This document shows positions 1 through 64,000 of a stretch of DNA of 64,000 nucleotides, piece after piece. A model generated the notes under the pieces. It did no database searches. It saw nothing but the letters and a program-made list of their open reading frames with translations, and was not told the origin of the DNA. Location of the stretch: contig NZ_AP027368.1 of NCBI RefSeq assembly GCF_030296015.1, forward strand, positions 2,728,001-2,792,000, read 5' to 3'. Within the stretch, counting starts at the first letter, position 1. Every line of letters starts with the position of its first letter. The translations under genes and the position numbers were made by a program. The DNA comes from Ferrimonas sp. YFM. Lineage in GTDB: Bacteria > Pseudomonadota > Gammaproteobacteria > Enterobacterales > Shewanellaceae.

Positions 1-219
1 GCGCTCGTCGGCCAGGGTAATGAACACATCCTGCCAATCGATCAGCTGTCGGGACAGCTGGGCAAACAGCTTCAAAGGCGTGCTGCCTCCGGAAACCACC
101 AGCGAGGCACTGCCTCTGGCGTCGATGGCATCCTGAAGCCGGGAAGCAATTTTCACCGCAAGGATCTCGGCCAGACCCTGTGCGGTATCAAACTCTTTGT
201 ATACGGGCAAAGTAATCAT
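1..219 (-). CDS. pgl: 6-phosphogluconolactonase, N-terminal part (runs off the window)
   Basis: Only the first 73 codons are in the window. The enzyme hydrolyses 6-phosphogluconolactone, the second step of the oxidative pentose phosphate and Entner-Doudoroff routes. The fragment starts MITLPVYKEF and carries the SGGSTP sugar-phosphate-binding motif followed by DWQDVFITLADER, typical of the NagB/Pgl (DevB) fold. The ATG at 219 is preceded by AGGAAAGA at good spacing and lies 10 nt after the zwf stop, so the two genes form a zwf-pgl operon acting in sequence. The identification rests on motif and context. Confidence 0.9.
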   Translation of the reverse strand, partial: MITLPVYKEFDTAQGLAEILAVKIASRLQDAIDARGSASLVVSGGSTPLKLFAQLSRQLIDWQDVFITLADER

Positions 220-229
220 CTGATCTTTC

Positions 230-1708
230 CTACTCATCCCAGGAGCGGCCGTCGCGGGTAATCAGGGCCACCGAGGCCACAGGGCCCCAGGTGCCCGCAG
301 GGTACGCCTTGGGTGGCTCGTGGGAGTCCGCCCAGGCAGCCAGGATGGAATCACACCACTTCCAGGCCTGCTCGACTTCATCACGACGCACAAACAGCGA
401 CTGGTTACCCAGCATGCACTCCAGCAACAGACGCTCGTAGGCGTCGGCCACCCGCTCATTCTTGAAGGTGTCAGAGAAAGAGAGGTCCAGCTTGGTGGTC
501 TGCAGACGCTGGGTCTCATCCAGGCCCGGCACCTTGTTCATCATCTGGATCTCGACCCCTTCGTGGGGCTGCAGACGGATGGTCAGCTTGTTGGGTGGCA
601 ACTGGCGGTAGCTGTCCCGGTACAGGTTGTGTGGCGGATTCTTGAAGTTCACCACAATCTCGGAGCACTTGTAGGGCATCCGCTTGCCGGTACGCAGGTA
701 AAACGGCACGCCGGACCAGCGCCAGTTGTCGATGTCGACACGCAGGGCGGCGAAGGTTTCTGTGTCGGAGTCCAGGTTGGCCCCCTCCTCCTCCAGATAC
801 CCTGGAACCGGGCTGCCTTTGAGGAAACCGGCGGAGTACTGACCCCGAACCGTCTTCTCGAATACGTTATTGCTGTCGATGGGACGCAGGGATTTGAGTA
901 CCTTGACCTTCTCGTCACGAATGGAGTCCGCATCCAGGTTCACCGGCGGATCCATGGCCACCAGCGACAGTACCTGCAGCAGGTGGTTCTGGATCATGTC
1001 GCGCATCTGGCCCGCTTTGTCGAAGTAGTCCCAGCGGCCTTCGATGCCCACCTCTTCGGCCACGGTGATCTGCACATGGTCGATGGTGCGGTTGTCCCAC
1101 TTGGAGGCAAACAGGGAGTTGGCGAAGCGCAGGGCCACCAAGTTCTGTACCGTCTCCTTACCCAGGTAATGGTCGATACGGTAGATCTGGTTCTCCTGGA
1201 AGAACTCGGCCACCTGGTTGTTGATCACCATGGAAGATTCCAGATCGTGACCAATGGGCTTCTCCAGCACCACTCGGGTGGCCGGCTCAATCAGACCGGC
1301 GGAGTTCAGACAGCGACAGATGGCGCCGTAGATAGAAGGTGGGGTGGCGAAGTAGTTCACCATCACATTGTCCGGCTGAGTCTTCAGCAGGGCGTGAAAC
1401 TGCTCATAGCCATCGGGCTGAGTGAAATCCATGGCGACGTAGGTACAGCGGGCCAGCAGCCGCTCCAGCGTATCGGTTTCCACCTCCTCTTTCAGGAACT
1501 CGCTGAGGGAGGTGCGAATCACCTGCTGATAATCGTCCTGGGTCATCTCGCGACGGGCCACACCAAAGATCCGGGTGCCGCTGTGCAGCAGGCCAGCCTT
1601 GTCCAGCTGGTACAGGGAAGGGATCAGTTTGCGGCGCGCCAAATCGCCAACGGTGCCGAAGAGCACGAAATCGCAGGGCTTGGCTACCGAGCCGGTAAAG
1701 TGAGTCAC
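230..1708 (-). CDS. zwf: glucose-6-phosphate 1-dehydrogenase
   Basis: Cytosolic enzyme oxidising glucose-6-phosphate with NAD(P)+, the entry to the pentose phosphate and Entner-Doudoroff pathways. At 492 aa it is of normal family length. An N-terminal Rossmann start ([22 protein letters not shown]) and the substrate-binding and catalytic RIDHYLGKE motif near residue 180 are intact. It is first in an operon with pgl and diverges from hexR, whose product is the known repressor of zwf in gammaproteobacteria. A HexR-like palindrome lies 49 nt upstream of the start. Nothing about the gene looks unusual. Confidence 0.97.
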
Positions 1709-1756
1709 TATCCAACTCCTATATAGAAGGATGTTGCCACGTCCGTGGCGTCACAT

Positions 1757-1774
1757 TTTCGTAAATTAACTACA
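1757..1774. promoter_or_regulatory. probable HexR operator upstream of zwf
   Basis: TTTCGTAAATTAACTACA matches 15 of 18 positions of the HexR operator I recall (TGTAGTAAATTTACTACA). It lies in the zwf-hexR divergent region, 49 bp before the zwf start. HexR is known to bind such sites and to be released by 2-keto-3-deoxy-6-phosphogluconate. The match was made by eye. Confidence 0.7.
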
Positions 1775-1831
1775 TTAAAGAGAATTTTTTTCGCTGACGC
1801 AACCTTAGCGGTCACTCAAAAGCTAGATAAA

Positions 1832-1849
1832 TTACAACACTGTTTGTAA
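1832..1849. promoter_or_regulatory. second inverted repeat in the zwf-hexR intergenic region
   Basis: TTACAA and TTGTAA are perfect 6-bp arms around CACTGT. It has the same 18-bp span as the HexR-like site at 1757 but a different core. It could be a second HexR operator (autoregulation) or the site of another regulator. Confidence 0.4.
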
Positions 1850-1975
1850 ACTTATCCTAACTGCATCTCATAACCTGAGAGCAACGCCTCAGTATACAGT
1901 GCTTTATTGGCAATTATAGGCGTGTTCAGGCAAAGAGCCGCAGTTGTACTCTCGGTTAACTGGGCGATTATTCTT

Positions 1976-2830
1976 ATGAATACACTAGAAAAAATACAGA
2001 CGAATCTCAGTAACTTCAGTAAGTCCGAGCGAAAGGTAGCGGAAGTCATCTTAACCTCACCCCAAACCGCTATACACGCCAGCATAGCCACTTTGGCTAA
2101 GATGGCAGACGTAAGTGAACCTACGGTGAACCGTTTCTGCCGCCGACTCGACACCAAGGGATTCCCGGACTTCAAGTTACATTTGGCACAGAGCCTGGCC
2201 AACGGCACCCCATACGTTTCCCGTCATGTGGACGAGGATGACGGCCCAGACTCTTACACCAACAAGATCTTTGAATCTTCCATGGCGGCCCTGGATGTTG
2301 CCCGCCAATCCATTGATCCCATGGCGATCAACCGGGCGGTGGACATCCTTACTCAGGCTCAGCACATCTCCTTCTTCGGCCTGGGGGCCTCCTCCTCCGT
2401 GGCCCATGACGCCCAGAACAAGTTCTTCCGGTTCAATGTGCCGGTGAGCTGCTTCGACGACGTGCTGATGATGCGCATGAGCTGCATCAACGCCAGTGCC
2501 GGCTCCGTGCTGGTGCTGTTCTCCCATACCGGCCGCACCAAGGCCCTGGTGGAGGTGGCGCGCCTGGCCCGCGAGAGCAACGCCCAGGTGATCTCCATTA
2601 CCGCCAAGGACAGCCCCCTGGCCCGTGAGAGCACCCTGGCCGTCAGCGTAGAGGTGCCTGAGGATACCGACATGTTTATCCCCATGGCCTCCCGCCTGGC
2701 TCACCTGACGGTGATTGATGTTTTAGCCACCGGTTTCACCCTACGCCGTGGCCCCCGCTTCCGCGAGAATTTGAAGCGCGTCAAAGAAGCGATACGCGAA
2801 TCCCGTTTCGAAAAACCGTCGAATTTGTAA
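1976..2830 (+). CDS. hexR: HexR transcriptional regulator (RpiR family)
   Basis: Regulator of central carbon metabolism (zwf, Entner-Doudoroff and related genes). An N-terminal RpiR helix-turn-helix occupies about residues 1-77 (SIATLAKMADVSEPTVNRFCRRL) and a C-terminal SIS sugar-phosphate-binding domain about 110-270 (FFGLGASSSVAHDAQNKFFRF; LVLFSHTGRT). The start chosen is the ATG at 1976 (MNTLEKIQTNLSNFSKSERK), which matches the N-terminus of known HexR proteins and gives 284 aa. The frame stays open further upstream, but that extension crosses the control region and is not family-like. It is divergent from zwf, and pykA lies downstream on the same strand. Confidence 0.95.
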   Translation: MNTLEKIQTNLSNFSKSERKVAEVILTSPQTAIHASIATLAKMADVSEPTVNRFCRRLDTKGFPDFKLHLAQSLANGTPYVSRHVDEDDGPDSYTNKIFESSMAALDVARQSIDPMAINRAVDILTQAQHISFFGLGASSSVAHDAQNKFFRFNVPVSCFDDVLMMRMSCINASAGSVLVLFSHTGRTKALVEVARLARESNAQVISITAKDSPLARESTLAVSVEVPEDTDMFIPMASRLAHLTVIDVLATGFTLRRGPRFRENLKRVKEAIRESRFEKPSNL

Positions 2831-2843
2831 TCCCCTCTCCCCC

Positions 2844-2882
2844 AAATGCCGCTGTGAATCCCACTCAGCGGCATTTTCTTTG
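2844..2882 (+). terminator. hexR rho-independent terminator
   Basis: AAATGCCGCT (2844-2853) pairs perfectly with AGCGGCATTT (2867-2876), followed by a T-rich tail (TTTTCTTTG). It lies 13 nt after the hexR stop. Confidence 0.75.
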
Positions 2883-2972
2883 TCACAACGACTACACTTG
2901 ACCTCAACAATTTGCTTCCTTAGGCTTGTCGACCTTGCGCCAGGTCACATTTTTGTCATGCGGCAACATTTA

Positions 2973-2981
2973 TAATTTACG
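2973..2981. promoter_or_regulatory. possible weak HexR-like half-site upstream of pykA
   Basis: TAATTTACG is the reverse complement of CGTAAATTA, the core of the candidate HexR site at 1757. Only half of the operator is recognisable. HexR control of pykA is known in Shewanella, so the position makes sense, but the match is short. Confidence 0.25.
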
Positions 2982-3069
2982 TAATTTTCTTTCATGTTGA
3001 ACTTTCAGCCATAAGGTCGGGAGTTTCATCTACTTAAACTTTAGAGCCAGTATTCTGATGGAGTTACCT

Positions 3070-4506
3070 ATGCTCAGAAGAACTAAGATCGTAACCACGT
3101 TGGGTCCAGCGACTGATCGCGACGGCAACCTGGAGAAGATCATCCTAGCCGGCGCCAACGTCGTACGGATGAACTTTTCCCACGGCAGCCCCGAGGATCA
3201 CATCGCCCGCGCTAACGAGGTACGCGAACTTGCTGCCAAGCACAACCGCCATGTGGCCATCCTGGGTGACCTGCAAGGTCCCAAGATCCGGGTATCCACC
3301 TTTAAAGACGGCAAGGTACACCTGCCCCTGGGCCACACCTTCGTGCTGGACAGCGATCTCGCCAAAGGCGAAGGTGACGAGCATCAGGTAGGCCTGGACT
3401 ACAAGACCCTGCCTCAGGACGTAGACACCGGCGACATCCTGCTGCTGGACGACGGCCGTGTTCAGCTGCGTGTTGAGAAGGTAGAAGGCAACCGCGTGAT
3501 CACCACCGTGACCGTAGCCGGCCCTCTGTCCAACAACAAAGGCATCAACAAGCAGGGTGGCGGCCTCTCCGCAGCGGCCCTGACCGACAAAGACAAGGCA
3601 GACATCAAGACCGCCGCCAAGATTGGCGTGGACTACCTGGCCGTGTCCTTCCCACGCACCGGTGAGGATCTGCACTACGCTCGCGAACTGGCTCGCGAAG
3701 CTGGCTGCAATGCCCACATCGTGTCCAAGGTCGAGCGCGCCGAAGCGGTTGCCACCGATGAGGCCATGGACGACGTTATCCTGGCTTCTGACGCCGTGAT
3801 GGTTGCCCGTGGTGACCTGGGTGTTGAGATTGGTGATGCCGAGCTGATGGGTGTTCAGAAGAAGCTGATCGCCCGCTGCCGTCAGCTGAACCGTGTGGTG
3901 ATCACCGCGACCCAGATGATGGAGTCCATGATCACCGCGCCAATGCCAACCCGTGCCGAAGTGATGGACGTGGCGAACGCCGTACTCGACGGTACCGACG
4001 CGGTAATGCTGTCTGCGGAAACCGCCGCCGGTGACTTCCCTGAAGAGACCGTGAAGGCGATGGCCAGCGTCTGTATCGGCGCCGAAAAGAACCCTCGTGT
4101 TCAGGTTTCCGGTCACCGTCTGGATGAGCGCTTCAAGACCGTTGAAGAGACCATCGCTCTGGCCACCATGTACGCCGCCAACCACCTGGAAGGCGTTAAG
4201 GCCATCGTTGCCCTGACCGAGTCAGGCAACACTCCGATGATCATGAGCCGCATCACCTCCGGCCTGCCCATCATCGCCCTGTCTCGTCACGATGCAACCC
4301 TGGCCCGCATGGCCCTGTACCGTGGCGTGTACCCTGTACGCTTCGATTCCACCGAGCACACTCCTGGTCTCATGGTGGCGGCAGCCATCGCCGAGATCAA
4401 AGACGCTGGTCTGCTGGACAGCGGCGACATGGTTCTGGTGACCAAGGGTGACATGATGGAGACCATCGGCGGCACCAACACCACCAAGGTTGTTGTGGTC
4501 GAGTAA
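3070..4506 (+). CDS. pykA: pyruvate kinase II
   Basis: Converts phosphoenolpyruvate and ADP to pyruvate and ATP, the last step of glycolysis. The protein begins [20 protein letters not shown] and has the full PK barrel ([16 protein letters not shown]), the active-site lysine region ([10 protein letters not shown]), the TATQMMESM motif and the C-terminal domain. The N-terminus is of the PykA rather than PykF type. I chose the ATG at 3070 because GGAG lies 8 nt upstream; an in-frame ATG at 3058 has no ribosome-binding site. The length is 478 aa, normal for the family. It is transcribed alone, with its own terminator. Confidence 0.96.
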
Positions 4507-4528
4507 TCTCCACTCAACAAACAACTAA

Positions 4529-4556
4529 GGGTTGGCCTTTGGGCCAACCCTTTTTT
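4529..4556 (+). terminator. pykA rho-independent terminator
   Basis: GGGTTGGCC (4529-4537), loop TTTG, GGCCAACCC (4542-4550), then six T. A strong intrinsic terminator 22 nt after the pykA stop. Confidence 0.92.
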
Positions 4557-4576
4557 GTTTCAGCAAGACAGCGACT

Positions 4577-5017
4577 TCAGTTACTGAAAAAGCGCCGGCC
4601 CACTTCCGTCGCCCTGTGCTGAAGCAGCTGTATCCAACTCTGTTCCTGAGACAGCAGCTGCTTTTGCGGGTCCTGCCCCTGCAGGCAATCCTCGAAAATC
4701 CCCCTGGCCGCCTCGTAACTCTGCGACTCCAGGTCGCCAGGGCATACCCACTCCAGCTCAATGTCATATTGATTGAGCACCGCCTCATCCAGCGTCAACT
4801 CATGGGCCTGATGGGTATCGATAAAGGCCTGGACCACGGACTGCACCACCTTGGCCCGCTCCTCCCGAGACTTAAGATCCCCCTCCCAGGTCGCCTTAAG
4901 GTATTGCCCCTGATAATGCAGGTAGATGGGTATAAAGTGCCGATAAAGCACACCAACTCTTGCTGGCTTGTGGGCCAGCGCCTTATCCAGATTCAACCAA
5001 GACCATCGTTGTAGCAT
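4577..5017 (-). CDS. hypothetical protein, 146 aa
   Basis: I do not recognise this family. The protein is soluble, mostly helical in appearance and acidic in its C-terminal half (DLESQSYEAARGIFEDCLQG), with no signal peptide or membrane segment. The ATG at 5017 is preceded by GAGAGAAGG. It is convergent with pykA and is followed on its 5' side by the IS element, so its upstream context ends about 200 bp away. Codon use resembles that of neighbouring housekeeping genes, which supports a real gene. No function can be inferred. Confidence 0.7.
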   Translation of the reverse strand: MLQRWSWLNLDKALAHKPARVGVLYRHFIPIYLHYQGQYLKATWEGDLKSREERAKVVQSVVQAFIDTHQAHELTLDEAVLNQYDIELEWVCPGDLESQSYEAARGIFEDCLQGQDPQKQLLSQEQSWIQLLQHRATEVGRRFFSN

Positions 5018-5205
5018 CCTTCTCTCCCAAACGTCGGTTCGATTCGGGTAAAGATTGCACCGTTAGCGACAGGAATTTCGTGACCAGGATCAAGGGCAAG
5101 TCGTTATTTTGGCATTCTTTTCAAGTCCCCGGACTTTTTAACAGTATCCTGGAATCTCTGGGTCTCCAGCAATCGCAGCTGCTGGCTGTCAGCCCGGGCT
5201 TGGCA

Positions 5206-5213
5206 TAAAAAAA
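5206..5213. repeat. 8-bp target-site duplication, left copy (IS1595-type element)
   Basis: TAAAAAAA directly precedes the left end of the IS; the identical octamer lies at 6237-6244 directly after the right end. Eight base pairs is the usual duplication size for IS1595-family elements. Confidence 0.88.
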
Positions 5214-6236
5214 GGCTGTGTCTGCGTTAATTGTTGAGGTTCTATAATTAGGGTAACTCTTTGATAGAGAGGGCCCGTTATGGATAGTTCAGCTTTTGCC
5301 CGTATCCTGCGTTCCCTGCCTGAGCTTACGCCCAGTCAACGAGAACAGCTCCTTACTCATGTGCGCTTCGATGCTCCTGCCGTCGTGGCGCTACTCATTG
5401 AAAACCATCCTAAAGACTGTCCACATTGCCACGAGGAAGCTCTACGCCCTTGGGGCTCAAGCCATGGTCTGCCTCGATTTCGGTGCCGTGCCTGTGGCAA
5501 AACCTCTAACCCATTGACTGGCACACCATTGGCACGATTGCGCATGCGCGAACGCTGGTTGGAGTACGCACTTTGCTTAAACGATGGCTTGACCGTTCGC
5601 CGAGCTGCAGCCCAATGCCAAGTTAATAAAAACACTGCGTTTTTGTGGCGACATCGATTTCTGAAATTGATAGCTGACATGCGCCCTGAAAAGGAGCACG
5701 GCATTGTTGAAGCCGATGAAACCTTCTTTTTGAAATCGTACAAAGGGCAACGCAACCTCCCCTGGCCAGCGCGTCAGCGTGGTGGTGTCAGCAAGACCAA
5801 AGGCGGTGGTAGTGAAGACCAGGTATCGGTCCTAATAGTGCGCGATAGGTCGGGTAAGACGGCGGACTACATGCTGAAAAAACTGGATGCAGCACATGTC
5901 ACGACGGCTTTGGACTCGATTCTGGACAAGGATGCCTGTCTGTGTACTGACCGTGCTGGCGTTTATCTGTCTTACGCAAAATCAAAGAGAATCAGACACG
6001 AGCCTATCAAGGCATCAGGCCCGCGCAGGCGAGGTCCCTTCCACATCCAGAACGTAAACGCCTACGACAGCCGGTTGAAAGGGTGGATATCAAGGTTTAG
6101 AGGGGTGGCGACCAAGTATTTAGGAAACTACTTGGGCTGGCACAGAATGCTGGACCGGCATAAGTACCGACCCAGCTCTGAGCAGTGCCTGTTCGAAGCT
6201 GTTGGGTGGGGTTCAACAGTTACTTAGGACACAGCC
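5214..6236 (+). mobile_element. IS1595-family insertion sequence, 1023 bp
   Basis: A complete insertion sequence. The left end reads GGCTGTGTCTGCGTTAATTG and the inverted right end GGCTGTGTCCTAAGTAACTG; the two inverted repeats share the first nine bases and most of the following ones. It carries one transposase gene (5280-6227) and is flanked by the 8-bp duplication TAAAAAAA. Both ends, the duplication and the open reading frame are intact, so the insertion is probably recent and the element may be active. It landed in the A/T tract that forms the T-tail of the fadE terminator. Confidence 0.92.
5280..6227 (+). CDS. IS1595-family transposase (315 aa)
   Basis: DDE-type transposase. An N-terminal zinc-ribbon has CPHC near residues 47-50 and CRAC near 71-74. 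A helix-turn-helix-like stretch (VRRAAAQCQVNKNTAFLWRHRF) follows, and then the ISXO2-like catalytic domain, in which EADETFF gives the first acidic residue and CTDRAGVY the second. The stop at 6225-6227 lies just inside the right inverted repeat, as usual for a single-gene IS. The family is called from domain order, the inverted repeats beginning GGCTGTGTC and the 8-bp duplication. The subgroup was not determined. Confidence 0.93.
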   Translation: MDSSAFARILRSLPELTPSQREQLLTHVRFDAPAVVALLIENHPKDCPHCHEEALRPWGSSHGLPRFRCRACGKTSNPLTGTPLARLRMRERWLEYALCLNDGLTVRRAAAQCQVNKNTAFLWRHRFLKLIADMRPEKEHGIVEADETFFLKSYKGQRNLPWPARQRGGVSKTKGGGSEDQVSVLIVRDRSGKTADYMLKKLDAAHVTTALDSILDKDACLCTDRAGVYLSYAKSKRIRHEPIKASGPRRRGPFHIQNVNAYDSRLKGWISRFRGVATKYLGNYLGWHRMLDRHKYRPSSEQCLFEAVGWGSTVT

Positions 6237-6244
6237 TAAAAAAA
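6237..6244. repeat. 8-bp target-site duplication, right copy
   Basis: TAAAAAAA, identical to 5206-5213. Read on the minus strand it also serves as the T-tract of the fadE terminator. Confidence 0.88.
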
Positions 6245-6263
6245 GGCCGGCTCAATGCCGGCC
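6238..6263 (-). terminator. fadE rho-independent terminator, with the IS inserted at its T-tract
   Basis: On the minus strand GGCCGGC, loop ATTGA, GCCGGCC is followed by seven T. The target duplication recreated the T-run on both sides of the IS, so the terminator still looks functional next to fadE. Confidence 0.88.
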
Positions 6264-6280
6264 CTTGTTCATCGCTGCCC

Positions 6281-8557
6281 CTAGAGGGTAGCGAACTCAT
6301 CCACATGGATGGCCGCGGTGCGCAGCGTCCAGGCGGTCATCAGCTCGTTGGCTTCAGAGTCGGTGATCACCTCCTCCTCCTTGGCCTGCTCAATCACCTG
6401 CGGGGTAATAGCCTGCTTGGCCAGGGTACCCTGACGCATCGCCTGTTTGATCTTCTTCATCTGAGGCTGCTGTTTGTGCAGAGCCAGGAAGGCAGATTCC
6501 ACCTCACTGATGCCATCATGCAAGCCCTCAGGGACAGGGCACAGGTGGGTCAGTCGCTCACGCAACACGCCCGGCTGGGCCACGGTGTCACACACCTGCT
6601 GAGCCAGCTCATCGGACGGCATGTGGAAATGGTTGCCGATGGGAAAGATCATCACCTTGGCCAGCCAGCGTGCCGGCAGGCTCGGGAAGTTGCGAATCAC
6701 CTCCTCCATCGCCTTGGCGGCCAGGTGGGTGCAACGCGCCACCGAGTAGTGTACCAGAGGCAGGTCTCCCTGCTGACGCCCTTCCGCTTCGTAATGACGC
6801 AGCACCGAAGAGGCCAGGTACAACTGGCTGAGCACATCACCCAGACGAGCGGAGATCATCTCCTTCTGCTTCAGACTGCCGCCAAGGGTGGCCATGGCCA
6901 GATCCGACATCAGCGCCAGGTTGGCACTGAGGCGGCCCAGGTTGCGGTAGTGCTGAGCCGTATCACCGGCCACAGGAGCACTGTTGAAACGGGAGCCGGT
7001 CAGGGCGCTGCCCAGAGACACCAGGGCGTTGCGACCACCGTGAATCATGTGGGAGAGCAGCAGACCGTCAAACACCTTCAGCGCCTGGTCCTTGTCCTCC
7101 ATCGCCACCGCCTCCATCTCAGACAGCACATAGGGGTGACAACGGGTGGCTCCCTGGCCGAAGATCATCAGGTTGCGGGTGAGGATGTTGGCTCCCTCGA
7201 CGGTGATGGACACCGGCTGAGCCATGTACTGGTAACCCAGGTAGTTCTTGGGACCCAGCTGAATCCCCTTGCCACCGTGAATGTCCATGGCGTCGTTGAT
7301 GATGGAGCGGCCAAGTTCGGTCATGTGGTACTTGGCAATGGCGGTCACCACCGAAGGCTTCTGCTTCATGTCGATGGCACCGACGGTCATCTTGCGAGCC
7401 GCCTCCAGCAGATAGGTGTTGCCGACGATGCGGGCCAGTGCCTCCTGAACCCCCTCGAACTGGCCGATGTTCACCCCAAACTGCTGACGCACGCCGCAAT
7501 AGGCCGAGGTGGTGCGGGTGGCCATGTGGGCGGCCGAGGTGGCCAGGGCGGGCAGCGAAATACCGCGACCGGCGGAGAGGCACTCCACCAGCATGCGCCA
7601 GCCTCGACCGGCGTAATCCGGGCCACCGATGATCCACTCCATCGGGATAAACACATCCTTGCCCCGGGTGGTGCCGTTCATAAAGGCCATGTTCAGCGGG
7701 TTGTGACGATTGCCCAGTTCCACGCCGGGATGATCGGCTGGGATCAGCGCACAAGTGATGCCAATCTCCTTGTTGTCCCCCAGCAGGCCGTCCGGGTCAC
7801 GCATCTTGAACGCCAGACCCAATACCGTGGCCACGGGCGCCAGGGTGATGTAGCGCTTGTCCCAGTTCAGCCTGAGGCCCAACACCTCCTTGCCTTCATA
7901 CTCACCCATGCACACCACGCCACTGTCGGGAATGGCACCGGCATCGGAGCCGGCTTCCGGACCGGTCAGGGCAAAACAGGGGACCTCTGAGCCTTCGGCC
8001 AGGCCAGGCAGCCAACGCTGTTTCTGCTCCTCGGTGCCATAATGAGCCAGCAGCTCACCCGGCCCCAGGGAGTTGGGCACCATCACTGTGATGGCGGCGG
8101 TCAGGCTGCGGGAGGCGATTTGCGCCACTATGGTGGACGCCGCCAGCGCGGAGAAATCCAGACCACCGTAGGCCCGGGGAATGATCATCGAGAAGAAACG
8201 CTCCTGCTTCAGATAGTCCCACACCTCTTTTGGCAGGTCCTTATCGTCCTGAACCGTCTGGTGATCGTCCAGCATCTTCAGCAGGGTGTTCACCTGGTTG
8301 TCCAGGAAGGCGCGCTCCTCACCGGTCAGTTCGGAAGCGGGCATGCTGTGCAGCTGCTGCCAGTCCGGACGGCCGGAGAACAGCTCCCCGTCCCACCACA
8401 CGGTGCCTGCTTCCATCGCTTCCCGCTCGGTCTGTGACAGCGGCGGTAAAACCTTTCTAAAGAAGGAAAACACCGGCTTGGTGATGAACTGTCGGCGAAT
8501 GTCCGTCACGCCAAACAGCACCAGCAGGGCGATGATTACCAGAATAAACAGCGTCAT
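6281..8557 (-). CDS. fadE: acyl-CoA dehydrogenase FadE
   Basis: FAD-dependent enzyme for the first step of fatty-acid beta-oxidation. The protein is 758 aa, about 60 residues shorter than E. coli FadE. An N-terminal hydrophobic helix (residues 1-17) probably anchors it to the membrane. The acyl-CoA dehydrogenase core follows (PRAYGG; FALTGPEAGSDAGAIP; the RGISLPALA and DIHGGKGIQ regions), then the DUF1974-type C-terminal extension specific to FadE. It overlaps the upstream TetR-family gene by ATGA, so the regulator and enzyme are cotranscribed. A FadE-sized protein next to a PsrA-type regulator is an arrangement known from Shewanella-like bacteria. Confidence 0.94.
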   Translation of the reverse strand: MTLFILVIIALLVLFGVTDIRRQFITKPVFSFFRKVLPPLSQTEREAMEAGTVWWDGELFSGRPDWQQLHSMPASELTGEERAFLDNQVNTLLKMLDDHQTVQDDKDLPKEVWDYLKQERFFSMIIPRAYGGLDFSALAASTIVAQIASRSLTAAITVMVPNSLGPGELLAHYGTEEQKQRWLPGLAEGSEVPCFALTGPEAGSDAGAIPDSGVVCMGEYEGKEVLGLRLNWDKRYITLAPVATVLGLAFKMRDPDGLLGDNKEIGITCALIPADHPGVELGNRHNPLNMAFMNGTTRGKDVFIPMEWIIGGPDYAGRGWRMLVECLSAGRGISLPALATSAAHMATRTTSAYCGVRQQFGVNIGQFEGVQEALARIVGNTYLLEAARKMTVGAIDMKQKPSVVTAIAKYHMTELGRSIINDAMDIHGGKGIQLGPKNYLGYQYMAQPVSITVEGANILTRNLMIFGQGATRCHPYVLSEMEAVAMEDKDQALKVFDGLLLSHMIHGGRNALVSLGSALTGSRFNSAPVAGDTAQHYRNLGRLSANLALMSDLAMATLGGSLKQKEMISARLGDVLSQLYLASSVLRHYEAEGRQQGDLPLVHYSVARCTHLAAKAMEEVIRNFPSLPARWLAKVMIFPIGNHFHMPSDELAQQVCDTVAQPGVLRERLTHLCPVPEGLHDGISEVESAFLALHKQQPQMKKIKQAMRQGTLAKQAITPQVIEQAKEEEVITDSEANELMTAWTLRTAAIHVDEFATL

Positions 8558-9219
8558 GATACTTCCTTAATCTGTGTCCTTGACAGATGGGGAGCCGGAG
8601 CGACCACGCCTGCGGCCACGTAGGGGATCAATCTCTTGATCACCGACTCCACGTTGTTTTGCTGATCAAAATCGGCCTGGGCGATGTCATTCAGGGCATC
8701 CAGGGAGGCCATGGTGAACACCATGGTGCCCAGGGTAAAGTGCAGACGCCAGAACAGCTCTGCATCGTCGATATCCTTATCCACCTGGTGAATCAGTTTG
8801 ACGATCAGTTCCAGGGGTTTGCCGTAATGGGTGGTGACGAACCAGCGCAGGTGGCCCTGGCTCTCGATGTAGCCACGCCCCAGCAGCTGAAGGAATATGG
8901 TGGAACCGCGGTGACGCAACTGATCCAGGGACAGCAGTGGCTGAACCAGGCTTTCGAAGATGGCGGACACGCTCAGCTCTGACTGGCCATCGAGCTCGGC
9001 CAGGGCCTCCTCACAGGCGGGCATAAACTGGTCCAGGTAACGAGCCAGTACGGCCTGAATCAGCTCCTTCTTGGAGCCAAAATGGTAATTGACCGAGGCG
9101 AGATTCACCTCCGCTTTGCTGGTGATCAGTCGCAGGGAGGTATCCGCAAACCCCCGCTCTGCAAACAATCGTTCCGCAGCGTCCAAGATACGAGATTTTG
9201 TACCTTGCTTATTAGACAT
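8554..9219 (-). CDS. psrA: TetR-family regulator, probable PsrA (fatty-acid responsive)
   Basis: 221-aa TetR-type repressor. The N-terminal DNA-binding domain (ILDAAERLFAERGFADTSLR, then VNLASVNYHFGSKKELIQAV) is close to PsrA of Shewanella and Pseudomonas, which represses beta-oxidation genes until long-chain acyl-CoA binds. The C-terminal ligand domain is of normal size. The stop overlaps the fadE start (ATGA). A perfect 18-bp palindrome 17 bp upstream of the start suggests autoregulation of the psrA-fadE unit. The name PsrA is inferred from the HTH similarity and the fadE linkage; another TetR acyl-CoA sensor remains possible. Confidence 0.8.
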   Translation of the reverse strand: MSNKQGTKSRILDAAERLFAERGFADTSLRLITSKAEVNLASVNYHFGSKKELIQAVLARYLDQFMPACEEALAELDGQSELSVSAIFESLVQPLLSLDQLRHRGSTIFLQLLGRGYIESQGHLRWFVTTHYGKPLELIVKLIHQVDKDIDDAELFWRLHFTLGTMVFTMASLDALNDIAQADFDQQNNVESVIKRLIPYVAAGVVAPAPHLSRTQIKEVS

Positions 9220-9235
9220 GTGTGCGTCTTCCTGA

Positions 9236-9253
9236 TTAAAACACTTGTTTTAA
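9236..9253. promoter_or_regulatory. perfect palindrome, probable PsrA/TetR operator
   Basis: TTAAAACACTTGTTTTAA has 8-bp arms with a CT centre. It is 17 bp upstream of the psrA start codon, where a repressor would block transcription of psrA-fadE. The AAACA/TGTTT arms resemble PsrA boxes as I remember them. Confidence 0.7.
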
Positions 9254-9449
9254 CTTACTCTGCGGCCTGGGTAATGTCAAAGCGGCCAAAGGCAAAGTGT
9301 TTGAACTTAGGAATAATCCCGCCTTTTCCAGGCGTTAGCAGTCATTCCCTTGCGAACCGGGGTCACAGAGCATTGTCGCTTTTCACACCTGGGCTGGCAT
9401 ACTAGAATGCCGCACAGATCAACAACAACCACAAGCAAAGGAAAGCTCT

Positions 9450-11285
9450 ATGGCTCTTATGCGATCTCCCACGGCCCTGTCCGCCGTGGCACTTGCGCTG
9501 CTCACCGCCTGCGCACCGGCCGAAAAACCCAACGACAAGGCCGACGCGACACAGGCAGCCCAACCCAGCACCAGCGAATTCATTGCCAGCGCCGAAACGG
9601 ATCTCTCCAACCTGATTGAGGAGTCCGGCCGCGCTGCCTGGATCTACAGCAACTTCATCACCGAAGACACCGCCGCCCTGGCCTCCGACGCCGAGCGCCG
9701 CTTCAACGACAAGGCGGTGGAATACGCCAGCCAGGCCGCAAAAGCAGACACCCAGGGGCTGACCCAGGAGGAGCTGCGTAAACTGGAAGTACTCAAACGC
9801 ACCATAGTGCTGCCCTCTCCCGACAGCCCGGCCAAAAGCGAAGAGCTGGCCAAGCTCAACGCCGAACTCGGCGGCCTCTATGGCAAGGGGCGCTACTGCA
9901 TGGCCAACGGCGACTGTCTGGGTCAGCCACAGATCTCCTCGCTGATGGCCACATCCAGAGATCCGGAGCAGCTGCTGGAGGTGTGGCAGGGCTGGCGTGA
10001 GATCTCCAAGCCGATGCGCCCCCTGTTTACCCGCCAGGTAGAGCTGGCCAACGAGGGCGCCAAGCAGCTGGGTTATCAGGATGTCGGCGAGCTGTGGCGC
10101 TCCAAGTACGACATGCCCGCCGCCCAGTTCCCCAAGGAGCTGGATACCCTCTGGGGAGAGGTGAAACCTCTGTATGACGCCCTGCACTGCTACGTGCGTG
10201 GTGAACTGGGTGAAGAGTACGGCACCGACGTGGTGCCTCAGGACGGCATGATCCCGGCTCACCTGCTGGGCAACCTCTGGTCCCAGCAGTGGGGCAACAT
10301 CTACGACCTGGTGGCCCCGGAAAAGGCGGATCCCGGCTTTGACCTGACCGCCCTGCTGGCCAAGCACGACTACGACGAGATCAAGATGGTGGAACAGGCG
10401 GAGCAGTTCTTCACCTCCCTGGGCTTCGAACCCCTGCCTCAGACTTTCTGGGAGCGCTCCCTGTTTGTGGAGCCTCAGGACCGCGACGTGGTGTGCCACG
10501 CCAGTGCCTGGGATCTGGATAACGAAGACGACATCCGCATCAAGATGTGCATCCAGAAGAACGCCGAAGACTTCGTGGTGATTCACCATGAGTTGGGGCA
10601 CAACATCTACCAGCGCGCCTACAAGAACCAGCCCTTCCTGTTTAAGGACAGCGCCAACGACGGCTTCCACGAAGCCATTGGTGACACCATCGCCCTGTCC
10701 ATCACTCCGAGTTACCTGAAACAGATTGGCCTGTTGGAAGAGGTGCCCAGCGCCGATGCCGACATCGGCCTGTTGCTGCGTCAGGCCCTGGACAAGGTGG
10801 CTTTCCTGCCCTTCGGCCTGATGATCGATCAGTGGCGCTGGAAAGTGTTCTCCGGTGAGATCACCCCTGAGAACTACAACCAGGCCTGGTGGGAGCTGCG
10901 CGCCAAGTACCAGGGCGTGGCCAGTCCGGTAGAACGCACCGAGGCGGACTTCGACCCGGGCGCCAAATATCACGTGCCCGGCAACGTGCCCTACACCCGT
11001 TACTTCCTGGCGCACATCCTCCAGTTCCAGTTCCACCAGTCCCTGTGTGACATCGCGGGCTATGAGGGCGACATCCACCGCTGCTCCATCTATGGCAACA
11101 AGGAGGCGGGGGCCAAGCTGAACACCATGCTCGAGTCCGGCCTGTCCCAGCCCTGGCCTCAGGCCCTGGCCATGGTCACCGGCTCAGAGAAGATGAGTGG
11201 CGATGCCATCCTCAACTACTTCAAGCCGCTGCACACCTGGCTGGATCAGCAGAACCAGGCCGCCGGCCGTCAGTGCGGTTGGTAA
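9450..11285 (+). CDS. M2-family (ACE-like) peptidyl-dipeptidase lipoprotein
   Basis: Zinc metallopeptidase of family M2, related to angiotensin-converting enzyme, which removes C-terminal dipeptides. The lipoprotein signal ends in a lipobox (LLTAC, Cys near residue 24), so the enzyme is predicted to sit in an envelope membrane facing the periplasm or the surface. The zinc motif HELGH is at residues 380-384 and the third ligand glutamate lies in FHEAIGD, near residue 408, as in ACE. At 611 aa it is the expected single-domain length. AAAGGAAAG precedes the ATG. It is transcribed alone, with a terminator at 11305. Substrates are probably peptides taken from the medium. Confidence 0.92.
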   Translation: MALMRSPTALSAVALALLTACAPAEKPNDKADATQAAQPSTSEFIASAETDLSNLIEESGRAAWIYSNFITEDTAALASDAERRFNDKAVEYASQAAKADTQGLTQEELRKLEVLKRTIVLPSPDSPAKSEELAKLNAELGGLYGKGRYCMANGDCLGQPQISSLMATSRDPEQLLEVWQGWREISKPMRPLFTRQVELANEGAKQLGYQDVGELWRSKYDMPAAQFPKELDTLWGEVKPLYDALHCYVRGELGEEYGTDVVPQDGMIPAHLLGNLWSQQWGNIYDLVAPEKADPGFDLTALLAKHDYDEIKMVEQAEQFFTSLGFEPLPQTFWERSLFVEPQDRDVVCHASAWDLDNEDDIRIKMCIQKNAEDFVVIHHELGHNIYQRAYKNQPFLFKDSANDGFHEAIGDTIALSITPSYLKQIGLLEEVPSADADIGLLLRQALDKVAFLPFGLMIDQWRWKVFSGEITPENYNQAWWELRAKYQGVASPVERTEADFDPGAKYHVPGNVPYTRYFLAHILQFQFHQSLCDIAGYEGDIHRCSIYGNKEAGAKLNTMLESGLSQPWPQALAMVTGSEKMSGDAILNYFKPLHTWLDQQNQAAGRQCGW

Positions 11286-11304
11286 GCTAAGGCGCTAAAA
11301 CCAG

Positions 11305-11334
11305 GAACCCGGCCAGTTGGCCGGGTTCTTTTTT
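11305..11334 (+). terminator. terminator of the M2 peptidase gene
   Basis: GAACCCGGCC (11305-11314), loop AGTT, GGCCGGGTTC (11319-11328), then six T. It ends on the last codon of the convergent yaiI gene. Confidence 0.9.
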
Positions 11335-11779
11335 ACTTAAGCTTTGCCAGATAACGGTCCAGGGCGTTGGCGAAGGACTGGCGCTCCTGCTGGCTCAACG
11401 GTGGTGGCCCACCGGTCTGCACGCCGCTGGCGCGCATGGTGTCCATAAAATCGCGCATGTTGAGGCGACCGCGGATGTTGCCGGCGTTGAACTCCTCCCC
11501 TCTGGGACTGAGCGCTTCGGCGCCCTTCTCGATCACCTCCGCCGCCAGCGGGATATCACTGGTGATCACCATCTCACCCGGCTGCACCTGCTTGACGATC
11601 TCGTTGTCCGCCACGTCAAAGCCTGCCGGCACCACCTGGACCCGTATCCAGGCAGAGGGAGGGGTACGCATGCCGCGGTTGGCCACCAGCACCAGTGGCG
11701 TTTGGGTACGGTCCGCGGCGCGGAACAGAATCTCTTTGATAACGACAGGACAGGCGTCGGCATCGACCCAGATGGTCAT
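11333..11779 (-). CDS. yaiI: YaiI/UPF0178 family protein
   Basis: Conserved 148-aa protein of the DUF188/UPF0178 (YaiI, YqxD) family. Its biochemical role is unknown to me; the fold is related to PIN/NYN nucleases. The family signature is complete: [14 protein letters not shown] at the N-terminus with the conserved aspartates, [16 protein letters not shown] in the middle, and a C-terminal region rich in GPPPLS. Start ATG at 11779. It is convergent with the peptidase gene and separated from the chemoreceptor downstream. Family assignment is firm; function is not. Confidence 0.88.
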
Positions 11780-11842
11780 ATCAGTTTCTCACTTTACTCA
11801 GATGCCCGCAGAGTAGCCCCTGAACTGGCGGGATACAAGCAC

Positions 11843-11866
11843 AAAAAAGGGGAGCCTGAGCTCCCC
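11843..11866 (-). terminator. terminator of the chemoreceptor gene
   Basis: On the minus strand GGGGAGC, loop TCAG, GCTCCCC is followed by six T (11843-11848). It lies 18 nt after the stop of the 11885-13339 gene. Confidence 0.92.
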
Positions 11867-11884
11867 TGGAGTTAGAATCGGCGC

Positions 11885-13339
11885 TTACTGCTGGGTGCGG
11901 TACTTCTTCAGAATTTCACCCAGTTGCAGAGAACTCTCCGCCAGCTCATTCACGCTCACCGCCGACTGTTCGGCGCTGCTGCGGATGGCGTTGGACTGAC
12001 CGCGGATGTCATACAGCTCGGAGGCAATGTCATTGGCCGCCGCCGTCTGCTGCTCCACCGCCGCCACGATCTGAGCGCTCATCTCCATCACGCTGCGGGC
12101 GGAATCGGCAATGGCATTCACATCTTGGCCAATCTCACTGATCAGCTCACGGCTGTGATGGGCCTGCTTCAGGGTGTGGGAGGTGATGTCGGCAATGCCG
12201 CGGGTTTCGGTCTGCAAGTTGTCGATCATCGCCTGAATCTCGACAGTTGCCTGCTGGGTGCGGCTGGCCAAGGTGCGAACCTCGTCGGCCACCACCGCAA
12301 AGCCGCGGCCCTGCTCACCGGCGCGAGCCGCTTCGATGGCCGCGTTCAGCGCCAGCAAGTTGGTCTGTTCACTGATGGCGTTGATGGTGGTGATCACCTC
12401 ATTGATCTCGGTGGCCTTGGCGGTGAGGTTATTCACCGTGACCGAAGCCGCATCGGTCTTATCCGCCAGTTCGGTGGTTTCAACGATGGCGTTTTGCACC
12501 TTCTCGTTGCTCTGGGCCACCTTATGGCCATCCTGCTCCAGCTGAGAGGAGGTCTGCTGAGCCAGGTTGGAAATGTCCTTGGCGGTGGCACTCATCTCCT
12601 CCATGGCGGTAGCCACAGAGTCCAGAGAGCTGTACTGGGAAGCGATCTGCTCCTGACTGTTGCGGCTGTCATCACTGAACACAGAGGCGCTCTGATTGAG
12701 GGTGGCAGAGCTGTTTTGCACCGTGCTCACCAGCTCACTCAGGGTATCCATGGTGCGGTCCAGCTGGTGACCGATAATGCCGAACTCCTCCCGGCCCACA
12801 TGAAAACCAAGACGAGAGGTCAGGTCCCCATCGGCGATGCGCTGAATCGCCTGGTGTTTCACCCACAGGGCGCCACCAAGGAAGGTGGCCAGCCAGTAGC
12901 TGAACAGGGCAATGGGAATCAGCAGCAGAGAAGAGAGCCCCACCCGGGTCAGTGCCTCGGACTTCAGTTGTGCCTCTTCGGCGGGCACTGCCACAGACAG
13001 CTCAGCGTGACCGCCACTGGCCAAAGGCGCACTGACAATGATGCGCTCACCCTGGCGCCGTGGTTCGGCACTGAGGCCGTTGAGCTTCAGGCCCAAGGCA
13101 CTGGCGGCCTGCTCTCTGGCCTCGCCTTTAAGGGAATTCACCACCTTCACCGCAGAGGTCAGTTGCCCCTGGGCCTGTGCCAGGCTCTTCTGCTCAGCGA
13201 GACGGCTGACATCCAGGTAGCCCTTGGTCGCCACCCCCATCACCGCCAGGGTGGCCATCAGGAACAACACCCAAAATTTCTCGTTCAGTGTCAGTTTGAT
13301 AAACAACCTGTCTATGGTTCTGAACTCTACTTCTCTCAT
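11885..13339 (-). CDS. methyl-accepting chemotaxis protein
   Basis: Inner-membrane chemoreceptor. A first membrane segment is near residues 21-38 ([16 protein letters not shown]), followed by a short periplasmic sensor of about 115 residues, a second membrane segment near 150-172 ([20 protein letters not shown]), a HAMP region, and a long cytoplasmic signalling coiled coil with the invariant hairpin ([20 protein letters not shown]). The small sensor domain is not recognisable, so the ligand is unknown. I start at the ATG at 13339, preceded by GAGGGG; an upstream in-frame ATG at 13351 lacks spacing. It is monocistronic, with no che genes nearby. The length is 484 aa. Confidence 0.93.
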
Positions 13340-13647
13340 GTGACCCCTCATTCCGCCTATACATTGGCGTTAACATTTGGCGCTCAATTGTGCTTTTTTG
13401 CGCTGCCATTGGGCAATATTAAAGTTTATGGGATTTACGTTTCAGTAATTTTGATCACATAAACCACGGTGCAATATGGGAGCGTTATCAATTTGAAGGG
13501 GAGTTTTGCGAAGTCATTTTGTAAAAATAGTACAGTTACCTACATGAAATTAGCCAAACTTCATGGGCACAACAGACACCCCCCTCCCACGATCCTGTTA
13601 TCGACCTGTGACGGGCGGGACTTTAGTGGCGATTCGAGAAATATGAT
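13340..13647. other. intergenic region between chemoreceptor and beta-CASP genes
   Basis: 308 bp without a coding frame I believe. It should hold the chemoreceptor promoter (minus strand). It is AT-rich around 13380-13560, and TTGATCACA near 13450 resembles half of a CRP-type site. No terminator hairpin for the 13648 gene was found. Confidence 0.4.
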
Positions 13648-15105
13648 TCAATCGATGAAAGATTCACCACAGAGCCCGGAGTTCAACCAGACCAGCTCAG
13701 GCAGCGCCGTCAGATCCAGGCAGTCAAAGCGCTGAGCCACCACCAGATGGCGGCTGTACTGGCCCAGGTGCTCGGCAAAACTCTGCTGCGCCTCAGGTTC
13801 ACCATGAACCAGGATCACTGGGGGGGCATCGGCAAAATGGCGGTACCACTCCGTCATCTCATCCCGATCCGCATGGGCCGACAGGCCGCCCACGGTATGC
13901 ACCCTGGCCCGCACCTCAACCGGCTTACCGCCAATATTCAGGCTCTGTGCCCCATCCACCAGGGCACGACCCGGTGTCCCTCTGGCCTGATACCCGCAGA
14001 TGATCACATCCGCCTCATCACGCCACAGATTGTGTTCCATATGACAACGAATGCGTCCGCCATTACACATGCCGCTGCCGGCAATGACGATCATCCCCCT
14101 GTCCACCTCATTCAGTTCCATTGACGCTTCGGTGGTCTGAACGAACTCGATGTTGGACAGCAGAGGATGGCGGCCGGGATGCTGACGGGTGAAGGCCTTG
14201 AACTCATCGTCACACAGGCGGAAGTGCCGGACATAGACCCGGGTGGCCTCGGTGGCCATGGGGCTGTCCAGGTACACCCGCCAGCGGCCGAGATCCCACT
14301 CCTTAGCGTGCAGGTGCAACAGATAGAGAAGCTCCTGGGCCCTGCCCACCGAGAATGCGGGAATGAGGATGTTGCCTCTGGCGGTTTCTATGGCGCGGGC
14401 GAAGATCCCCTTAAGCTCCTCCAGGGTGTCCGGCAGGCTCCGGTGCAACCTGTCCCCGTAGGTACTCTCCATCACCACCAGATCCGCCCTGTCGATATAA
14501 GCCGGGTCCTGAATCACCGGCATCCCCTTGCGCCCCAGGTCGCCACTGTACACCAGCTTGCGCTGACCTTCCGCCTCGCCCAGCCACAGCTGCACTATGG
14601 CGGAGCCCAGAATGTGGCCGGCATCCGCCAGCTCGAACCGGACGCCAGGCAGCGCCTCCCTGCCCTGGCCATATTCCAGGGGCACCATCAGGGCCATCAG
14701 CGCATCCACATCTGCCTCTGTGAACAGGGGATCTACCAGGGGTTCGCCACGCGCCTCCAACTTCTTGTTGAGGCGCTCGGCGTCCCGGCGCTGCAGCATG
14801 GCCGCATCCCTGAGCATGATGTCGCACAGCTCGGCGGTGGCATTGTGGGTAAACACCGGCCCCTGAAACCCCTGCTTCACCAGCAGGGGCAACCGGCCGG
14901 AATGATCGATGTGAGCGTGACTGAGGATCACCGCATCGATGGTCCCTGGGTCAAATGGAAAGGGTTCGCGGTTGCGGGCTTCCGCCTGACGGCTTCCCTG
15001 GATCAGGCCGCAATCGAGGAGGATTTGGTGTTCACCCACAGTCAGCAGATGGCAGGAACCGGTCACTTCACCGGCTGCCCCCAGAAAGGTCAGGGTCATT
15101 GTCAT
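13648..15105 (-). CDS. beta-CASP metallo-beta-lactamase-fold RNase-like protein
   Basis: 485-aa member of the MBL-fold family related to the CPSF-73/YSH1 RNA-processing nucleases. The zinc-binding motif HAHIDHSG is near residue 62, further ligands lie in DAGHILGSA and YSGDLG, and the beta-CASP motifs include ESTYGDR, PAFSVGRAQELL and SGMCNGGRI. The C-terminal HTVGGLSAHAD and LVHGEPEA motifs complete the active site. RNA cleavage is the likely activity by family; the substrate is unknown. GGAGGG lies upstream of the ATG at 15105. It stands alone, with no linked RNA-metabolism gene. Confidence 0.9.
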   Translation of the reverse strand: MTMTLTFLGAAGEVTGSCHLLTVGEHQILLDCGLIQGSRQAEARNREPFPFDPGTIDAVILSHAHIDHSGRLPLLVKQGFQGPVFTHNATAELCDIMLRDAAMLQRRDAERLNKKLEARGEPLVDPLFTEADVDALMALMVPLEYGQGREALPGVRFELADAGHILGSAIVQLWLGEAEGQRKLVYSGDLGRKGMPVIQDPAYIDRADLVVMESTYGDRLHRSLPDTLEELKGIFARAIETARGNILIPAFSVGRAQELLYLLHLHAKEWDLGRWRVYLDSPMATEATRVYVRHFRLCDDEFKAFTRQHPGRHPLLSNIEFVQTTEASMELNEVDRGMIVIAGSGMCNGGRIRCHMEHNLWRDEADVIICGYQARGTPGRALVDGAQSLNIGGKPVEVRARVHTVGGLSAHADRDEMTEWYRHFADAPPVILVHGEPEAQQSFAEHLGQYSRHLVVAQRFDCLDLTALPELVWLNSGLCGESFID

Positions 15106-15279
15106 AAAGCGCCCTCCCGGCGTCCGTTATCTCCCTGAAAAGGTGGAGCAACGACAACTTTGCCCTACCCTCGCCTACCTCCAATAGTGCGCCCCGACGA
15201 CCGATTAGGCAAATGCTGCTAACTGTCGTCTCGCCGGCTGAGAAACAATCGGCTCTGCGGTGACCTCAAGCAGGCTGGC

Positions 15280-15307
15280 AAAAAGCGCCTGTCGATGCAG
15301 GCGCTTT
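15280..15307 (-). terminator. terminator of the bicarbonate transporter operon
   Basis: AAAGCGCCTG and CAGGCGCTTT are perfect 10-bp arms with a 6-nt loop. On the minus strand they are followed by five T. It lies 15 nt after the transporter stop. Confidence 0.85.
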
Positions 15308-15321
15308 AACGGACAACCGGG

Positions 15322-16263
15322 TCAATTCTGGACCATGGTCAGGATCAATGCACTGTAGAGGGGGATCCCCACCAGCACATTGAATGGGAAGGTCACCCCC
15401 AGGGAGGCGGTAATGGCCGGCCCCAGATCTGCCTTGGGCATGGCCACCGAAAAAGCCGCGGGAACCGCAATGTAAGAGGCACTGGCGCCCAACACCGCCA
15501 GCAATATGGTGCCACCGGCGCTCAATCCAAGTGGCAGCGCAAAGGCGGTTCCCAACAGGGCCCCCACCAGAGGCATGGCAATACCGAAAGAAGCCAGGAA
15601 AGACGCGTCGCTTCCCAGCTCGCGCCAACGCTGAGCCGCTTTCTGTCCCATGGCCAGAAGAAACAGAGCCAGCACACCATGGAACAACCCGCCAAACAAC
15701 GGCATTATTTTCTCGGTACGCTCTCCGGCCCACCAGCCGATGAACAGGCCCCCCATCAGCAACACCATGCCCTGGTTCAACAACACTTCACGCACCAATT
15801 TGGCTCTGTCGCTACTGCCGGCAGCGGTGCCTCGCTGTGCCAGCCACAACCCCACGGCGATGGCGGGGACCTCGAGCAAGGCCACAAACAACGGAAAGTA
15901 GGGCTCATAGGGAATGGAGCGGCTCTCCAGAAAAGCCACCCCCACGGCATAGGTGGCCACACTCACAGACCCATAGTGTGCGGCGATGGTGGCGGCGGTC
16001 ACTTTGGTCAAGCCACCGAGCTTCGACAAGATGGGCACCGCCAACAGAGGCAACAACACCCCCATCACCATGATGGCCGCTCCCTGAATCAGCAAAGTCA
16101 TGTTGAGGTGTTCAGAAAGGGCGATGCCGCCCTTAAGGCCAATGGCCAACAGCAACAGGATCACCAGACTCTGATAAAAACCATCTGGGATGGTCAGCTC
16201 GGCCCGAAGCAACTGAGCCATCGCACCCAGTATGAAAAAGGCAACAACGATATCCAGCCCCAT
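15322..16263 (-). CDS. SbtA-like sodium-dependent bicarbonate transporter
   Basis: Membrane permease of the SBT (former DUF897) family, whose cyanobacterial member SbtA co-imports bicarbonate with sodium. The 313-aa protein is almost entirely hydrophobic, with roughly ten membrane helices in two inverted halves. The family motif AAHYGSVSVATYAVG is present in the first half and its counterpart LGASASYIAVPAAF in the second. It is second in an operon behind a 59-aa membrane protein (2-nt gap) and divergent from a LysR regulator. No SbtB (PII-like) gene lies next to it, unlike in cyanobacteria. Transport of bicarbonate is inferred from family only. Confidence 0.85.
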   Translation of the reverse strand: MGLDIVVAFFILGAMAQLLRAELTIPDGFYQSLVILLLLAIGLKGGIALSEHLNMTLLIQGAAIMVMGVLLPLLAVPILSKLGGLTKVTAATIAAHYGSVSVATYAVGVAFLESRSIPYEPYFPLFVALLEVPAIAVGLWLAQRGTAAGSSDRAKLVREVLLNQGMVLLMGGLFIGWWAGERTEKIMPLFGGLFHGVLALFLLAMGQKAAQRWRELGSDASFLASFGIAMPLVGALLGTAFALPLGLSAGGTILLAVLGASASYIAVPAAFSVAMPKADLGPAITASLGVTFPFNVLVGIPLYSALILTMVQN

Positions 16264-16265
16264 GA

Positions 16266-16445
16266 TTAGCGAGCCCTTACCCGCTGCGGTAACGCTTGGC
16301 CATGAACAATCAGTGACGCCGACAACAGCAGAGTACCGGTCAATGCCAATCCCCAGCCGGTCACCCCATTCAGAGCGGCGGTCACGCCGCCTATCAACAC
16401 CGCCAGGGCAACAACAAACTCAAACACAACTTTTGGCAAATTCAT
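16266..16445 (-). CDS. 59-aa membrane protein encoded ahead of the SbtA-like transporter
   Basis: A small gene translated from ATG 16445, preceded by AAGGAGT, ending 2 nt before the transporter start. The product begins MNLPKVVFEFVVALAVLIGG and contains two hydrophobic segments (about residues 7-29 and 31-47) with a basic C-terminus (PQRVRARstop). I do not know the family. Translational coupling and shared hydrophobicity suggest a small accessory subunit or regulator of the transporter, by position only. Confidence 0.75.
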   Translation of the reverse strand: MNLPKVVFEFVVALAVLIGGVTAALNGVTGWGLALTGTLLLSASLIVHGQALPQRVRAR

Positions 16446-16502
16446 GACTTACTCCTTAACTCGAACAACGGCGTTAGTCTGCCCTGAAGCCAAAATAGAG
16501 TT

Positions 16503-16545
16503 AAATCGAATTTTGATTTATATTGTATAGATAAAAGCCTATACA
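16503..16545. promoter_or_regulatory. LysR-type operator region between transporter operon and regulator
   Basis: Two inverted repeats stand side by side: AAATC-N7-GATTT (16503-16519) and TGTATAG-N8-CTATACA (16524-16545), the latter with perfect 7-bp arms. They lie just upstream of the LysR start and face the divergent transporter operon, as in classical LysR control. Confidence 0.65.
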
Positions 16546-16556
16546 TTAGAGCTGTC

Positions 16557-17459
16557 ATGAGAATTCGTGCCACACTTCGCCAGTTGGAAATTTTCCTGGC
16601 CCTTCAGGAGGCTGGGTCTGTCAGTGCCGCCGCCGAGCAGCTGCACCTCACTCAGCCTACGGTCTCCATGCAATTAAAAAAGCTCGCCGATCTGGTGGGT
16701 CTCCCCCTGTATCACCAGATTGGCAGACGACTGCAGCTTACCGACGCCGGCCTGCGTACCCTGCAAACCGCCAGAGAGGTGGTGGGCAGCCTCGACAGCC
16801 TGCAGATGGATCTGGACGACCTGCAGGGACTGAAGCGGGGCACTCTGCGCCTTGGTGTGGTTACCACGGCCAAATACTTCATTCCTCACCTGTTGGGGGA
16901 CTTTCTGGAACGATACCCGGACGTGGAGATCGATTTTAAGGTGGGCAACCGCCAGCAGATGATAGACCGGCTTTCCGAGGGCTATGAAGATCTCTATGTA
17001 TTCAGTCACCCACCGGAAAACGCGCCGCTCACCCTGCACCCTTTCCTCACTAATCCCTTGGTGGCCATAGCCGCCAATACCCATCCTTGGGCCGACAGAG
17101 ACCGCCTGAGCCTGGAGGAGTTTGCCCAAGCACCGTTTCTGATTCGAGAACAGGGCTCCGGTACGCGCTACGCGCTGGAGCAGTTTCTGAAACAGCGCGG
17201 GGTCAAGCTCAATGTCAAGATGACGGTTGAGAGCAACGAAGCCATTCGCCACTCGGTGATGTCCGGCCTGGGTGTCTCCATACTGTCCCAGCACACCCTG
17301 GCTTTCGGTGCGGATACTGGCCTGAGGATTCTTCCGGTAGAGGGTCTGCCTATCCCCTCTCAATGGTCCCTGGCCCATCACAAGAGCAACCCCCTCTCCC
17401 CCGTGGCACGAACCTTCCTGCAATGGGCGGAACAGCGCTCCCCTGCTCTAACAAACTGA
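16557..17459 (+). CDS. LysR-family transcriptional regulator
   Basis: 300-aa LysR-type regulator. The winged helix is residues 1-65 (LRQLEIFLALQEAGSVSAAA, LTQPTVSMQLKKL) and the effector domain about 90-295. The sequence resembles CbbR/CysB-like regulators of carbon assimilation, for example in the segment TAKYFIPHLLGDFLERYPDV. Divergent transcription from a predicted bicarbonate transporter suggests that it controls that operon, perhaps sensing inorganic-carbon status; that is an inference. It is the last intact gene before the element inserted in rimO. Confidence 0.9.
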   Translation: MRIRATLRQLEIFLALQEAGSVSAAAEQLHLTQPTVSMQLKKLADLVGLPLYHQIGRRLQLTDAGLRTLQTAREVVGSLDSLQMDLDDLQGLKRGTLRLGVVTTAKYFIPHLLGDFLERYPDVEIDFKVGNRQQMIDRLSEGYEDLYVFSHPPENAPLTLHPFLTNPLVAIAANTHPWADRDRLSLEEFAQAPFLIREQGSGTRYALEQFLKQRGVKLNVKMTVESNEAIRHSVMSGLGVSILSQHTLAFGADTGLRILPVEGLPIPSQWSLAHHKSNPLSPVARTFLQWAEQRSPALTN

Positions 17460-17530
17460 ATCTTCTGATGGCAGCAGCAAATGCTCGAGTCTGGGCCCCG
17501 ACGGGCCACCGGCTTCCGGTGGCTGTTGCT

Positions 17531-17571
17531 CACTTTTTCGCCCTGCACATTTGCCTGGAGTCAGGTATAAT
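17531..17571 (+). promoter_or_regulatory. original rimO promoter, now orphaned
   Basis: TATAAT at 17566-17571 is preceded by CACTTTTTCGCCCTGCA (17531-17547). A near-copy of the whole stretch lies at 27317-27357 in front of the reconstructed rimO, inside the element. No clear -35 hexamer is visible in either copy. Confidence 0.6.
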
Positions 17572-17610
17572 CCGCGCTCTTAATTCCAGTAGCGAACAGA
17601 TAAGGACTCT

Positions 17611-17760
17611 ATGACCGTCGAAACCTTCGTTCCCGGCGACGATCAGCCCAAGGCTGAGCAGCCTAACACCACCCACGCCACCAAGGTGGCTCCGGCCATG
17701 GGTCAGGGCAGCGGCAGCCGTATCGGCTTCATCTCCCTGGGCTGCCCTAGCGTCGAATAG
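17611..17760 (+). pseudogene. rimO: 5' fragment of rimO cut off by element insertion
   Basis: The 49 codons start MTVETFVPGDDQ and end [13 protein letters not shown] before a TAG. The reconstructed rimO at 27401 begins [10 protein letters not shown] and continues [20 protein letters not shown], so the last native codons here are those for [11 protein letters not shown] and the stop come from the element. The ATG has TAAGGA upstream and the original promoter remains, so a 49-residue peptide may still be made. It lacks the cluster-binding and radical-SAM regions and cannot be active. Confidence 0.9.
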
Positions 17761-17801
17761 TACATACATTTTCGCACTGCCCTACCCCGCTATTTTTGTC
17801 C

Positions 17802-18233
17802 TCACCCTTTCTGCTTTGGCTTTGATACCGCGCTCAGTTGCACATCAAGCTCACCAGCTTCAACGGCGTTAACCACCACATCTATTACTTCAACCAACTT
17901 TGACTGTTCACCAACGGTCACGGCGTGCTTACCTTTGCTTAGCTCAAGTGGCTTGGTGCCATAGCGCACTTCCAGAAAGTAGTTGCCCTTTACTTCGTAG
18001 AACCAGGGGATAACTCGCTTAGGTACACGCACTTTACGCTTGTGTCCCTGTTCATCGGTTTCAAGCTTTTCCTTATATGCTTCAAACGGCTTACCTTCCA
18101 TCAAGCATTCAGCCATGCGTTTTTGCTCGCTCAAACGGGTGACCAACTTAGCTCGACGCAGCTCGATGGGATTGGCAGGTACTTTTTGCTGACTAGCGGA
18201 AAGTGTCAGTTGGCTAAGGTGTGTATTAGGCAT
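17802..18233 (-). CDS. DUF6641-like protein of the element
   Basis: 143-aa soluble, basic protein (many Lys/Arg) ending in KPKQKG. The layout of an N-terminal RRAKLVTRLSEQ, a central RVPKRVIPWFYEVKGNYFLEVRYG and a C-terminal VVVNAVEAGELDVQL is the one I remember for DUF6641 proteins, which are common in integrative elements and plasmids; the function is unknown. It is the first gene after the left junction. A copy of the element's 16-bp dyad lies about 90 bp upstream of its start (18324-18349), suggesting common control with other element genes. Confidence 0.72.
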   Translation of the reverse strand: MPNTHLSQLTLSASQQKVPANPIELRRAKLVTRLSEQKRMAECLMEGKPFEAYKEKLETDEQGHKRKVRVPKRVIPWFYEVKGNYFLEVRYGTKPLELSKGKHAVTVGEQSKLVEVIDVVVNAVEAGELDVQLSAVSKPKQKG

Positions 18234-18603
18234 TTCGATGTCCTCTCAGATCATTTAAGCAACTTCAATGTTACTTTCTAAAAACCTATTGGACGACCGA
18301 AAGCTGATCTCAGAACTTTTGCGAAAAGTGCATACTTTTTTGCGCTGTAGTTGTAACTGAAGCGAACATCCCAACAATAATGAATCAACTGCCATCTTAG
18401 CTAGACACCAGTGCCAACTTGCTGATACAGACAAGAATCAAGCACAAAATACTTTTATATAGCATCTTTGATCTTCGTTCGTTGTGGCTATTTTTTCATC
18501 ATGCTAAGCTGCTATTTACTTTTTTAATAAGTAAAGGACTACTGCGTTCACGGTAATAGCTGCCAGCAGTATGCAGATTAACTTCTGTTTGTAAGGACAA
18601 TGT
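18234..18603. other. element intergenic region with dyad copy A
   Basis: 370 bp with no gene. It contains dyad copy A (18324-18349) and an inverted repeat TTTACTT-N7-AAGTAAA (18515-18535). Promoters for the divergent 18233 (minus) and 18604 (plus) genes must lie here. Confidence 0.5.
18324..18349 (-). promoter_or_regulatory. element dyad motif, copy A
   Basis: The dyad is AAAAGTGCATACTTTT, followed on the plus strand by TTGCGCTGTA. The same layout, dyad then GC-CTGTA, recurs at 22214, 24054 and 27308. It is 91 bp upstream of the minus-strand gene starting at 18233. Confidence 0.6.
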
Positions 18604-18981
18604 ATGAAAAAAACAATCATTCTCAGCACAATATGTATTGTCGCATCATTGAGTTTAACCACAAACGCAAATAACTGGGGCCGATATTTCTTTGTCCCGG
18701 ATAAAACTACTGTTAAGATGTTCACTAAGGAATGTACAGGAAAACCTAGCAATCAATGTTTCAAAGTCATTAAGCGCACTTTCCCACCTCAAGATGGAAA
18801 GCTGTCAGCATGGTTTACTACCGTTTATACACAACATATGACGGCCAAACTTTACCCGGAAGAACTTAAAAAGCTGTATAGCAATTATCCTGTTAACTTT
18901 CAGAAATCATGTGCCGAACGAGAAAACACTACCAAATTAGTTTGCCAAACCATTGGACTTGTGGGCTTGCCAACTAATTGA
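18604..18981 (+). CDS. small secreted protein of unknown function (125 aa)
   Basis: Begins MKKTIILSTICIVASLSLTTNANN: a typical Sec signal peptide with predicted cleavage after about residue 22. The mature part is about 100 residues with four cysteines (in KECTGK, NQCFK, KSCAE and LVCQT), which could form two disulfides in the periplasm. AAGGA precedes the ATG. A lipoprotein gene follows 38 nt downstream on the same strand, so the pair is probably an envelope-directed cargo operon of the element. I recognise no family. Confidence 0.75.
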   Translation: MKKTIILSTICIVASLSLTTNANNWGRYFFVPDKTTVKMFTKECTGKPSNQCFKVIKRTFPPQDGKLSAWFTTVYTQHMTAKLYPEELKKLYSNYPVNFQKSCAERENTTKLVCQTIGLVGLPTN

Positions 18982-19019
18982 AGAAAAATAAGGATTAAAA
19001 CTTCTTTAAGGAGATAGTA

Positions 19020-20195
19020 ATGAGCCGGATGATGTTATTGCTTGCAGCCACTTTACTTTCAGGTTGTGTCTCAACCGATAAAAATGAACCTCCTAGCGAT
19101 ATTGAGCTTCCATACACGCTAGATAGATCTGCATTTTTATGGCAATTCAAAGAATGCGTGTTCGATATCAGGGACCCTAAGAACATCAAAACTTACATTG
19201 GAAAACATGGGTGCGAACGTACAGATTACATAAAAGATGACATTTATGTCGAAAAATTACTAATACTTTTATCTACGTCGAGCAATCATGACTATATAAA
19301 GTTCCTTGACGGGGTTGTCACTTCTTATGAACGCCCGAAGCCAAACTTACCGATGAAGTATAAAATATTTCCAAATGACAACAGCCCTTATGGAAATAAA
19401 AAGTGCCTTTTTAAGATAAGCGATGAAAAGATAACAAATTTGCAGTCTTCAACAACCGACTATTCTTGCGAAGGGATTAGCTCTTTCTATGATTATCTAG
19501 ACCCATATAGGATCAAGAAACTTATCGATGAAGATGATGGATTATATAGTACATTGTGGTCCATTGCATATTCAAAAAAATATAATGCTGTAACGGTATC
19601 TGATGGTTTGATAAATTCATTTAATATACCGTCCATTGATGAACAAAACTACAAGCAAGAATTAACTCTTGATCTTATAAAAGACAAAGAAAACCTTAGT
19701 AAACTACACAACGGTAAATACAAAATTAAAATAGATGATAAAGGAAACTCTTTTACTCCTGGAGAAATAATTTCTAGAAAAATTTCACTCGATAAACACC
19801 TGATAAAAGTGGGTGATTCTTATACCGCAACAAACGCTTTTAACGTTTCCAGAATAGTGACCGTAAAACATTACCAACAAACCATTTTGAAAATTATTGA
19901 ACCAAATCCAATAGAAGACCGTTCAGTAAAGCCGGTTGAGGCAGGTTCTGTTTGCATTGGTTATGATTATATAACAATGTCTGGAAAAGGTAAATCTCTT
20001 CATGATGCGAAGAAGCTGGGTAAGATAACACTATATGGCGAGATAGCCAAAGATAAAAGTAGTTACATTGAAAAAAACTTTCCGACATTAGACTTTCCTG
20101 TAGAAGAGCATATACACACGGAAACAATAAATTTTAAACTACACGGAATAAAACAAGGAAATCGATTTTTAGATATATATAAGTGTGGTCTATAA
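19020..20195 (+). CDS. putative lipoprotein of unknown function (391 aa)
   Basis: The signal MSRMMLLLAATLLSGCVSTD has a clear lipobox (LLSGC, Cys16). The mature protein is long, Lys/Asp/Tyr-rich and AT-rich in codon use, with scattered cysteines and no motif I recognise. TTAAGGAG precedes the ATG. It follows the 18604 secreted protein by 38 nt. Together they could act at the cell surface, for example in exclusion or phage resistance, but that is speculation. The composition differs clearly from backbone genes, in line with acquisition. Confidence 0.78.
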   Translation: MSRMMLLLAATLLSGCVSTDKNEPPSDIELPYTLDRSAFLWQFKECVFDIRDPKNIKTYIGKHGCERTDYIKDDIYVEKLLILLSTSSNHDYIKFLDGVVTSYERPKPNLPMKYKIFPNDNSPYGNKKCLFKISDEKITNLQSSTTDYSCEGISSFYDYLDPYRIKKLIDEDDGLYSTLWSIAYSKKYNAVTVSDGLINSFNIPSIDEQNYKQELTLDLIKDKENLSKLHNGKYKIKIDDKGNSFTPGEIISRKISLDKHLIKVGDSYTATNAFNVSRIVTVKHYQQTILKIIEPNPIEDRSVKPVEAGSVCIGYDYITMSGKGKSLHDAKKLGKITLYGEIAKDKSSYIEKNFPTLDFPVEEHIHTETINFKLHGIKQGNRFLDIYKCGL

Positions 20196-20252
20196 AATTT
20201 ATTTAGTTGCCTAGCTAAATTATCAATAAACATTGTGTTTATCTGTAACAAC

Positions 20253-20573
20253 TTAGACAGCCAAAAAGTGCACACTTTTTGGCTGTGTCTTTTTGCATTG
20301 TTCTGTAATCATCAGCTTCACATGCTCCTGCAAGCCCCGCAAAAGCTGCATCCGATTGTAAGATGCAAAGCCAGACTCCAAGCTAAGCCGTCTAGCCAGC
20401 ACGCTAAGCGCATAATCCAGCCGGCATAGTGCAGTGGCACTAGGTTGCCGCTGCTTTACTTGTAAGACGCTGTAGTAGCCCTTACTCATGCCCAGAAAGC
20501 GTTCGCTAAACTGATACTTTGATTTACACAGGCCCATTCTTTTTAGCTGCAAGTAAATCTCATCCAATGTCAT
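20253..20573 (-). CDS. DUF6626-like small protein, possible DNA-binding
   Basis: 106 aa starting MTLDEIYLQLKRMGLCKSKY. The central segment QFSERFLGMSKGYYSVLQVKQRQPSATAL reads like a helix-turn-helix, and the whole resembles DUF6626 proteins of integrative elements as I recall them. No function is known to me. The 3' end of the gene is a perfect 28-bp palindrome that contains the element dyad (copy B), so the final residues KSVHFLAV are encoded by the operator-like sequence. That makes it my candidate for the protein that binds the dyads; this is untested. Confidence 0.65.
   Translation of the reverse strand: MTLDEIYLQLKRMGLCKSKYQFSERFLGMSKGYYSVLQVKQRQPSATALCRLDYALSVLARRLSLESGFASYNRMQLLRGLQEHVKLMITEQCKKTQPKSVHFLAV
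20258..20285. promoter_or_regulatory. element dyad motif, copy B, inside a perfect 28-bp palindrome
   Basis: 13-bp arms (CAGCCAAAAAGTG and its complement) around CA. It contains AAAAGTGCACACTTTT, the best-symmetric copy of the element dyad. It overlaps the end of the 20253-20573 gene and lies 62 bp past the 19020-20195 stop, so it could also act as a terminator hairpin for that plus-strand gene (TCTTTTT follows). Confidence 0.6.
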
Positions 20574-20794
20574 GATAACTCCATTCTAGTACTGGGTGAC
20601 CATACCCTTTCTTGTTATTTATCCCATTATCACTACTTAGTTAACTGAATTGCTCATTTTCAGGACGTTCAAGCCACCTCTGTTTAGCCTCCTTCCCAAA
20701 GCCTATAAACCATATCGTTACCTAAACAACTCCGTATATTCGCTAACTAAAAAGCGATTTAGATAAATACAAACATGATTTAGGAGCAAATACT

Positions 20795-21316
20795 ATGCAC
20801 TACAAACAACTATCACGAGTCGCAACCCAGCAAGAAATAATATCTAAAGTCAACAATGCCAAGTTCAATCCAGACCTCGCATTAACACTGACTTTATGTG
20901 AAGTACCTTTATACGAACAAACCAACCTAGCAAACAGTTCAGTCACACAACAGCAATTCCATATACTAGAAAATAACTTCAAACGATTTATGTGTTACCT
21001 AAACGAAGTTTGTTATGGCCGGAACTGGTATAGGCTTAAAAAGAACAACCCAGAAAAGAGCATTCAAATCCTTGCTGCTATCGAAATCAAAAATCATCAG
21101 TATCACTTTCATTGCTCAGTACAAACACCGACCCACATGATACAAGATGACTTTAAGGAGTTCATATTGAAACTATGGCCTAAGACAAAATATGGCAGCA
21201 AACATGAAAATGACATAAGGCCAATTTACGACTTGAACGGATGGATTAGTTATATGACTAAAGACCTACACAAACATAACGGCTTAGGATACGTTTCTTA
21301 CTCAAATTTTTGCTAA
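20795..21316 (+). CDS. candidate HUH-type replication initiator (173 aa)
   Basis: The protein contains a His-hydrophobe-His triad (HFH, residues 104-106, in YHFHCSVQTP) and, 47 residues on, WISYMTKDL with Tyr153 and Lys156 in the YxxK arrangement. This is the two-motif order of HUH Rep endonucleases used in rolling-circle replication. The length is short for a Rep, and no helicase domain follows. AGGAGC precedes the ATG at 20795. Immediately downstream (21317-21546) lies hairpin-rich non-coding DNA that could be an origin. The identification is by motif only; a diverged transposase-like HUH protein is the main alternative. Confidence 0.55.
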   Translation: MHYKQLSRVATQQEIISKVNNAKFNPDLALTLTLCEVPLYEQTNLANSSVTQQQFHILENNFKRFMCYLNEVCYGRNWYRLKKNNPEKSIQILAAIEIKNHQYHFHCSVQTPTHMIQDDFKEFILKLWPKTKYGSKHENDIRPIYDLNGWISYMTKDLHKHNGLGYVSYSNFC

Positions 21317-21546
21317 ACTCGTTGCCGAAGCATACTTCCCTCGAACGCAGCAAATTTCACAACATGAAATATTTTTTACTAAACGGGGCAACTCGTTTAG
21401 TAGCGAAGCGTATCTGTCATTTCAACAGTAACAAGCACATCAAAACAAACAACGAACACTGACACCAAAGATAGGTCTGCGTAGTTTACGAAGCAGCAAG
21501 CCTATCTTGCAGTGGCACTTGACTAGCAGAGCTAGACAAGCAGACA
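21317..21546. other. hairpin-rich non-coding region after the Rep-like gene
   Basis: Contains ACTAAACG-N8-CGTTTAGT (21378-21401); a nested hairpin with AAGATAGG/CCTATCTT arms (21468-21508) and inner CTGC/GCAG; and CTTGACTAG-N5-CTAGACAAG (21518-21540), imperfect by one base. AACTCGTT and CGAAGC(A/G)TA recur at the start of the region and beside the first hairpin. The layout would suit a replication origin or single-strand initiation site. Confidence 0.45.
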
Positions 21547-22185
21547 TTATTCCATACGTCTTAATAAAGACCTTAGTTTATTTGCACTTTGCTTCACTTG
21601 ATCTTCATTTATTGCTTCTTCGTTGCTATCTACTACAGGGTTATTGATCTCATCAAACTTTCTTTGCAATGCACTAATTCGAATATCTTTTATTGTTCGC
21701 TTTTCTTCTCTGTTAGCATGCTCAGAACGAGAATCGCAATATCGAGGCACACCTTCTGCACTTGGATAAGGCTCATAACCAGGACTAAAATCAACCGTAC
21801 GATCTAAGCATTCAGCTAAGTTACCATTATCACTCAATAGCTCTTCCAAACGCTCAACAGCTTTTTCATATAAGGATTGTGCTTTATTAAAAAGTACAGT
21901 TTTATCTTTAGTTAAAGCGCTAGGGTTAGCGGATAGCTTCAGATACCTGTTGTTTACCTTATCGGCTTTGTCCAACATGTCAGCATAATCACCCAACTGT
22001 CCCCACAAGTCTCGCTTGTGTTCACGCATGCTTTTCTCTTCTTCCCATTCATCATTCATTTGGCTGATTTCATCATCTGTGAGCACAGCTTTTAAGTCGC
22101 GCTGAGTAACTTTGTCACCACTAGACAACTTTCTTATATGGGATTCGATCTTTGATTTTTGTAACTCTAAAGACTTGTGAGTCAT
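21547..22185 (-). CDS. hypothetical element protein, predicted coiled coil (212 aa)
   Basis: Highly charged helical protein (KSKIESHIRKLSSGDK, ALQRKFDEINNPV) with likely coiled-coil stretches and no membrane segment. I recognise no family. I start at ATG 22185 (MTHKSLELQKSK): the frame is open to 22281, but that extension would translate the dyad motif at 22214-22239, which elsewhere lies outside genes. It is downstream of, and on the same strand as, the CxxC protein at 22291-23076, with about 105 nt between them. The two may work together. Confidence 0.65.
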   Translation of the reverse strand: MTHKSLELQKSKIESHIRKLSSGDKVTQRDLKAVLTDDEISQMNDEWEEEKSMREHKRDLWGQLGDYADMLDKADKVNNRYLKLSANPSALTKDKTVLFNKAQSLYEKAVERLEELLSDNGNLAECLDRTVDFSPGYEPYPSAEGVPRYCDSRSEHANREEKRTIKDIRISALQRKFDEINNPVVDSNEEAINEDQVKQSANKLRSLLRRME

Positions 22186-22213
22186 AGTAGCACTACCGGA
22201 AACTACAGATACA

Positions 22214-22239
22214 AAAAATGTACACTTTTTGTCACTGTA
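22214..22239 (-). promoter_or_regulatory. element dyad motif, copy C
   Basis: AAAAATGTACACTTTT followed by TGTCACTGTA. It lies 29 bp upstream of the start chosen for the 21547-22185 gene, in the same orientation as copies A, D and E relative to the downstream minus-strand genes. Confidence 0.55.
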
Positions 22240-22290
22240 AAGCAATGTCATTTTGTCAAGCGAAAGATATGTGCAATGCAATAAGCAAGT

Positions 22291-23076
22291 CTATTTTTTA
22301 TTAGCTTTGACTCTTGAATTCCCTTCTAAATGCTTCCTATAGCCATCCACCATCAAATCAACAATTTCGTCAATGTCAAATAGATTAAGATAAGGAATAA
22401 CTAGATCACTCTTAGTTTCGGATAGTAAACCACATAAGGTTTGCTCTTCCTCATCCAATCCTTTCAAATACACCTCAATAAAAAAGCCTTCAAACATAAA
22501 GCATACAGAAATATTTTCCACTTTCTCGTTTTCATAAATCCGACAAAATGGTGAAACAATAAATTGCTTTATAGCTTGATCAGTAAATCCTTTGCTTTTA
22601 CTAAGGTCAAGAACTCGACTTAATTTTATAGAGAATTTATTTGAGGGGATAGACAAATCATTTAATATAGCATTCCTTAAATATTCATTGTCTTTATCAA
22701 GGATCACTACATTGCGATAGGATGCATGTGATGAATTCGCAGCCCGCCAATAGATCGACAAGAAATACATAATTAACTTATGTTGATCTAAATTGGAAAA
22801 ATGTAACCCATCAGTTTTCTTTTCAAATGTACAACCACTCCCTCTTAATACACCCAGTGAATATCTCTCATAATTGTGATTTAATAATTTCTCGCAATCA
22901 GCACATAACTGATTCTCCGCCCAGCTATCACTGCTATAACCTATGGGAGCATTTCCCGAAGTAATAGCTATTGCTTTTCCAGAGTTTGTTCTAAATATCT
23001 TTTTGAAAACAGAATCTCCGACAGCATGAGATATTTGCAAATCACTTTGGATATTACATAACTTACACTTTTTCAC
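22291..23076 (-). CDS. zinc-binding HNH-like protein (261 aa), possible defence cargo
   Basis: The N-terminus has CKLC (residues 4-7) then ISHAVGDSVFKK, and CADC later near residues 58-61: a two-CxxC metal site with an intervening histidine, as in HNH-like nucleases of the 'CxxC...SHxxP...CxxC' type often found in defence islands. The remainder is a helical and beta region without a motif I know. The start is GTG at 23076 with a perfect AAGGAGGTGAA in front, whereas no ATG fits. The nuclease role is inferred from the cysteine/histidine pattern only. It probably shares an operon with the 21547-22185 gene. Confidence 0.6.
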   Translation of the reverse strand: MKKCKLCNIQSDLQISHAVGDSVFKKIFRTNSGKAIAITSGNAPIGYSSDSWAENQLCADCEKLLNHNYERYSLGVLRGSGCTFEKKTDGLHFSNLDQHKLIMYFLSIYWRAANSSHASYRNVVILDKDNEYLRNAILNDLSIPSNKFSIKLSRVLDLSKSKGFTDQAIKQFIVSPFCRIYENEKVENISVCFMFEGFFIEVYLKGLDEEEQTLCGLLSETKSDLVIPYLNLFDIDEIVDLMVDGYRKHLEGNSRVKANKK

Positions 23077-23141
23077 TTCACCTCCTTAAAAAGTCCATTG
23101 TACGACTTTAAAATTGCTTCTAGTAACTAGCAGTTGAGCAT

Positions 23142-23345
23142 TTACAATGTGAGCTTTTTATATGAAATAATTAACCCAATAAACACCCCTAAAGTTGGCC
23201 AAAACCATTTCCAATTTTTCAAATAAAATCTAAGTGTCATGTGTGCAAACTCTGATGTCCAGTGTCGTTTGTAACGAACACCAGGATAAACACCTTCGAT
23301 TGTATATTTTTTTCCTTGCCACCAACTTTTGATTTGTTCGACCAT
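23142..23345 (-). CDS. 67-aa protein with one C-terminal membrane segment
   Basis: MVEQIKSWWQGKKYTIEGVY and a basic middle section are followed by one hydrophobic helix (about residues 45-63, WFWPTLGVFIGLIISYKKL). ATG 23345 is preceded by GGAG. It lies between the recombinase gene and the HNH-like gene, all on the minus strand. The family is unknown; it looks like a small tail-anchored inner-membrane protein. Confidence 0.6.
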   Translation of the reverse strand: MVEQIKSWWQGKKYTIEGVYPGVRYKRHWTSEFAHMTLRFYLKNWKWFWPTLGVFIGLIISYKKLTL

Positions 23346-23411
23346 GGAGACTCCATTTAATAAATATTTAATGTTTTTTATACTCTAAACACTCTACTTA
23401 GAAACTGTCAA

Positions 23412-23984
23412 TCACACCAGCTCTACAGCAGCTTTCAACATTGCATCATTCACATCAATGTAACGCTGAGTTGTGCTCATGTGCTGATGACCTGCCAAAG
23501 TCATTAGTACCTTTGCAGATACACCTTTGTGAGCAAGGTTCGTGATGAAGGTTCTGCGCCCGCTATGACTGCTAGCACCGTCAATAGCTGCTTGTGCATA
23601 CAGCTTAGAAAAAACCTGGCATAACGAGTTACCAGAAAACGCCGCACCTTTTTGGGAGCGAAGCAAAGGACGGTACGCTTGGCCAAGTAGTTTGTTCTGC
23701 GCCTTGGAGTAATCAGCCAGCACAATAGCCAGTTTCTTGCTGACTATCACTACCCTGCCCTTACTGCCTTTGGTTTGGCTAGCTGACAGAGTAACGATCT
23801 CTTTTACGTTACCGCTGGTGTCATACACATCACCAACAGTCAGTGAAGCTATCTCCTTGACCCGCAGCCCTGCGTAGTAGGACAAGCACAACGCCAGTGC
23901 ATTCCGTTCGGCATGTCTCCCCGCTTTAGCGACTGCCAGTACCCTTTTGAACTCTTTTACAGTCAGTGTCTTCGCTTGCTTCAT
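23412..23984 (-). CDS. tyrosine recombinase (phage integrase family), 190 aa
   Basis: Catalytic domain of a tyrosine recombinase. The first arginine is in YAGLRVKEIASL, the HxGR box is HSGRRTF, and the C-terminal GHQHMSTTQRYI carries the H and the nucleophile tyrosine. It lacks the usual N-terminal arm-binding domain, so it is a short single-domain integrase like those found as accessory recombinases in elements. TAGGAGG is well placed before ATG 23984. It is far from either element end, whereas a serine recombinase sits at the right end, so I think this one is not the main integrase. A dyad copy lies 70 bp upstream. Confidence 0.85.
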   Translation of the reverse strand: MKQAKTLTVKEFKRVLAVAKAGRHAERNALALCLSYYAGLRVKEIASLTVGDVYDTSGNVKEIVTLSASQTKGSKGRVVIVSKKLAIVLADYSKAQNKLLGQAYRPLLRSQKGAAFSGNSLCQVFSKLYAQAAIDGASSHSGRRTFITNLAHKGVSAKVLMTLAGHQHMSTTQRYIDVNDAMLKAAVELV

Positions 23985-24053
23985 GTGTTCCTCCTATAAC
24001 ATAACCTTCTGTTTTGTTTATTGTATTTCCTTATGTTTCGGTTGAGCGACCTG

Positions 24054-24079
24054 AAAAGTGAACACTTTTATACGCTGTA
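24054..24079 (-). promoter_or_regulatory. element dyad motif, copy D
   Basis: AAAAGTGAACACTTTT followed by ATACGCTGTA. It lies 70 bp upstream of the tyrosine recombinase start (minus strand) and 83 bp before the plus-strand gene at 24162, so it could control either. Confidence 0.6.
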
Positions 24080-24161
24080 AATCAGCACGTTAGCGCAGAA
24101 CATAATCATCTATGTGTTTGATTATGTTTTTGGGGAGATAAATACAAAGAAAGGAGACATC

Positions 24162-24401
24162 ATGCGATACCACGAATTTGCCCCCAAACGGGAACTAGAC
24201 GACGCTCCACAGCCCACATACGCAGATTACAACGATGCCCGCAGGCCAAGGCTGACGCTGCGACATTTACACAAAGCAAGACTGAAGATGGACAAAGACA
24301 GACAAGAGCAAGAGGAACAGCGGAGGATCGTTGCTACGGTCTACAGAGACAGACCCAATGACAAACAGACACAGCAGCAACAGGAAAAAGACAGCCAGTA
24401 A
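24162..24401 (+). CDS. 79-aa charged protein of the element
   Basis: Begins MRYHEFAPKRELDDAPQPTY and ends in a Gln/Lys-rich tail. It is strongly basic and acidic overall, with RRPRLTLRHLHKARLKMDK in the middle. AAGGAGA stands 5 nt before the ATG at 24162; an in-frame upstream ATG at 24114 has no such site. No family recognised. It ends 4 nt before a strong hairpin shared with the convergent zinc-ribbon gene. Confidence 0.65.
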   Translation: MRYHEFAPKRELDDAPQPTYADYNDARRPRLTLRHLHKARLKMDKDRQEQEEQRRIVATVYRDRPNDKQTQQQQEKDSQ

Positions 24402-24405
24402 AAAA

Positions 24406-24436
24406 GCAGTGCTCCCAGGAGCACTGCTTTCTATTC
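24406..24436. terminator. bidirectional terminator
   Basis: GCAGTGCTCC (24406-24415), CA, GGAGCACTGC (24418-24427): perfect 10-bp arms. It is followed by TTTCTATT on the plus strand and AAAAA precedes it (T5 for minus-strand transcripts), so it can serve both convergent genes. Confidence 0.8.
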
Positions 24437-24441
24437 GTATA

Positions 24442-24567
24442 TTACTTTTTCACCCGTTTCATAGTGCCACCACACTTAGTACAGCGCTTGGTGGCTGCTG
24501 GTGCAAATTTTGTGAACTCCATGTGGCCACAGGTGGTTTTCATGCATTGGTAGTAGTACGTTGCCAT
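24442..24567 (-). CDS. 41-aa zinc-ribbon protein
   Basis: A very small gene, translated from ATG 24567 with AAGGAGC in front. The peptide starts MATYYYQCMKTTCGHMEF and ends CTKCGGTMKRVKK. Four cysteines (8, 13, 29, 32) form a zinc-ribbon pattern. Such proteins often occur in phages and integrative elements, where their role is unknown. It lies between the terminator and the lipoprotein gene at 24662. Confidence 0.7.
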   Translation of the reverse strand: MATYYYQCMKTTCGHMEFTKFAPAATKRCTKCGGTMKRVKK

Positions 24568-24661
24568 TAGCTGCTCCTTGTGAAATTGGCTTCGGGCATT
24601 CGTACTGTACGAGGTAGCAGCTTTATGGACGACCTCAGTCCTTCAACTACAGCCTAATCGT

Positions 24662-25219
24662 TTACTTATATATCAGGTCGTGTTGCTGAGGTCGGATAGA
24701 TGCATTAGCTAAACGATCGATTAACTCCTTTAGTCCAGCAGCACTGTTAGAATCCAAGTAGAAGCCGTATCCCGTGGACATTCCTAATGCAACAGGTTCA
24801 ACATACAATAAATGCTGCTGTTTGTTGCCACTCCAAATTGTGAACCTAAAGCTCGAACCCATTTCATCGTCAATAGTAGCTATTTCTTTGTTCAGAAGGT
24901 CTTTTCTCTGAAGTGCAATCTGTTCCCACTCCAAGTACTTTCTTATAGCGACCAGGTACTCATCAGCATTGGACTTTGACACATACAGATAGCCGTTACC
25001 TCCGCCATAGCGCTCAACATATATGCTAAGCATGTTTACAGTGTCATTGTCGCCATACGCTGTAACTGTCGTAGGCATTTCAGTGAATTTTTGTAAAACG
25101 GAGTTATGTTGCAGACCATGTATGCCTGTATCAGACATTCTGGTAGTTTTGCTGATCCCTGTTGATACACATGCGGACAACAGTAGAAAACAGCATATAG
25201 CCAAGATCCTTTTCATCAT
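24662..25219 (-). CDS. putative lipoprotein of the element (185 aa)
   Basis: From ATG 25219 the protein starts MMKRILAICCFLLLSACVST with a lipobox (LSAC). The mature part shows SGNKQQHLLYVEPVALG but no family I know. An in-frame TTG at 25234 would overlap the end of the serine recombinase gene and is less likely; AAGGG precedes the ATG. It begins 8 nt after the recombinase stop, so the two genes form an operon. Confidence 0.72.
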   Translation of the reverse strand: MMKRILAICCFLLLSACVSTGISKTTRMSDTGIHGLQHNSVLQKFTEMPTTVTAYGDNDTVNMLSIYVERYGGGNGYLYVSKSNADEYLVAIRKYLEWEQIALQRKDLLNKEIATIDDEMGSSFRFTIWSGNKQQHLLYVEPVALGMSTGYGFYLDSNSAAGLKELIDRLANASIRPQQHDLIYK

Positions 25220-25226
25220 ACGACCC

Positions 25227-27191
25227 TTAATCAATTAGTATTTTTTTTCGATAAATTCGTACGCCGTCAACGTAGTACGCCGCTGGCTCTGGCTTTGTCA
25301 CCACTCGGCTTTTATAGCGGTGCTTAAAGACCTGGTACTGGTCCTCGATGACGTTAGGCGTCCCCTTTACGGACATTGCCCACGTCAGCAAGTGCTCCAA
25401 TCGCACCCTATCTGCAGCCAGCTCTTCAGAGTCACCAATAAACTCCGCGTTTAAGCTGCCAATGCCGGGGTACTCGTAGCTTTCGCTAACACCAACCAGT
25501 TCATCGGGAAGTTTAAAGTCGGCTGAGCTTAACCCACCAGGCAATTCAAATTCCTCTACGTCCTCCTCAACCTCAAGAGCATCAAGTTCAGCCAGTACCT
25601 TATGTTCAGAGTCTGTCAGAAGCACCCGTTTGCCATAGTGGTCGCCAAGCGCTCGCCATGCATCACTGTCAAACAGCAGTGTCTGAGCGGTCCTGTGAGC
25701 CACAACCTGCTTACCGTTTATGAACTCAAGCAGAAATGCCACATGCCCCTGCTTTATCTGATAGCAGCTAACTTGTTTTAACACCCGTGCCAGCTTGGTA
25801 CGCACCTGCGCCCGCAAGTCATGTTCAGTGTTATCAAGCACCCGCTCATCAACCGCATCCCACTCAACCGTCTCCAGCAACTGAGCCTGCTTCTGCATCA
25901 CAGCTTGTTCTATCTTCTTCTTTGTCTCTTCAACCTCCTGTTCAAGCTGCTTAATTTTTACCGTCAGTGCAGCCGGGCCAGTCCCATCAGCAATGGCCTC
26001 CACCAGACGGTCAATGCGCTCGTTTTTGGCCTTTAGCTCCCCCCTAAGCGCAAGCTCAATCAAGTGCATATCTTCTTCAACGCCAAAGGGGCGAAACACA
26101 TGATTAGCAGCAAGCCTAAGTACCGTGTCCTCAACCCACATGCCGTTAAATGACCATGGACGACACCCCTGATTCTGCTGACCAGTACCACATATGTAAC
26201 GGGGCTTATCGCGCTGCGTAAAGGCATACATGCTGCCTCCACACTCGCCGCATCTAAGCACCTTAATCCCAGACAACAACGGCTGATGTGTTGTCGCAGT
26301 GGTTTTTGAAGTCTTGGATTTTTTGATTGCTTGCAGCAGGTGAAATTCGTCTTCGCTTACTAGCGCCGGGTAGTACCCCTCTAGCACGTACTCAACGCCA
26401 TTCAAGGTAATGCACTTCTCGCCCAGCAATGCTCGGCTGAGGTGAAACTTTGAAATGAGATTAGCTGACCAGCTGTTGTGTTTGTTTTTAGTTGGGGGGG
26501 GATACTTGGCATTGAGCAGTTCAATAATTCGATAGTTACCTAGTCCCTGCTTGATGTAGCCAACGATCTCCTTGGCCACCTCGTAGTACACCGCGTGTGG
26601 CCTTACAAATTCATCGCTGCAGTCACTCCACCAGATGTTGGTGCCCACAGACTTAATCGCATAAGCGTAGCCTTCGGGGGAGCGCTTACCGTTGTTGTGA
26701 GCGGTTACTATCGCCTGAGCATGACCATAGGTCCGCTTTGATTTGGTTTTCGACTCCTCGTGTGCTCGGCTAAACAACAAAATGGAGTGCATCAAGTCCA
26801 TTGGATTTTCGATAACACTCTGGCCTGAGTACACCTTGCGGTCCATGCCGGTAACAATGGTGATCCCTAATTCAAGAAGCTGCATGAACATCGGTAGTGA
26901 ACTCATGATGTCCTCGCGACTCAGGCGGTCCAGATTTTCCACAACCAACCAGGAATCAGCGGGAACATGCTTGTTCCTAACAGCTTCAATAAAGGCTCCC
27001 AAGGCACCATCCTTGCGATGCTTGCCCTTAAAGGCACTCAGTCCCTCATCAACTAGCTCTACCAGCTCCAAGCCATTCTCATCAGCAATCTCATTGGCAA
27101 TCTTCTTCTGTCGCGCCAAGGTCGTTCCATGCGCTTGCTTCTCGCTGGACCAGCGAATGTAGGAGTAACATCGAGTCTTGCTATCAGGCAT
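25227..27191 (-). CDS. large serine recombinase (probable integrase of the element)
   Basis: Large serine recombinase of about 654 aa. The N-terminal resolvase domain has YSYIRWSSEKQ, with the first serine of WSS (residue 15 from this start) as probable nucleophile, followed by VENLDRLSR. The recombinase domain (residues about 180-290) and zinc ribbon (CGECGGSMYAF ... CGTGQQNQGC) follow, and then a long coiled-coil C-terminal part (KIKQLEQEVEETKKKIEQ). I start at ATG 27191; a TTG at 27209 with GGAGGG farther upstream is an alternative. It is the gene nearest the right junction in rimO, as expected for the enzyme that made the insertion, and it is oriented away from rimO. Confidence 0.9.
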   Translation of the reverse strand: MPDSKTRCYSYIRWSSEKQAHGTTLARQKKIANEIADENGLELVELVDEGLSAFKGKHRKDGALGAFIEAVRNKHVPADSWLVVENLDRLSREDIMSSLPMFMQLLELGITIVTGMDRKVYSGQSVIENPMDLMHSILLFSRAHEESKTKSKRTYGHAQAIVTAHNNGKRSPEGYAYAIKSVGTNIWWSDCSDEFVRPHAVYYEVAKEIVGYIKQGLGNYRIIELLNAKYPPPTKNKHNSWSANLISKFHLSRALLGEKCITLNGVEYVLEGYYPALVSEDEFHLLQAIKKSKTSKTTATTHQPLLSGIKVLRCGECGGSMYAFTQRDKPRYICGTGQQNQGCRPWSFNGMWVEDTVLRLAANHVFRPFGVEEDMHLIELALRGELKAKNERIDRLVEAIADGTGPAALTVKIKQLEQEVEETKKKIEQAVMQKQAQLLETVEWDAVDERVLDNTEHDLRAQVRTKLARVLKQVSCYQIKQGHVAFLLEFINGKQVVAHRTAQTLLFDSDAWRALGDHYGKRVLLTDSEHKVLAELDALEVEEDVEEFELPGGLSSADFKLPDELVGVSESYEYPGIGSLNAEFIGDSEELAADRVRLEHLLTWAMSVKGTPNVIEDQYQVFKHRYKSRVVTKPEPAAYYVDGVRIYRKKILID

Positions 27192-27307
27192 AAACCACTT
27201 GCTAAACAATCAGGTAATACCCTCCATGTTCACACAATCCAGCCAACAAGGACAAGAATTGAACTGGCCGCTCACAATTACACCTTTCACCCCCATTAAC
27301 AGCGCCG

Positions 27308-27333
27308 AAAACTGCACACTTTTTCGCCCTGCA
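27308..27333 (-). promoter_or_regulatory. element dyad motif, copy E (overlaps the new rimO leader)
   Basis: AAAACTGCACACTTTT followed by TCGCCCTGCA. It lies upstream of both the serine recombinase (minus) and the rebuilt rimO (plus). The native rimO leader at 17531-17547 contains the same right half (CACTTTTTCGCCCTGCA), so the element copy merges the dyad with an ancestral rimO leader sequence. Confidence 0.55.
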
Positions 27334-27351
27334 TATTTGCCGGGACTCAGG

Positions 27352-27357
27352 TATAAT
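27352..27357 (+). promoter_or_regulatory. -10 element of the element-borne rimO promoter
   Basis: TATAAT within CTCAGGTATAATTCGCGC, matching the native GTCAGGTATAATCCGCGC at 17560-17577. It supports expression of the hybrid rimO from the element end. Confidence 0.6.
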
Positions 27358-27400
27358 TCGCGCAATTTTTACGGCAGAGCCGGGCAATCTGAGTTTTTGT

Positions 27401-28855
27401 ATGACCGTTGAGCAGTTCAATCCCAAGCAAACCACCACCCTCGAAACACCTAAGAAGGTGCTCGATAAGATGACCGAAGGTGGATCCGTACAGTCACAGA
27501 CGAAACCATCTAGCGCTGCACGTATAGGGTTCATTAGTCTTGGCTGCCCCAAGAATCTGGTGGACAGTGAGCGCATCCTGACTCAGCTGCGTACCGAAGG
27601 CTACGACGTGGTCAATACCTACGAGGGTGCCGATCTGGTGATCGTCAACACCTGTGGCTTTATCGACAGCGCCGTTCAGGAGTCCCTGGACACCATCGGC
27701 GAAGCCCTGAGTGAAAACGGCAAGGTGCTGGTCACCGGCTGCCTGGGCGCCAAGGAAAACGAGATCCGCGAGGTCCACCCCAAGGTACTGGGCATCACTG
27801 GCCCCCATGCCTATGAGATGGTGCTGGAACAGGTTCATCAGCACCTGCCCAAGCCCCAACATGACCCCCTGACCTCGCTGATCCCGGATCACGGCGTCAA
27901 GCTGACGCCCCGTCACTACGCCTATCTGAAGATCTCTGAGGGCTGCAACAACCGCTGCACCTTCTGCATCATCCCTGCCCTGCGCGGCGACCTGGTCAGC
28001 CGCCCCATTGGCGAAGTGCTGGATGAAGCTAAGCGACTGAAGGACGCTGGCGTCAAGGAGCTGCTGGTGATCAGTCAGGACACCAGTGCCTACGGCATAG
28101 ACGTGAAGCACAAGACCGGCTTCTGGAATGGCATGCCGGTTAAGACCCGCATGACCGAGCTGTGTCAGAAGCTGGCAGAGATGGGAATTTGGGTGCGTCT
28201 GCACTACGTCTACCCCTACCCCCATGTGGATGAGGTGATCCCTCTGATGGCCGAGGGCAAGATCCTGCCCTACCTGGATATCCCCTTCCAGCACGCATCG
28301 CCCCGCGTCCTCAAAGCGATGAAGCGCCCGGGCAAGGCGGAACGTACCCTGGAACAGATCAAGAAGTGGCGTGAGATCTGCCCCGAACTGGTGATCCGCT
28401 CTACCTTCATTGTCGGCTTCCCTGGCGAAACCGAAGAGGATTTCCAGATCCTGCTGGATTGGCTGGAAGACGCTCAGTTGGACCGGGTCGGCTGTTTCAA
28501 ATACAGCCCGGTGGACGGCGCCGTGGCCAACGACCTGGCGGAACTGGTGCCTGAAGAGGTGATGGAGGATCGTTTCCAGCGCTTTATGGCGGTGGCGGCA
28601 CGCATCAGTGCCGAGCGTCTGCAGGCCCGAGTGGGCACCGAGATGCGGGTGATAGTCGATGAGCTCAACGACGAGGGCGCGGTAGCCCGAGCCTACACCG
28701 ATGCCCCGGAGATCGATGGTAAGGTGATTCTGGGCGGCGAGTTCGACGTGGATGTGGGCCAGATGGTGTGGGCCTCCATCGAGTTTGCCAACGAGTATGA
28801 CCTTTACGCCACCATCGTCCGCGACGAAGATGGCGAGATTGAAGATCTGGGCTAA
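27401..28855 (+). CDS. rimO: ribosomal protein S12 methylthiotransferase RimO (hybrid 5' end)
   Basis: Radical-SAM enzyme that methylthiolates a conserved aspartate of ribosomal protein S12. The UPF0004 domain contains the first cluster (cysteines in [15 protein letters not shown] and TGCLGAKE), the radical-SAM motif is CNNRCTFC (about residues 185-192), and a TRAM domain ends the 484-aa protein. The first ~47 codons ([20 protein letters not shown]) differ from the native fragment at 17611 (MTVETFVPGDDQ), whereas both converge at [10 protein letters not shown], the crossover. Downstream of that point the reading frame is native. So the product is functional but has a donor-derived leader. Confidence 0.95.
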
Positions 28856-28874
28856 TTCCTGCCCCTCAGACTCG

Positions 28875-29882
28875 TTACCAGGCCGGCTTTATGCCGGCCT
28901 CTCTTTTTTTCACCTGCTCCGGGGTGAGGCCGAACCAACGCTGGCAGGCCCGGTAGAAGCTGGCGGGATCGTCAAACCCCAACAACAGGCTGATCTCCGT
29001 ATGGCACAGATGGCACTGCTGCAGATAATGACATGCCAGCTCTTTTCTGGCCTGAGCCAACAGCTCCTTGAACGGCTGCCTGGCAGCCGTCAGACGGCGC
29101 TTCAGGGTACTTGGGCTGATCCCCAGCCTCTGCGCCACCCTCTCCTTGTCCGCCATCCCCGACGGCAGACACTCCAATAAAATCGCCTTAACCTCACTGG
29201 CAAAGCCCCCATCGGAATGCAGGCTGCGGATCTGAGCCAGCAGAGCAGGCTCGAAGTGTTGCCACATGGCATCGTTGAGGGTCATAAAGGGACGCTGACA
29301 CTCCCCTTTGGGCAGAACCAGGGCATTGCCGTCGCCGACCTGCAGCTCCAGGCCCAGGCGCCTGGCCAATTGACGCCCTTCAGGGCAATCGTCGGGCAGG
29401 GTCAGGGAAGTGACTATGGGATCCACCTTGGTGGCCATCTGTGCCAGATTCAGTATCAGGTACCACTCAAGCACGATCAGAGAGTTGGGCAGTTGATGGC
29501 TGTCCGGCTCGCAGAACTGGACTATGACGATCTTATCGTCCCGCTCTTCCACCCGAAGACGCTGGGGGCCCAGCAGGGTCTTAAAGCGCACCACCCGTTG
29601 GATGGCATCGAGCAGCGTCGGGCAACATAGCGCGGCCATCATGGGTGCCGCAAAGGTGCTGGAACAAAACTGCGCCACACTTTGGCTCAACTGGCCTGGC
29701 TCAACGCTTTGCTCCAGAGAGTGCCAAAGATCCAGATACTGCTGGGTGTTGAGGCGACTGTCCGGGTTTTCCAGCACCTCCAGAGAGAGGCCGGCACGCT
29801 CCAGCACGGCGCACGAATCCAAGCCCAATCGCTCGAAGGCGTATCGCCACCTGGCATCCAGTGGATACCGTTTCTCCCCCAT
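28875..29882 (-). CDS. AraC-family transcriptional regulator
   Basis: 335 aa with an N-terminal 'arabinose-binding-like' sensor domain of the OruR/ArgR-type group (about residues 18-200) and a C-terminal double helix-turn-helix AraC domain (RVAQRLGISPSTLKRRL, then ISLLLGFDDPASFYRACQRW). The target is not evident, as neither neighbour is an obvious metabolic operon: rimO is convergent and fadD is 480 bp away. ATG 29882 is the chosen start. Such regulators often respond to small metabolites. Confidence 0.9.
   Translation of the reverse strand: MGEKRYPLDARWRYAFERLGLDSCAVLERAGLSLEVLENPDSRLNTQQYLDLWHSLEQSVEPGQLSQSVAQFCSSTFAAPMMAALCCPTLLDAIQRVVRFKTLLGPQRLRVEERDDKIVIVQFCEPDSHQLPNSLIVLEWYLILNLAQMATKVDPIVTSLTLPDDCPEGRQLARRLGLELQVGDGNALVLPKGECQRPFMTLNDAMWQHFEPALLAQIRSLHSDGGFASEVKAILLECLPSGMADKERVAQRLGISPSTLKRRLTAARQPFKELLAQARKELACHYLQQCHLCHTEISLLLGFDDPASFYRACQRWFGLTPEQVKKREAGIKPAW
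28881..28910 (+). terminator. rimO terminator within the 3' end of the AraC-family gene
   Basis: GGCCGGC (28881-28887), loop TTTAT, GCCGGCC (28893-28899), then TCTCTTTTTTT. It overlaps the last codons of the convergent regulator gene (stop at 28875). Confidence 0.88.
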
Positions 29883-30363
29883 GTCACCTCTTCCTCATTT
29901 TCAGGACTGACAACATATGATCAAAGTTTGCACCGAAAAGCAACCACGACACCGGACCTGTGGCGAGCACTTCGCCAATTTTGACAAGGCAGCCCCCAAT
30001 CAAACCCAGAATCGTGATCCGGCAAACAATGGCGATTCGTTATTTCCTTACAGATCATTCAGGCCTGGATGAGCTTAAGCAGAGCCCCCAGAAACAACGT
30101 TGCGACTCTCTCACCGACGCCCGCAATGATGTCGGTAAGGATACAGGCTAGATGCGGCAGGAACCTACCAAGGCTCCTGGGGCCAACCCACAACCGAAAA
30201 AACTGCAACCAAAAACATAAACGATTCGCGCGGCCCAAGCGACCCCAAAATGAGACAAAAAAAGGCACCCACTTGGGGTGCCAGCTGTGAATCCGGGCGG
30301 AATCAGCGTGAATACAGAAGAGCAATTAAGGTCAGAATAACGCTCTTGTGTGACAGCTTGATG
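29883..30363. other. non-coding stretch between AraC-family gene and fadD
   Basis: 481 bp without a convincing gene. The fadD terminator is at 30257-30282. The only open frame of note (minus, 30059-30325) runs through that terminator, is Trp/Phe/Arg-rich and looks random. Nothing else was recognised. Confidence 0.5.
30257..30282 (-). terminator. terminator of the fadD paralogue at 30364
   Basis: On the minus strand GGCACCC, loop CAAGT, GGGTGCC is followed by seven T. It lies 81 nt after the stop codon. Confidence 0.9.
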
Positions 30364-32034
30364 TCAGGCTGCCTGCTCCTCCTCACGAAGGGCACGGCGG
30401 AGAATCTTGCCCACGTTGGTCTTGGGCAGGTCGTCCCTGAACTCGATGATCTTGGGGATCTTGTATCCGGTCAGGTGCTTCTTGCAGTGACGAATGATCG
30501 ACTCTTCGCTGGTGCCGGGCTTGGCCACCACGAACACCTTGACCACCTCACCGGAGGCTGGGTTGGGTACCCCGATGGCGGCCGCTTCCACCACGGCGTC
30601 GTGCATCACCACCACGTCCTCAATCTCATTGGGGAAGACGTTGAAACCGGACACCAGGATCATGTCCTTCTTACGATCGACAATCTTGAAGTAGCCCCGC
30701 TCATCCATGGTGGCGATGTCACCGGTGGAGAGCCAGCCATCCTGGGAAATGGTTTCTGCCGTGGCCTCGGGCCGCTGCCAGTACCCCTTCATTACGTTGG
30801 GGCCCTGAATCTGCAGCTCACCTCGCTCGCCGACGTTCACCACCTGACCCTGCTCATCCACCAGTCGAATGGCGCAGGAGGGCAAAGGCAAGCCGATGGT
30901 GCCGTCGTAGCCCTTGGCATTGTATGGTGCCACCGAGGCCACTGGCGAGCTTTCGGTGAGCCCGAAGCCTTCCAGCAAACGGGAACCGGTGACCTGCTGC
31001 CACTTCTCCGCCACCGCAGCCTGAACCGCCATGCCGCCCCCGAGGGCGACCTTGAGCTTACTGAAATCCAGCTCGTCGAATCCAGGTGTGTTGAGCAGGC
31101 CATTGAACAGGGTGTTGACCCCGGTGATGGCGGTGAAGGGATACTGTTTGATGGTCTTGATAAACAGTGGCATATCCCTGGGGTTGGTGATCATCAGGTT
31201 GGTGCCGCCGAGCTTCATAAAGGTCAGGCAGTTACAGGTGAGGGCAAAGATGTGGTACAGCGGCAGTGCGGTAACCACCATCTCCTCACCCTCGTTGAGG
31301 GTCGGCCCGATCCAGGAGCTTACCTGCTCCAGGTTGGCCACCAGGTTTCTGTGGGTCAGCATGGCGCCTTTGGCCACCCCGGTGGTCCCCCCGGTGTACT
31401 GGAGAAACGCCAGGTCGTCATTGGAGACCTTGGGCTTGGTGAAGGGACGTTGGCTGCCTTTGTACAGGGCGCTGCGCATGGAGTGAGCATCAGGAAGATG
31501 GTATTTAGGCACCATCTTCTTGATGTATTTCACCGCGAAGTTGACCAGGGTGCGCTTGAAGGGGGAGAGCTGATCCCCCAGCTTGGTGAGAATCACATGC
31601 TCCACCGGGGTATCGTCCACCACCTGCTCCAGGGTGGAGGCGAAATTGGACACCACCACTATCGCCTTGGCGCCGGCATCATTGAGCTGATGCTTGAGCT
31701 CACGGGCGGTGTAGAGCGGATTCACATTGACCACCACCATACCGGCACGAAGCACACCGAACAGGGCCACCGGATACTGCAGCAGGTTGGGCATCATGAT
31801 CGCCACCCTGTCCCCCTGCTCCAGCTTGAGATCCTGCTGCAGGTAGGCGGCAAAATCCCGGCTCAGTTTGTCCAGTTCGTTATAGGTGATGGTTTTTCCC
31901 ATGTTGATAAAGGCAGGTTTATCCCCATAGCGGGCCACCGACTGCTCGAACAAGTCGACCAGCGAAGTGAACCGGTCGGGATCAATCTCCGTCGGAACAC
32001 CTTCGGGGTAACTCGCTAACCAGACCTTTTCCAT
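30364..32034 (-). CDS. fadD: long-chain fatty-acid-CoA ligase (fadD paralogue, downstream copy)
   Basis: Acyl-CoA synthetase that activates long-chain fatty acids with ATP and CoA, feeding beta-oxidation through FadE and others. The adenylation motif [16 protein letters not shown] and the FACS signature ([27 protein letters not shown], written here as its two ends DGWLSTGD and VDRKKDM) are intact, as is the catalytic lysine region [12 protein letters not shown]. The protein is 556 aa, of normal length. It is a paralogue of 33373-35058, and rnd lies between them. A promoter gap of 226 bp and a terminator separate it from rnd, so it is transcribed on its own. Confidence 0.93.
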
Positions 32035-32215
32035 GTGTCACTCCTTGTCTATGCGGCTTCTCCACGCCACTTATCTTTTTAAGCGCCCGTATTAAACAGG
32101 CGTATAAACGTGAGCATCATCACACATATTTAGTCGATTGTCAGCCTTGATATACATGAATTTAACATCTTTATTCGTTTTTGATATCAAGCCTTAGTCG
32201 GCCTGAGTCAGACAC

Positions 32216-32241
32216 AAAAAAGGGGACCCAATAGGGTCCCC
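32216..32241 (-). terminator. rnd terminator
   Basis: On the minus strand GGGGACCC, loop TATT, GGGTCCCC is followed by six T. It lies 20 nt after the rnd stop. Confidence 0.92.
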
Positions 32242-32260
32242 CTGTTTCAAGCAATTACTC

Positions 32261-33376
32261 CTAAAGGCTCAATGCCTCCAGGCTGCTTCGGGTCAGTTCA
32301 CCGCGCCAGCCGCGCAGCACCACGGGCTCTTTGCCCAGCTGGCCGCCCATGCGCCACTTCAGATACTGATGCACCAGTTTCTTGGAGGCCATCAACTCGG
32401 CAGCCACCTCATGCTGCTCACACACCTGGGTCAGGGTTTTACGCACCAGCTTGGCCGCGTCTCTGAACTCGGGCTCGGCAGAAAGGGGATCCACCGGCTC
32501 CGGCGGATTATCGATATCCGCCCCGGCTACCGCCTTCAAAATGGCCTTACCGTGACGCTGAACGTCGCGCTCAGTCAGGCAATCCAGTTGGTTCAGGTAG
32601 TTGATGCTCCTTGGTGCCCGCTTGGACAGGGTCAGCAGCGCCGCATCCTTGATGACGAAGTTCAGTGCCAGGTCGCGCTTTTGCGCCACGCTCAGACGCC
32701 AGGCCGCCAGGGACTTGAGGATCGCCAGTTGCTCAGGGCGAAGCTGGTAGGCATTTTTCACCTTGAGGTAGGCAGTGTCCGGATCCACCGGCTCCAACCG
32801 GCCCTCGGTCAGACGCTCCCCCTCCTCCATCAGCCAGTCGTGACGACCGGCGTCGGCGATCTCCTCCTTCATGGTGTGGTAGATCTTCAGCAGGTAAAGC
32901 ACGTCAGCCGCGGCATACTCCAGTTGGGTATCACGCAGAGGCCGGGCCAGCCAGTTGGTGCGCGCCTCTCCCTTGTCCAAGGCCAGGCCCAGGTAGGCTT
33001 CCACCATCTTGCCGTAGCCCATGGGCGCACCCTTGTTAAGCAGCACGCCCGCCACCTGGGTGTCAAACAACGGCCTCGGCTGCACGCCGCCCTGCTGCGC
33101 AAAGATCTCCAGGTCTTCGCTGCAGGAGTGCAGCACCTTGACCACGGCTTCGTTTTCCAACAGGCGCCAGAACGGCCCCAGATCGTCGATGGTCAGCGGG
33201 TCCACCAGTGCCAGGGTGGTGCCGTCATAGATCTGAATCAGTCCCAATTGGGCGTAGAGGGTGCGGGTCCGGACAAACTCGGTGTCCAGGGCCACCGCTT
33301 GCGCCCGGCTGGCCTGCTCACACAGCTGCGCCAAACCTTCATCAGTGTCGATCCACTGCCAGTTCAGTTCACTCAT
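32261..33376 (-). CDS. rnd: ribonuclease D
   Basis: 3'-5' exoribonuclease of the DEDD family involved in 3' maturation of tRNA and other stable RNA. The DEDD motifs are visible: [10 protein letters not shown] at residues 32-41, [10 protein letters not shown] near 85-95, and [10 protein letters not shown] near 154. A C-terminal HRDC-type region follows. The 371 aa match E. coli RNase D. The start overlaps the stop of the upstream fadD by ATGA, so the two are cotranscribed, the same fadD-rnd order as in E. coli. The terminator lies directly after it. Confidence 0.95.
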
Positions 33377-35058
33377 GCGTTGCTGGCCTCTTTCATCTGC
33401 TCTTCCCGCAGTTCACGGCGCAGGATCTTGCCCACATTGGTCTTGGGCAGATCATCGCGGAACTCCACCAGCTTGGGCACCTTGTACCCGGTGAGGGACT
33501 TGCGGCAGTGAGCGATCAGTTCCTTATCGGTCAGGGAGGGATCCTTGGCCACCACGAAGATTTTCACCAACTCGCCGGACACCTCGTGAGGCACGCCCAC
33601 CGCGGCCACTTCCAGCACCTTGGGATGACTGGCCACTACATCTTCCACCTCGTTGGGGAACACATTAAAGCCGGACACCAGGATCATGTCTTTCTTGCGA
33701 TCGACAATGTAGAACTGGCCCTTGTCATCCATGTAGCCGATGTCGCCGGTAAACAACCAGCCATCGTCAGTCAGCACCTTGTCGGTCTCTTCCGGACGTT
33801 GCCAATACCCCTTCATCACCTGAGGGCCTCGTACCTGCAACTCGCCGGTCTCTCCGGGAGCAACAGGGTTGCCGTCATCATCGACGGCGCGCATCTCGGT
33901 GGAGGGAATGGGCAGACCAATGGCGCCGGTGTACTCTTTCTGATCATAGGTGCCGGCAGCGGCCACCGGGGAGCACTCGGTGAGACCGTAACCCTCAATC
34001 AGGGGTTGCCCGGTTACCTCCTGCCAGCGCTCGGCCACGGCGCGCTGCACCGCCATGCCACCGCCGATGGTGATCTTGAACTGGCTGAAATCCAGGCCAC
34101 AGAACGCGTCCTGATTGAGCATGGCATTGAACAGGGTGTTGACCCCGGTCAGCACGGTGAAGGGGTACTTCTTCAGCTCGCCCAGGAAGGCGGGCATATC
34201 TCTGGGGTTGGTGATCAGCAGGTTCTGGCCACCCAGCTTGAAGAACAGCAGCAGGTTTACCGTGTTGGCGAACACATGGTAGAGCGGCAGCGGCGTCACC
34301 ACCATCTCCGACCCCTCCTCCAGCACCGGGCCAAAGTAGGCCTCCGCCTGCAGCATGTTGGAGATAAGAGACTTGTGGGTCAGCATCGCCCCTTTGGCCA
34401 CGCCTGTGGTGCCACCGGTGTACTGCAGTACCGCAATGTCATCCAGGTCCACCTTGGGCTTGATGTATTGCAGGCGACGGCCCACTGTCAGCGCCTTGCG
34501 CATGGACACCGCATAGGGCAGATGGTACTTGGGCACCATCTTCTTCACGTACTTCACCACGAAGTTGACCAGGGTGCGCTTGGGCGCAGACAGGTGGTCA
34601 CCAATCTTGGTCAGAATGACGTGCTCCACCGGGGTGTCGTCGACAATTTGCTGCAGGCTCTGACCAAAGTTGGTCACCAGCACAATCGCCTTGGCCTCGG
34701 CATCACACAACTGATGCTTCAACTCTCTGGGGGTGTAGAGAGGGTTGACGTTCACCGCCACCATGCCGGCACGCAGCACACCCAGCAGGGCCACCGGGTA
34801 CTGCAGCAGGTTGGGCATCATGATGGCGACACGATCCCCCTTCTGCAGCTTCAATTCATTCTGCAGGTAGGCGGCAAAGGCGCGGCTCTGCTCTTCGACG
34901 CGACGATAGGTAAGTACCGCGCCCATATTGATGAACGCCACCTGGTCGGCGTAGGTGTGACAGCTCTGCTCAAACAAGTCGAGCAGGTTACGGTACTGTT
35001 CGGGATGAATCTCCGCCGGAACACCGGCGGGATAGCTGTTAAGCCATGCCTTGTCCAC
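33373..35058 (-). CDS. fadD: long-chain fatty-acid-CoA ligase (fadD paralogue, upstream copy)
   Basis: 561-aa acyl-CoA synthetase with an intact [16 protein letters not shown] motif, a FACS signature (DGWLFTGD ... IVDRKKDM) and the C-terminal [11 protein letters not shown]. Because it is directly linked to rnd by an ATGA overlap, it corresponds positionally to E. coli fadD. The 30364 copy is very similar along its length (for instance [13 protein letters not shown] versus [13 protein letters not shown]), which points to a local duplication that left rnd between the copies. The two may differ in chain-length range or regulation. A short hydrolase gene lies upstream. Confidence 0.94.
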
Positions 35059-35122
35059 ACTGTTCTCCTTTACTGGAACAGGACTTCTAATGGCCCAATG
35101 ATACCGCCATATGCGGCGAAAC

Positions 35123-36004
35123 CTAACCTAAGTTGGTGTGTTCGCTGCTTTTTACGCCAATAAAACCGTCAATCAGCTCCGCCAGGGCCTCCGGGGACTC
35201 CATATGGCAATGATGGCCGCCAGCAATGGACTCGAGCTGAGGCTGATTCAGCCATTGATGACGCGCTGCCGAGATCTCCCTGAGCCCCTCAAACCCGTCT
35301 TCACCCAGCACCACCAGGGTGTCGGCCTGAAGATCCGACATCAGTTGCTCTCCCTGTGCGTCAGTCATCATCCAGGGGGAACGGGTGCGCAGCCTGGGGT
35401 CCGAGCGCCAGTGCCACAAGCCGTCGCGCTGCTGCAGGTTTCGCTCCAGCAGCAGCCGGGCCAGAGCGTCATCCAGCCCCCCCGCCGCGGCCCGGGCACT
35501 CACCAGGGGCGCCAGGTCCGGATACCCTCTGGGCTTAAACCCTTTATCCCGGCTGGCAAAGCCTGCACGCATCCGCTCCAGGCTCTCATCCGGCTTGGCG
35601 GTCAATGGCCCCATCGCCTCGAGGATCGCCAGTTTGGACACCCGCTCCGGGTAGAGCGAGGCAAACAGCCCCCCGAGAATGCCGCCCATGGAGTGGCCCA
35701 GCAGCAGCGCCGGCGGCTCCGGCAGCTGTGGCCACAACTGGTGCAGATCATAGAGGTAGTCGAGAAAATGGTAGTAGTTGCCCTGGGGCCTATGGTCCGA
35801 ATGGCCGTGACCGGGAAGCTCCAGCGCCAGTAGCCGGTAGCCCCGCTCGGTCAAAACGGGGGCCAGGGGGGCGAAGCTGTGGGCATTGTCCATCCAGCCG
35901 TGCAGCGCCAGAATCAGCGGGCCCTGCGGTGGGCCCCACTCCAGTGCCGCCAGTGACAGGGTGTCGAGGTGGAAGCGTCGCTCCCGGCCAGGCTCTTGGG
36001 TCAC
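35123..36004 (-). CDS. alpha/beta-fold hydrolase
   Basis: 293-aa hydrolase with the nucleophile elbow GHSMGG (Ser near residue 104), the oxyanion region [11 protein letters not shown], an acidic residue near LGEDGFEG, and the catalytic histidine in [13 protein letters not shown]. This layout fits epoxide-hydrolase/haloperoxidase-type or MhpC-like esterases; the substrate is unknown. It starts 1 nt after the stop of the exported methyltransferase gene, so they are cotranscribed. A gap of 64 nt separates it from fadD downstream; possible read-through would link it to lipid metabolism, but I saw no terminator either way. Confidence 0.88.
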
Positions 36005-36005
36005 A

Positions 36006-36824
36006 TTAGATCTCCGGCTTGTAGAACTTCAGGGTCATGCGATCGGACTCGCCGATGGCCAGGTATTTCTCCTTGTCCTTCTCCTTAAGGCGCAACGAAG
36101 GCGGCAGGGTCCACACCCCACGCTCATAGTCCTTGGTGTCCTTGGGGTTGGCATTGACCTCACTCTTGGCCGCCAGCTTAAAGCCCACCTTTTCGGCCAG
36201 GGCAATCATTTGGGCCTCATCCATATAACCCGATTCCGCCGGCATGCCCGGGTTGGCCCGGTGCTCCACCACTCCAAACACCCCACCCGGGGTCAGTACC
36301 TCAAACGCGGCCTGAAACACCGGCTCCAGAGAGTCGGCCATGGCCCAGTTGTGCAGGTTTCTGAAGGTCAGCACCATATCCACGCTGGCCTCTACCCCCA
36401 AACTGGTCTTGGCCGGCGGGTCGAAGGTCACCACCTCCACCTTGCTGTAAAGCTCAGGCTCAGCGGCCAACTTGGTCTCATAGCGCTTACCGGCGTTGGC
36501 CCGATAACGGGTACGGGGGGTGTCTTCGGCAGGGTTGGTGTCGAAGCTGGCGGCGATAAACTTGCCCTTGTCTTTCAGGTAGGGCGCCGGGATTTCACTG
36601 TACCAGCCACCACCGGGCCACAGCTCAATCACCCGCATGTGAGGATGCAAACCGAAGAAATCCAGGGTCTCGGCGGGATGCCGGTACTGATTGCGCTCGA
36701 TATTGGCCTGGCTACGGTGTTCGCCATTGGCCCATTGATTCAGGGTGCTCTGGTTGTCGCTGCTTCCCGCCAGGGCAGGCAGGCTCATCAGGGTCAGGGC
36801 AGACGCCAGCAACATGGTTCTCAT
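36006..36824 (-). CDS. exported class I SAM-dependent methyltransferase-like protein
   Basis: A Sec signal peptide (MRTMLLASALTLMSLPALAGS, cleavage near Ala19) precedes a Rossmann methyltransferase fold. Motif I is ELWPGGGWYSE and motif IV/V lies near VDMVLTFRNLHNW; the end is GVWTLPPSLRLKE. This family of predicted periplasmic methyltransferases is common in gammaproteobacteria; how it would obtain S-adenosylmethionine outside the cytoplasm is unclear. The 272 aa are normal. It is cotranscribed with the alpha/beta hydrolase (1-nt gap). The substrate is unknown. Confidence 0.87.
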   Translation of the reverse strand: MRTMLLASALTLMSLPALAGSSDNQSTLNQWANGEHRSQANIERNQYRHPAETLDFFGLHPHMRVIELWPGGGWYSEIPAPYLKDKGKFIAASFDTNPAEDTPRTRYRANAGKRYETKLAAEPELYSKVEVVTFDPPAKTSLGVEASVDMVLTFRNLHNWAMADSLEPVFQAAFEVLTPGGVFGVVEHRANPGMPAESGYMDEAQMIALAEKVGFKLAAKSEVNANPKDTKDYERGVWTLPPSLRLKEKDKEKYLAIGESDRMTLKFYKPEI

Positions 36825-36948
36825 GGTTCCCTCCTAAGACTCGGATTTTAGGTAAAGTCTATAACCTATCGCGGCAGTCGGAGATTGCAATGGTGTTGCG
36901 GCCAGGAAGATGTCACAAAAGATGGCAGCGGGGCTAAAGCTGTGGGGA

Positions 36949-37227
36949 TTAAACGTAGAGATCGACGCCCATCATCGACTGCAACTCCTGGCGCAGCCCC
37001 TGATTGGCGGTTTCCATGTAGGCAGAGATGGCCCGGGAGTCAGGGTGATCCTGGGTCAGGCGGGTTCGGCCGGCAGCAAACGCCTGCCAGCCCTGGGGAT
37101 CGCTGGGCACCACCAGCTCGGCGGTCTTGACCGCCGGCTCAGCCTCTTTGGCTTTCTCCGGGCTGCCCTTGCTCTGCGGTTTCGCCGGCAATGGGGCCTG
37201 GGTGGATAATCCAACTTGATGGATCAT
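36949..37227 (-). CDS. hypothetical protein (92 aa)
   Basis: Proline- and lysine-rich N-terminal half (LPAKPQSKGSPEKAKEAEP), then a more ordered half (GWQAFAAGRTRLTQDHPDSR) ending in MMGVDLYV. No signal peptide or membrane helix. No family recognised. It lies upstream of the methyltransferase and downstream of tsaB, with a gap on both sides. Codon bias fits the host. A small conserved protein is plausible. Confidence 0.6.
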   Translation of the reverse strand: MIHQVGLSTQAPLPAKPQSKGSPEKAKEAEPAVKTAELVVPSDPQGWQAFAAGRTRLTQDHPDSRAISAYMETANQGLRQELQSMMGVDLYV

Positions 37228-37290
37228 GGTGGTGTCGCTCTCCCTTGTACCAATAGTATTAGCTAGGTGGCCTATCTAATAATTTTGGTA

Positions 37291-37980
37291 TCACTTACCC
37301 GGCATCTTTTTCCAGGCAACATTGTCTCTCAAATACACTGGCTCTACCTGCTCCAGAGGCTGGGCGCCGCCGTTGCGATAGAGTTCCAGTGCCAGAGGCA
37401 CCATCATCTTAGCACTGGGCAGACGATGATCGCCACTGACACTCAGGCGGCCATTAACCAGCAGCTCTGGGTAGGTCTCAAATCCTGTCCCCACGGCCAC
37501 CAGTCCCTCACCCTGCATCAGCTCCAGGGCCAGCAGTTCATCGGGGGCGATCACCAGCTCCTGCCCCACCAGGGTGGCCAGGCCATCGCGGCTCTCGTAG
37601 CGTCCCACATACACCTCGCCCATGCGGGCGTCGATGGCGGCTATTACTGTGCTGGCACCGGCATCGATGGCGCCTTGAGCCATGGCCGCCAGGTTGGAGA
37701 TGGGCAGTACCGGCAGCTCCGCCCCCAGGGCCAGCCCCTGCATCATGGCGGTGCCGATGCGGATACCGGTGAAGCTACCTGGACCGCGGCCAAAGCCGAT
37801 GGCGTCCAGCTGGGCCAGGGTCACGCCCCCCTCTGCCAGCAGTTGCTCCACAAAAGGCAGGATCTTCTGGCTGTGCTCCCGGGGAGCCTCTTCACACAGG
37901 TCAATCACCCGATCACCGAGTACCAGGGCCGCCGAGCAGTTCTCGGTGGCGGTATCGATGATTAAAATCTTTTCAGACAT
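37291..37980 (-). CDS. tsaB: tRNA threonylcarbamoyladenosine biosynthesis protein TsaB
   Basis: Essential partner of TsaD in making the t6A modification of tRNAs that read ANN codons. The ASKHA-like N-terminus is ILIIDTATENCSAAL, and GFGRGPGSFTGIRIG (residues about 64-78) is diagnostic of TsaB. The length is 229 aa. I start at ATG 37980, which overlaps the stop of the helicase gene (TGATG); the in-frame codon before it is TTG. Cotranscription with a YoaA-like helicase gene is the arrangement known from E. coli (yoaA-tsaB). Confidence 0.95.
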   Translation of the reverse strand: MSEKILIIDTATENCSAALVLGDRVIDLCEEAPREHSQKILPFVEQLLAEGGVTLAQLDAIGFGRGPGSFTGIRIGTAMMQGLALGAELPVLPISNLAAMAQGAIDAGASTVIAAIDARMGEVYVGRYESRDGLATLVGQELVIAPDELLALELMQGEGLVAVGTGFETYPELLVNGRLSVSGDHRLPSAKMMVPLALELYRNGGAQPLEQVEPVYLRDNVAWKKMPGK

Positions 37981-39911
37981 CAAACTTCTCTTAATCGTGC
38001 TAGAGCCTTGTCCAGCCCGCGGGTCCGCGTCATCGGAGGCAGGCTGCGTATAAACTGTTCGCCATAGGGGCGCTGAACCAGTCTGGGGTCGCAGATCACC
38101 AGCACCCCCTGGTCCTGTTCGCTGCGAATCAATCGGCCGACACCCTGCTTCAGGGCGAGGATCGCCTGAGGCAATTGCACCATGGCAAAGGGATCCTGAC
38201 CACTGCGTTCACAGGCGGTCAGCCTGGCCTGGGTCAGGGGGTCGTCCGGAGAGACGAAAGGCAGCTTGTCGATCATAACACAACAGAGCGCACGGCCTCT
38301 AACGTCCACCCCCTCCCAGAACGCCGCGGTACCCAGCAGCACCGCGTTGCCGTAGGCATGATAGCGGCTCAGCAGCTGCCGCTTGGAGTCCATCCCCTGC
38401 ACCAGCAATGGCCGGCTCTGGCGGTGACTGAGCAGCTCCCCGACCCGGTACATCATCTGGTAACTGGTGAACAGCAGGAAGGTGCGCCCGTCCGCCGCCT
38501 CAATCAGCTTGGAGGCGATCTCGGCCAGATGCTCCGCCACATTGGCCTCATGGGGCAGAGGAAGGTGCCTAGGGACACACATCAGCGCCTGGCTGGCGTA
38601 ATCGAAGGGGCTGTCCAGTATCAGTGAGTCGGCCTTCTCCAGGGCCATCTGCCGGCTGAAGTAACCGAAGTCCCCTCCCACCTGCAAAGTGGCCGAAGTA
38701 AAGGCCCAGGCGCAGTGGTAACTGTTATAGAGCGCCTTGAGCTCATCCCGCACCGACATGGGACTGGAGACCAGGCCAAAGCCTCGCTCCCGCCGCTCCA
38801 GCCGGTAGATGCGCTTGGCATCCGGGCTGCCAAAGTGCTCCAGCAACCCCATCAGCCGGGCACTGCGCTCGAAGCATTGGTCACCCAGCTCATCCCGTCC
38901 CAGGTGGTAGCCCAGTTCGGTTTTCAGTAAGCCCAGGGAGCGGGTCAACCCCTGCCAAGCGCCAGACACCGCCTCAAACCCCAGCTGTGCCTGCCAGGCC
39001 GGTTCGCCGTTGGCCTGAATCGCCTCGGTCAGCTCATCGGCCCACTGGCTGAGCTCGTCGGCCCGGGTCTCCAGGGATTTGCAGTCCTTCAGGGTCTTAT
39101 ACACCCGGCGCACGTCCCTGCCCAAGTAGTGAAAGCTGGAGGCGGAGAGGCGCTCACCGTAGCGGGTCAGGGCGATGTCCGGCAGTTGATGGGCCTCATC
39201 AAAGATGATCCAGTTCAGCTCAGGCAGGAGCTCACCAAAGCCTTGCTCTCTCAGCGCCGAATCGGCGAAGAACAGGTGATGGTTGATCACCACCAGATCC
39301 GCCCCCATCGCCTTGGCCCTGGCCTTTTTCAGGAAGCAGCGGTCGAAATCCGGGCAGGCCTTACCCAGACAGTTGTCCTGGGTCGAGGTCACCTTGCGCA
39401 GTATGGGGGCGTCCTCCGCCAGGGAGTCCATCTCCGCCATATCCCCGGTGCCGGTGCCATTGGCCCAGCTGCGGATGCGAATCAGCTGATCCATCTCCAC
39501 CGGGGTCTGGGCCTCCGGGTCCGCCAGCTGCTGAGTCAGGTGATAGAGGCACAGATAGTTGCCCCGCCCCTTAAGCAAAGCCACCTTGATGCCTGAGTCG
39601 ATCAGCGGCAAAAGTCGGGGAAGATCTTTGAAAAAGAGCTGATCTTGCAGGTTCTTGGTGCCGGTACTGATGGCCACTTTCTTGCCGCTCAGCAGGGCTG
39701 GCAGCAGATAGGCAAAGGTCTTGCCGATGCCGGTGCCCGCCTCCGCCACCAGCACCTTGCCCGGAGTGCTGTGCTCCGCCAGCGCATGGGCCAGTTGCTG
39801 CTGTTGCGGACGGTAACGAAACTCCTCCAGAGTCTCTGCCAGCAGGCCATCGGCGGCGAACGCCTTTTTGATTTTGCTGGAGAAACGGGACATGGAGCGG
39901 CACACAAACAT
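37980..39911 (-). CDS. yoaA: YoaA/DinG-family iron-sulfur ATP-dependent helicase
   Basis: XPD-like 5'-3' DNA helicase of the DinG/YoaA family. Walker A AGTGIGKT near residue 60, DEAH box (FDEAH), and the iron-sulfur cysteines in NYLCLY, NCLGKACPDFDRC between them. Motif VI is QGVGRLIRSEQD. At 643 aa it is of YoaA size, shorter than DinG. The gene overlaps tsaB by TGATG, as in the E. coli yoaA-tsaB pair. YoaA helps replication tolerate damage with the clamp-loader protein HolC. The start could be ATG 39911 or 39893, with no clear ribosome-binding site for either. Confidence 0.88.
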   Translation of the reverse strand: MFVCRSMSRFSSKIKKAFAADGLLAETLEEFRYRPQQQQLAHALAEHSTPGKVLVAEAGTGIGKTFAYLLPALLSGKKVAISTGTKNLQDQLFFKDLPRLLPLIDSGIKVALLKGRGNYLCLYHLTQQLADPEAQTPVEMDQLIRIRSWANGTGTGDMAEMDSLAEDAPILRKVTSTQDNCLGKACPDFDRCFLKKARAKAMGADLVVINHHLFFADSALREQGFGELLPELNWIIFDEAHQLPDIALTRYGERLSASSFHYLGRDVRRVYKTLKDCKSLETRADELSQWADELTEAIQANGEPAWQAQLGFEAVSGAWQGLTRSLGLLKTELGYHLGRDELGDQCFERSARLMGLLEHFGSPDAKRIYRLERRERGFGLVSSPMSVRDELKALYNSYHCAWAFTSATLQVGGDFGYFSRQMALEKADSLILDSPFDYASQALMCVPRHLPLPHEANVAEHLAEIASKLIEAADGRTFLLFTSYQMMYRVGELLSHRQSRPLLVQGMDSKRQLLSRYHAYGNAVLLGTAAFWEGVDVRGRALCCVMIDKLPFVSPDDPLTQARLTACERSGQDPFAMVQLPQAILALKQGVGRLIRSEQDQGVLVICDPRLVQRPYGEQFIRSLPPMTRTRGLDKALARLREV

Positions 39912-40084
39912 CTAAGGGGCGGCCATTATGACACAGCCTGCCGCCCCTGACAGCGGGGTTATGGATTCATCAGAAAAAAAGCGTAAATTGGTTGTTGCAA
40001 TTATTTATTCACTGAATTAGCTTAAAAGCACGCCACGTTGAACGTGCACAGAATTTTGTACTGAATCATTAGGAATTCGCACCC

Positions 40085-40132
40085 ATGCTGAAGTTTACCG
40101 CCCTACATCACCATCATCATTTCAAGCGGTAG
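40085..40132 (+). CDS. hisL: his operon leader peptide HisL
   Basis: A 15-codon frame encodes MLKFTALHHHHHFKR, with five consecutive histidines. Ribosome stalling on these codons when His-tRNA is scarce would prevent the downstream terminator from forming. It lies 171 bp upstream of hisG. Confidence 0.9.
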   Translation: MLKFTALHHHHHFKR

Positions 40133-40145
40133 CCTTTGGCATTGT

Positions 40146-40181
40146 CGCTGGAGGCTGCTGTTTAAACGGCGCCCTCCAGCG
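40146..40181 (+). promoter_or_regulatory. his leader hairpin (pause or antiterminator candidate)
   Basis: CGCTGGAGG (40146-40154) pairs perfectly with CCTCCAGCG (40173-40181). It lies between hisL and the attenuator, in the position of the alternative leader hairpins of his attenuation. Its exact role was not tested by folding. Confidence 0.6.
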
Positions 40182-40204
40182 GATTCAGAACCTGAACACA
40201 CAAG

Positions 40205-40233
40205 AACCCTGGAGCAAGCGCCCAGGGTTTTTT
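40205..40233 (+). terminator. his attenuator (rho-independent terminator)
   Basis: AACCCTGG (40205-40212) pairs with CCAGGGTT (40222-40229), followed by a T-run (six T at 40228-40233). With HisL upstream, this completes a classical attenuator ahead of hisG. Confidence 0.88.
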
Positions 40234-40255
40234 GTTTTATTATCAGGACTGAATC

Positions 40256-41152
40256 ATGACTCAACAACGACTGAGAATCGCCATCCAAAAATCCGGCCGC
40301 CTGGCCGATGAATGCCAAACCCTGCTCAAGGGTGCCGGCCTCAAACTCAACCTGCGGGACCAGCGCCTGCTGTCCCACTGCCAGAACCTGCCCATCGACA
40401 TCCTGCGTGTCCGCGACGATGACATCCCCGGTTTGGTGATGGACGGCGTGGTGGACCTGGGCATCGTCGGCGAGAACGTGCTGGAGGAGGAGCGCCTGGA
40501 GCGCGAGGCGATGAGTCGCCCCTGTGAATTCACCACCCTGCGCCGCCTGGACTTCGGCGGCTGCCGCCTCTCCCTGGCGGTGGACAAGGACTTGGCCTGG
40601 GACGGCCCCACCACCCTGGCGGGCAAACGCATCGCCACCTCCTACCCCTACCTGCTGGCCAGCTACATGAAGAAGACCGGCGTCCCCTTCAGCGATTGCA
40701 TGCTCAAGGGCTCGGTAGAGGTGGCGCCCCGCGCCGGCCTGGCCGACGCCATCTGCGATCTGGTGAGCACCGGCGCCACCCTGGAAGCCAACGGCCTGAA
40801 GGAGACCGAGGTGATCTTCCGCTCCAAGGCCACCCTGATTCAGACCGCCTCCCCCTTGAGCGCCGCCAACCAGGAGCTGGTGGACAAACTGCTGACCCGC
40901 ATCAACGGCGTCATCCAGGCCCGGGAGAGCAAATACATCATGCTGCACGCCCCCAAGGCAACCCTGGATGAAGTGGTGGCCCTGCTGCCCGGCGCCGAGA
41001 ACCCCACCATCCTGCCCCTGGCCCAGGACAGCGAGCGGGTGGCCCTGCACGCGGTCAGCTCCGAAACCCTGTTCTGGGAAACCATGGAACAGCTTAAGGC
41101 CCTGGGTGCCAGCTCCATCCTGGTGCTGCCCATTGAGAAGATGCTGGGTTAA
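40256..41152 (+). CDS. hisG: ATP phosphoribosyltransferase (long form)
   Basis: Condenses ATP and PRPP, the first and feedback-inhibited step of histidine synthesis. At 298 aa it is the long HisGL form with the C-terminal regulatory ACT-like domain, so no HisZ is needed. Characteristic stretches are [12 protein letters not shown] at the N-terminus, [12 protein letters not shown], and the PRPP loop [14 protein letters not shown]. It heads the operon after the attenuator and lies 10 nt before hisD. All eight his genes follow in the enterobacterial order. Confidence 0.97.
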
Positions 41153-41162
41153 GAGGTTAGAG

Positions 41163-42443
41163 ATGAAAGTACTCAACTGGAACCAGCTGTGCGACACCGA
41201 ACAGACTCTGGCCCTGGCCCGGGCGGATCAGGTGCAAAGCGCCGACCTCACCCAGGCGGTGGCGGGCATTCTCGACCAGGTCCGCCGCGGTGGCGACAAC
41301 GCCCTGCTTGAGCTGAGCGAGAAGTTCGACGGAGGCCGCCCCGACGCCCTGGCCTACGACAACGAGGAACTGGGCCGCCGTGGCCAACGCATCGATGCCA
41401 GCCTCAAGGTCGCCATCGACGCCGCCATCGACAACCTGACTGCCTTCCACGACGCTCAGCAGTTCCAGCCGGTACGAGTGGAAACCCAGCCCGGCGTCGT
41501 CTGCGAACTGCGCAGCGAAGCCATTGAGCGGGTGGGCCTCTATGTTCCCGGCGGCAGTGCCCCCCTGGTCTCCTCGGTGTTGATGCAGGCCCTGCCCGCC
41601 AAGCTGGCTGGCTGCGACGTGCGGGTGATGACCACTCCGCCTCCGGTGAGCGACGCCATCTGCTACGCCGCCTGGCGCTGCGGGGTGCAGCAGTTGATCC
41701 CCATCGGCGGCGCCCAGGCCATCGCCGCCCTCGCCTTTGGCACCGAGACCGTGCCCAAGGTGGACAAGATCTTCGGCCCGGGCAACCGCTTCGTCACCGA
41801 AGCCAAGACCCAGGCCAGCCAGAGTGGCACCGCCATCGACATGCCCGCCGGCCCCTCCGAGGTGCTGGTGATCGCCGATGACGACGCCAACCCCGAATTC
41901 GTGGCCGCCGACCTGCTCTCCCAGGCAGAGCACGGCGAGGACAGTCAGGCGATGCTGGTGTGTCTCAGCGACAGCTTTGCCGACAAGGTCAACGCCGCCC
42001 TGGTCAGTCAGCTCACCACATTGAGCCGTAAGGAGATCGCCGCCGCCGCCCTGTCACAGAGCCGCGCCCTGGTGGTACAGAGCCTGGCACAGGCCTGTGA
42101 GGTCTCCAACGCCTATGGCCCTGAGCACCTTATTGTGCAGACCAAAGCCCCCAGAGAATTGCTGGGCACACTGCGCGCCGCTGGCTCCATCTTCCTCGGG
42201 CCCTGGTCTCCGGAGTCTGTGGGCGACTACGCCAGTGGCACCAACCACGTGTTGCCCACCTATGGCGCCTCCCGCAGTGCGTCGAGTCTGTCTCTGGCGG
42301 ACTTCTGCCGTCGCTATACGGTGCAGGAGCTAAGCCGCGACGGCCTCAAGGGACTGGCCCCCACGGTGATAGCCCTGGCCGACGCCGAAGGCCTGGATGC
42401 CCACGCCAAGGCAGTGTCCCTACGCATGGCGCAACTGGATTAA
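41163..42443 (+). CDS. hisD: histidinol dehydrogenase
   Basis: Zn-dependent NAD+ enzyme oxidising histidinol to histidine in two steps, the last in the pathway. It carries the signature PAGPSEVLVIADD, the zinc ligand regions QAEHGEDSQA and the acid/base His-Glu pair in YGPEHLIV. The start is ATG 41163 (MKVLNWNQL), preceded by AGAGGTTAG; the frame is open upstream inside hisG, but that part is a shadow. The 426 aa are normal. It lies 10 nt after hisG and 17 nt before hisC. Confidence 0.97.
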   Translation: MKVLNWNQLCDTEQTLALARADQVQSADLTQAVAGILDQVRRGGDNALLELSEKFDGGRPDALAYDNEELGRRGQRIDASLKVAIDAAIDNLTAFHDAQQFQPVRVETQPGVVCELRSEAIERVGLYVPGGSAPLVSSVLMQALPAKLAGCDVRVMTTPPPVSDAICYAAWRCGVQQLIPIGGAQAIAALAFGTETVPKVDKIFGPGNRFVTEAKTQASQSGTAIDMPAGPSEVLVIADDDANPEFVAADLLSQAEHGEDSQAMLVCLSDSFADKVNAALVSQLTTLSRKEIAAAALSQSRALVVQSLAQACEVSNAYGPEHLIVQTKAPRELLGTLRAAGSIFLGPWSPESVGDYASGTNHVLPTYGASRSASSLSLADFCRRYTVQELSRDGLKGLAPTVIALADAEGLDAHAKAVSLRMAQLD

Positions 42444-42460
42444 GAATAAGGAGAGCAATA

Positions 42461-43507
42461 ATGAACCTGGCCGAACGCCTCTGTCGCCCCGAACTGAGGG
42501 AACTCGTTCCCTACGCCTCCGCCCGCCGCAGCATGAGTGGTGGCGATGTCTGGCTCAATGCCAACGAGAGCCCCTGGCGTAACGCCAATGTGGCGGACGT
42601 CAACCGCTATCCGGACTGTCAGCCACCTGAGCTGCGCGCCGCCTACGCTGGCTATGCCGGCGTGCGTCCAGAGCAGCTGTTGATCACCCGCGGCGCCGAC
42701 GAAGGGATTGAACTGCTGATCCGCACCTTCTGTGTGCCCGGTCAGGACAAGGTGGTCAGCCTGGCCCCCAGCTACGGCATGTACGGCATCAGCGCCCTCA
42801 CCTGCGGCGTCGAGTATCAGGCGGTGCCCTGGGAGGAGGGCTATCAGTTGCCATTGGCGCTGACCGAGGCGGGCCGGGGTGCCAAGCTGGTGTTCGTCTG
42901 CAACCCCAACAACCCCACCGGCAGCCTGGTGCCGCGCGAGGATCTGCTGGCCCTGGCGGACGCCCTGCCAGATACCCTGGTGGTGGTGGATGAAGCCTAC
43001 ATTGAGTTCTGCGCCGACCAGAGCCTGGCAGACGCCATTGGCGGTTGCCCCAACCTGGTGGTGCTGCGCACCCTCTCCAAGGCGTTTGCCCTGGCCGGCG
43101 CCCGCTGCGGCTTCCTGCTGGCAGGCAAAGAGATCATCACCATGCTGGAGAAGGTGATCGCCCCCTACCCGGTACCCAAGCCCGTGGCCGACCTGGCCCT
43201 GGAGACTCTGAGCGACTTTGGCATCCGCCGCATGCAGAGCCAGGTGGCTCAGCTCAATGCCCGCCGCAGCGCCCTGGTGACCGCCCTCAGCACACTGACG
43301 TATGTCGATCAGGTGCTGGAGTCCGCCGCTAACTTTGTTCTGTTTAAGGCCGATGGCGCCGACGACCTCTTTAAAACCCTACAAACTCAGGGGATACTGA
43401 TTCGAGCCTACGGCGCCCTGCCCGGCTGGCTCAGAATCAGCATCGGCAGCGATTCCGAAATGGAGCTGCTCACCAACGCCCTGACCGCTTTTCAACAGGA
43501 TGCATAA
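42461..43507 (+). CDS. hisC: histidinol-phosphate aminotransferase
   Basis: PLP-dependent aminotransferase making histidinol phosphate. The Lys Schiff-base region is [14 protein letters not shown] (Lys near residue 206), with the PLP-binding [10 protein letters not shown] and VVDEAYIEF motifs also visible. Start ATG 42461 has AGGAGA in front. The length is 348 aa. It is two codons from hisB and tightly packed in the operon. Confidence 0.96.
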
Positions 43508-43509
43508 CC

Positions 43510-44577
43510 ATGAAACAACCCATCCTCTTTATCGACCGTGACGGCACCCTGGTAGAGGAGCCGCCCATCGACAAACAGCTCGACTCCCTGGAGAAGCTGG
43601 TGTTTGAGCCCGCGGTGGTGCCGGCCCTGCTGGCCCTGCAGCAGGCGGGCTACCGTCTGGTGATGGTCTCCAACCAGGACGGCCTGGGCACCGACAGCTT
43701 CCCCCAGGTGGACTTCGATGCCCCCCACGACGCCATGATGGCCCTGTTCACCAGCCAGGGAGTGCGCTTCGACGAGGTGCTGATCTGCCCCCACTTCGAC
43801 AGCGACAACTGCAGCTGCCGCAAACCCAAGCTGGGGCTGGTACGCGACTACCTGACCCAGGGCAAGGTGGACTTCACCCGCTCCGCCGTCATTGGCGACC
43901 GGGAGACCGACATGGAACTGGCCTGCGCCATGGGCGTGGCCGGCATCCGCTACGACAGAGACAACTTCGGCTGGGAGCAGATTCTGGCTCAGCTCACCCA
44001 GGGTGAACGGCGTGCCACCGCCCGGCGCACCACCCGTGAGACCGACATCCAGATTGAGGTGGATCTCGACAGCCCGGGCCCGGTGAGCATCAACACCGGC
44101 GTGGGTTTCTTCGACCACATGCTGGAGCAGATCGCCACCCACGGCGGCATCGGCCTGACCCTCTCCATGAGCGGCGACCTGCACATCGACGAACACCACA
44201 GCGTCGAGGACGTGGCCCTGACCCTGGGCCAGGCACTGAAGCAGGCCCTCGGCGACAAGCGAGGCATTGGCCGCTTCGGCTTCGCCCTGCCCATGGACGA
44301 GACCGGTGCCCAGTGCCTGCTGGACCTGTCCGGTCGCCCCTACCTGCGCTTCGAAGCCGAATTCACTCGCGACAAGGTCGGCGATCTCAGCACCGAGATG
44401 GTCTCCCACTTCTTCCGCTCCCTGGCCGACAGCCTGGGCGCCACCCTGCATCTGTCTGTAGACGGCGACAACGAGCACCACAAGGTGGAGGCGCTGTTCA
44501 AGGTGTTTGGCCGAACCCTCCGCCAGGCGGTGCGCATCCAAGGCAGTGAGCTGCCCTCCTCCAAGGGGGTGCTCTGA
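43510..44577 (+). CDS. hisB: bifunctional histidinol-phosphatase / imidazoleglycerol-phosphate dehydratase
   Basis: Two activities in one chain, as in enterobacteria. The N-terminal HAD-type histidinol phosphatase contains [11 protein letters not shown] (nucleophile Asp) and zinc-binding [15 protein letters not shown], and the C-terminal IGPD part has the metal-binding histidines [13 protein letters not shown] and [10 protein letters not shown]. The fusion is 355 aa. Its stop overlaps the hisH start (TGATGA). This arrangement puts steps 6 and 8 in one protein. Confidence 0.97.
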
Positions 44578-45197
44578 TGAGCCAGGACGCCCCAAAAGTC
44601 ACCATCATCGACACCGGCTGCGCCAACCTGGCGTCGGTGCGCTTCGCCCTGGCCCGCCTGGGCGCCCAGGTCACCGTCAGCCGGGATCCGGAGGTGATCC
44701 TCGCCAGCCCGAGGCTGATCCTGCCCGGTGTCGGCAGTGCAAGCGCCGGTATGGCCGCCCTCAGAGAGAGCGGCGTGCTAGACACCCTCACCCAGGTGAG
44801 CCAGCCCCTGCTGGGGATCTGCCTGGGGATGCAGCTGCTGGGCCAGGCCAGCGAGGAGAGCGCCGCCGCCGGCGAACAGACGCCGATGACCGGTCTGCTG
44901 CCCTTCACAGTGGCCCAGCTGGAAACCGGTGGTCAGCCTTTGCCCCATATGGGTTGGAACACTTTGGCGCCCAGCGACCATCCGCTGTTCAAGGGCATCG
45001 ATGAGGGCAGTTACGTCTACTTCGTCCACAGCTACGCGGCCCCGGTGGGCGAGCTCACCCTGGCCAGCAGCGACTACGGCCAGTCCTTCTCCGCCGCCGT
45101 AGGCCGGGATAACCTGATGGGGGTGCAGTTTCACCCCGAACGCAGTGGCGCCGTGGGCGCTAAGATACTCAGCAATTTCTTGGAGATGACAGCGTGA
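44577..45197 (+). CDS. hisH: imidazole glycerol phosphate synthase, glutaminase subunit
   Basis: Class I glutamine amidotransferase that feeds ammonia to HisF. The catalytic cysteine is in LGICLGMQLL, and the His/Glu dyad lies in GVQFHPERSGAVG. The 206 aa are normal. ATG 44577 overlaps the hisB stop, and its own stop overlaps the hisA GTG start. HisH and HisF are separated by hisA in the operon, the usual order. Confidence 0.96.
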   Translation: MSQDAPKVTIIDTGCANLASVRFALARLGAQVTVSRDPEVILASPRLILPGVGSASAGMAALRESGVLDTLTQVSQPLLGICLGMQLLGQASEESAAAGEQTPMTGLLPFTVAQLETGGQPLPHMGWNTLAPSDHPLFKGIDEGSYVYFVHSYAAPVGELTLASSDYGQSFSAAVGRDNLMGVQFHPERSGAVGAKILSNFLEMTA

Positions 45198-45931
45198 TCA
45201 TACCCGCCATCGATCTAATCAACGGCCAGGTGGTGCGCCTGAAAAAGGGCGACTTCAACCAGGTGACCCAGTTTGACACCGATCCCCTGGCCCAGCTCAG
45301 CCACTACCGCGACGCCGGCAGCGCCCTGCTGCACATCGTCGATCTCGACGGCGCCAAGGATCCCGCCAACCGCCAGCTGACCACCCTGACCCGGCTGGTG
45401 GAGAACCTTAACTGCCCCATCCAGGTGGGCGGTGGCATCCGCGACAAAGCCGAAGTGGAAGCCCTGCTGAAGCTAGGGGTGGACAAGGTGGTCATCGGCT
45501 CCCTGGCCGCCCGCGATCCACAGCTGGTCGCCAGCTGGATTCAGGAGTATGGCGCCGAGCGCATCACCGTCGCCCTGGACCTGCTGCTGGATGACCAGGG
45601 CAACGCCCAGGTAGCCACCCACGGCTGGCAAAAAGGCTCGGGCAAACTGGTGGAAGAGGTGATCGCCCCGCTGCGCCTGGCTGGTCTCAAGCACGTGCTG
45701 TGCACCGACATCGACCGCGACGGCATGCTCACCGGCCCCAACGTGACCCTCTACCAGACCCTGATAGGCCAATACCCGGAGATAAGCTGGCAGGCTTCCG
45801 GCGGCATCGCCGAGCTGGAGGATCTCAAGCAGCTGAAAGCCATCGGCATCGGCGGCATCATCATCGGCAAGGCCCTGCTCACCGGCCGTTTTACCATCGA
45901 GGAGGCTCTGGCATGCTGGCAAAACGGATAA
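45194..45931 (+). CDS. hisA: ProFAR isomerase
   Basis: (Beta/alpha)8 barrel that isomerises the aminoaldose of the ProFAR intermediate. N-terminal [19 protein letters not shown] with the catalytic Asp, [27 protein letters not shown] and [11 protein letters not shown] match HisA. The start is GTG 45194, overlapping the hisH stop, which fits translational coupling; no ATG is closer. The 245 aa are normal. Its 3' end overlaps the hisF start by 19 nt. Confidence 0.96.
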
Positions 45932-46686
45932 TCCCCTGCCTGGACGTCAAGGCGGGCCAGGTGGTTAAGGGCGTGCAGTTTCGTAACCATGAGGTGGTGG
46001 GCGACATCCTCAACCTGGCTCAGCGCTACGCCGACGAGGGTGCCGATGAACTGGTGTTCTACGACATCACCGCCAGCAGCGACGGCCGCACCGTGGACAA
46101 GAGTTGGGTCAGCGCCGTGGCCGAGCGCCTGGACATCCCCTTCTGCGTCGCCGGCGGCATTCGCACCATTGAAGACGCCCGCCAGATTCTGGCGGATGGC
46201 GCAGATAAGATCTCGGTGAACTCCCCCGCCCTGGCGGACCCCAGCCTGATCACCCGCCTCAACGACACCTTCGGCCGCCAGTGCGTGGTGGTGGGCATCG
46301 ACTCCTGGTTCGATAAGGAGAGCGGCAGCTACAAGGTGTATCAGTTCACCGGCGACGAGTCTGCCACCCGTCAGACCCAGTGGTACACCCAGGACTGGGC
46401 CCAGGAGGTGGAGAAGCGCGGCGCCGGCGAGATTGTCCTCAACGTAATGAATCAGGACGGCGTGCGTAAGGGCTACGACATCGATCAGCTCAGTGCCATT
46501 CGTCAGGTCAGTGGACTGCCGCTGATCGCCTCCGGCGGCGCCGGCGCCATGGAGCACTTCGCCGACGTGTTCAAGCAGGCCCGGGTGGACGGCGCCCTGG
46601 CCGCATCGGTGTTCCACAAACAGATCATCGATATCATGGAGCTCAAGGGCTATCTGAAACAGCAAGGCATCGAGGTACGGCTATGA
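45913..46686 (+). CDS. hisF: imidazole glycerol phosphate synthase, cyclase subunit
   Basis: Barrel cyclase that makes imidazole glycerol phosphate with ammonia channelled from His[21 protein letters not shown] is the classical HisF start, at ATG 45913 within the end of hisA. Catalytic residues Asp11 (CLD) and the later [11 protein letters not shown] region are present. The length is 257 aa. It overlaps hisI-E at ATGA. Confidence 0.97.
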
Positions 46687-47279
46687 CCACTCTCTCAATC
46701 GATTGGAACAAGATGAACAACCTGGTCCCCGCCGTGGTTCAGGATCACTACAGTGGTCAGGTGCTGATGCTGGGCTACATGAACCCGGAGGCCCTGGCGG
46801 TCACCCTGGAGAGCGGCAAGGTCACCTTCTACAGCCGCTCCAAGGACAGGCTGTGGACCAAGGGGGAGAGCTCCGGCAATGTGCTCTCCCTGGTGAGCAT
46901 CGGCACCGACTGCGACAACGACGCCATCCTAGTGCAGGCCACCCCTGCCGGCCCCACCTGCCACCTGGGCAACACCAGCTGCTTTAACGACTTGGACAAT
47001 CAGCCCTTCCTGGGCAAACTGGCCCAGGTGGTGGCCGCCCGCCGAGACGCCGACCCAGACAGCAGCTACACCGCCAAGCTGTTGGCGGGCAACCCCAGAC
47101 GGGTGGCCCAGAAGGTGGGTGAAGAGGGTGTGGAAGTGGCCCTGGCCGCGGCCACCAACGACAGGGAAAACCTGCTGGATGAGACCGCCGACCTGCTCTA
47201 CCACCTCACCGTACTGCTGGAACAGCAGCAGGTGCCCTTGCCCGAGGTAATCGCCAGACTGGCACAGCGGCATAAGTAG
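46683..47279 (+). CDS. hisIE: bifunctional phosphoribosyl-AMP cyclohydrolase / phosphoribosyl-ATP pyrophosphatase
   Basis: Steps 2 and 3 of histidine synthesis. The N-terminal HisI domain has [17 protein letters not shown] and the zinc-binding cysteines [26 protein letters not shown]; the C-terminal HisE domain has [14 protein letters not shown] with acidic metal ligands. At 198 aa it is the fused form. It is the last gene of the operon, followed by a terminator-like hairpin. The start codon overlaps the hisF stop. Confidence 0.96.
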
Positions 47280-47303
47280 CGGCTGAAGAGAACTGCATAG
47301 AAC

Positions 47304-47329
47304 AAAGGGCAGCCATTGGGCTGCCCTTT
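47304..47329 (+). terminator. his operon terminator hairpin
   Basis: AAAGGGCAGCC (47304-47314), a short loop, GGCTGCCCTTT (47319-47329). The stem is perfect, but the T-tail is short, so termination may be partial or bidirectional. Confidence 0.7.
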
Positions 47330-47342
47330 CAACTTACTCCAT

Positions 47343-47572
47343 CTAAGCGGTAAAAGGAGGGCGTTGCTGAATCTGAATAGCAAACAACTTTCTCTCGGCC
47401 TCTTCGCTGGAAGCTTCATCTAAAAGCTTCTTCAAATTCTTCTGCAACATCAATTCCTGCTGTTCCACCGTCAAACCATACTCACTCATGGTTTGCTGTG
47501 GGCCTGCATGTGCTGCTCTGCCAGCATGAGATCGCTGTCCAGCGCATTAATGTACATCAACATCTCGATCAT
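47343..47572 (-). pseudogene. third borosin precursor peptide, frameshifted
   Basis: Reading from ATG 47572 (preceded by AAAGGAG) gives MIEMLMYINALDSDLMLAEQ then HMQAHSKP and a stop. A second frame then gives MSEYGLTVEQQELMLQKNL and continues to FAIQIQQRPPFTA. The two halves join by restoring one base near 47498-47504, which turns the junction into HMQDPQQTMSEYG, closely matching HQQDPQNAMSEYG of the intact precursor at 47609. So a one-base deletion broke a SonA-like precursor of about 76 aa. It is the last gene of the cluster. A sequencing error cannot be excluded. Confidence 0.8.
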
Positions 47573-47608
47573 CGTTTACTCCTTTAAAAATGGGCCTTGC
47601 CCGTTACA

Positions 47609-47854
47609 TCAAACAGTTTCAACTTCCGGCACCACCGGGCCATTCTGCTGAACCTGAGGGGCTCGAATCACTAAGTGTGCATCTTCTATTCCCATCGCCT
47701 TGGCGATCTCAGAGAGGTTACCCTCAAGCAGCACTTGGCGTTGATCCACGGTCAATCCGTACTCACTCATGGCATTCTGCGGATCTTGTTGATGCCTTTG
47801 CGCCAAGGTCGGATCCACATCCAGGGCATTCAGGTACAGCAGCAGCTCAATCAT
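47609..47854 (-). CDS. borosin-type RiPP precursor peptide (SonA-like), copy 1
   Basis: 81-aa precursor. The N-terminal part, about residues 1-50 (MIELLLYLNALD ... DPQNAMSEYGLTVDQRQVLL), resembles the borosin binding domain of SonA, ending with a hydrophobic core-like tail (HLVIRAPQVQQNGPVV). In borosins the methyltransferase iteratively methylates backbone nitrogens in such a C-terminal core. Start ATG 47854 overlaps the methyltransferase stop (GGAG is 6 nt upstream), so enzyme and substrate are translationally coupled. Methylated positions cannot be read from sequence. Confidence 0.82.
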   Translation of the reverse strand: MIELLLYLNALDVDPTLAQRHQQDPQNAMSEYGLTVDQRQVLLEGNLSEIAKAMGIEDAHLVIRAPQVQQNGPVVPEVETV

Positions 47855-48686
47855 CATCTTCTCCGTTTGATCTATTTTTCTCATCCCACACTGATTCTGC
47901 CAGGGTCTGCAACTTATCCAGCATGGCATTATCCGCAGCCATCTCCCGACAAGGTGGCACCACCAAAGTGGTGATCTGATTCAGAGTGGCCTGGGGCAGT
48001 TCGGCCAGAGGCAGGCGCTCGATGCGGGTGGGCTCCAGCGGCGAGGTGGCCGCCTCATACAGGATTACCTCATGGTCCAGCGGGTAATCCTGGGACAGCT
48101 TCTCCACCAACAATTTGATGTAGGCCTGATGAGTCTCGAACCGCTTCATGGAGAGATCTCCGGCAACGCCAGGCTGCCACAGGATCAGCAGCGCACTGGG
48201 GTCAATGCGCCGCTCATAAATCATAAACTGGGTGCACTCCATCGCCTGTTCGCCGGCACTGGCCGGGTCGACCTCCAGATCCGCATACAAGCAGTCCGCC
48301 GCCGATATCCCAGGTTCAATATGCGCCGGAAACTCCTCAGCCCGGGCGAGATCTATCGCCTTCTTGGAGATGCAAGAGAACACCGAGGGGTGACCATAGA
48401 ACACCGCGCACACTCTGCGCCCCTTGCGCACCTCCTCCATAATGCGCTCGGCCATCTCATCATAGGTCTGGCCCCGAGGCTTACCTTCGCCGCCGCCCTC
48501 GCCATAGAGATCCAGCAAACAGCGATACTCCTTGCTCATCTCCTTAATCCATTGGCGGCTCAGATGATTGGCCATGGCCGCCAACACCACATCAGCCTGC
48601 TCAATACAGCTTTTGGCCCTGGGAGTAAGCTGACCAGCCAGTCGCATCCCGGAGCCCACACAAACCAAACTGCCCTGTTTGCTCAT
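47847..48686 (-). CDS. borosin alpha-N-methyltransferase (SonM-like)
   Basis: 279-aa S-adenosylmethionine-dependent methyltransferase of the tetrapyrrole-methylase fold. The N-terminal VCVGSGMRLAGQLT and YGHPSVFSCIS motifs, DLYGEGGG and the C-terminal TTLVVPPCRE fit the stand-alone (split) borosin methyltransferases, whose Shewanella member SonM N-methylates the precursor SonA. It is not fused to its substrate. The next gene is the precursor at 47609 (4-base overlap-type coupling), and a second precursor lies upstream at 50609. I start at ATG 48686; a GTG at 48689 is equivalent. A precorrin or uroporphyrin methylase is unlikely given the neighbours. Confidence 0.85.
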   Translation of the reverse strand: MSKQGSLVCVGSGMRLAGQLTPRAKSCIEQADVVLAAMANHLSRQWIKEMSKEYRCLLDLYGEGGGEGKPRGQTYDEMAERIMEEVRKGRRVCAVFYGHPSVFSCISKKAIDLARAEEFPAHIEPGISAADCLYADLEVDPASAGEQAMECTQFMIYERRIDPSALLILWQPGVAGDLSMKRFETHQAYIKLLVEKLSQDYPLDHEVILYEAATSPLEPTRIERLPLAELPQATLNQITTLVVPPCREMAADNAMLDKLQTLAESVWDEKNRSNGEDDD

Positions 48687-48707
48687 CACTCAATCTCTTC
48701 CTACAAC

Positions 48708-48752
48708 AAAAAAGCATACCCGGTAGCGGCGATAAGCCACCGCCGGGTATGC
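48708..48752 (-). terminator. terminator between TPR-GGDEF gene and methyltransferase gene
   Basis: On the minus strand GCATACCCGG and CCGGGTATGC form 10-bp arms and are followed by six T (48708-48713). It lies 6 nt after the GGDEF gene stop, so the precursor at 50609 and the GGDEF gene can be expressed apart from the methyltransferase. Confidence 0.85.
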
Positions 48753-48757
48753 CCTTT

Positions 48758-50596
48758 CTACTTCAGTGGTACCTGACCATGCTCGGCCTGCAAAGTACAT
48801 AGGCCCAACGACGGCTTGTAGGCATCGGTGCTTTCATCATCCAGTACCGTCGCCACCCGGTTGCGCCCCAGATGCTTGGCCTGGTACAGGCACTTATCAG
48901 CGGTCACCAGAAGCTTATCCAGACTGTCCACGGCCTCATCCAGCTTGGCCACCCCAAAACTGGCACTGATATCCAGTTTGTTGTTGGCCACCGGCGCAAT
49001 GATCCGCTCCAAGCCCTCACGACAGCGTTCCGACAACTGCCTGGCCTGTTCGATATCCGTATTGGGCAAACAGATAACGAACTCCTCACCACCCAGGCGA
49101 CCCAGAATATCCTTGTCACGGATGCTGTTGCGAACCACACGAGACACCGTCTTCAACACCCAGTCACCCACCGCATGACCAAAGGTATCGTTAATCTTCT
49201 TGAAGTGGTCCAAGTCAAACACCACCAGAGACAGCGGCTGCTCCCGCCGCTTCGCCTCAGCCACCGCCTTGGTACAAGACTCCATCAAACTCACCCTGGA
49301 CAGCACCTTGGTTAACGCGTCCGTTTCCAATGAAACCTTAATTTTAGCCTTCTGCTTCTGAACAAACACGACAACCACAGCCAGCAATATACACGCCAAA
49401 GAGGACCAAATAAGCAATACACGAATCTGATTAAAACGTGTCTCGGCTAATTGATTTTCCAAATGAAGCTTGCGATTTCGCTCCTCAGCCAAGTTCAATT
49501 GATGAACATAATCTGATGCTTTTATCGAAGCTAGGCTGAAAACCATAGACTTTTTCAAAATCTCTTCTTCAAAACTCTTATGTAACTCTACGGCCTTTAA
49601 GAGATACGCGTTTGCGTCTTGAAATTCGCCTTTCTGGATAGAGGCTTCAGACATATACTCATAAACATCAATCAAGTGATCTGAATACTCTTGAATCTCA
49701 AGGGTTTCCTGAGCCTTTTTGAGATATGAATAAGCAATATCTGGACTGCCCAATCTTATATATGAAAACCCTATATACTTCTCAAGTATAGAAACAAACT
49801 CGAACCCTTTTGATTTATCTGAATTTTTGTATTCTTCTTCACCGACACGAATTGCTTCTGCATACCTTTCCGTTTCGGCAAGCTTACGAGTTTCAAAGGC
49901 AACTAGCAACGATACGACCATCATATCGTTCGAATTTATACAAGTCGATTTTGCATCGCTATAAACTTCATCAAAACTAGAATATTCTTCCGTATTTAAA
50001 TACAGATCCAATTTGTTCGCCATACCATAGCACTGTATTCTAAGGTTGGAAGACTCTAATCCCAACTCCACCATCTTATCAGCAAAACTCAAAGACTCTT
50101 CGTACATAAATAAGTGTTTATATGTAGTAACAACAGAATGTAGAACCATTGACCGACTCAGGGGAGTACCTATCTCTGATAGCAAGTCTACAGATTTTGT
50201 CACATAACCGAGAGCATCATTATAACGACCAAGCACCACAAGAACTTCAGAATACTGTTGAAATGCCTTCGCACGACTATCAATTGAGGCCGACTTCCAA
50301 TCGAATGAATCTAGTGCTGCTAATCTCTCCTCACTCTTATGCCTAATCCCAAGGTGATAAGCCAAATACAGATGATATCTTTCCTTTTGAATTTCATTAA
50401 GGTTTTCAATATTCTTTTCCAAGTACAAGAAATACGATTCAGCTTTATCAGGATCTTCAAAAGAAAGCTGAGTAACTTTGTTGATTATGTCTTCATAGCT
50501 TTCCTGTCCTTTTACCGGACAGACTAGAATAAAAAGCGAAAACACAAAAACAAAAAGAGTACGATGATAATTTTTATAGTCAGCGTACCCTTTCAT
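48758..50596 (-). CDS. TPR-GGDEF membrane protein (probable diguanylate cyclase) in the borosin locus
   Basis: 612 aa: a signal sequence or first helix (residues about 12-28, LFVFVFSLFILVCP), a periplasmic region of TPR-like helix pairs (about 35-370), one membrane helix near 388-412 (LLIWSSLACILLAVVVVFVQ) and a cytoplasmic GGDEF domain with the intact signature RLGGEEFVI near residue 500, expected to make cyclic di-GMP. It sits between two precursor genes, which is unusual for a signalling protein, and lies 12 nt after the upstream precursor. AT-richer codons in the N-terminal half suggest a fusion or a different origin from the GGDEF part. Confidence 0.88.
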   Translation of the reverse strand: MKGYADYKNYHRTLFVFVFSLFILVCPVKGQESYEDIINKVTQLSFEDPDKAESYFLYLEKNIENLNEIQKERYHLYLAYHLGIRHKSEERLAALDSFDWKSASIDSRAKAFQQYSEVLVVLGRYNDALGYVTKSVDLLSEIGTPLSRSMVLHSVVTTYKHLFMYEESLSFADKMVELGLESSNLRIQCYGMANKLDLYLNTEEYSSFDEVYSDAKSTCINSNDMMVVSLLVAFETRKLAETERYAEAIRVGEEEYKNSDKSKGFEFVSILEKYIGFSYIRLGSPDIAYSYLKKAQETLEIQEYSDHLIDVYEYMSEASIQKGEFQDANAYLLKAVELHKSFEEEILKKSMVFSLASIKASDYVHQLNLAEERNRKLHLENQLAETRFNQIRVLLIWSSLACILLAVVVVFVQKQKAKIKVSLETDALTKVLSRVSLMESCTKAVAEAKRREQPLSLVVFDLDHFKKINDTFGHAVGDWVLKTVSRVVRNSIRDKDILGRLGGEEFVICLPNTDIEQARQLSERCREGLERIIAPVANNKLDISASFGVAKLDEAVDSLDKLLVTADKCLYQAKHLGRNRVATVLDDESTDAYKPSLGLCTLQAEHGQVPLK

Positions 50597-50608
50597 AATA
50601 GAAAAGCT

Positions 50609-50824
50609 TTATTTCTGTTGAACTTGAACGACGTTAACCAAATCCTGATCAGAGTTGGCACCCGACAACGCACGTATTTTATCTGAATCACCAGACATCA
50701 CTGCAGCAATCTCTTCATCACTTAATCCATAAGTTTTCATTGTGCTTTCAGGGTCTTTCTTATGAGCATCCAGCAGATCAGCGTTGCTATCCAGTTCATT
50801 AATGTAATCGAGCAGTTTAGACAT
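50609..50824 (-). CDS. borosin-type RiPP precursor peptide (SonA-like), copy 2
   Basis: 71-aa peptide MSKLLDYINELDSNADLLDA with the same layout as SonA: a leader that includes DPESTMKTYGLSDEEIAAVM, SGDSDKIRALSG, then the core-like tail DLVNVVQVQQK. The leader is the one closest to Shewanella SonA as I remember it. AGGGAA precedes the ATG. It is first in the locus, followed by the TPR-GGDEF gene after 12 nt. It shares the Q-V/I-Q-Q tail with the other two precursors. Confidence 0.82.
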   Translation of the reverse strand: MSKLLDYINELDSNADLLDAHKKDPESTMKTYGLSDEEIAAVMSGDSDKIRALSGANSDQDLVNVVQVQQK

Positions 50825-50968
50825 CTTATATTCCCTAATTATGACAGTCCCTGAGTGGTTTCCGAACCACTACAACGACAGAAACCGATGAAAAATCATA
50901 CCAATGCGCGCCACACCTCGTAAAGCACTTCTTTAACCTTTCCACAACACCCCACCCCCTCATACCCA

Positions 50969-51124
50969 GACACCCAACCTTTCACTCTCCCCCACACCTC
51001 CATTGCCAATTCCCCACTTCCACGCTCAGTTGCCACCGGCAGCGCCCCACTTCTGTCAGCTCAGCCCCATTAAAAGGCTGCTGCAACGGATCCAGTCAAC
51101 TGCAACAGGCCTATTAGCCAAACA
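50969..51124 (+). repeat. direct repeat, unit 1 (~156 bp)
   Basis: Starts GACACCCAACCTTTCACTC and ends CTATTAGCCAAAC. The second unit begins 174 bp later; the two match over nearly their full length with scattered changes. Confidence 0.8.
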
Positions 51125-51142
51125 AGACGCCCTCCATATTAA

Positions 51143-51297
51143 GACACCCAACTTTTCACTCTCCCCCACACCTCCATTCCCAATTCCCCTCTTCCACACT
51201 CAGTTGCCACCGGCAGCGCCCCACTTTTGTCAGCTCAGCCCCTTAAAACACAGCTGCGCAGCCTCCAATCAACTGCAACAGGCCTATTAACCAAACT
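51143..51297 (+). repeat. direct repeat, unit 2 (~155 bp)
   Basis: Starts GACACCCAACTTTTCACTC and ends CTATTAACCAAAC. Both units share CAGTTGCCACCGGCAGCGCC. Confidence 0.8.
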
Positions 51298-51362
51298 AGA
51301 GGCATACTTGTTCCTTCACTCCACTCAATGGGTGAATTCAAAGCCGTAAAGAAAATTGGAGG

Positions 51363-52337
51363 TTAGCCGAGCAATCGCTTCGCCGCTGTTGTGCCCCGAA
51401 CTCGCTGCATCAGATTCGCATCGCCACAGCGCCTGAGGCTGTCTACCCGGCCAGCATAATGACTGAACTGATACTCAAACCCCTGAGTCAGCTCCAGCCA
51501 AGAATCCGCCTCCACGTTCAGACGTTGCAGCAAGGAAGGAGTACAGTCATCCATATACCCTTTTCCCTCCACCATCACCCTGGCGGTCATCTCCACCAGA
51601 TCCAGGTAATCATTAAGGTGACAGGGCAAAGCGTCTTCTTTCCCACCGGGTGAGGTAAAGCTCTTTAGGAATGCAGGCTGCTTCCCCACCTTTGCAGATT
51701 GAATTCGCCGTCGAATGCTGGTGTGTTTCGAATCCTCAGGCTTCTTTGCCATGCCTGAACGTACCGGGTTGAGATCGACATATGCCATGCACGCTAGAAG
51801 CGCTTGCTCATCCAGTAAGGCCTGGGAACGAAACCGTCCTTCCCAAAACCTGCCAGTGCACTCGTCTTCTTTATTGGCTTTACGGGCGATGTATTCATTA
51901 AGAGTCCGCATAAACCAGCTGATGTCCATCAGGCGTGTTCGATAGAGGTCAGCCTGCATTTTGACGAGGTCCAGTTCCCAAGGCTCCAAGGAGTCTCTCT
52001 GCTCTTCATCAACAAAACGTTTAGTGAGAGCGTTTCCAGAGAAGAGCTGATGCCATCGAGAAACGACTTCGACATCATCCCAGTCCTTCGCGAGCTCCAC
52101 ATTCACATAGAGCACAAGGTGCGTGTGGTTGCTCATCACCGCATAGGCTGCGACCTCAATGGCAAACACCTTGGCAAGGGACAACAACCTGTCCTCTACC
52201 CACTGACGACGGTGTTCGTAGCTTTTACCACTGTACTGGTCCCTACCACACAGAAATGAGCGCCGGACACATCGGCTGATGCAATGGTAGTGGCGCGTGT
52301 CATCCAAGCTGACTTGTTGCTTCCTGGCCTTTGGCAT
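51363..52337 (-). CDS. REP-associated tyrosine transposase (RAYT, IS200-like Y1 family)
   Basis: 324-aa HUH/Y1 transposase of the RAYT type. The HUH motif is SNHTHLVL near residue 69-76; an arginine-rich region and the single catalytic tyrosine (YVDLNPVRSGMA, or the Tyr in SWFMRTLNEYIAR) follow. RAYTs are domesticated enzymes linked to REP palindromes rather than mobile copies. Here repeats sharing GGGTGTCT and TATG-GAGGG occur on both sides of the gene (50941-51300 and 52393-52500), which supports the assignment. Start ATG 52337 with AAGGAGG before it. The length is long for the family (usual RAYTs are 150-300 aa). Confidence 0.85.
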   Translation of the reverse strand: MPKARKQQVSLDDTRHYHCISRCVRRSFLCGRDQYSGKSYEHRRQWVEDRLLSLAKVFAIEVAAYAVMSNHTHLVLYVNVELAKDWDDVEVVSRWHQLFSGNALTKRFVDEEQRDSLEPWELDLVKMQADLYRTRLMDISWFMRTLNEYIARKANKEDECTGRFWEGRFRSQALLDEQALLACMAYVDLNPVRSGMAKKPEDSKHTSIRRRIQSAKVGKQPAFLKSFTSPGGKEDALPCHLNDYLDLVEMTARVMVEGKGYMDDCTPSLLQRLNVEADSWLELTQGFEYQFSHYAGRVDSLRRCGDANLMQRVRGTTAAKRLLG

Positions 52338-52686
52338 GGTTCCCTCCTTTCCAAAAGCAAGAGCTAAGTGTAGTGCACCTCCGCAACAAGAAGGTCGCAG
52401 CAGACAGGCCTAACTATGGGAGTCCTCATAAGAAAGAGCCGAACTAAGGATGGGTGTCTTGACAGGAAGAGGTGTAACTGTGGGTGTCTTGGTATGGGAG
52501 GGGGAAGAAAAACGGCCCCGCGTGTGCGGGGCCGAGAGGACTGATCTGTTTCACCCTCTTATGGGGCATCATCTCAGTACGGCTTTATCAATTGATTGTA
52601 TTGCCGTTATTTTTATTAAACGTCCTGTAAATACAGCAACGCCAACGAGTGGCGTGACATATCCCCCTAAGTCCCACTTGGAGTGG
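52338..52686. other. non-coding flank of the RAYT gene with REP-like units
   Basis: 349 bp. At 52441-52500 GGGTGTCTTGACAGG and GGGTGTCTTGGTATGGGAGG resemble the inverted copy of the 50941-51000 region. A GC hairpin (GGCCCCGC/GCGGGGCC, 52514-52533) with T5 on the minus strand could end the 52687-52953 transcript. Confidence 0.55.
52514..52533 (-). terminator. GC hairpin, probable minus-strand terminator
   Basis: GGCCCCGC and GCGGGGCC with a GTGT loop. On the minus strand GTTTTTC follows. It lies about 150 nt after the stop of the 52687-52953 gene. Confidence 0.6.
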
Positions 52687-52953
52687 TTAGTTGAATAACT
52701 CAAACTCGCCGGATTCGATCTCGGCCTTAAGATCCAGGTAGTCGCTCAACCGCAGGCCGGTCAGTTCGAAACCCAGAAATTGCTTGTTCTGCTGTTCGTT
52801 CACGTCATCCAGACGCTGGCACATCTGTGCCTCGGCCTGCTCCAGCGCACCCTCGGCGCTGTCAGCCTGCACGGCAAATTGCTCAAAATGGAAACCAATG
52901 AAGTTCTCTTCGGCATCGGTCTCATTGGCTCGCCCAAAAACCACGTAGTCCAT
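52687..52953 (-). CDS. hypothetical acidic protein (88 aa)
   Basis: Starts MDYVVFGRANETDAEENFIG; very rich in Glu and Gln (NEQQNKQFLGFE), with no membrane segment. No family recognised. Its own promoter should lie in the AT-rich region upstream (52954-53504). Codon use fits the host. Confidence 0.65.
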   Translation of the reverse strand: MDYVVFGRANETDAEENFIGFHFEQFAVQADSAEGALEQAEAQMCQRLDDVNEQQNKQFLGFELTGLRLSDYLDLKAEIESGEFELFN

Positions 52954-53554
52954 TTTTGTTATCCTTCAAGTTCGATTCGATGATTAAGTTATACTGGTCG
53001 GACATAAATTAAAAGACCTTGAAAATATATTTTTTATTAACTTTGTTTTACAGAGACTTATAAAAGTTGGTTTTCTACAGGAACGTTAACTGGATCACAT
53101 TGGCGCAAAACTCAAAATCAAAAACATTTTCATCCTCGGCGACCTAAACGTGACGCAATAACACCAACACCCAACAACAAAGCATTGCGCATCAATAGCT
53201 TAAGAAGAAAAAAGACAGATAGCCAACATTGTCAAAGTGATGATTCATGTAATTTGGCTAGTGAAATTAGCGGGATAGATTATTCGTTTACAAATAGTTA
53301 CATGCATTGCCCAAATGATTGAAAATATAAAACTGATTTATAAAGCTAAATAGCATCAAAGATTTAGAATTCGATTTTCACCTGATTATTCTATTCGCCG
53401 ATTCAACTCACTGAATTACTGCACAAAATCAAAAAAATCAGACTTACAGGGCTCACTGTCGCGAAGAAGTTTCACAAAAATCAGTATCATCCTCCCTTGA
53501 CACCCAAATGATAACGGTTATCATTTGCATAAACGATATGAGAGGAGACCTACC
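52954..53554. other. AT-rich intergenic region with promoter and Fur-like site
   Basis: 601 bp with no gene. The left part probably holds the promoter of the minus-strand gene ending at 52687. The right end carries TTGACA (53498-53503), TATCAT at spacing 16 and the palindrome 53505-53527 in front of the plus-strand gene at 53555. No other structure was recognised. Confidence 0.5.
53505..53527 (+). promoter_or_regulatory. Fur-like operator overlapping the promoter of the 53555 gene
   Basis: A perfect palindrome with 11-bp arms (CAAATGATAAC and its complement) around one G. Its core TGATAAC-G-GTTATCA fits the 7-1-7 Fur pattern TGATAAT-N-ATTATCA except at the arm ends. It overlaps the -10 region of a TTGACA-N16-TATCAT promoter, so bound repressor would block transcription. 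A Zur site is an alternative. Confidence 0.65.
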
Positions 53555-53806
53555 ATGCTGTTTACCATTGATGCCCGTTTGGACCAGCGCCCCAGCAGCC
53601 TGACCGTGTACCATTCACTGAGCGGACGTCCGGTGATGCGCCTTCAGGAGGGGGAGCTGAATGAGATGCTGGAAGCCGGCGACATCTGCCTGCAGGAGCT
53701 GACCAGCAACGACAGCCAGACCCTTCACAACCTGGCCTGGGAGCTGCTGTTATTTCAAAGCGCTGAGCACACCAGACACAGCTCGCTGAGCAGCTTCGAG
53801 GCCTGA
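53555..53806 (+). CDS. small protein, likely iron-regulated (83 aa)
   Basis: Starts MLFTIDARLDQRPSSLTVYH with GAGAGGAGA in front of ATG 53555. Soluble, with MRLQEGELNEMLEAGDICLQ in the middle; no family recognised. The Fur-like palindrome 28 bp upstream suggests expression under iron limitation. It ends before a strong terminator at 53870, convergent with the acyltransferase. Confidence 0.72.
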   Translation: MLFTIDARLDQRPSSLTVYHSLSGRPVMRLQEGELNEMLEAGDICLQELTSNDSQTLHNLAWELLLFQSAEHTRHSSLSSFEA

Positions 53807-53869
53807 GATCATGACGCTAGCCATACCTCCGGATAAACCCTGCAGACAGCACAAAGACACAGAAAAGAT

Positions 53870-53896
53870 AACGCCCGGCAAGTGCCGGGCGTTTTT
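53870..53896 (+). terminator. terminator of the 53555 gene
   Basis: AACGCCCGGC (53870-53879), AAGT, GCCGGGCGTT (53884-53893), then T-rich. The stem is perfect. The acyltransferase stop lies at 53901 on the other strand. Confidence 0.88.
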
Positions 53897-53900
53897 GTCT

Positions 53901-54851
53901 TTATCGGTAGAGAAGCCTGGCCCCCTCGGGCCGGGTATGCAGCACCTTAAGAAACCACATGTACTGCTCAGGATGGGCACCTATCAGCCGCTCCAGCTGA
54001 TGGTTGAGCAATGACGCCTCCGCCTCCTTGGACAGCTTGTTGTCCATCTCCAGGGCCTCAAACACCTCCATGGTCATGTTCCCCTTCTCCTTGTCGATGC
54101 CTATGGTCAGCGGCAGCACTGTGGCGCCACCGCAGTTGGCCAGGCGGCCAATCACCGGCAGGGTCGCCTTCTGGGTAGCAAAGAAGTCAGCAAAGATGCT
54201 TTTCTCGGGACCATGGTCCTGATCCGGCAGATAGAAGAAACTCTCTCCCCGGCGCAGCCCCTGTACCAAGGTACGCAGGCCCGCATCTCTGTGGTACACG
54301 GTACCGCCGAAACGGCAGCGCTGGCGCACACTCAGCCAGTTGAACACCGGGTTCTTATGATGTTTGACCATACCCATCATCGGCAGTCCCCAGGAGGAGA
54401 GCCTGGCACCGGCGTATTCGATGCCCCACAGGTGCGGCACCAGAAAGACGATGGGTTTACCCTGGGCACGGGCTTGCTCGATGTGCTCCAGCCCCTTGAT
54501 GGCGATGTGCTTCTCCAGGTGCTTACGGGACTTAACCGCCAGCACCCCCATGCTCAGGCCCACCAGGGAAAAGTTGAACATCATGTTCTTCAGGATCGCT
54601 TCGGTTTCCGCCTCACTCATGTCGGGGAAGCAGGCGCCCAGGTTGGCCCTGGCGATGCGGAACGGTTTCTTGCAGAAGGGGCGGATGATGCGCGCCAGTC
54701 CTCTGGCCATCCAGAAGCGCACCCTGTGAGGCAGGAACGCCAACAGCAACATCATGCCCACGGCCAGCCAGGAGGGCCAGTACTTGGGCGATAGCATGCT
54801 AGAGCAGAATTCCACCCGGTAGGGCTGACTCGGAGAGATGGGCAGGGACAT
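53901..54851 (-). CDS. lipid A late acyltransferase, LpxM-like paralogue (HX4E type)
   Basis: Inner-membrane acyltransferase of the LpxL/LpxM family that adds a secondary acyl chain to lipid A. One N-terminal membrane helix (SWLAVGMMLLLAFLP), then the catalytic HLWGIE, an HX4E motif, and FFYLPDQDHGPEK, a family signature. It is 316 aa. It differs from the 54981 paralogue (HX4D) and may attach a different chain or act under other conditions. A 129-bp gap separates the two genes, same strand and orientation. Confidence 0.87.
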   Translation of the reverse strand: MSLPISPSQPYRVEFCSSMLSPKYWPSWLAVGMMLLLAFLPHRVRFWMARGLARIIRPFCKKPFRIARANLGACFPDMSEAETEAILKNMMFNFSLVGLSMGVLAVKSRKHLEKHIAIKGLEHIEQARAQGKPIVFLVPHLWGIEYAGARLSSWGLPMMGMVKHHKNPVFNWLSVRQRCRFGGTVYHRDAGLRTLVQGLRRGESFFYLPDQDHGPEKSIFADFFATQKATLPVIGRLANCGGATVLPLTIGIDKEKGNMTMEVFEALEMDNKLSKEAEASLLNHQLERLIGAHPEQYMWFLKVLHTRPEGARLLYR

Positions 54852-54980
54852 AATATTGTTCTAATGGTTGTGCTTCTGAATACGGATCACACCTTACCTG
54901 AACCCCGACTGACTCACAACGATCGCCCGTTAAACTCGCGGGTCAGATTGGTTTCGAAATGATAACTGAACAGGATTTCA

Positions 54981-55931
54981 TCAACGGCTGTAGGGATCTG
55001 GCTGGCCCGGCGGCTGACTCTTAAAGAACTTCAAAATCCACATGTACTGGGCCGGCTCTGGCCCAATCAGGGCTTCAATTTCCTGGTTCAGGCGACGAGC
55101 ATCCTGCTCAGCCCCCTCCAATACCTCGGTGACGGCCGGGCGAATGACACCTCGGAACACCCCTCGCTCACGGTCGTAGAGGGCAGCCATAGGGAAGATC
55201 ACCCCATCTGTGGCCTGTAGCATCTTGCTCATACAGGGCAGTGTCGCCTTGTGGGTGGCAAACAGCGGCACATAGGCACTGCGTGACAGGCCATGGTCCT
55301 GGTCCGGCAGGTAATAGGCGCTATAGCCCTCCTTGATAGCCCCGAGCAAAGAGGAAATGCCGGCACCGCGACCGAAGATCTTGCCGCCAAATCGACTGCG
55401 AGCTTTCTGCATCAGATAGTCGGTCGCTTCATTTTTCTGAGGATTGACCATGGTGGTCATGGGATAGCCCCTGGAAGCCAGCAGCAATCCAGGGAAATCC
55501 ACAAACCAGGTGTGAGGCACAATAAAAATAAGCGGCTTGTCGCTCCCCAGATAGGGGGCCAGATGCTCCTCCCCCTCCAGTTGGATATGACGCTCCAGCC
55601 AGCGGCGGCTGCGCACCAGCAAGGTGGTGCCGGACAGCAGTGAGATGGCCGCAAGTTCAAACATCTCATCCAACACCTGCTGGCGCCGTTCGGCGTTCCA
55701 GTCCGGGAAACACAGCTTCAGATTGATCTCCGCCCGACGACGGCTGCGCTGGGCCCGCCGGCCGACCTTACGGCCCAGCCAGGCACCCAACCCGTCCCGC
55801 CAGCGATAAGGCAGGAAGGCAATAAGAATAAACAGCGGCATCAGCAGCCACACCCCGAGATACTTGGGGTGCAACAGGCCGAGTCGGAAACCGGGGCGAT
55901 GCTCCGGGACAGCAATCTCTTTGGCAGTCAC
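54981..55931 (-). CDS. lpxM: lipid A late acyltransferase LpxM-like paralogue (HX4D type)
   Basis: Second late acyltransferase. The motif PHTWFVDFPGLLLASRG matches LpxM (E. coli HTWAIDIP), with YYLPDQDHGLSRS and a single N-terminal membrane helix. The true start is uncertain: the open frame reaches back to a GTG at 56027, but the conserved part begins MTAKEIAVPEHRPGFRLG (GTG 55931) with AGAAAG upstream, which gives about 316 aa, like its paralogue. The two proteins are about 40% alike by eye, so a tandem duplication is old. Function: myristoylation or lauroylation of lipid A. Confidence 0.85.
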   Translation of the reverse strand: MTAKEIAVPEHRPGFRLGLLHPKYLGVWLLMPLFILIAFLPYRWRDGLGAWLGRKVGRRAQRSRRRAEINLKLCFPDWNAERRQQVLDEMFELAAISLLSGTTLLVRSRRWLERHIQLEGEEHLAPYLGSDKPLIFIVPHTWFVDFPGLLLASRGYPMTTMVNPQKNEATDYLMQKARSRFGGKIFGRGAGISSLLGAIKEGYSAYYLPDQDHGLSRSAYVPLFATHKATLPCMSKMLQATDGVIFPMAALYDRERGVFRGVIRPAVTEVLEGAEQDARRLNQEIEALIGPEPAQYMWILKFFKSQPPGQPDPYSR

Positions 55932-56101
55932 GTTCACTTTCTTAACTACGTCATTGAACACGCAGGATCGACAAGGGGCCGACTCTCGCCCGCTCGCAGG
56001 CGAAAATGTCCGGCCCCCTGGGGACACTGAACAGTGCCGAGATTATAACAGCAGAGAGTAGATAAACTGTAGACCCCTAAAAAGCTCTGCTTAAATCACG
56101 T

Positions 56102-56527
56102 TCAGCCAATGTCGTGAGTGGCCACAGTGGCCCTGAGGATGTTGTCGTGAATTGGGCAGCGGTGACAGGTCTTGTCCAGAAACGCCTTCTTCTCTTCGTC
56201 AGTCAGATCCGCATCGATGTCGGCAACGATTTCGAAGGACTTGAAGCCAATAGGATCGTCGGTCTCCTTGCCCACCAGGCCGGCGGGATTCAGCACCGCT
56301 TTCACGTCCACCTCGATGCCGCGCAGATCAATCTTGTCTTCTCGGGCCACCATCTTACCTATGGTCGAGATGCAGGCCGCCAGAGAGAACAGGAAGGTTT
56401 CCAATGGGTTGGCACCCTCATCGCCGCCACTGGGCTGGTCAACAATCAGGGTGTGTTTGCGCACCTGAGCGGTAACTTTCCAGCCCTCTGTCATGGAGGA
56501 ACGAACGTGATAGATCTTATCGGCCAT
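56102..56527 (-). CDS. OsmC family protein
   Basis: 141-aa OsmC/YhfA-type protein. Conserved GGDEGANPLETFLFSLAACISTI, including the family Cys in LAACIS, and CHRCPIHDNILRA with the second Cys site. Members reduce organic hydroperoxides; the peroxidatic cysteine pair seems to be present, so detoxification is likely. It is divergent from the Nudix gene and transcribed alone. Confidence 0.9.
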   Translation of the reverse strand: MADKIYHVRSSMTEGWKVTAQVRKHTLIVDQPSGGDEGANPLETFLFSLAACISTIGKMVAREDKIDLRGIEVDVKAVLNPAGLVGKETDDPIGFKSFEIVADIDADLTDEEKKAFLDKTCHRCPIHDNILRATVATHDIG

Positions 56528-56657
56528 AGTAAAAAGTCTCTTACATTAGAATTTGCTAAAGCATGCTAAAAAATTGAAGTCCAAGGTGCAAGCATCTCTT
56601 TGACATTAACACGGCTCTGGGTAATCCTTTGTGGCCCGGATCACCCGAATTCAGATT

Positions 56658-57089
56658 ATGACTCACCCAAAGGTCGGAATTGGCATCATTATTCGCCGAG
56701 ACGACGGCAAGATTCTCATCGGTAAACGCAAAGGCAGCCACGCCCCCTACTTCTCTATTCCCGGCGGTCATCTGGAACTGGGGGAGAGCTTCGAGCAAAC
56801 CGCCATCCGTGAAGTCAGGGAGGAGACCGGCCTGGTCATCGACAACCCTCAGGTGCTGGCGATCACCAATAACCTGCGAACCTATCGCGAAGAGGGCAAG
56901 CACTACGTTTCAGTGGTGTTGCTGGCGGAGCATCAGGGGGAGGAGCCCATCAACTGCGAGCCGGACAAATGTGAAGGTTGGCTCTGGGTGGATCCCAGGG
57001 AACTGCCCCAGCCCCATTTCGACGCCAGTGAACAAAGCATCGCTTGCTACCTGGCGGGCACCCACTACCTGCAACCCACTGACGCCTGA
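56658..57089 (+). CDS. Nudix hydrolase
   Basis: 143-aa Nudix protein. The Nudix box is complete: GGHLELGESFEQTAIREVREETGL (G-X5-E-X7-REUXEEXGU; given here as GGHLELGES and REVREETGL). I start at ATG 56658 (MTHPKVGIGIII); the frame is open from a GTG at 56631 without better support. The substrate, probably a nucleoside diphosphate derivative, cannot be told from the box. It is convergent with the GNAT gene (18-nt gap). Confidence 0.9.
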   Translation: MTHPKVGIGIIIRRDDGKILIGKRKGSHAPYFSIPGGHLELGESFEQTAIREVREETGLVIDNPQVLAITNNLRTYREEGKHYVSVVLLAEHQGEEPINCEPDKCEGWLWVDPRELPQPHFDASEQSIACYLAGTHYLQPTDA

Positions 57090-57107
57090 TACCACCAAAC
57101 AGATTTC

Positions 57108-57584
57108 CTAGAGCGCCTTCATCATCCAGCAGTCGCAAGCACTGTGGCCGCTGTCGCCCCAGGGCGCATGCAGCCGCTCGAACCCTTTGGATTCGTAAAG
57201 CTTTCTGGCCTGAACCATGGGTTCAAAGGTTTCCAGATAACAGTGATGGTAGCCCTGTCCTTCGGCGTAGCTCAATGCCGTATCCAGCAGAGCCTGGCCT
57301 ATGCCCTTGCCGCGGCACTGTGGGCTAAGATACATCTTCTGCAGTTCGCAGGTCGCCGGCCAATGGCATTGGAATGGCGCGATGCCGGCGCCCCCCACGA
57401 TGCGCCCATCCAACTCCGCCACCCAGTAGCGATACCCCTCGTTCTGGTAAGCCAGGCTGAGCGCATCCAATTCAGGATCCTGCCAGGCAAAACCGGGACG
57501 GTCTGCCCCAAACTCTGCCAATACTTCCCTAATGATTTCAGCTAACTGCGAATTGTCTTTCGCACAGATCTCACGAATCTTCAT
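57108..57584 (-). CDS. GNAT family N-acetyltransferase
   Basis: 158-aa acetyltransferase. Motif A is QKMYLSPQCRGKGIGQALLD (acetyl-CoA loop R-G-K-G-I-G), preceded by VGGAGIAPFQ and followed by ARKLYESKGF. The substrate is unknown. Three consecutive ATGs exist (57590, 57587, 57584); AGGGG lies 7 nt before 57584, which I chose. Convergent with the Nudix gene. Confidence 0.87.
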   Translation of the reverse strand: MKIREICAKDNSQLAEIIREVLAEFGADRPGFAWQDPELDALSLAYQNEGYRYWVAELDGRIVGGAGIAPFQCHWPATCELQKMYLSPQCRGKGIGQALLDTALSYAEGQGYHHCYLETFEPMVQARKLYESKGFERLHAPWGDSGHSACDCWMMKAL

Positions 57585-57762
57585 CATCATGCCCCTGAGT
57601 CTCTCAACCTCACAAAACCGCGGCCCGACGGCCATTCTTTACTTACCATCCATTCTAATCTGATGGCAAATTTGTAAGAATGACCCTGAGATCTGCAGCA
57701 GGTGATTTACATTCACCCGTCATAGGATCACAGTTTTAACATTGGATTGGTCGGACTCACGG

Positions 57763-59532
57763 ATGAAACAGCTCTCCTTCACGCTTGAAGACCACAACGA
57801 TCTCTCTCAGTTCCTGAGCGATCCCGAACTGGCTCGCCTGGCCATAAGCGCCAGTGCCATGCTGGTTCAGCTCTACAGTGCCTACCAGGATCCACAGCGG
57901 CTGGAGCAGATCGCCTCAGAAACGCTCAAACGCTTTCCCCAGGCCCAGGTGGTCGGAGCCACCACAGTCGGTGAGATCCATCAGGGCCACACCCTGACCG
58001 GCAACACGGTGATTGGGGTAACTCTGTTTGAGTCGAGCGGAGTGGAATCTCTGTTCCTCCCCTGCATCCGTGGGGAAGAGAATCAAACCGGCCGGGAGCT
58101 GCGCCAGTTGCTGGAGCAGCGCCTGGAAGTGGCCGGACTGCTGCTGCTCACCACCTCCACCGCCTTCAATACCAATACCCTGATCGCCGAGCTGGGCAGC
58201 CAGCCCCTGCCCTTCCCTGTGTTCGGCGGCGGAGCGGCGGATTATGGCAAGGTAAAACGCTCCCTGGTGGTGCACCAGGGCAGATGCCATGAAAGTGGTG
58301 TGGTGGCGGTGATCTTCAAGGGCGCCGATCTTCAGATCGACTGCCACAGCTACCTGGGATGGCGCGCCCTGAGTAAACCCATGGTCGCCACCGAGGTGAA
58401 GGATCTCAGCCTGAAGCTGCTGGACAACCGTCCCGCCTTCGAGGTGCTCTCCCGCTACCTCAACATCACCAATGACGACAGCTTTCATCTGAGTGCCCTG
58501 GAGTTTCCCCTGATGGTTACCCGGGGAGAGCACACCCTGGCGCGCACCCCCATCTCTGTGGGACGGGGACGCAGCATCGAATTCTTTGCCGACATCAAAC
58601 AGGGTGAGCAGGTGCGACTGGGCTATGGCGACCCACGGATGATCATCCGCGATGCCCGGCAGGTCCATGACAAGATGGCTGAATTTGCGCCACAAGCGGT
58701 GTTCCTCTACAGCTGTGGTTGTCGCCGATTCCTGATGCAGGAGCAGGTCGAACTGGAAACCCACCCCTTCCAGCAGCTGGCACCCACCATGGGCTTCTAC
58801 ACCTATGGCGAGTTTTACGGCAACGGCGAAGAGTTGTTACTGCTCAATTCCACCATGGTGGCCGTGGGGATGCGTGAAGGGGAAGCCGGCAGCGAGCCCA
58901 GGCTGGCTCAGCAGTCTCTGGATGACACCGCTCAGGATCGCCTCGACGACCCCTACGCCAATCAGCATATCCGCATCATGGAGCGGCTGATGCATTTCAT
59001 CGACGCGGTCACCGACGAGCTGCAGCAAGCCAGCCACGAGCTTGAAGAGAAGGCCACGGTCGACAAGCTGACCCAGTTACCCAACCGGGTTCAACTGGAA
59101 GAGCTGCTGACCCAGGAGATTCTCCATGAGGAGCGATACGGCCGCCCCTTCTCATTGATCTTACTGGATATCGACAACCTGTCGGAGATCAACGACCGTC
59201 ACGGCCGGCTGATTGGCGATGAGGTACTGTCCGAAACCGCCCAGTTGCTGAACGCCCACACCAGGCGCACCGACTTGGTGGGACGCTGGGAGGGGGGCAC
59301 CTTTATGGTGATCCTGCCAGACACCCAATTGGCTGAAGCCAAGGTCGCCGCCATCAAGCTGTACGCCATGTTTGGACAGACCCACTTCACCCATGGCGAG
59401 CACTGCACCGCCAGCCTGGGCGTGGCCCAATACCCGCCTGGCTATGCGCTGGAGCAGATGGTCAGCCGGGTGCGCCAGTCCCTGAGCCGGGCCAAGCAGG
59501 CCGGGGGAGATCAGGTACACACCCTGAGCTGA
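57763..59532 (+). CDS. FIST domain protein with degenerate GGDEF domain
   Basis: 589 aa. N-terminal FIST and FIST-C sensory domains (about residues 20-360), then a coiled coil (ELQQASHELEEKATVDKL) and a GGDEF-type domain. The GGDEF signature is replaced by EGGTF (WEGGTFMVIL, near residue 510), so cyclase activity is unlikely; the I-site RxxD motif is also not clear. FIST domains bind small ligands such as amino acids. The start ATG 57763 has no strong ribosome-binding site; the frame is open to a TTG at 57742. It may be a receptor in c-di-GMP signalling rather than an enzyme. Confidence 0.88.
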   Translation: MKQLSFTLEDHNDLSQFLSDPELARLAISASAMLVQLYSAYQDPQRLEQIASETLKRFPQAQVVGATTVGEIHQGHTLTGNTVIGVTLFESSGVESLFLPCIRGEENQTGRELRQLLEQRLEVAGLLLLTTSTAFNTNTLIAELGSQPLPFPVFGGGAADYGKVKRSLVVHQGRCHESGVVAVIFKGADLQIDCHSYLGWRALSKPMVATEVKDLSLKLLDNRPAFEVLSRYLNITNDDSFHLSALEFPLMVTRGEHTLARTPISVGRGRSIEFFADIKQGEQVRLGYGDPRMIIRDARQVHDKMAEFAPQAVFLYSCGCRRFLMQEQVELETHPFQQLAPTMGFYTYGEFYGNGEELLLLNSTMVAVGMREGEAGSEPRLAQQSLDDTAQDRLDDPYANQHIRIMERLMHFIDAVTDELQQASHELEEKATVDKLTQLPNRVQLEELLTQEILHEERYGRPFSLILLDIDNLSEINDRHGRLIGDEVLSETAQLLNAHTRRTDLVGRWEGGTFMVILPDTQLAEAKVAAIKLYAMFGQTHFTHGEHCTASLGVAQYPPGYALEQMVSRVRQSLSRAKQAGGDQVHTLS

Positions 59533-60003
59533 TCAGCGCACCAGACGCTTCAGCTCGCCCTGCTCCAGGGCAAAGCGCCACCGGTTGAGCCGGGTCGGCG
59601 GGGCCGCCATAGGCTCGCTCACATCCCGATCGCGGAAGGTCACCGACAACCGCAGACCGGTCACCTCCATGGCATCCAGGGCGATACGATCCCCGAGGAA
59701 AACAGCAGGCAGAGGTTTGAAGCCGCAGCTCTGCCCCTGATTCACCGACAGATAGTAGAAACTGCCGCTGCCGCCGGGCTGGTGAACCACCACGTCCACC
59801 ACTTCGTCGATGCCGTCCCCATCCAGATCCCCTTTCGCAGCCAGCATCTGGGTCAGCCTCGGGTGACTGACCGACATCAGCACACCTTCAACCAGATGGC
59901 TCTCAGGGGCTTTCTGAGTGCATACTTCAGGCTCAGTGGGCGCAGGGGCCGATTGGCAGCCCGCCAGCAGCCACAGGGCCAGTACACCGAACGTCAGCCT
60001 CAT
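59533..60003 (-). CDS. putative lipoprotein with a calcium-binding-like loop
   Basis: 156 aa. The signal MRLTFGVLALWLLAGCQSAP has a lipobox (LLAGC). The mature part contains KGDLDGDGIDEVVDVVV, which looks like an FG-GAP or EF-hand-type calcium loop, and two cysteines. Function unknown. Its ATG 60003 overlaps the end of the VOC pseudogene (GTATGA), so they were one operon. Confidence 0.82.
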   Translation of the reverse strand: MRLTFGVLALWLLAGCQSAPAPTEPEVCTQKAPESHLVEGVLMSVSHPRLTQMLAAKGDLDGDGIDEVVDVVVHQPGGSGSFYYLSVNQGQSCGFKPLPAVFLGDRIALDAMEVTGLRLSVTFRDRDVSEPMAAPPTRLNRWRFALEQGELKRLVR

Positions 60004-60359
60004 ACTTTGGGCTCCTTATCACTCCAGATGGCCAGTTCATTACCCCCGGGCTCGACGAAGTGAAAACGACGGCCTCCAGGGAAGGAGAATATCGGGCGAC
60101 AGATCTGCGCCCCAAGGGCAGAGACCTTCTCCAGGCTGGCCTCCAGGTTGTCGCTGTAGAGCACCACCAGGGCGCCCCCCTGCTCTACCCGGCTGCCTCA
60201 CTCACTGCGATACAGCCCACCCTGGAGTCCTGCCCCGTCAAAGGCGGTGTAGTCAGCGCCATAGTCGGTAAAACGCCAGCCAAACGCCGACTCGAAGAAA
60301 CTGCGACTGGCCGCGAGATGATTGCTGCCAAACTCGATGTAGTTGATGGTTTCGCTCAT
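60000..60359 (-). pseudogene. VOC-family (glyoxalase-like) gene with an in-frame stop
   Basis: From ATG 60359 the frame reads MSETINYIEFGSNHLAASRS as expected for VOC proteins of about 119 aa, until TGA at 60198-60200 (codon 54, after GGLYRSE). The same frame then continues GSRVEQGGALVVLYSDNLEA and ends FVEPGGNELAIWSDKEPKV, the C-terminal half of a VOC domain. A single base change in CGA (arginine) would give the TGA. So the gene is broken, or a sequencing error introduced the stop. It overlaps the SGNH gene stop and the lipoprotein start, as in an operon. Confidence 0.8.
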
Positions 60360-61084
60360 GTCATGCTCCCTGATGTCGATTCTGCCCAGCGGCGCTCTAT
60401 GCAGCCCGCCACCTCCTGGGCCCATAGCCGGTAGATCTCCGGCCCGGGATGAAAGCCGTCTGAGGCCATCAGCGCCGGATCATCCAGGGGGCCAAACTCC
60501 ACCCGGTCACAGTCGGGTTGCTGCGCCATCCACTGACGCACCCGGCTGTCCAGGACAGATGCATGCCGCCCCAGAGTCCAGCGCAGAGGTTGTGGCAACA
60601 CGGGAAACTGGCCGATTGGGGGAATGGCGGCGGCCACGATGTGGCGACAGCCGTACTTCTCCCGAAGCAGGGCCACCAGCTGTTGTTGCTGACCCAACCA
60701 TTTCCTGGCCCCTACGCCCCGGGTCACGTCATTGACCCCCAGAGAGATTACCACCACATCAAAGGTCTCTGCCTTGCGTTTGCTCAGGTATCTCAGCATC
60801 TTGGCTGTGGTCAAACCGCTGCGGGCCACCAACCGCCAATGCAGATTGAAACTGGACTGCAGTGCAGTGGCCAGCTGGCCGGACAGCGCCTGATGCTGGT
60901 GGTCCACCCCGACCCCGGCGGCGGCGGAGTCCCCCAGCACCAGTACCCGCAGATTGGGGCCCTGCCCCACCTGGCCATGGCGCCGGCCCGACGCCTGAGG
61001 CAAGCGCACCGCGGTGCGGCGCACTCTGACTCCTTGATAGAGCAGCAGCGGCCACAGCACCGCACTGGTCATCAGATAATCCAT
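60356..61084 (-). CDS. SGNH/GDSL hydrolase family protein
   Basis: 242 aa with block I VLVLGDSAAAGVG (nucleophile Ser near residue 53), block III ISLGVNDVTRG and block V ASDGFHPGPE with the catalytic Asp-His. A short hydrophobic N-terminus (MTSAVLWPLLLYQGV) could anchor it. SGNH hydrolases are esterases or lipases; the substrate is unknown. It heads the operon with the VOC pseudogene (ATGA overlap) and lipoprotein. Confidence 0.87.
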   Translation of the reverse strand: MDYLMTSAVLWPLLLYQGVRVRRTAVRLPQASGRRHGQVGQGPNLRVLVLGDSAAAGVGVDHQHQALSGQLATALQSSFNLHWRLVARSGLTTAKMLRYLSKRKAETFDVVVISLGVNDVTRGVGARKWLGQQQQLVALLREKYGCRHIVAAAIPPIGQFPVLPQPLRWTLGRHASVLDSRVRQWMAQQPDCDRVEFGPLDDPALMASDGFHPGPEIYRLWAQEVAGCIERRWAESTSGSMT

Positions 61085-61205
61085 TTATCCTCTCCATGGG
61101 GCTGCAGCGCCCCGGAACTTGCCGGTACCCATTGATGACTGACTACTCCATCCGCCAGCCGTGGTGACTTGCTCTTCAGTCAGGCTGGCATTAAACAGCT
61201 TACAC

Positions 61206-61234
61206 AAAAAAACCCAGCCACTAAGGGCTGGGTT
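61206..61234 (-). terminator. pheST-ihfA operon terminator
   Basis: On the minus strand CCCAGCC, a 6-nt loop and GGCTGGG within AACCCAGCC/GGCTGGGTT are followed by seven T. It lies 22 nt after the ihfA stop. Confidence 0.88.
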
Positions 61235-61255
61235 TTCGAAAGACTCAAAGCCGAA

Positions 61256-61561
61256 TCAGGCTTCTTCCCTGTCCAGTTCCAGATCCTCTACTCTGGCTTT
61301 TAACTTTTGACCGGGACGGAATGTCACCACACGACGGGCGGAGATTGGAATATCTTCACCAGTCTTGGGGTTGCGCCCGGGGCGCTGATTCTTATCCCGA
61401 AGTTCAAAATTACCAAAACCCGACAGCTTCACTTGTTCGCCCAACTCCAGGGCCAGACGAATCTCTTCGAAATACGCCTCTACCAGATCCTTGGCATCTT
61501 TCTTGTGAATGCCGAGAGTTTCGGTCAGGTGCTCTGCCATATCGGCTTTGGTTAAGGCCAT
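61256..61561 (-). CDS. ihfA: integration host factor subunit alpha
   Basis: 101-aa DNA-bending protein; with IHF-beta it forms a heterodimer used in recombination, replication and transcription. [40 protein letters not shown] and the proline hinge [20 protein letters not shown] are characteristic. It lies 4 nt after pheT, in the enterobacterial order pheST-ihfA. Confidence 0.97.
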
Positions 61562-61565
61562 GATA

Positions 61566-63953
61566 TCAGTCCCTCAACTGTGCGTTGAACTCTTGAGCAA
61601 GAGTGGCAACGATGGTATCGACAGCGTCGGCGATGTCTTGATCTTCTAACGTACGCTCGACATCCTGCAAGGTCAGGGCAATCGCCAGGCTCTTGTGGCC
61701 GGGTTCAATTCCCTTTCCTTGGTATACATCGAATAAGTTTACGCCAACCAGCTGTTTTAAGCCAATTTTCTTGATCAATCCGATAACATCACCTGCTCCG
61801 ACCTCTTCCTTAACCACAACAGCAATGTCACGACGGCTGGCGGTGTACTTGGAAACAGGCTGTGCATCGGGTACCTGACGGTCTGCAACGGCAGCCATCT
61901 CAAGCTCGAATACCAGGGTGCGACCGTTCAGGCCCAGCTTCTTCTCATGCTGAGGGTGAACGGCGCCCATCAGGCCAACAACCTTTCCATCCTTGAGGAT
62001 CTCGGCGCTCTGACCTGGGTGCAGGGCTGGGTGGCTGGCTGGACGGAAGCTGAAGGCATCGGCGTCATTGGTCAGGGCCAGCATCGCTTCCACATCGCCT
62101 TTCAGGTCGAAGAAGTCAACGGCGCGGCTGTCCATCTGCCAGTGCTCATCGGCCACAGGACCGGCGATGACACCGGCAATCATCGGCTCCTGACGAATGC
62201 CGTTTTCGGCGTTCTCGTCAGGAATAAACCGCAAACCTGTCTCGAACAGGCGCACGCGGGACTGCTGACGGGCCTGGTTGTAGGCCACGGAGCCCAGCAG
62301 GCCGGTCCACAGAGACAGGCGCATGGCGGACATCTCGGAGGAGATGGGGTTAGGCAGCACCAGAGGCTCAACGCCGGGGTGCAGCAGGGCCTGCAGCTTG
62401 GGATCCACGAAGCTGTAGGTGATCGCTTCCTGGAAGCCACGGTCTACGAACAGGGAGCGCAGGCGCTTGCCGTGCAGATCCGCTTCGCGGTGCTCCACCA
62501 TCTCCAGCTTGGCCACAGGTGCCAGGTTGGGGATGTTGTTGTAACCGTAGATGCGAGCCACCTCTTCAATCAGGTCCTGCTCGATGGCCATGTCGAAGCG
62601 CCAGCTGGGGGCCTTGGCCTGCCAGCCGCCGTCGATGGTGGCGACGTCGCAACCCAGACGGGTGAGGATCTCTTCCACCTGCTCATCGGCAATGTGGTGG
62701 CCCAGCAGGCTGTCCAGCTTCTCGCGACGCAGGGTGATGGTGGCGGCCTTGGGCAGGTGCGCCTCGGAGGCGGCTTCCACAACCGGACCGGCGTCACCGC
62801 CGCAAATCTCAATCAGCAGCGCGGTGGCACGCTCCATGGCGCGGGCTTGCAGCTGGGGATCCACACCACGCTCGAAGCGGTGGGAGGCATCGGTGTGCAG
62901 ACCGTAGGCACGGGCACGGCCCAGGATCGCCAGCGGGGCGAAGAAGGCACACTCCAGCAGCACGTCGGTGGTATCACCGTTGACGCCACTGTGTTCGCCG
63001 CCGAAGATGCCGGCCAAGGCCAGTGGGCCCTTGTCATCGGCAATCAACAGGGTGTCGGCGTTGGGCTTGCACTCGGTGCCATCCAACAGGGTCAGCTCAT
63101 CGCCCTCTTTGGCCATGCGCACCTGGATGTCGCCATTGATGCGAGCCAGATCGAAGGCGTGCATGGGCTGGCCCAGCTCCAGCATCACAAAGGCGGTGAT
63201 GTCGACGATGGCGTCGATGGAACGGATGCCGGAGCGGCGCAGCTTCTCCTGCATCCACAGGGGAGAGGCAGCCTTAACGTTAACATTCTTAACCACGCGG
63301 CCCAGGTAGCGGGGGCACTGCTCTGGGGCGTCCACCTTGATGCCAACCACATCGTCAATAACCGGGGCAACGGCGTCGATGGCGGGTTGGGTCACAGGCA
63401 GGCTGTTGAGTACGCCCACTTCACGGGCCAGTCCGGCCAGGCCGAGACAATCGGCACGGTTGGCGGTCAGGTCCACCTCGATGATGGAATCATCCAGGCC
63501 CAGGAACTCGCGGAAATCGGTGCCGATGGGGGCATCGGCAGGCAGCTCCATGAGGCCATCGCTCTCGACGTCGATACCCAGCTCGGAGAAGGAGCAGAGC
63601 ATGCCGTGAGAAGGCTGGCCACGCAGCTTGGCTTTCTTAATCTTGAAGTTGCCGGGCAGCACCGCGCCTACGGTGGCCACGGCCACTTTCAGGCCCAGGC
63701 GGCAGTTTGGCGCACCACAGACGATGTCCAGCAGCTCTTCGCCGCCCACATTCACCTTGGTGACACGCAGTTTGTCGGCGTCAGGGTGCTGGCCACACTC
63801 GACCACTTCACCCACAACTACACCGGAGAATTCACCGGCAACAGGATCGACACCGTCCACTTCCAGGCCGGCCATGGAGATCTGTTCGGACAACTCGTCA
63901 GTGGAGATAGCAGGGCTCACCCACTCACGCAGCCAGGATTCGCTGAATTTCAT
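61566..63953 (-). CDS. pheT: phenylalanine-tRNA ligase beta subunit
   Basis: 795-aa beta subunit of the alpha2-beta2 synthetase, which charges tRNA-Phe. [14 protein letters not shown] is the usual start; a tRNA-binding (EMAP-like) domain follows, then B3/B4 editing, B5 and a C-terminal ferredoxin-fold anticodon-binding region ([18 protein letters not shown], near [10 protein letters not shown]). It lies 10 nt after pheS, whose last codons are at the right edge. The length is normal. Confidence 0.97.
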
Positions 63954-63963
63954 TGACGGCCTC

Positions 63964-64000
63964 TTACTGGAACTGTTTCAGGAAACGCAGGTCGTTCTCG
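63964..64000 (-). CDS. pheS: phenylalanine-tRNA ligase alpha subunit, C-terminal end (runs off the window)
   Basis: Only the last codons are visible: [11 protein letters not shown] and TAA. RFLKQF at the C-terminus is the ending of PheS in gammaproteobacteria, and pheT follows after 10 nt. Confidence 0.88.

Follow-up and report, generated by a model that had tools for sequence, protein, structure and literature searches.

A split borosin locus of Ferrimonas in which the precursor core and the sensor of an adjacent TPR/GGDEF protein vary together, as a putative signal and its receptor

What a backbone N-methylated peptide might do for the bacterium encoding it is the question raised by a small gene cluster on a Ferrimonas chromosome; according to PMC8429565, no type IV split borosin pathway had been tied to a final natural product as of 2021. 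Within the window, the 64,000 nucleotide stretch of DNA analysed, the genes are arranged in the order sonA1-receptor-sonM-sonA2-sonA3, all on the minus strand. An earlier note described a SonM-like methyltransferase with three SonA-like precursors, two of them intact and one frameshifted, all of which are borne out by homology and the open reading frames, but it placed sonA1 beside sonM and overlooked the gene that sits between them, encoding a 612 residue protein with TPR and GGDEF domains (48758..50596).

The sonM gene (47847..48689, starting at the GTG at 48689 or the ATG at 48686) encodes a 280 residue putative peptide backbone N-methyltransferase, assigned by homology to Pfam TP_methylase (E = 1.2e-23), to SonM in the PDB (7ltc; E = 1.9e-73) and to the fungal enzyme OphMA in the same database (E about 4e-39). 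Residues Y58, R67, Y71 and Y93 of SonM, which have been probed by mutation (PMC8429565), are matched in the window enzyme in an alignment read by eye. A cobalamin or siroheme methylase can be rejected, as the enzyme falls far under every cut-off of the NCBIfam profiles CobM, CobI, CysG and CobA (28 bits against 259.65 for CobM/CbiF; 25 against 400 for CysG); the comparison with tetrapyrrole-methylase HMMs and borosin sequences proposed in the earlier note came out on the side of the borosin enzymes. With methyltransferase and precursor encoded separately, assignment of the locus to the type IV split borosins is supported by homology. It is similar to the SonM/SonA system of Shewanella oneidensis MR-1 in having a stand-alone methyltransferase of the same gene family with the same key residues, and a separate precursor with a SonA-type leader (PMC8429565), while differing from it in gene order, extra precursors and core sequence.

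The cognate precursor, SonA1 (50609..50824, 71 residues), matches SonA in the PDB (E = 6.2e-13) and aligns with other SonA proteins; with the limit inferred from SonA, it consists of a borosin-binding leader of approximately residues 1-55 and a core of approximately residues 56-71, ANSDQDLVNVVQVQQK, in which V63 and V65 correspond to L63 and I65 of SonA, the residues methylated there. Judged by sequence, the leader is clear in SonA1, weaker in SonA2 and broken in SonA3. SonA2 (47609..47854), 81 residues long from an ATG that overlaps the sonM stop codon, matches SonA in the PDB weakly (E = 0.02) and is detected at E = 2.6e-07 with a SonA1-only profile in a set of 1739 small ORFs from the surroundings of SonM genes. 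A word-limited database search for its homologues returned SonA2 alone, missing the SonA of Ferrimonas locus L063, to which one-to-one BLASTP aligns it at 3e-19 (38%). As SonA2 is over its full length about equally similar to five other Ferrimonas SonA (36-38%), only its core, which is nearer to that of L063 than to that of SonA1, points to this locus. SonA3 (47343..47575) is a broken precursor with halves in different reading frames, the first (47575-47486, stop to stop) ending in a stop codon that overlaps an ATG of the second (47489-47343). This second half can be aligned with SonA2 (40%) and is found with an iterated profile (E = 1.1e-03), while being absent from the matches of the SonA1-only profile even at E = 10. 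A repeat, D3, is shared by SonA3 and SonA2. Several precursors at one locus are not by themselves unusual, more than one being present at 8 of the 92 loci with a detected precursor, including one (L009) with two SonM genes.

The protein encoded between sonA1 and sonM matches Pfam GGDEF (E = 1.7e-42) and TPR_12 (E = 1.7e-07), and its layout is receptor-like: a likely signal peptide, a TPR sensor in which Cys189 and Cys219 correspond to invariant cysteine columns of the alignment, a membrane helix and a GGDEF domain with a GGEEF motif. This motif is present in 68 of 80 such receptors. By simple hydropathy analysis, 72 of 79 have a hydrophobic segment at the N-terminus, and all 79 have a membrane segment further along the chain, from which we infer that the sensor domain is periplasmic. 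Full-length matches to the receptor profile in this genome are confined to the two borosin loci. A search for relatives of the sensor listed, besides the window sensor itself, four with identities of no more than 27%, a non-exhaustive set given that it missed L064 (37%).

A long-sensor GGDEF protein or a TPR-type histidine kinase is encoded alongside 92 of 99 related SonM genes, where the rough chance expectation of such linkage is 1% per gene. An automatic rule, calling for a precursor and, on the same strand within 1300 nt, a GGDEF protein whose GGDEF domain is preceded by over 250 residues, is satisfied by 80 of the 99. Among the other 19 are eight with a histidine kinase having TPR matches, three with a GGDEF gene but no precursor match, one with a divergent GGDEF protein, one with a split TPR/GGDEF pair, three at contig ends and three without any such neighbour. 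The peptide gene adjoins the receptor gene as in polymorphic pheromone systems: the receptor is directly downstream of the nearest precursor in 78 of 79 scored loci, with SonM first in 61 of these and last in 17, and the two are separated by 0-60 nt in 58 of the 79, the ORF calls overlapping in the other 21. Extension to a 369-genome sample of the class added seven SonM-like loci, of which two (48-49% identity) have receptor-like genes; at the five more distant (SonM 34-39%) there is no GGDEF match and no receptor-like ORF was noticed, which rules out such linkage for all SonM-like genes. A shewasin-type pepsin-like protease, which we took to be a conceivable borosin partner, can be rejected here, as PF00026 is missing from all 14 Ferrimonas genomes searched, this one included; such genes occur in 13 of 97 relatives, in 11 of them near a SonM gene that belongs to a different subtype. 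The main text of PMC8429565 makes no mention of GGDEF, diguanylate, tetratricopeptide or signal, and that of PMC11395268 none of TPR, diguanylate, quorum or signal; the legend to Figure 1 of the latter defines GGDEF, so that a GGDEF domain is presumably already in print for at least one borosin architecture.

The level of variation across the locus was studied among five Ferrimonas species sharing one chromosomal site (locus 1; 10 pairs). SonM is 91-95% and the GGDEF domain 84-93% identical between these species, whereas the sensor is just 23-43% identical, and the SonA core also varies. Scored as N-termini, the 10 pairs are 24-42% identical at a GGDEF identity of 89-96%; by contrast, the N-termini of 55 pairs of non-borosin diguanylate cyclases are 48-95% identical. 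Synonymous sites are saturated in the Ferrimonas sensors, compared with a dS of 0.37-0.88 in SonM. In the window, this hypervariable cassette corresponds approximately to 49322..50657 on the minus strand, spanning the C-terminal part of SonA1 and receptor residues 1 to about 425. Its limits are apparent in the near-identical Shewanella loci L076 and L080, between which matches drop from 20/20 to 7/20 at approximately SonA codon 56-57 and climb from 7/20 to 20/20 at approximately receptor codon 314; the swapped block thus extends from the leader/core boundary to a point some 100 residues short of the GGDEF domain. In Ferrimonas, the left edge is less sharply defined and may fall inside the leader. 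A natural contrast is provided by the other borosin locus of this genome, where core and sensor are conserved (L003 and L087 have an identical core and sensors 94% identical). The sensor in the window has a G+C content of 37%, against 58% for SonM, although low G+C is an imperfect marker of hypervariability: the sensors of L083 and L084, which are conserved and belong to the second locus, are low as well (48% and 46%).

Among 25 pairs of loci with SonM at least 90% identical, which are non-independent owing to shared ancestry, the Spearman correlation of core with sensor is 0.95, that of leader with sensor 0.73 and that of core with GGDEF 0.10. The core-sensor association persists in a partial Mantel test controlling for SonM, GGDEF and leader (0.41, p = 0.001, n = 79); the partial correlation of leader with sensor is 0.19 (p = 0.001). 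In the 276 pairs with SonM at least 70% identical, core-sensor correlation (0.36) is lower than both core-GGDEF (0.47) and leader-sensor (0.68), such that covariation of peptide and sensor inside conserved flanks is seen in close pairs and not in this wider set.

The joint replacement of peptide tip and sensing half, in surroundings that stay much the same, suggests that the peptides are signals with matched receptors. We consider it reasonably probable, from these gene comparisons, that the borosin is a signal for the adjacent receptor and is swapped together with the sensor as a pherotype-like cassette. SonM of S. oneidensis has been shown to bind the leader of SonA and to N-methylate its core (PMC8429565), and the window enzyme would be expected to do likewise. 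The core would then reach the periplasm or the outside, for which no candidate route was found (no exporter or protease was noticed beside the cluster in a non-systematic look at the ORF list), and would bind the TPR sensor domain, as the co-exchange suggests, so altering GGDEF activity and hence cyclic di-GMP. No known RNA element, including the cyclic di-GMP riboswitch, reaches the gathering score in the window, and counts from a promoter and terminator scan of it do not exceed those in shuffled sequence. Core and sensor would move between lineages as one cassette, while the leader, GGDEF domain and SonM around them form a better conserved frame.

In comQXPA and agr, peptide gene and receptor gene are adjacent, and peptide and sensor domain co-vary within conserved flanks. 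The comparisons show a cassette exchange pattern that resembles such pherotype systems in these respects, while the host is Gram-negative, the peptide is expected to be backbone N-methylated and the receptor is of TPR-GGDEF type. The RRNPP receptors (Rap, PlcR, AimR) are cytoplasmic TPR proteins that bind short peptides, and the TPR domain here is likewise proposed as a short-peptide binder; unlike them, receptors of the window type are predicted by hydropathy to be periplasmic, and have GGDEF or histidine kinase outputs.

As core and sensor are physically contiguous, their co-exchange could instead be hitch-hiking: the receptor would sense another ligand under diversifying selection, carrying along the core beside the 5' end of its sensor, and the methylated peptide would be otherwise employed. 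The short gaps and overlapping ORF calls fit this explanation, as do the correlation of leader with sensor and its excess over that of core with sensor in the wider set of pairs. It is nevertheless unlikely, as the exchange between L076 and L080 begins at the leader/core boundary, the core-sensor correlation survives control for the leader, precursor and receptor are adjacent in two gene orders, and extra precursors with other known core types are present at two loci. Bacteriocin-immunity cassettes likewise diversify jointly, and the cassette in the window is low in G+C, both in keeping with an antibacterial borosin neutralised by the periplasmic TPR domain; a signalling output would be superfluous for immunity, yet GGEEF is retained in most receptors and others are histidine kinases, making a polymorphic toxin-immunity system a decidedly improbable explanation. 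Least credible, with very little probability, is an ordinary split borosin with a small family of substrates, in line with the earlier note, and with the GGDEF gene an incidental neighbour: one enzyme is indeed accompanied by two intact precursors, and core tolerance has been reported for the related enzyme SahM (PMC11285071), but a receptor-like gene that recurs at 92 of 99 SonM genes can hardly be incidental, one of the three precursors is broken, and few loci have several.

A split borosin with several precursors stands by homology, while for the same last two reasons the idea of three divergent precursors as a combinatorial variant finds little support. The cores of SonA2 and of the second precursor of one Shewanella locus resemble core types of other species, a pattern more readily explained by displaced or foreign signal types than by a combinatorial library. 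A copy of another species' core could not be upheld for the SonA3 core (best match L064) or the second precursor of L067 (each p = 0.06 against shuffles). Under the matched signal and receptor, SonA2 and, weakly, SonA3 may be leftover or foreign signal types. A more speculative extension, which we regard as possible but doubtful, is that this clade uses its split borosins as N-methylated pheromones of distinct pherotypes, in which core and periplasmic TPR sensor are exchanged jointly and the sensors feed GGDEF or histidine kinase outputs, and that extras like SonA2 are active foreign signals, reaching or jamming neighbours of another type.

A ready natural experiment is offered by those Shewanella loci whose differences lie mostly in the cassette. 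Should the neighbouring receptor have the peptide as its ligand, the type IV split borosins would gain a function and a target, and Gram-negative bacteria would gain ribosomal-peptide signalling with exchangeable types that feeds cyclic di-GMP or phosphorelay pathways.

The split borosin features claimed in the earlier note, one enzyme with three precursors, are present in the sequence, a stretch of a Ferrimonas chromosome; the third precursor, SonA3 (47343-47575), is broken, being split over two reading frames. All of the genes lie on the minus strand. The alpha-N-methyltransferase SonM (47847-48689) aligns over residues 5-260 with SonM from the PDB (E 1.9e-73), and in this alignment the four SonM residues named in PMC8429565 are matched. 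It does not fit the cobalamin and siroheme methylases, the alternative raised previously, scoring far under the listed NCBIfam cut-offs for both. SonA1 (50609-50824) matches PDB SonA (E 6.2e-13), and SonA2 (47609-47854) is a weaker SonA relative. Overlooked in the earlier note, a gene for a 612-aa protein with TPR and GGDEF domains (48758-50596) sits between SonA1 and SonM. This protein, referred to here as the receptor and its part before the GGDEF domain as the sensor, probably starts with a signal peptide and has a membrane helix ahead of the GGDEF domain, an arrangement that would place the TPR part in the periplasm.

Two cysteines (residues 189 and 219 of the receptor in the window) are conserved without exception across 49 aligned receptors, 32 of which match TPR_12; in a wider set the pair is found in 81 of 87, and all six exceptions are histidine kinases. 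GGEEF is present in 68 of 80 receptors, with a degenerate motif in 5 and no match in 7. Within the window's own genome, full-length matches to the receptor profile are confined to the two borosin-linked genes, the others covering mainly the GGDEF part, save one at 4383468 that covers profile positions 15-330.

The sample for linkage comprised stretches around SonM matches at E 1.4e-40 or better plus 21 named loci (L008-L028), leaving out L004-L007, which duplicate L063-L066, and L029-L033, with no SonM match at the score used. A precursor and a same-strand GGDEF protein, within 1300 nt and with >250 residues before the GGDEF domain, accompany 80 of the 99 SonM genes; the remaining 19 were inspected singly. 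Among these, eight SonM genes in seven loci (L118, L126, L127, L130, L131, L133 and, with two, L134) have a histidine kinase with TPR matches, weak in L126, in the receptor's place. L068, L069 and L012 contain a GGDEF gene, with no precursor detected and no Pfam TPR match; L095 has a divergent GGDEF protein without a TPR match; the TPR and GGDEF ORFs of L106 are separate; L015, L027 and L136 lie at contig ends, with TPR fragments in L015 and L136; and no receptor-like gene was found beside SonM in L028, L105 and L135. An intact receptor-like gene is thus present at 92 of 99 SonM genes. Counting only the precursor nearest the receptor, it lies directly upstream in 78 of 79 unique receptors, in the order SonM-SonA-receptor (61) or SonA-receptor-SonM (17).

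A wider class sample of 369 genomes, 9 with SonM at E 1e-30 or better, yielded seven new loci. Receptor-like genes in L203 (its protein lacking a TPR match) and L204, and the lack of any GGDEF match in L205-L209, suggest that the link is particular to the SonM clade whose leaders are SonA-like. Several other arrangements were observed. A tandem pair of SonM genes has a single TPR-histidine kinase (L134:6137-7778), and one SonM is accompanied by two receptor-type genes, a TPR-histidine kinase plus a TPR-GGDEF gene (L204:4288-10236). An HD-domain/DUF3391 protein, which we presume may be a cyclic di-GMP phosphodiesterase, lies near SonM on the same strand in L135 (3996-5255), where there is no TPR receptor. 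Pepsin-like (PF00026) genes occur near another SonM subtype (genomes G050, G040, G026, G029, G055, G046, G032, G048, G024, G056 and G076), and away from SonM matches in G063 and G087.

The sensor is hypervariable at one chromosomal site, with convergent his genes downstream, common to five Ferrimonas species. SonM is 91-95% identical between them (dS 0.37-0.88) and GGDEF 84-93% (dS 0.30-0.88), against 23-43% for the sensor (dN 0.51-1.00, dS saturated); in 100-column steps, the sensor has a nucleotide identity of 29-69%, and the GGDEF part, in its first 500 columns, one of 76-95%. The N-termini of other diguanylate cyclases in these genomes served as controls, using 30 loci among the matches listed and 20 hand-picked, out of 187 GGDEF matches, and pairs with GGDEF at least 70% and N-termini of at least 120 aa. 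N-terminal identity is 24-42% in the 10 pairs from this locus, against 48-95% in 55 distinct non-borosin control pairs. Between G000, the genome of the window, and G009 it is 31%, against 82-95% in nine non-borosin controls; between G005 and G008 it is 29%, against 84-92% in seven.

A further window protein with a C-terminal GGDEF domain (57742-59532) has an N-terminus 76-90% identical in scored Ferrimonas pairs. A second borosin locus, lying ~39 kb farther on in this chromosome, is likewise made up of precursor, TPR-GGDEF gene and SonM; its SonM (G000:C1:2815435-2816202; L003:7427-8206, outside the window) is 35% identical to the first, and the motif of its TPR-GGDEF gene is degenerate (GGNQI). 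There the core and sensor are conserved in the closest species pairs, and N-terminal identity is control-like (71-94% in four pairs; 94% for G000-G009, 90% for G005-G008). The window sensor has a G+C content of 37%, against 58% in SonM and 56% in GGDEF, and is the lowest of the three in 71 of 79 loci; low G+C is an unclean sign of variability, since the conserved second-locus sensors of L083 and L084 have only 48% and 46% (57% in L003 and L087).

In close pairs the sensor varies together with the precursor core. Where SonM is at least 90% identical (25 pairs), the Spearman correlation is 0.95 for core-sensor, 0.10 for core-GGDEF and 0.73 for leader-sensor, pair p-values being overstated because pairs have members in common. 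The core-sensor value is 0.76 at 80% or above (61 pairs) and 0.36 at 70% or above (276 pairs), there below core-GGDEF (0.47) and leader-sensor (0.68). Partial Mantel tests controlling for SonM, GGDEF and leader give a core-sensor value of 0.41 (p 0.001, n 79), or 0.48 (p 0.0005, n 38) for the SonA type only; core-GGDEF with sensor controlled gives 0.09 (p 0.007) and 0.17 (p 0.03), and leader-sensor with core controlled 0.19 (p 0.001) and 0.18 (p 0.003), in the same two sets.

The edges of the exchanged block are visible in Shewanella. Over SonM, the SonA leader and GGDEF, DNA of L076 is mostly 92-99% identical to L077 and L080, with isolated steps at 65-75% close to the start of SonM and at 83-87% within the GGDEF part; along the SonA core and on into the receptor, identity is 39-61%. 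Between L076 and L080, identity in 20-nt steps falls from 20/20 through 13/20 to 7/20 around codons 56-57 of SonA; full identity (20/20, up from 7/20) returns around codon 314 of the receptor, ~100 residues ahead of the GGDEF match at 413. The swapped part includes SonA positions 63 and 65, those methylated according to PMC8429565. The Ferrimonas left edge is softer and inside the leader, the right edge close to the GGDEF domain. Upstream of SonA1 in the window is a gene whose product weakly matches a Y1 transposase (51363-52337; Pfam E 0.0011), next to a pair of 119-nt direct repeats (90%; 50956-51074 and 51130-51248), and ORFs upstream of SonA in L063 and L066 start nearly as this gene does; gene and repeats might help recombination.

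More than one precursor is found in 8 of 92 precursor-bearing loci. The SonA2 core scores 61 against that of L063 and 21 against that of SonA1 (best of 300 shuffles, 47), and when whole sequences are compared, the identity of SonA2 is 36-38% with five other Ferrimonas SonA, against 31% with SonA1. The second precursor of Shewanella L077 is 79% identical to that of L076, with which it has the core FLLVNHGN in common, and 69% to its own neighbour. These likenesses suggest that additional precursors can carry a core of another type; that between SonA3 and L064 falls short of significance.

The legend to Figure 1 of PMC11395268 already mentions a GGDEF domain, so the GGDEF neighbour of borosin genes is probably not new as such. 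No report joining borosin with diguanylate was found in the literature covered, and neighbours or multiple precursors may be described in Imani 2022 and Cho 2022, both cited in PMC11395268. Possible explanations of the joint exchange are that the core hitch-hikes with the sensor, or that the locus encodes a toxin-immunity pair. A ligand-receptor pair is the reading to which, at the sequence level, four features point when taken together, namely the linkage, the constant order of SonA and receptor, the interchangeable outputs (GGDEF or kinase) and the joint exchange, which has an edge at the leader/core boundary: the SonA core would be the ligand of the receptor encoded beside it.
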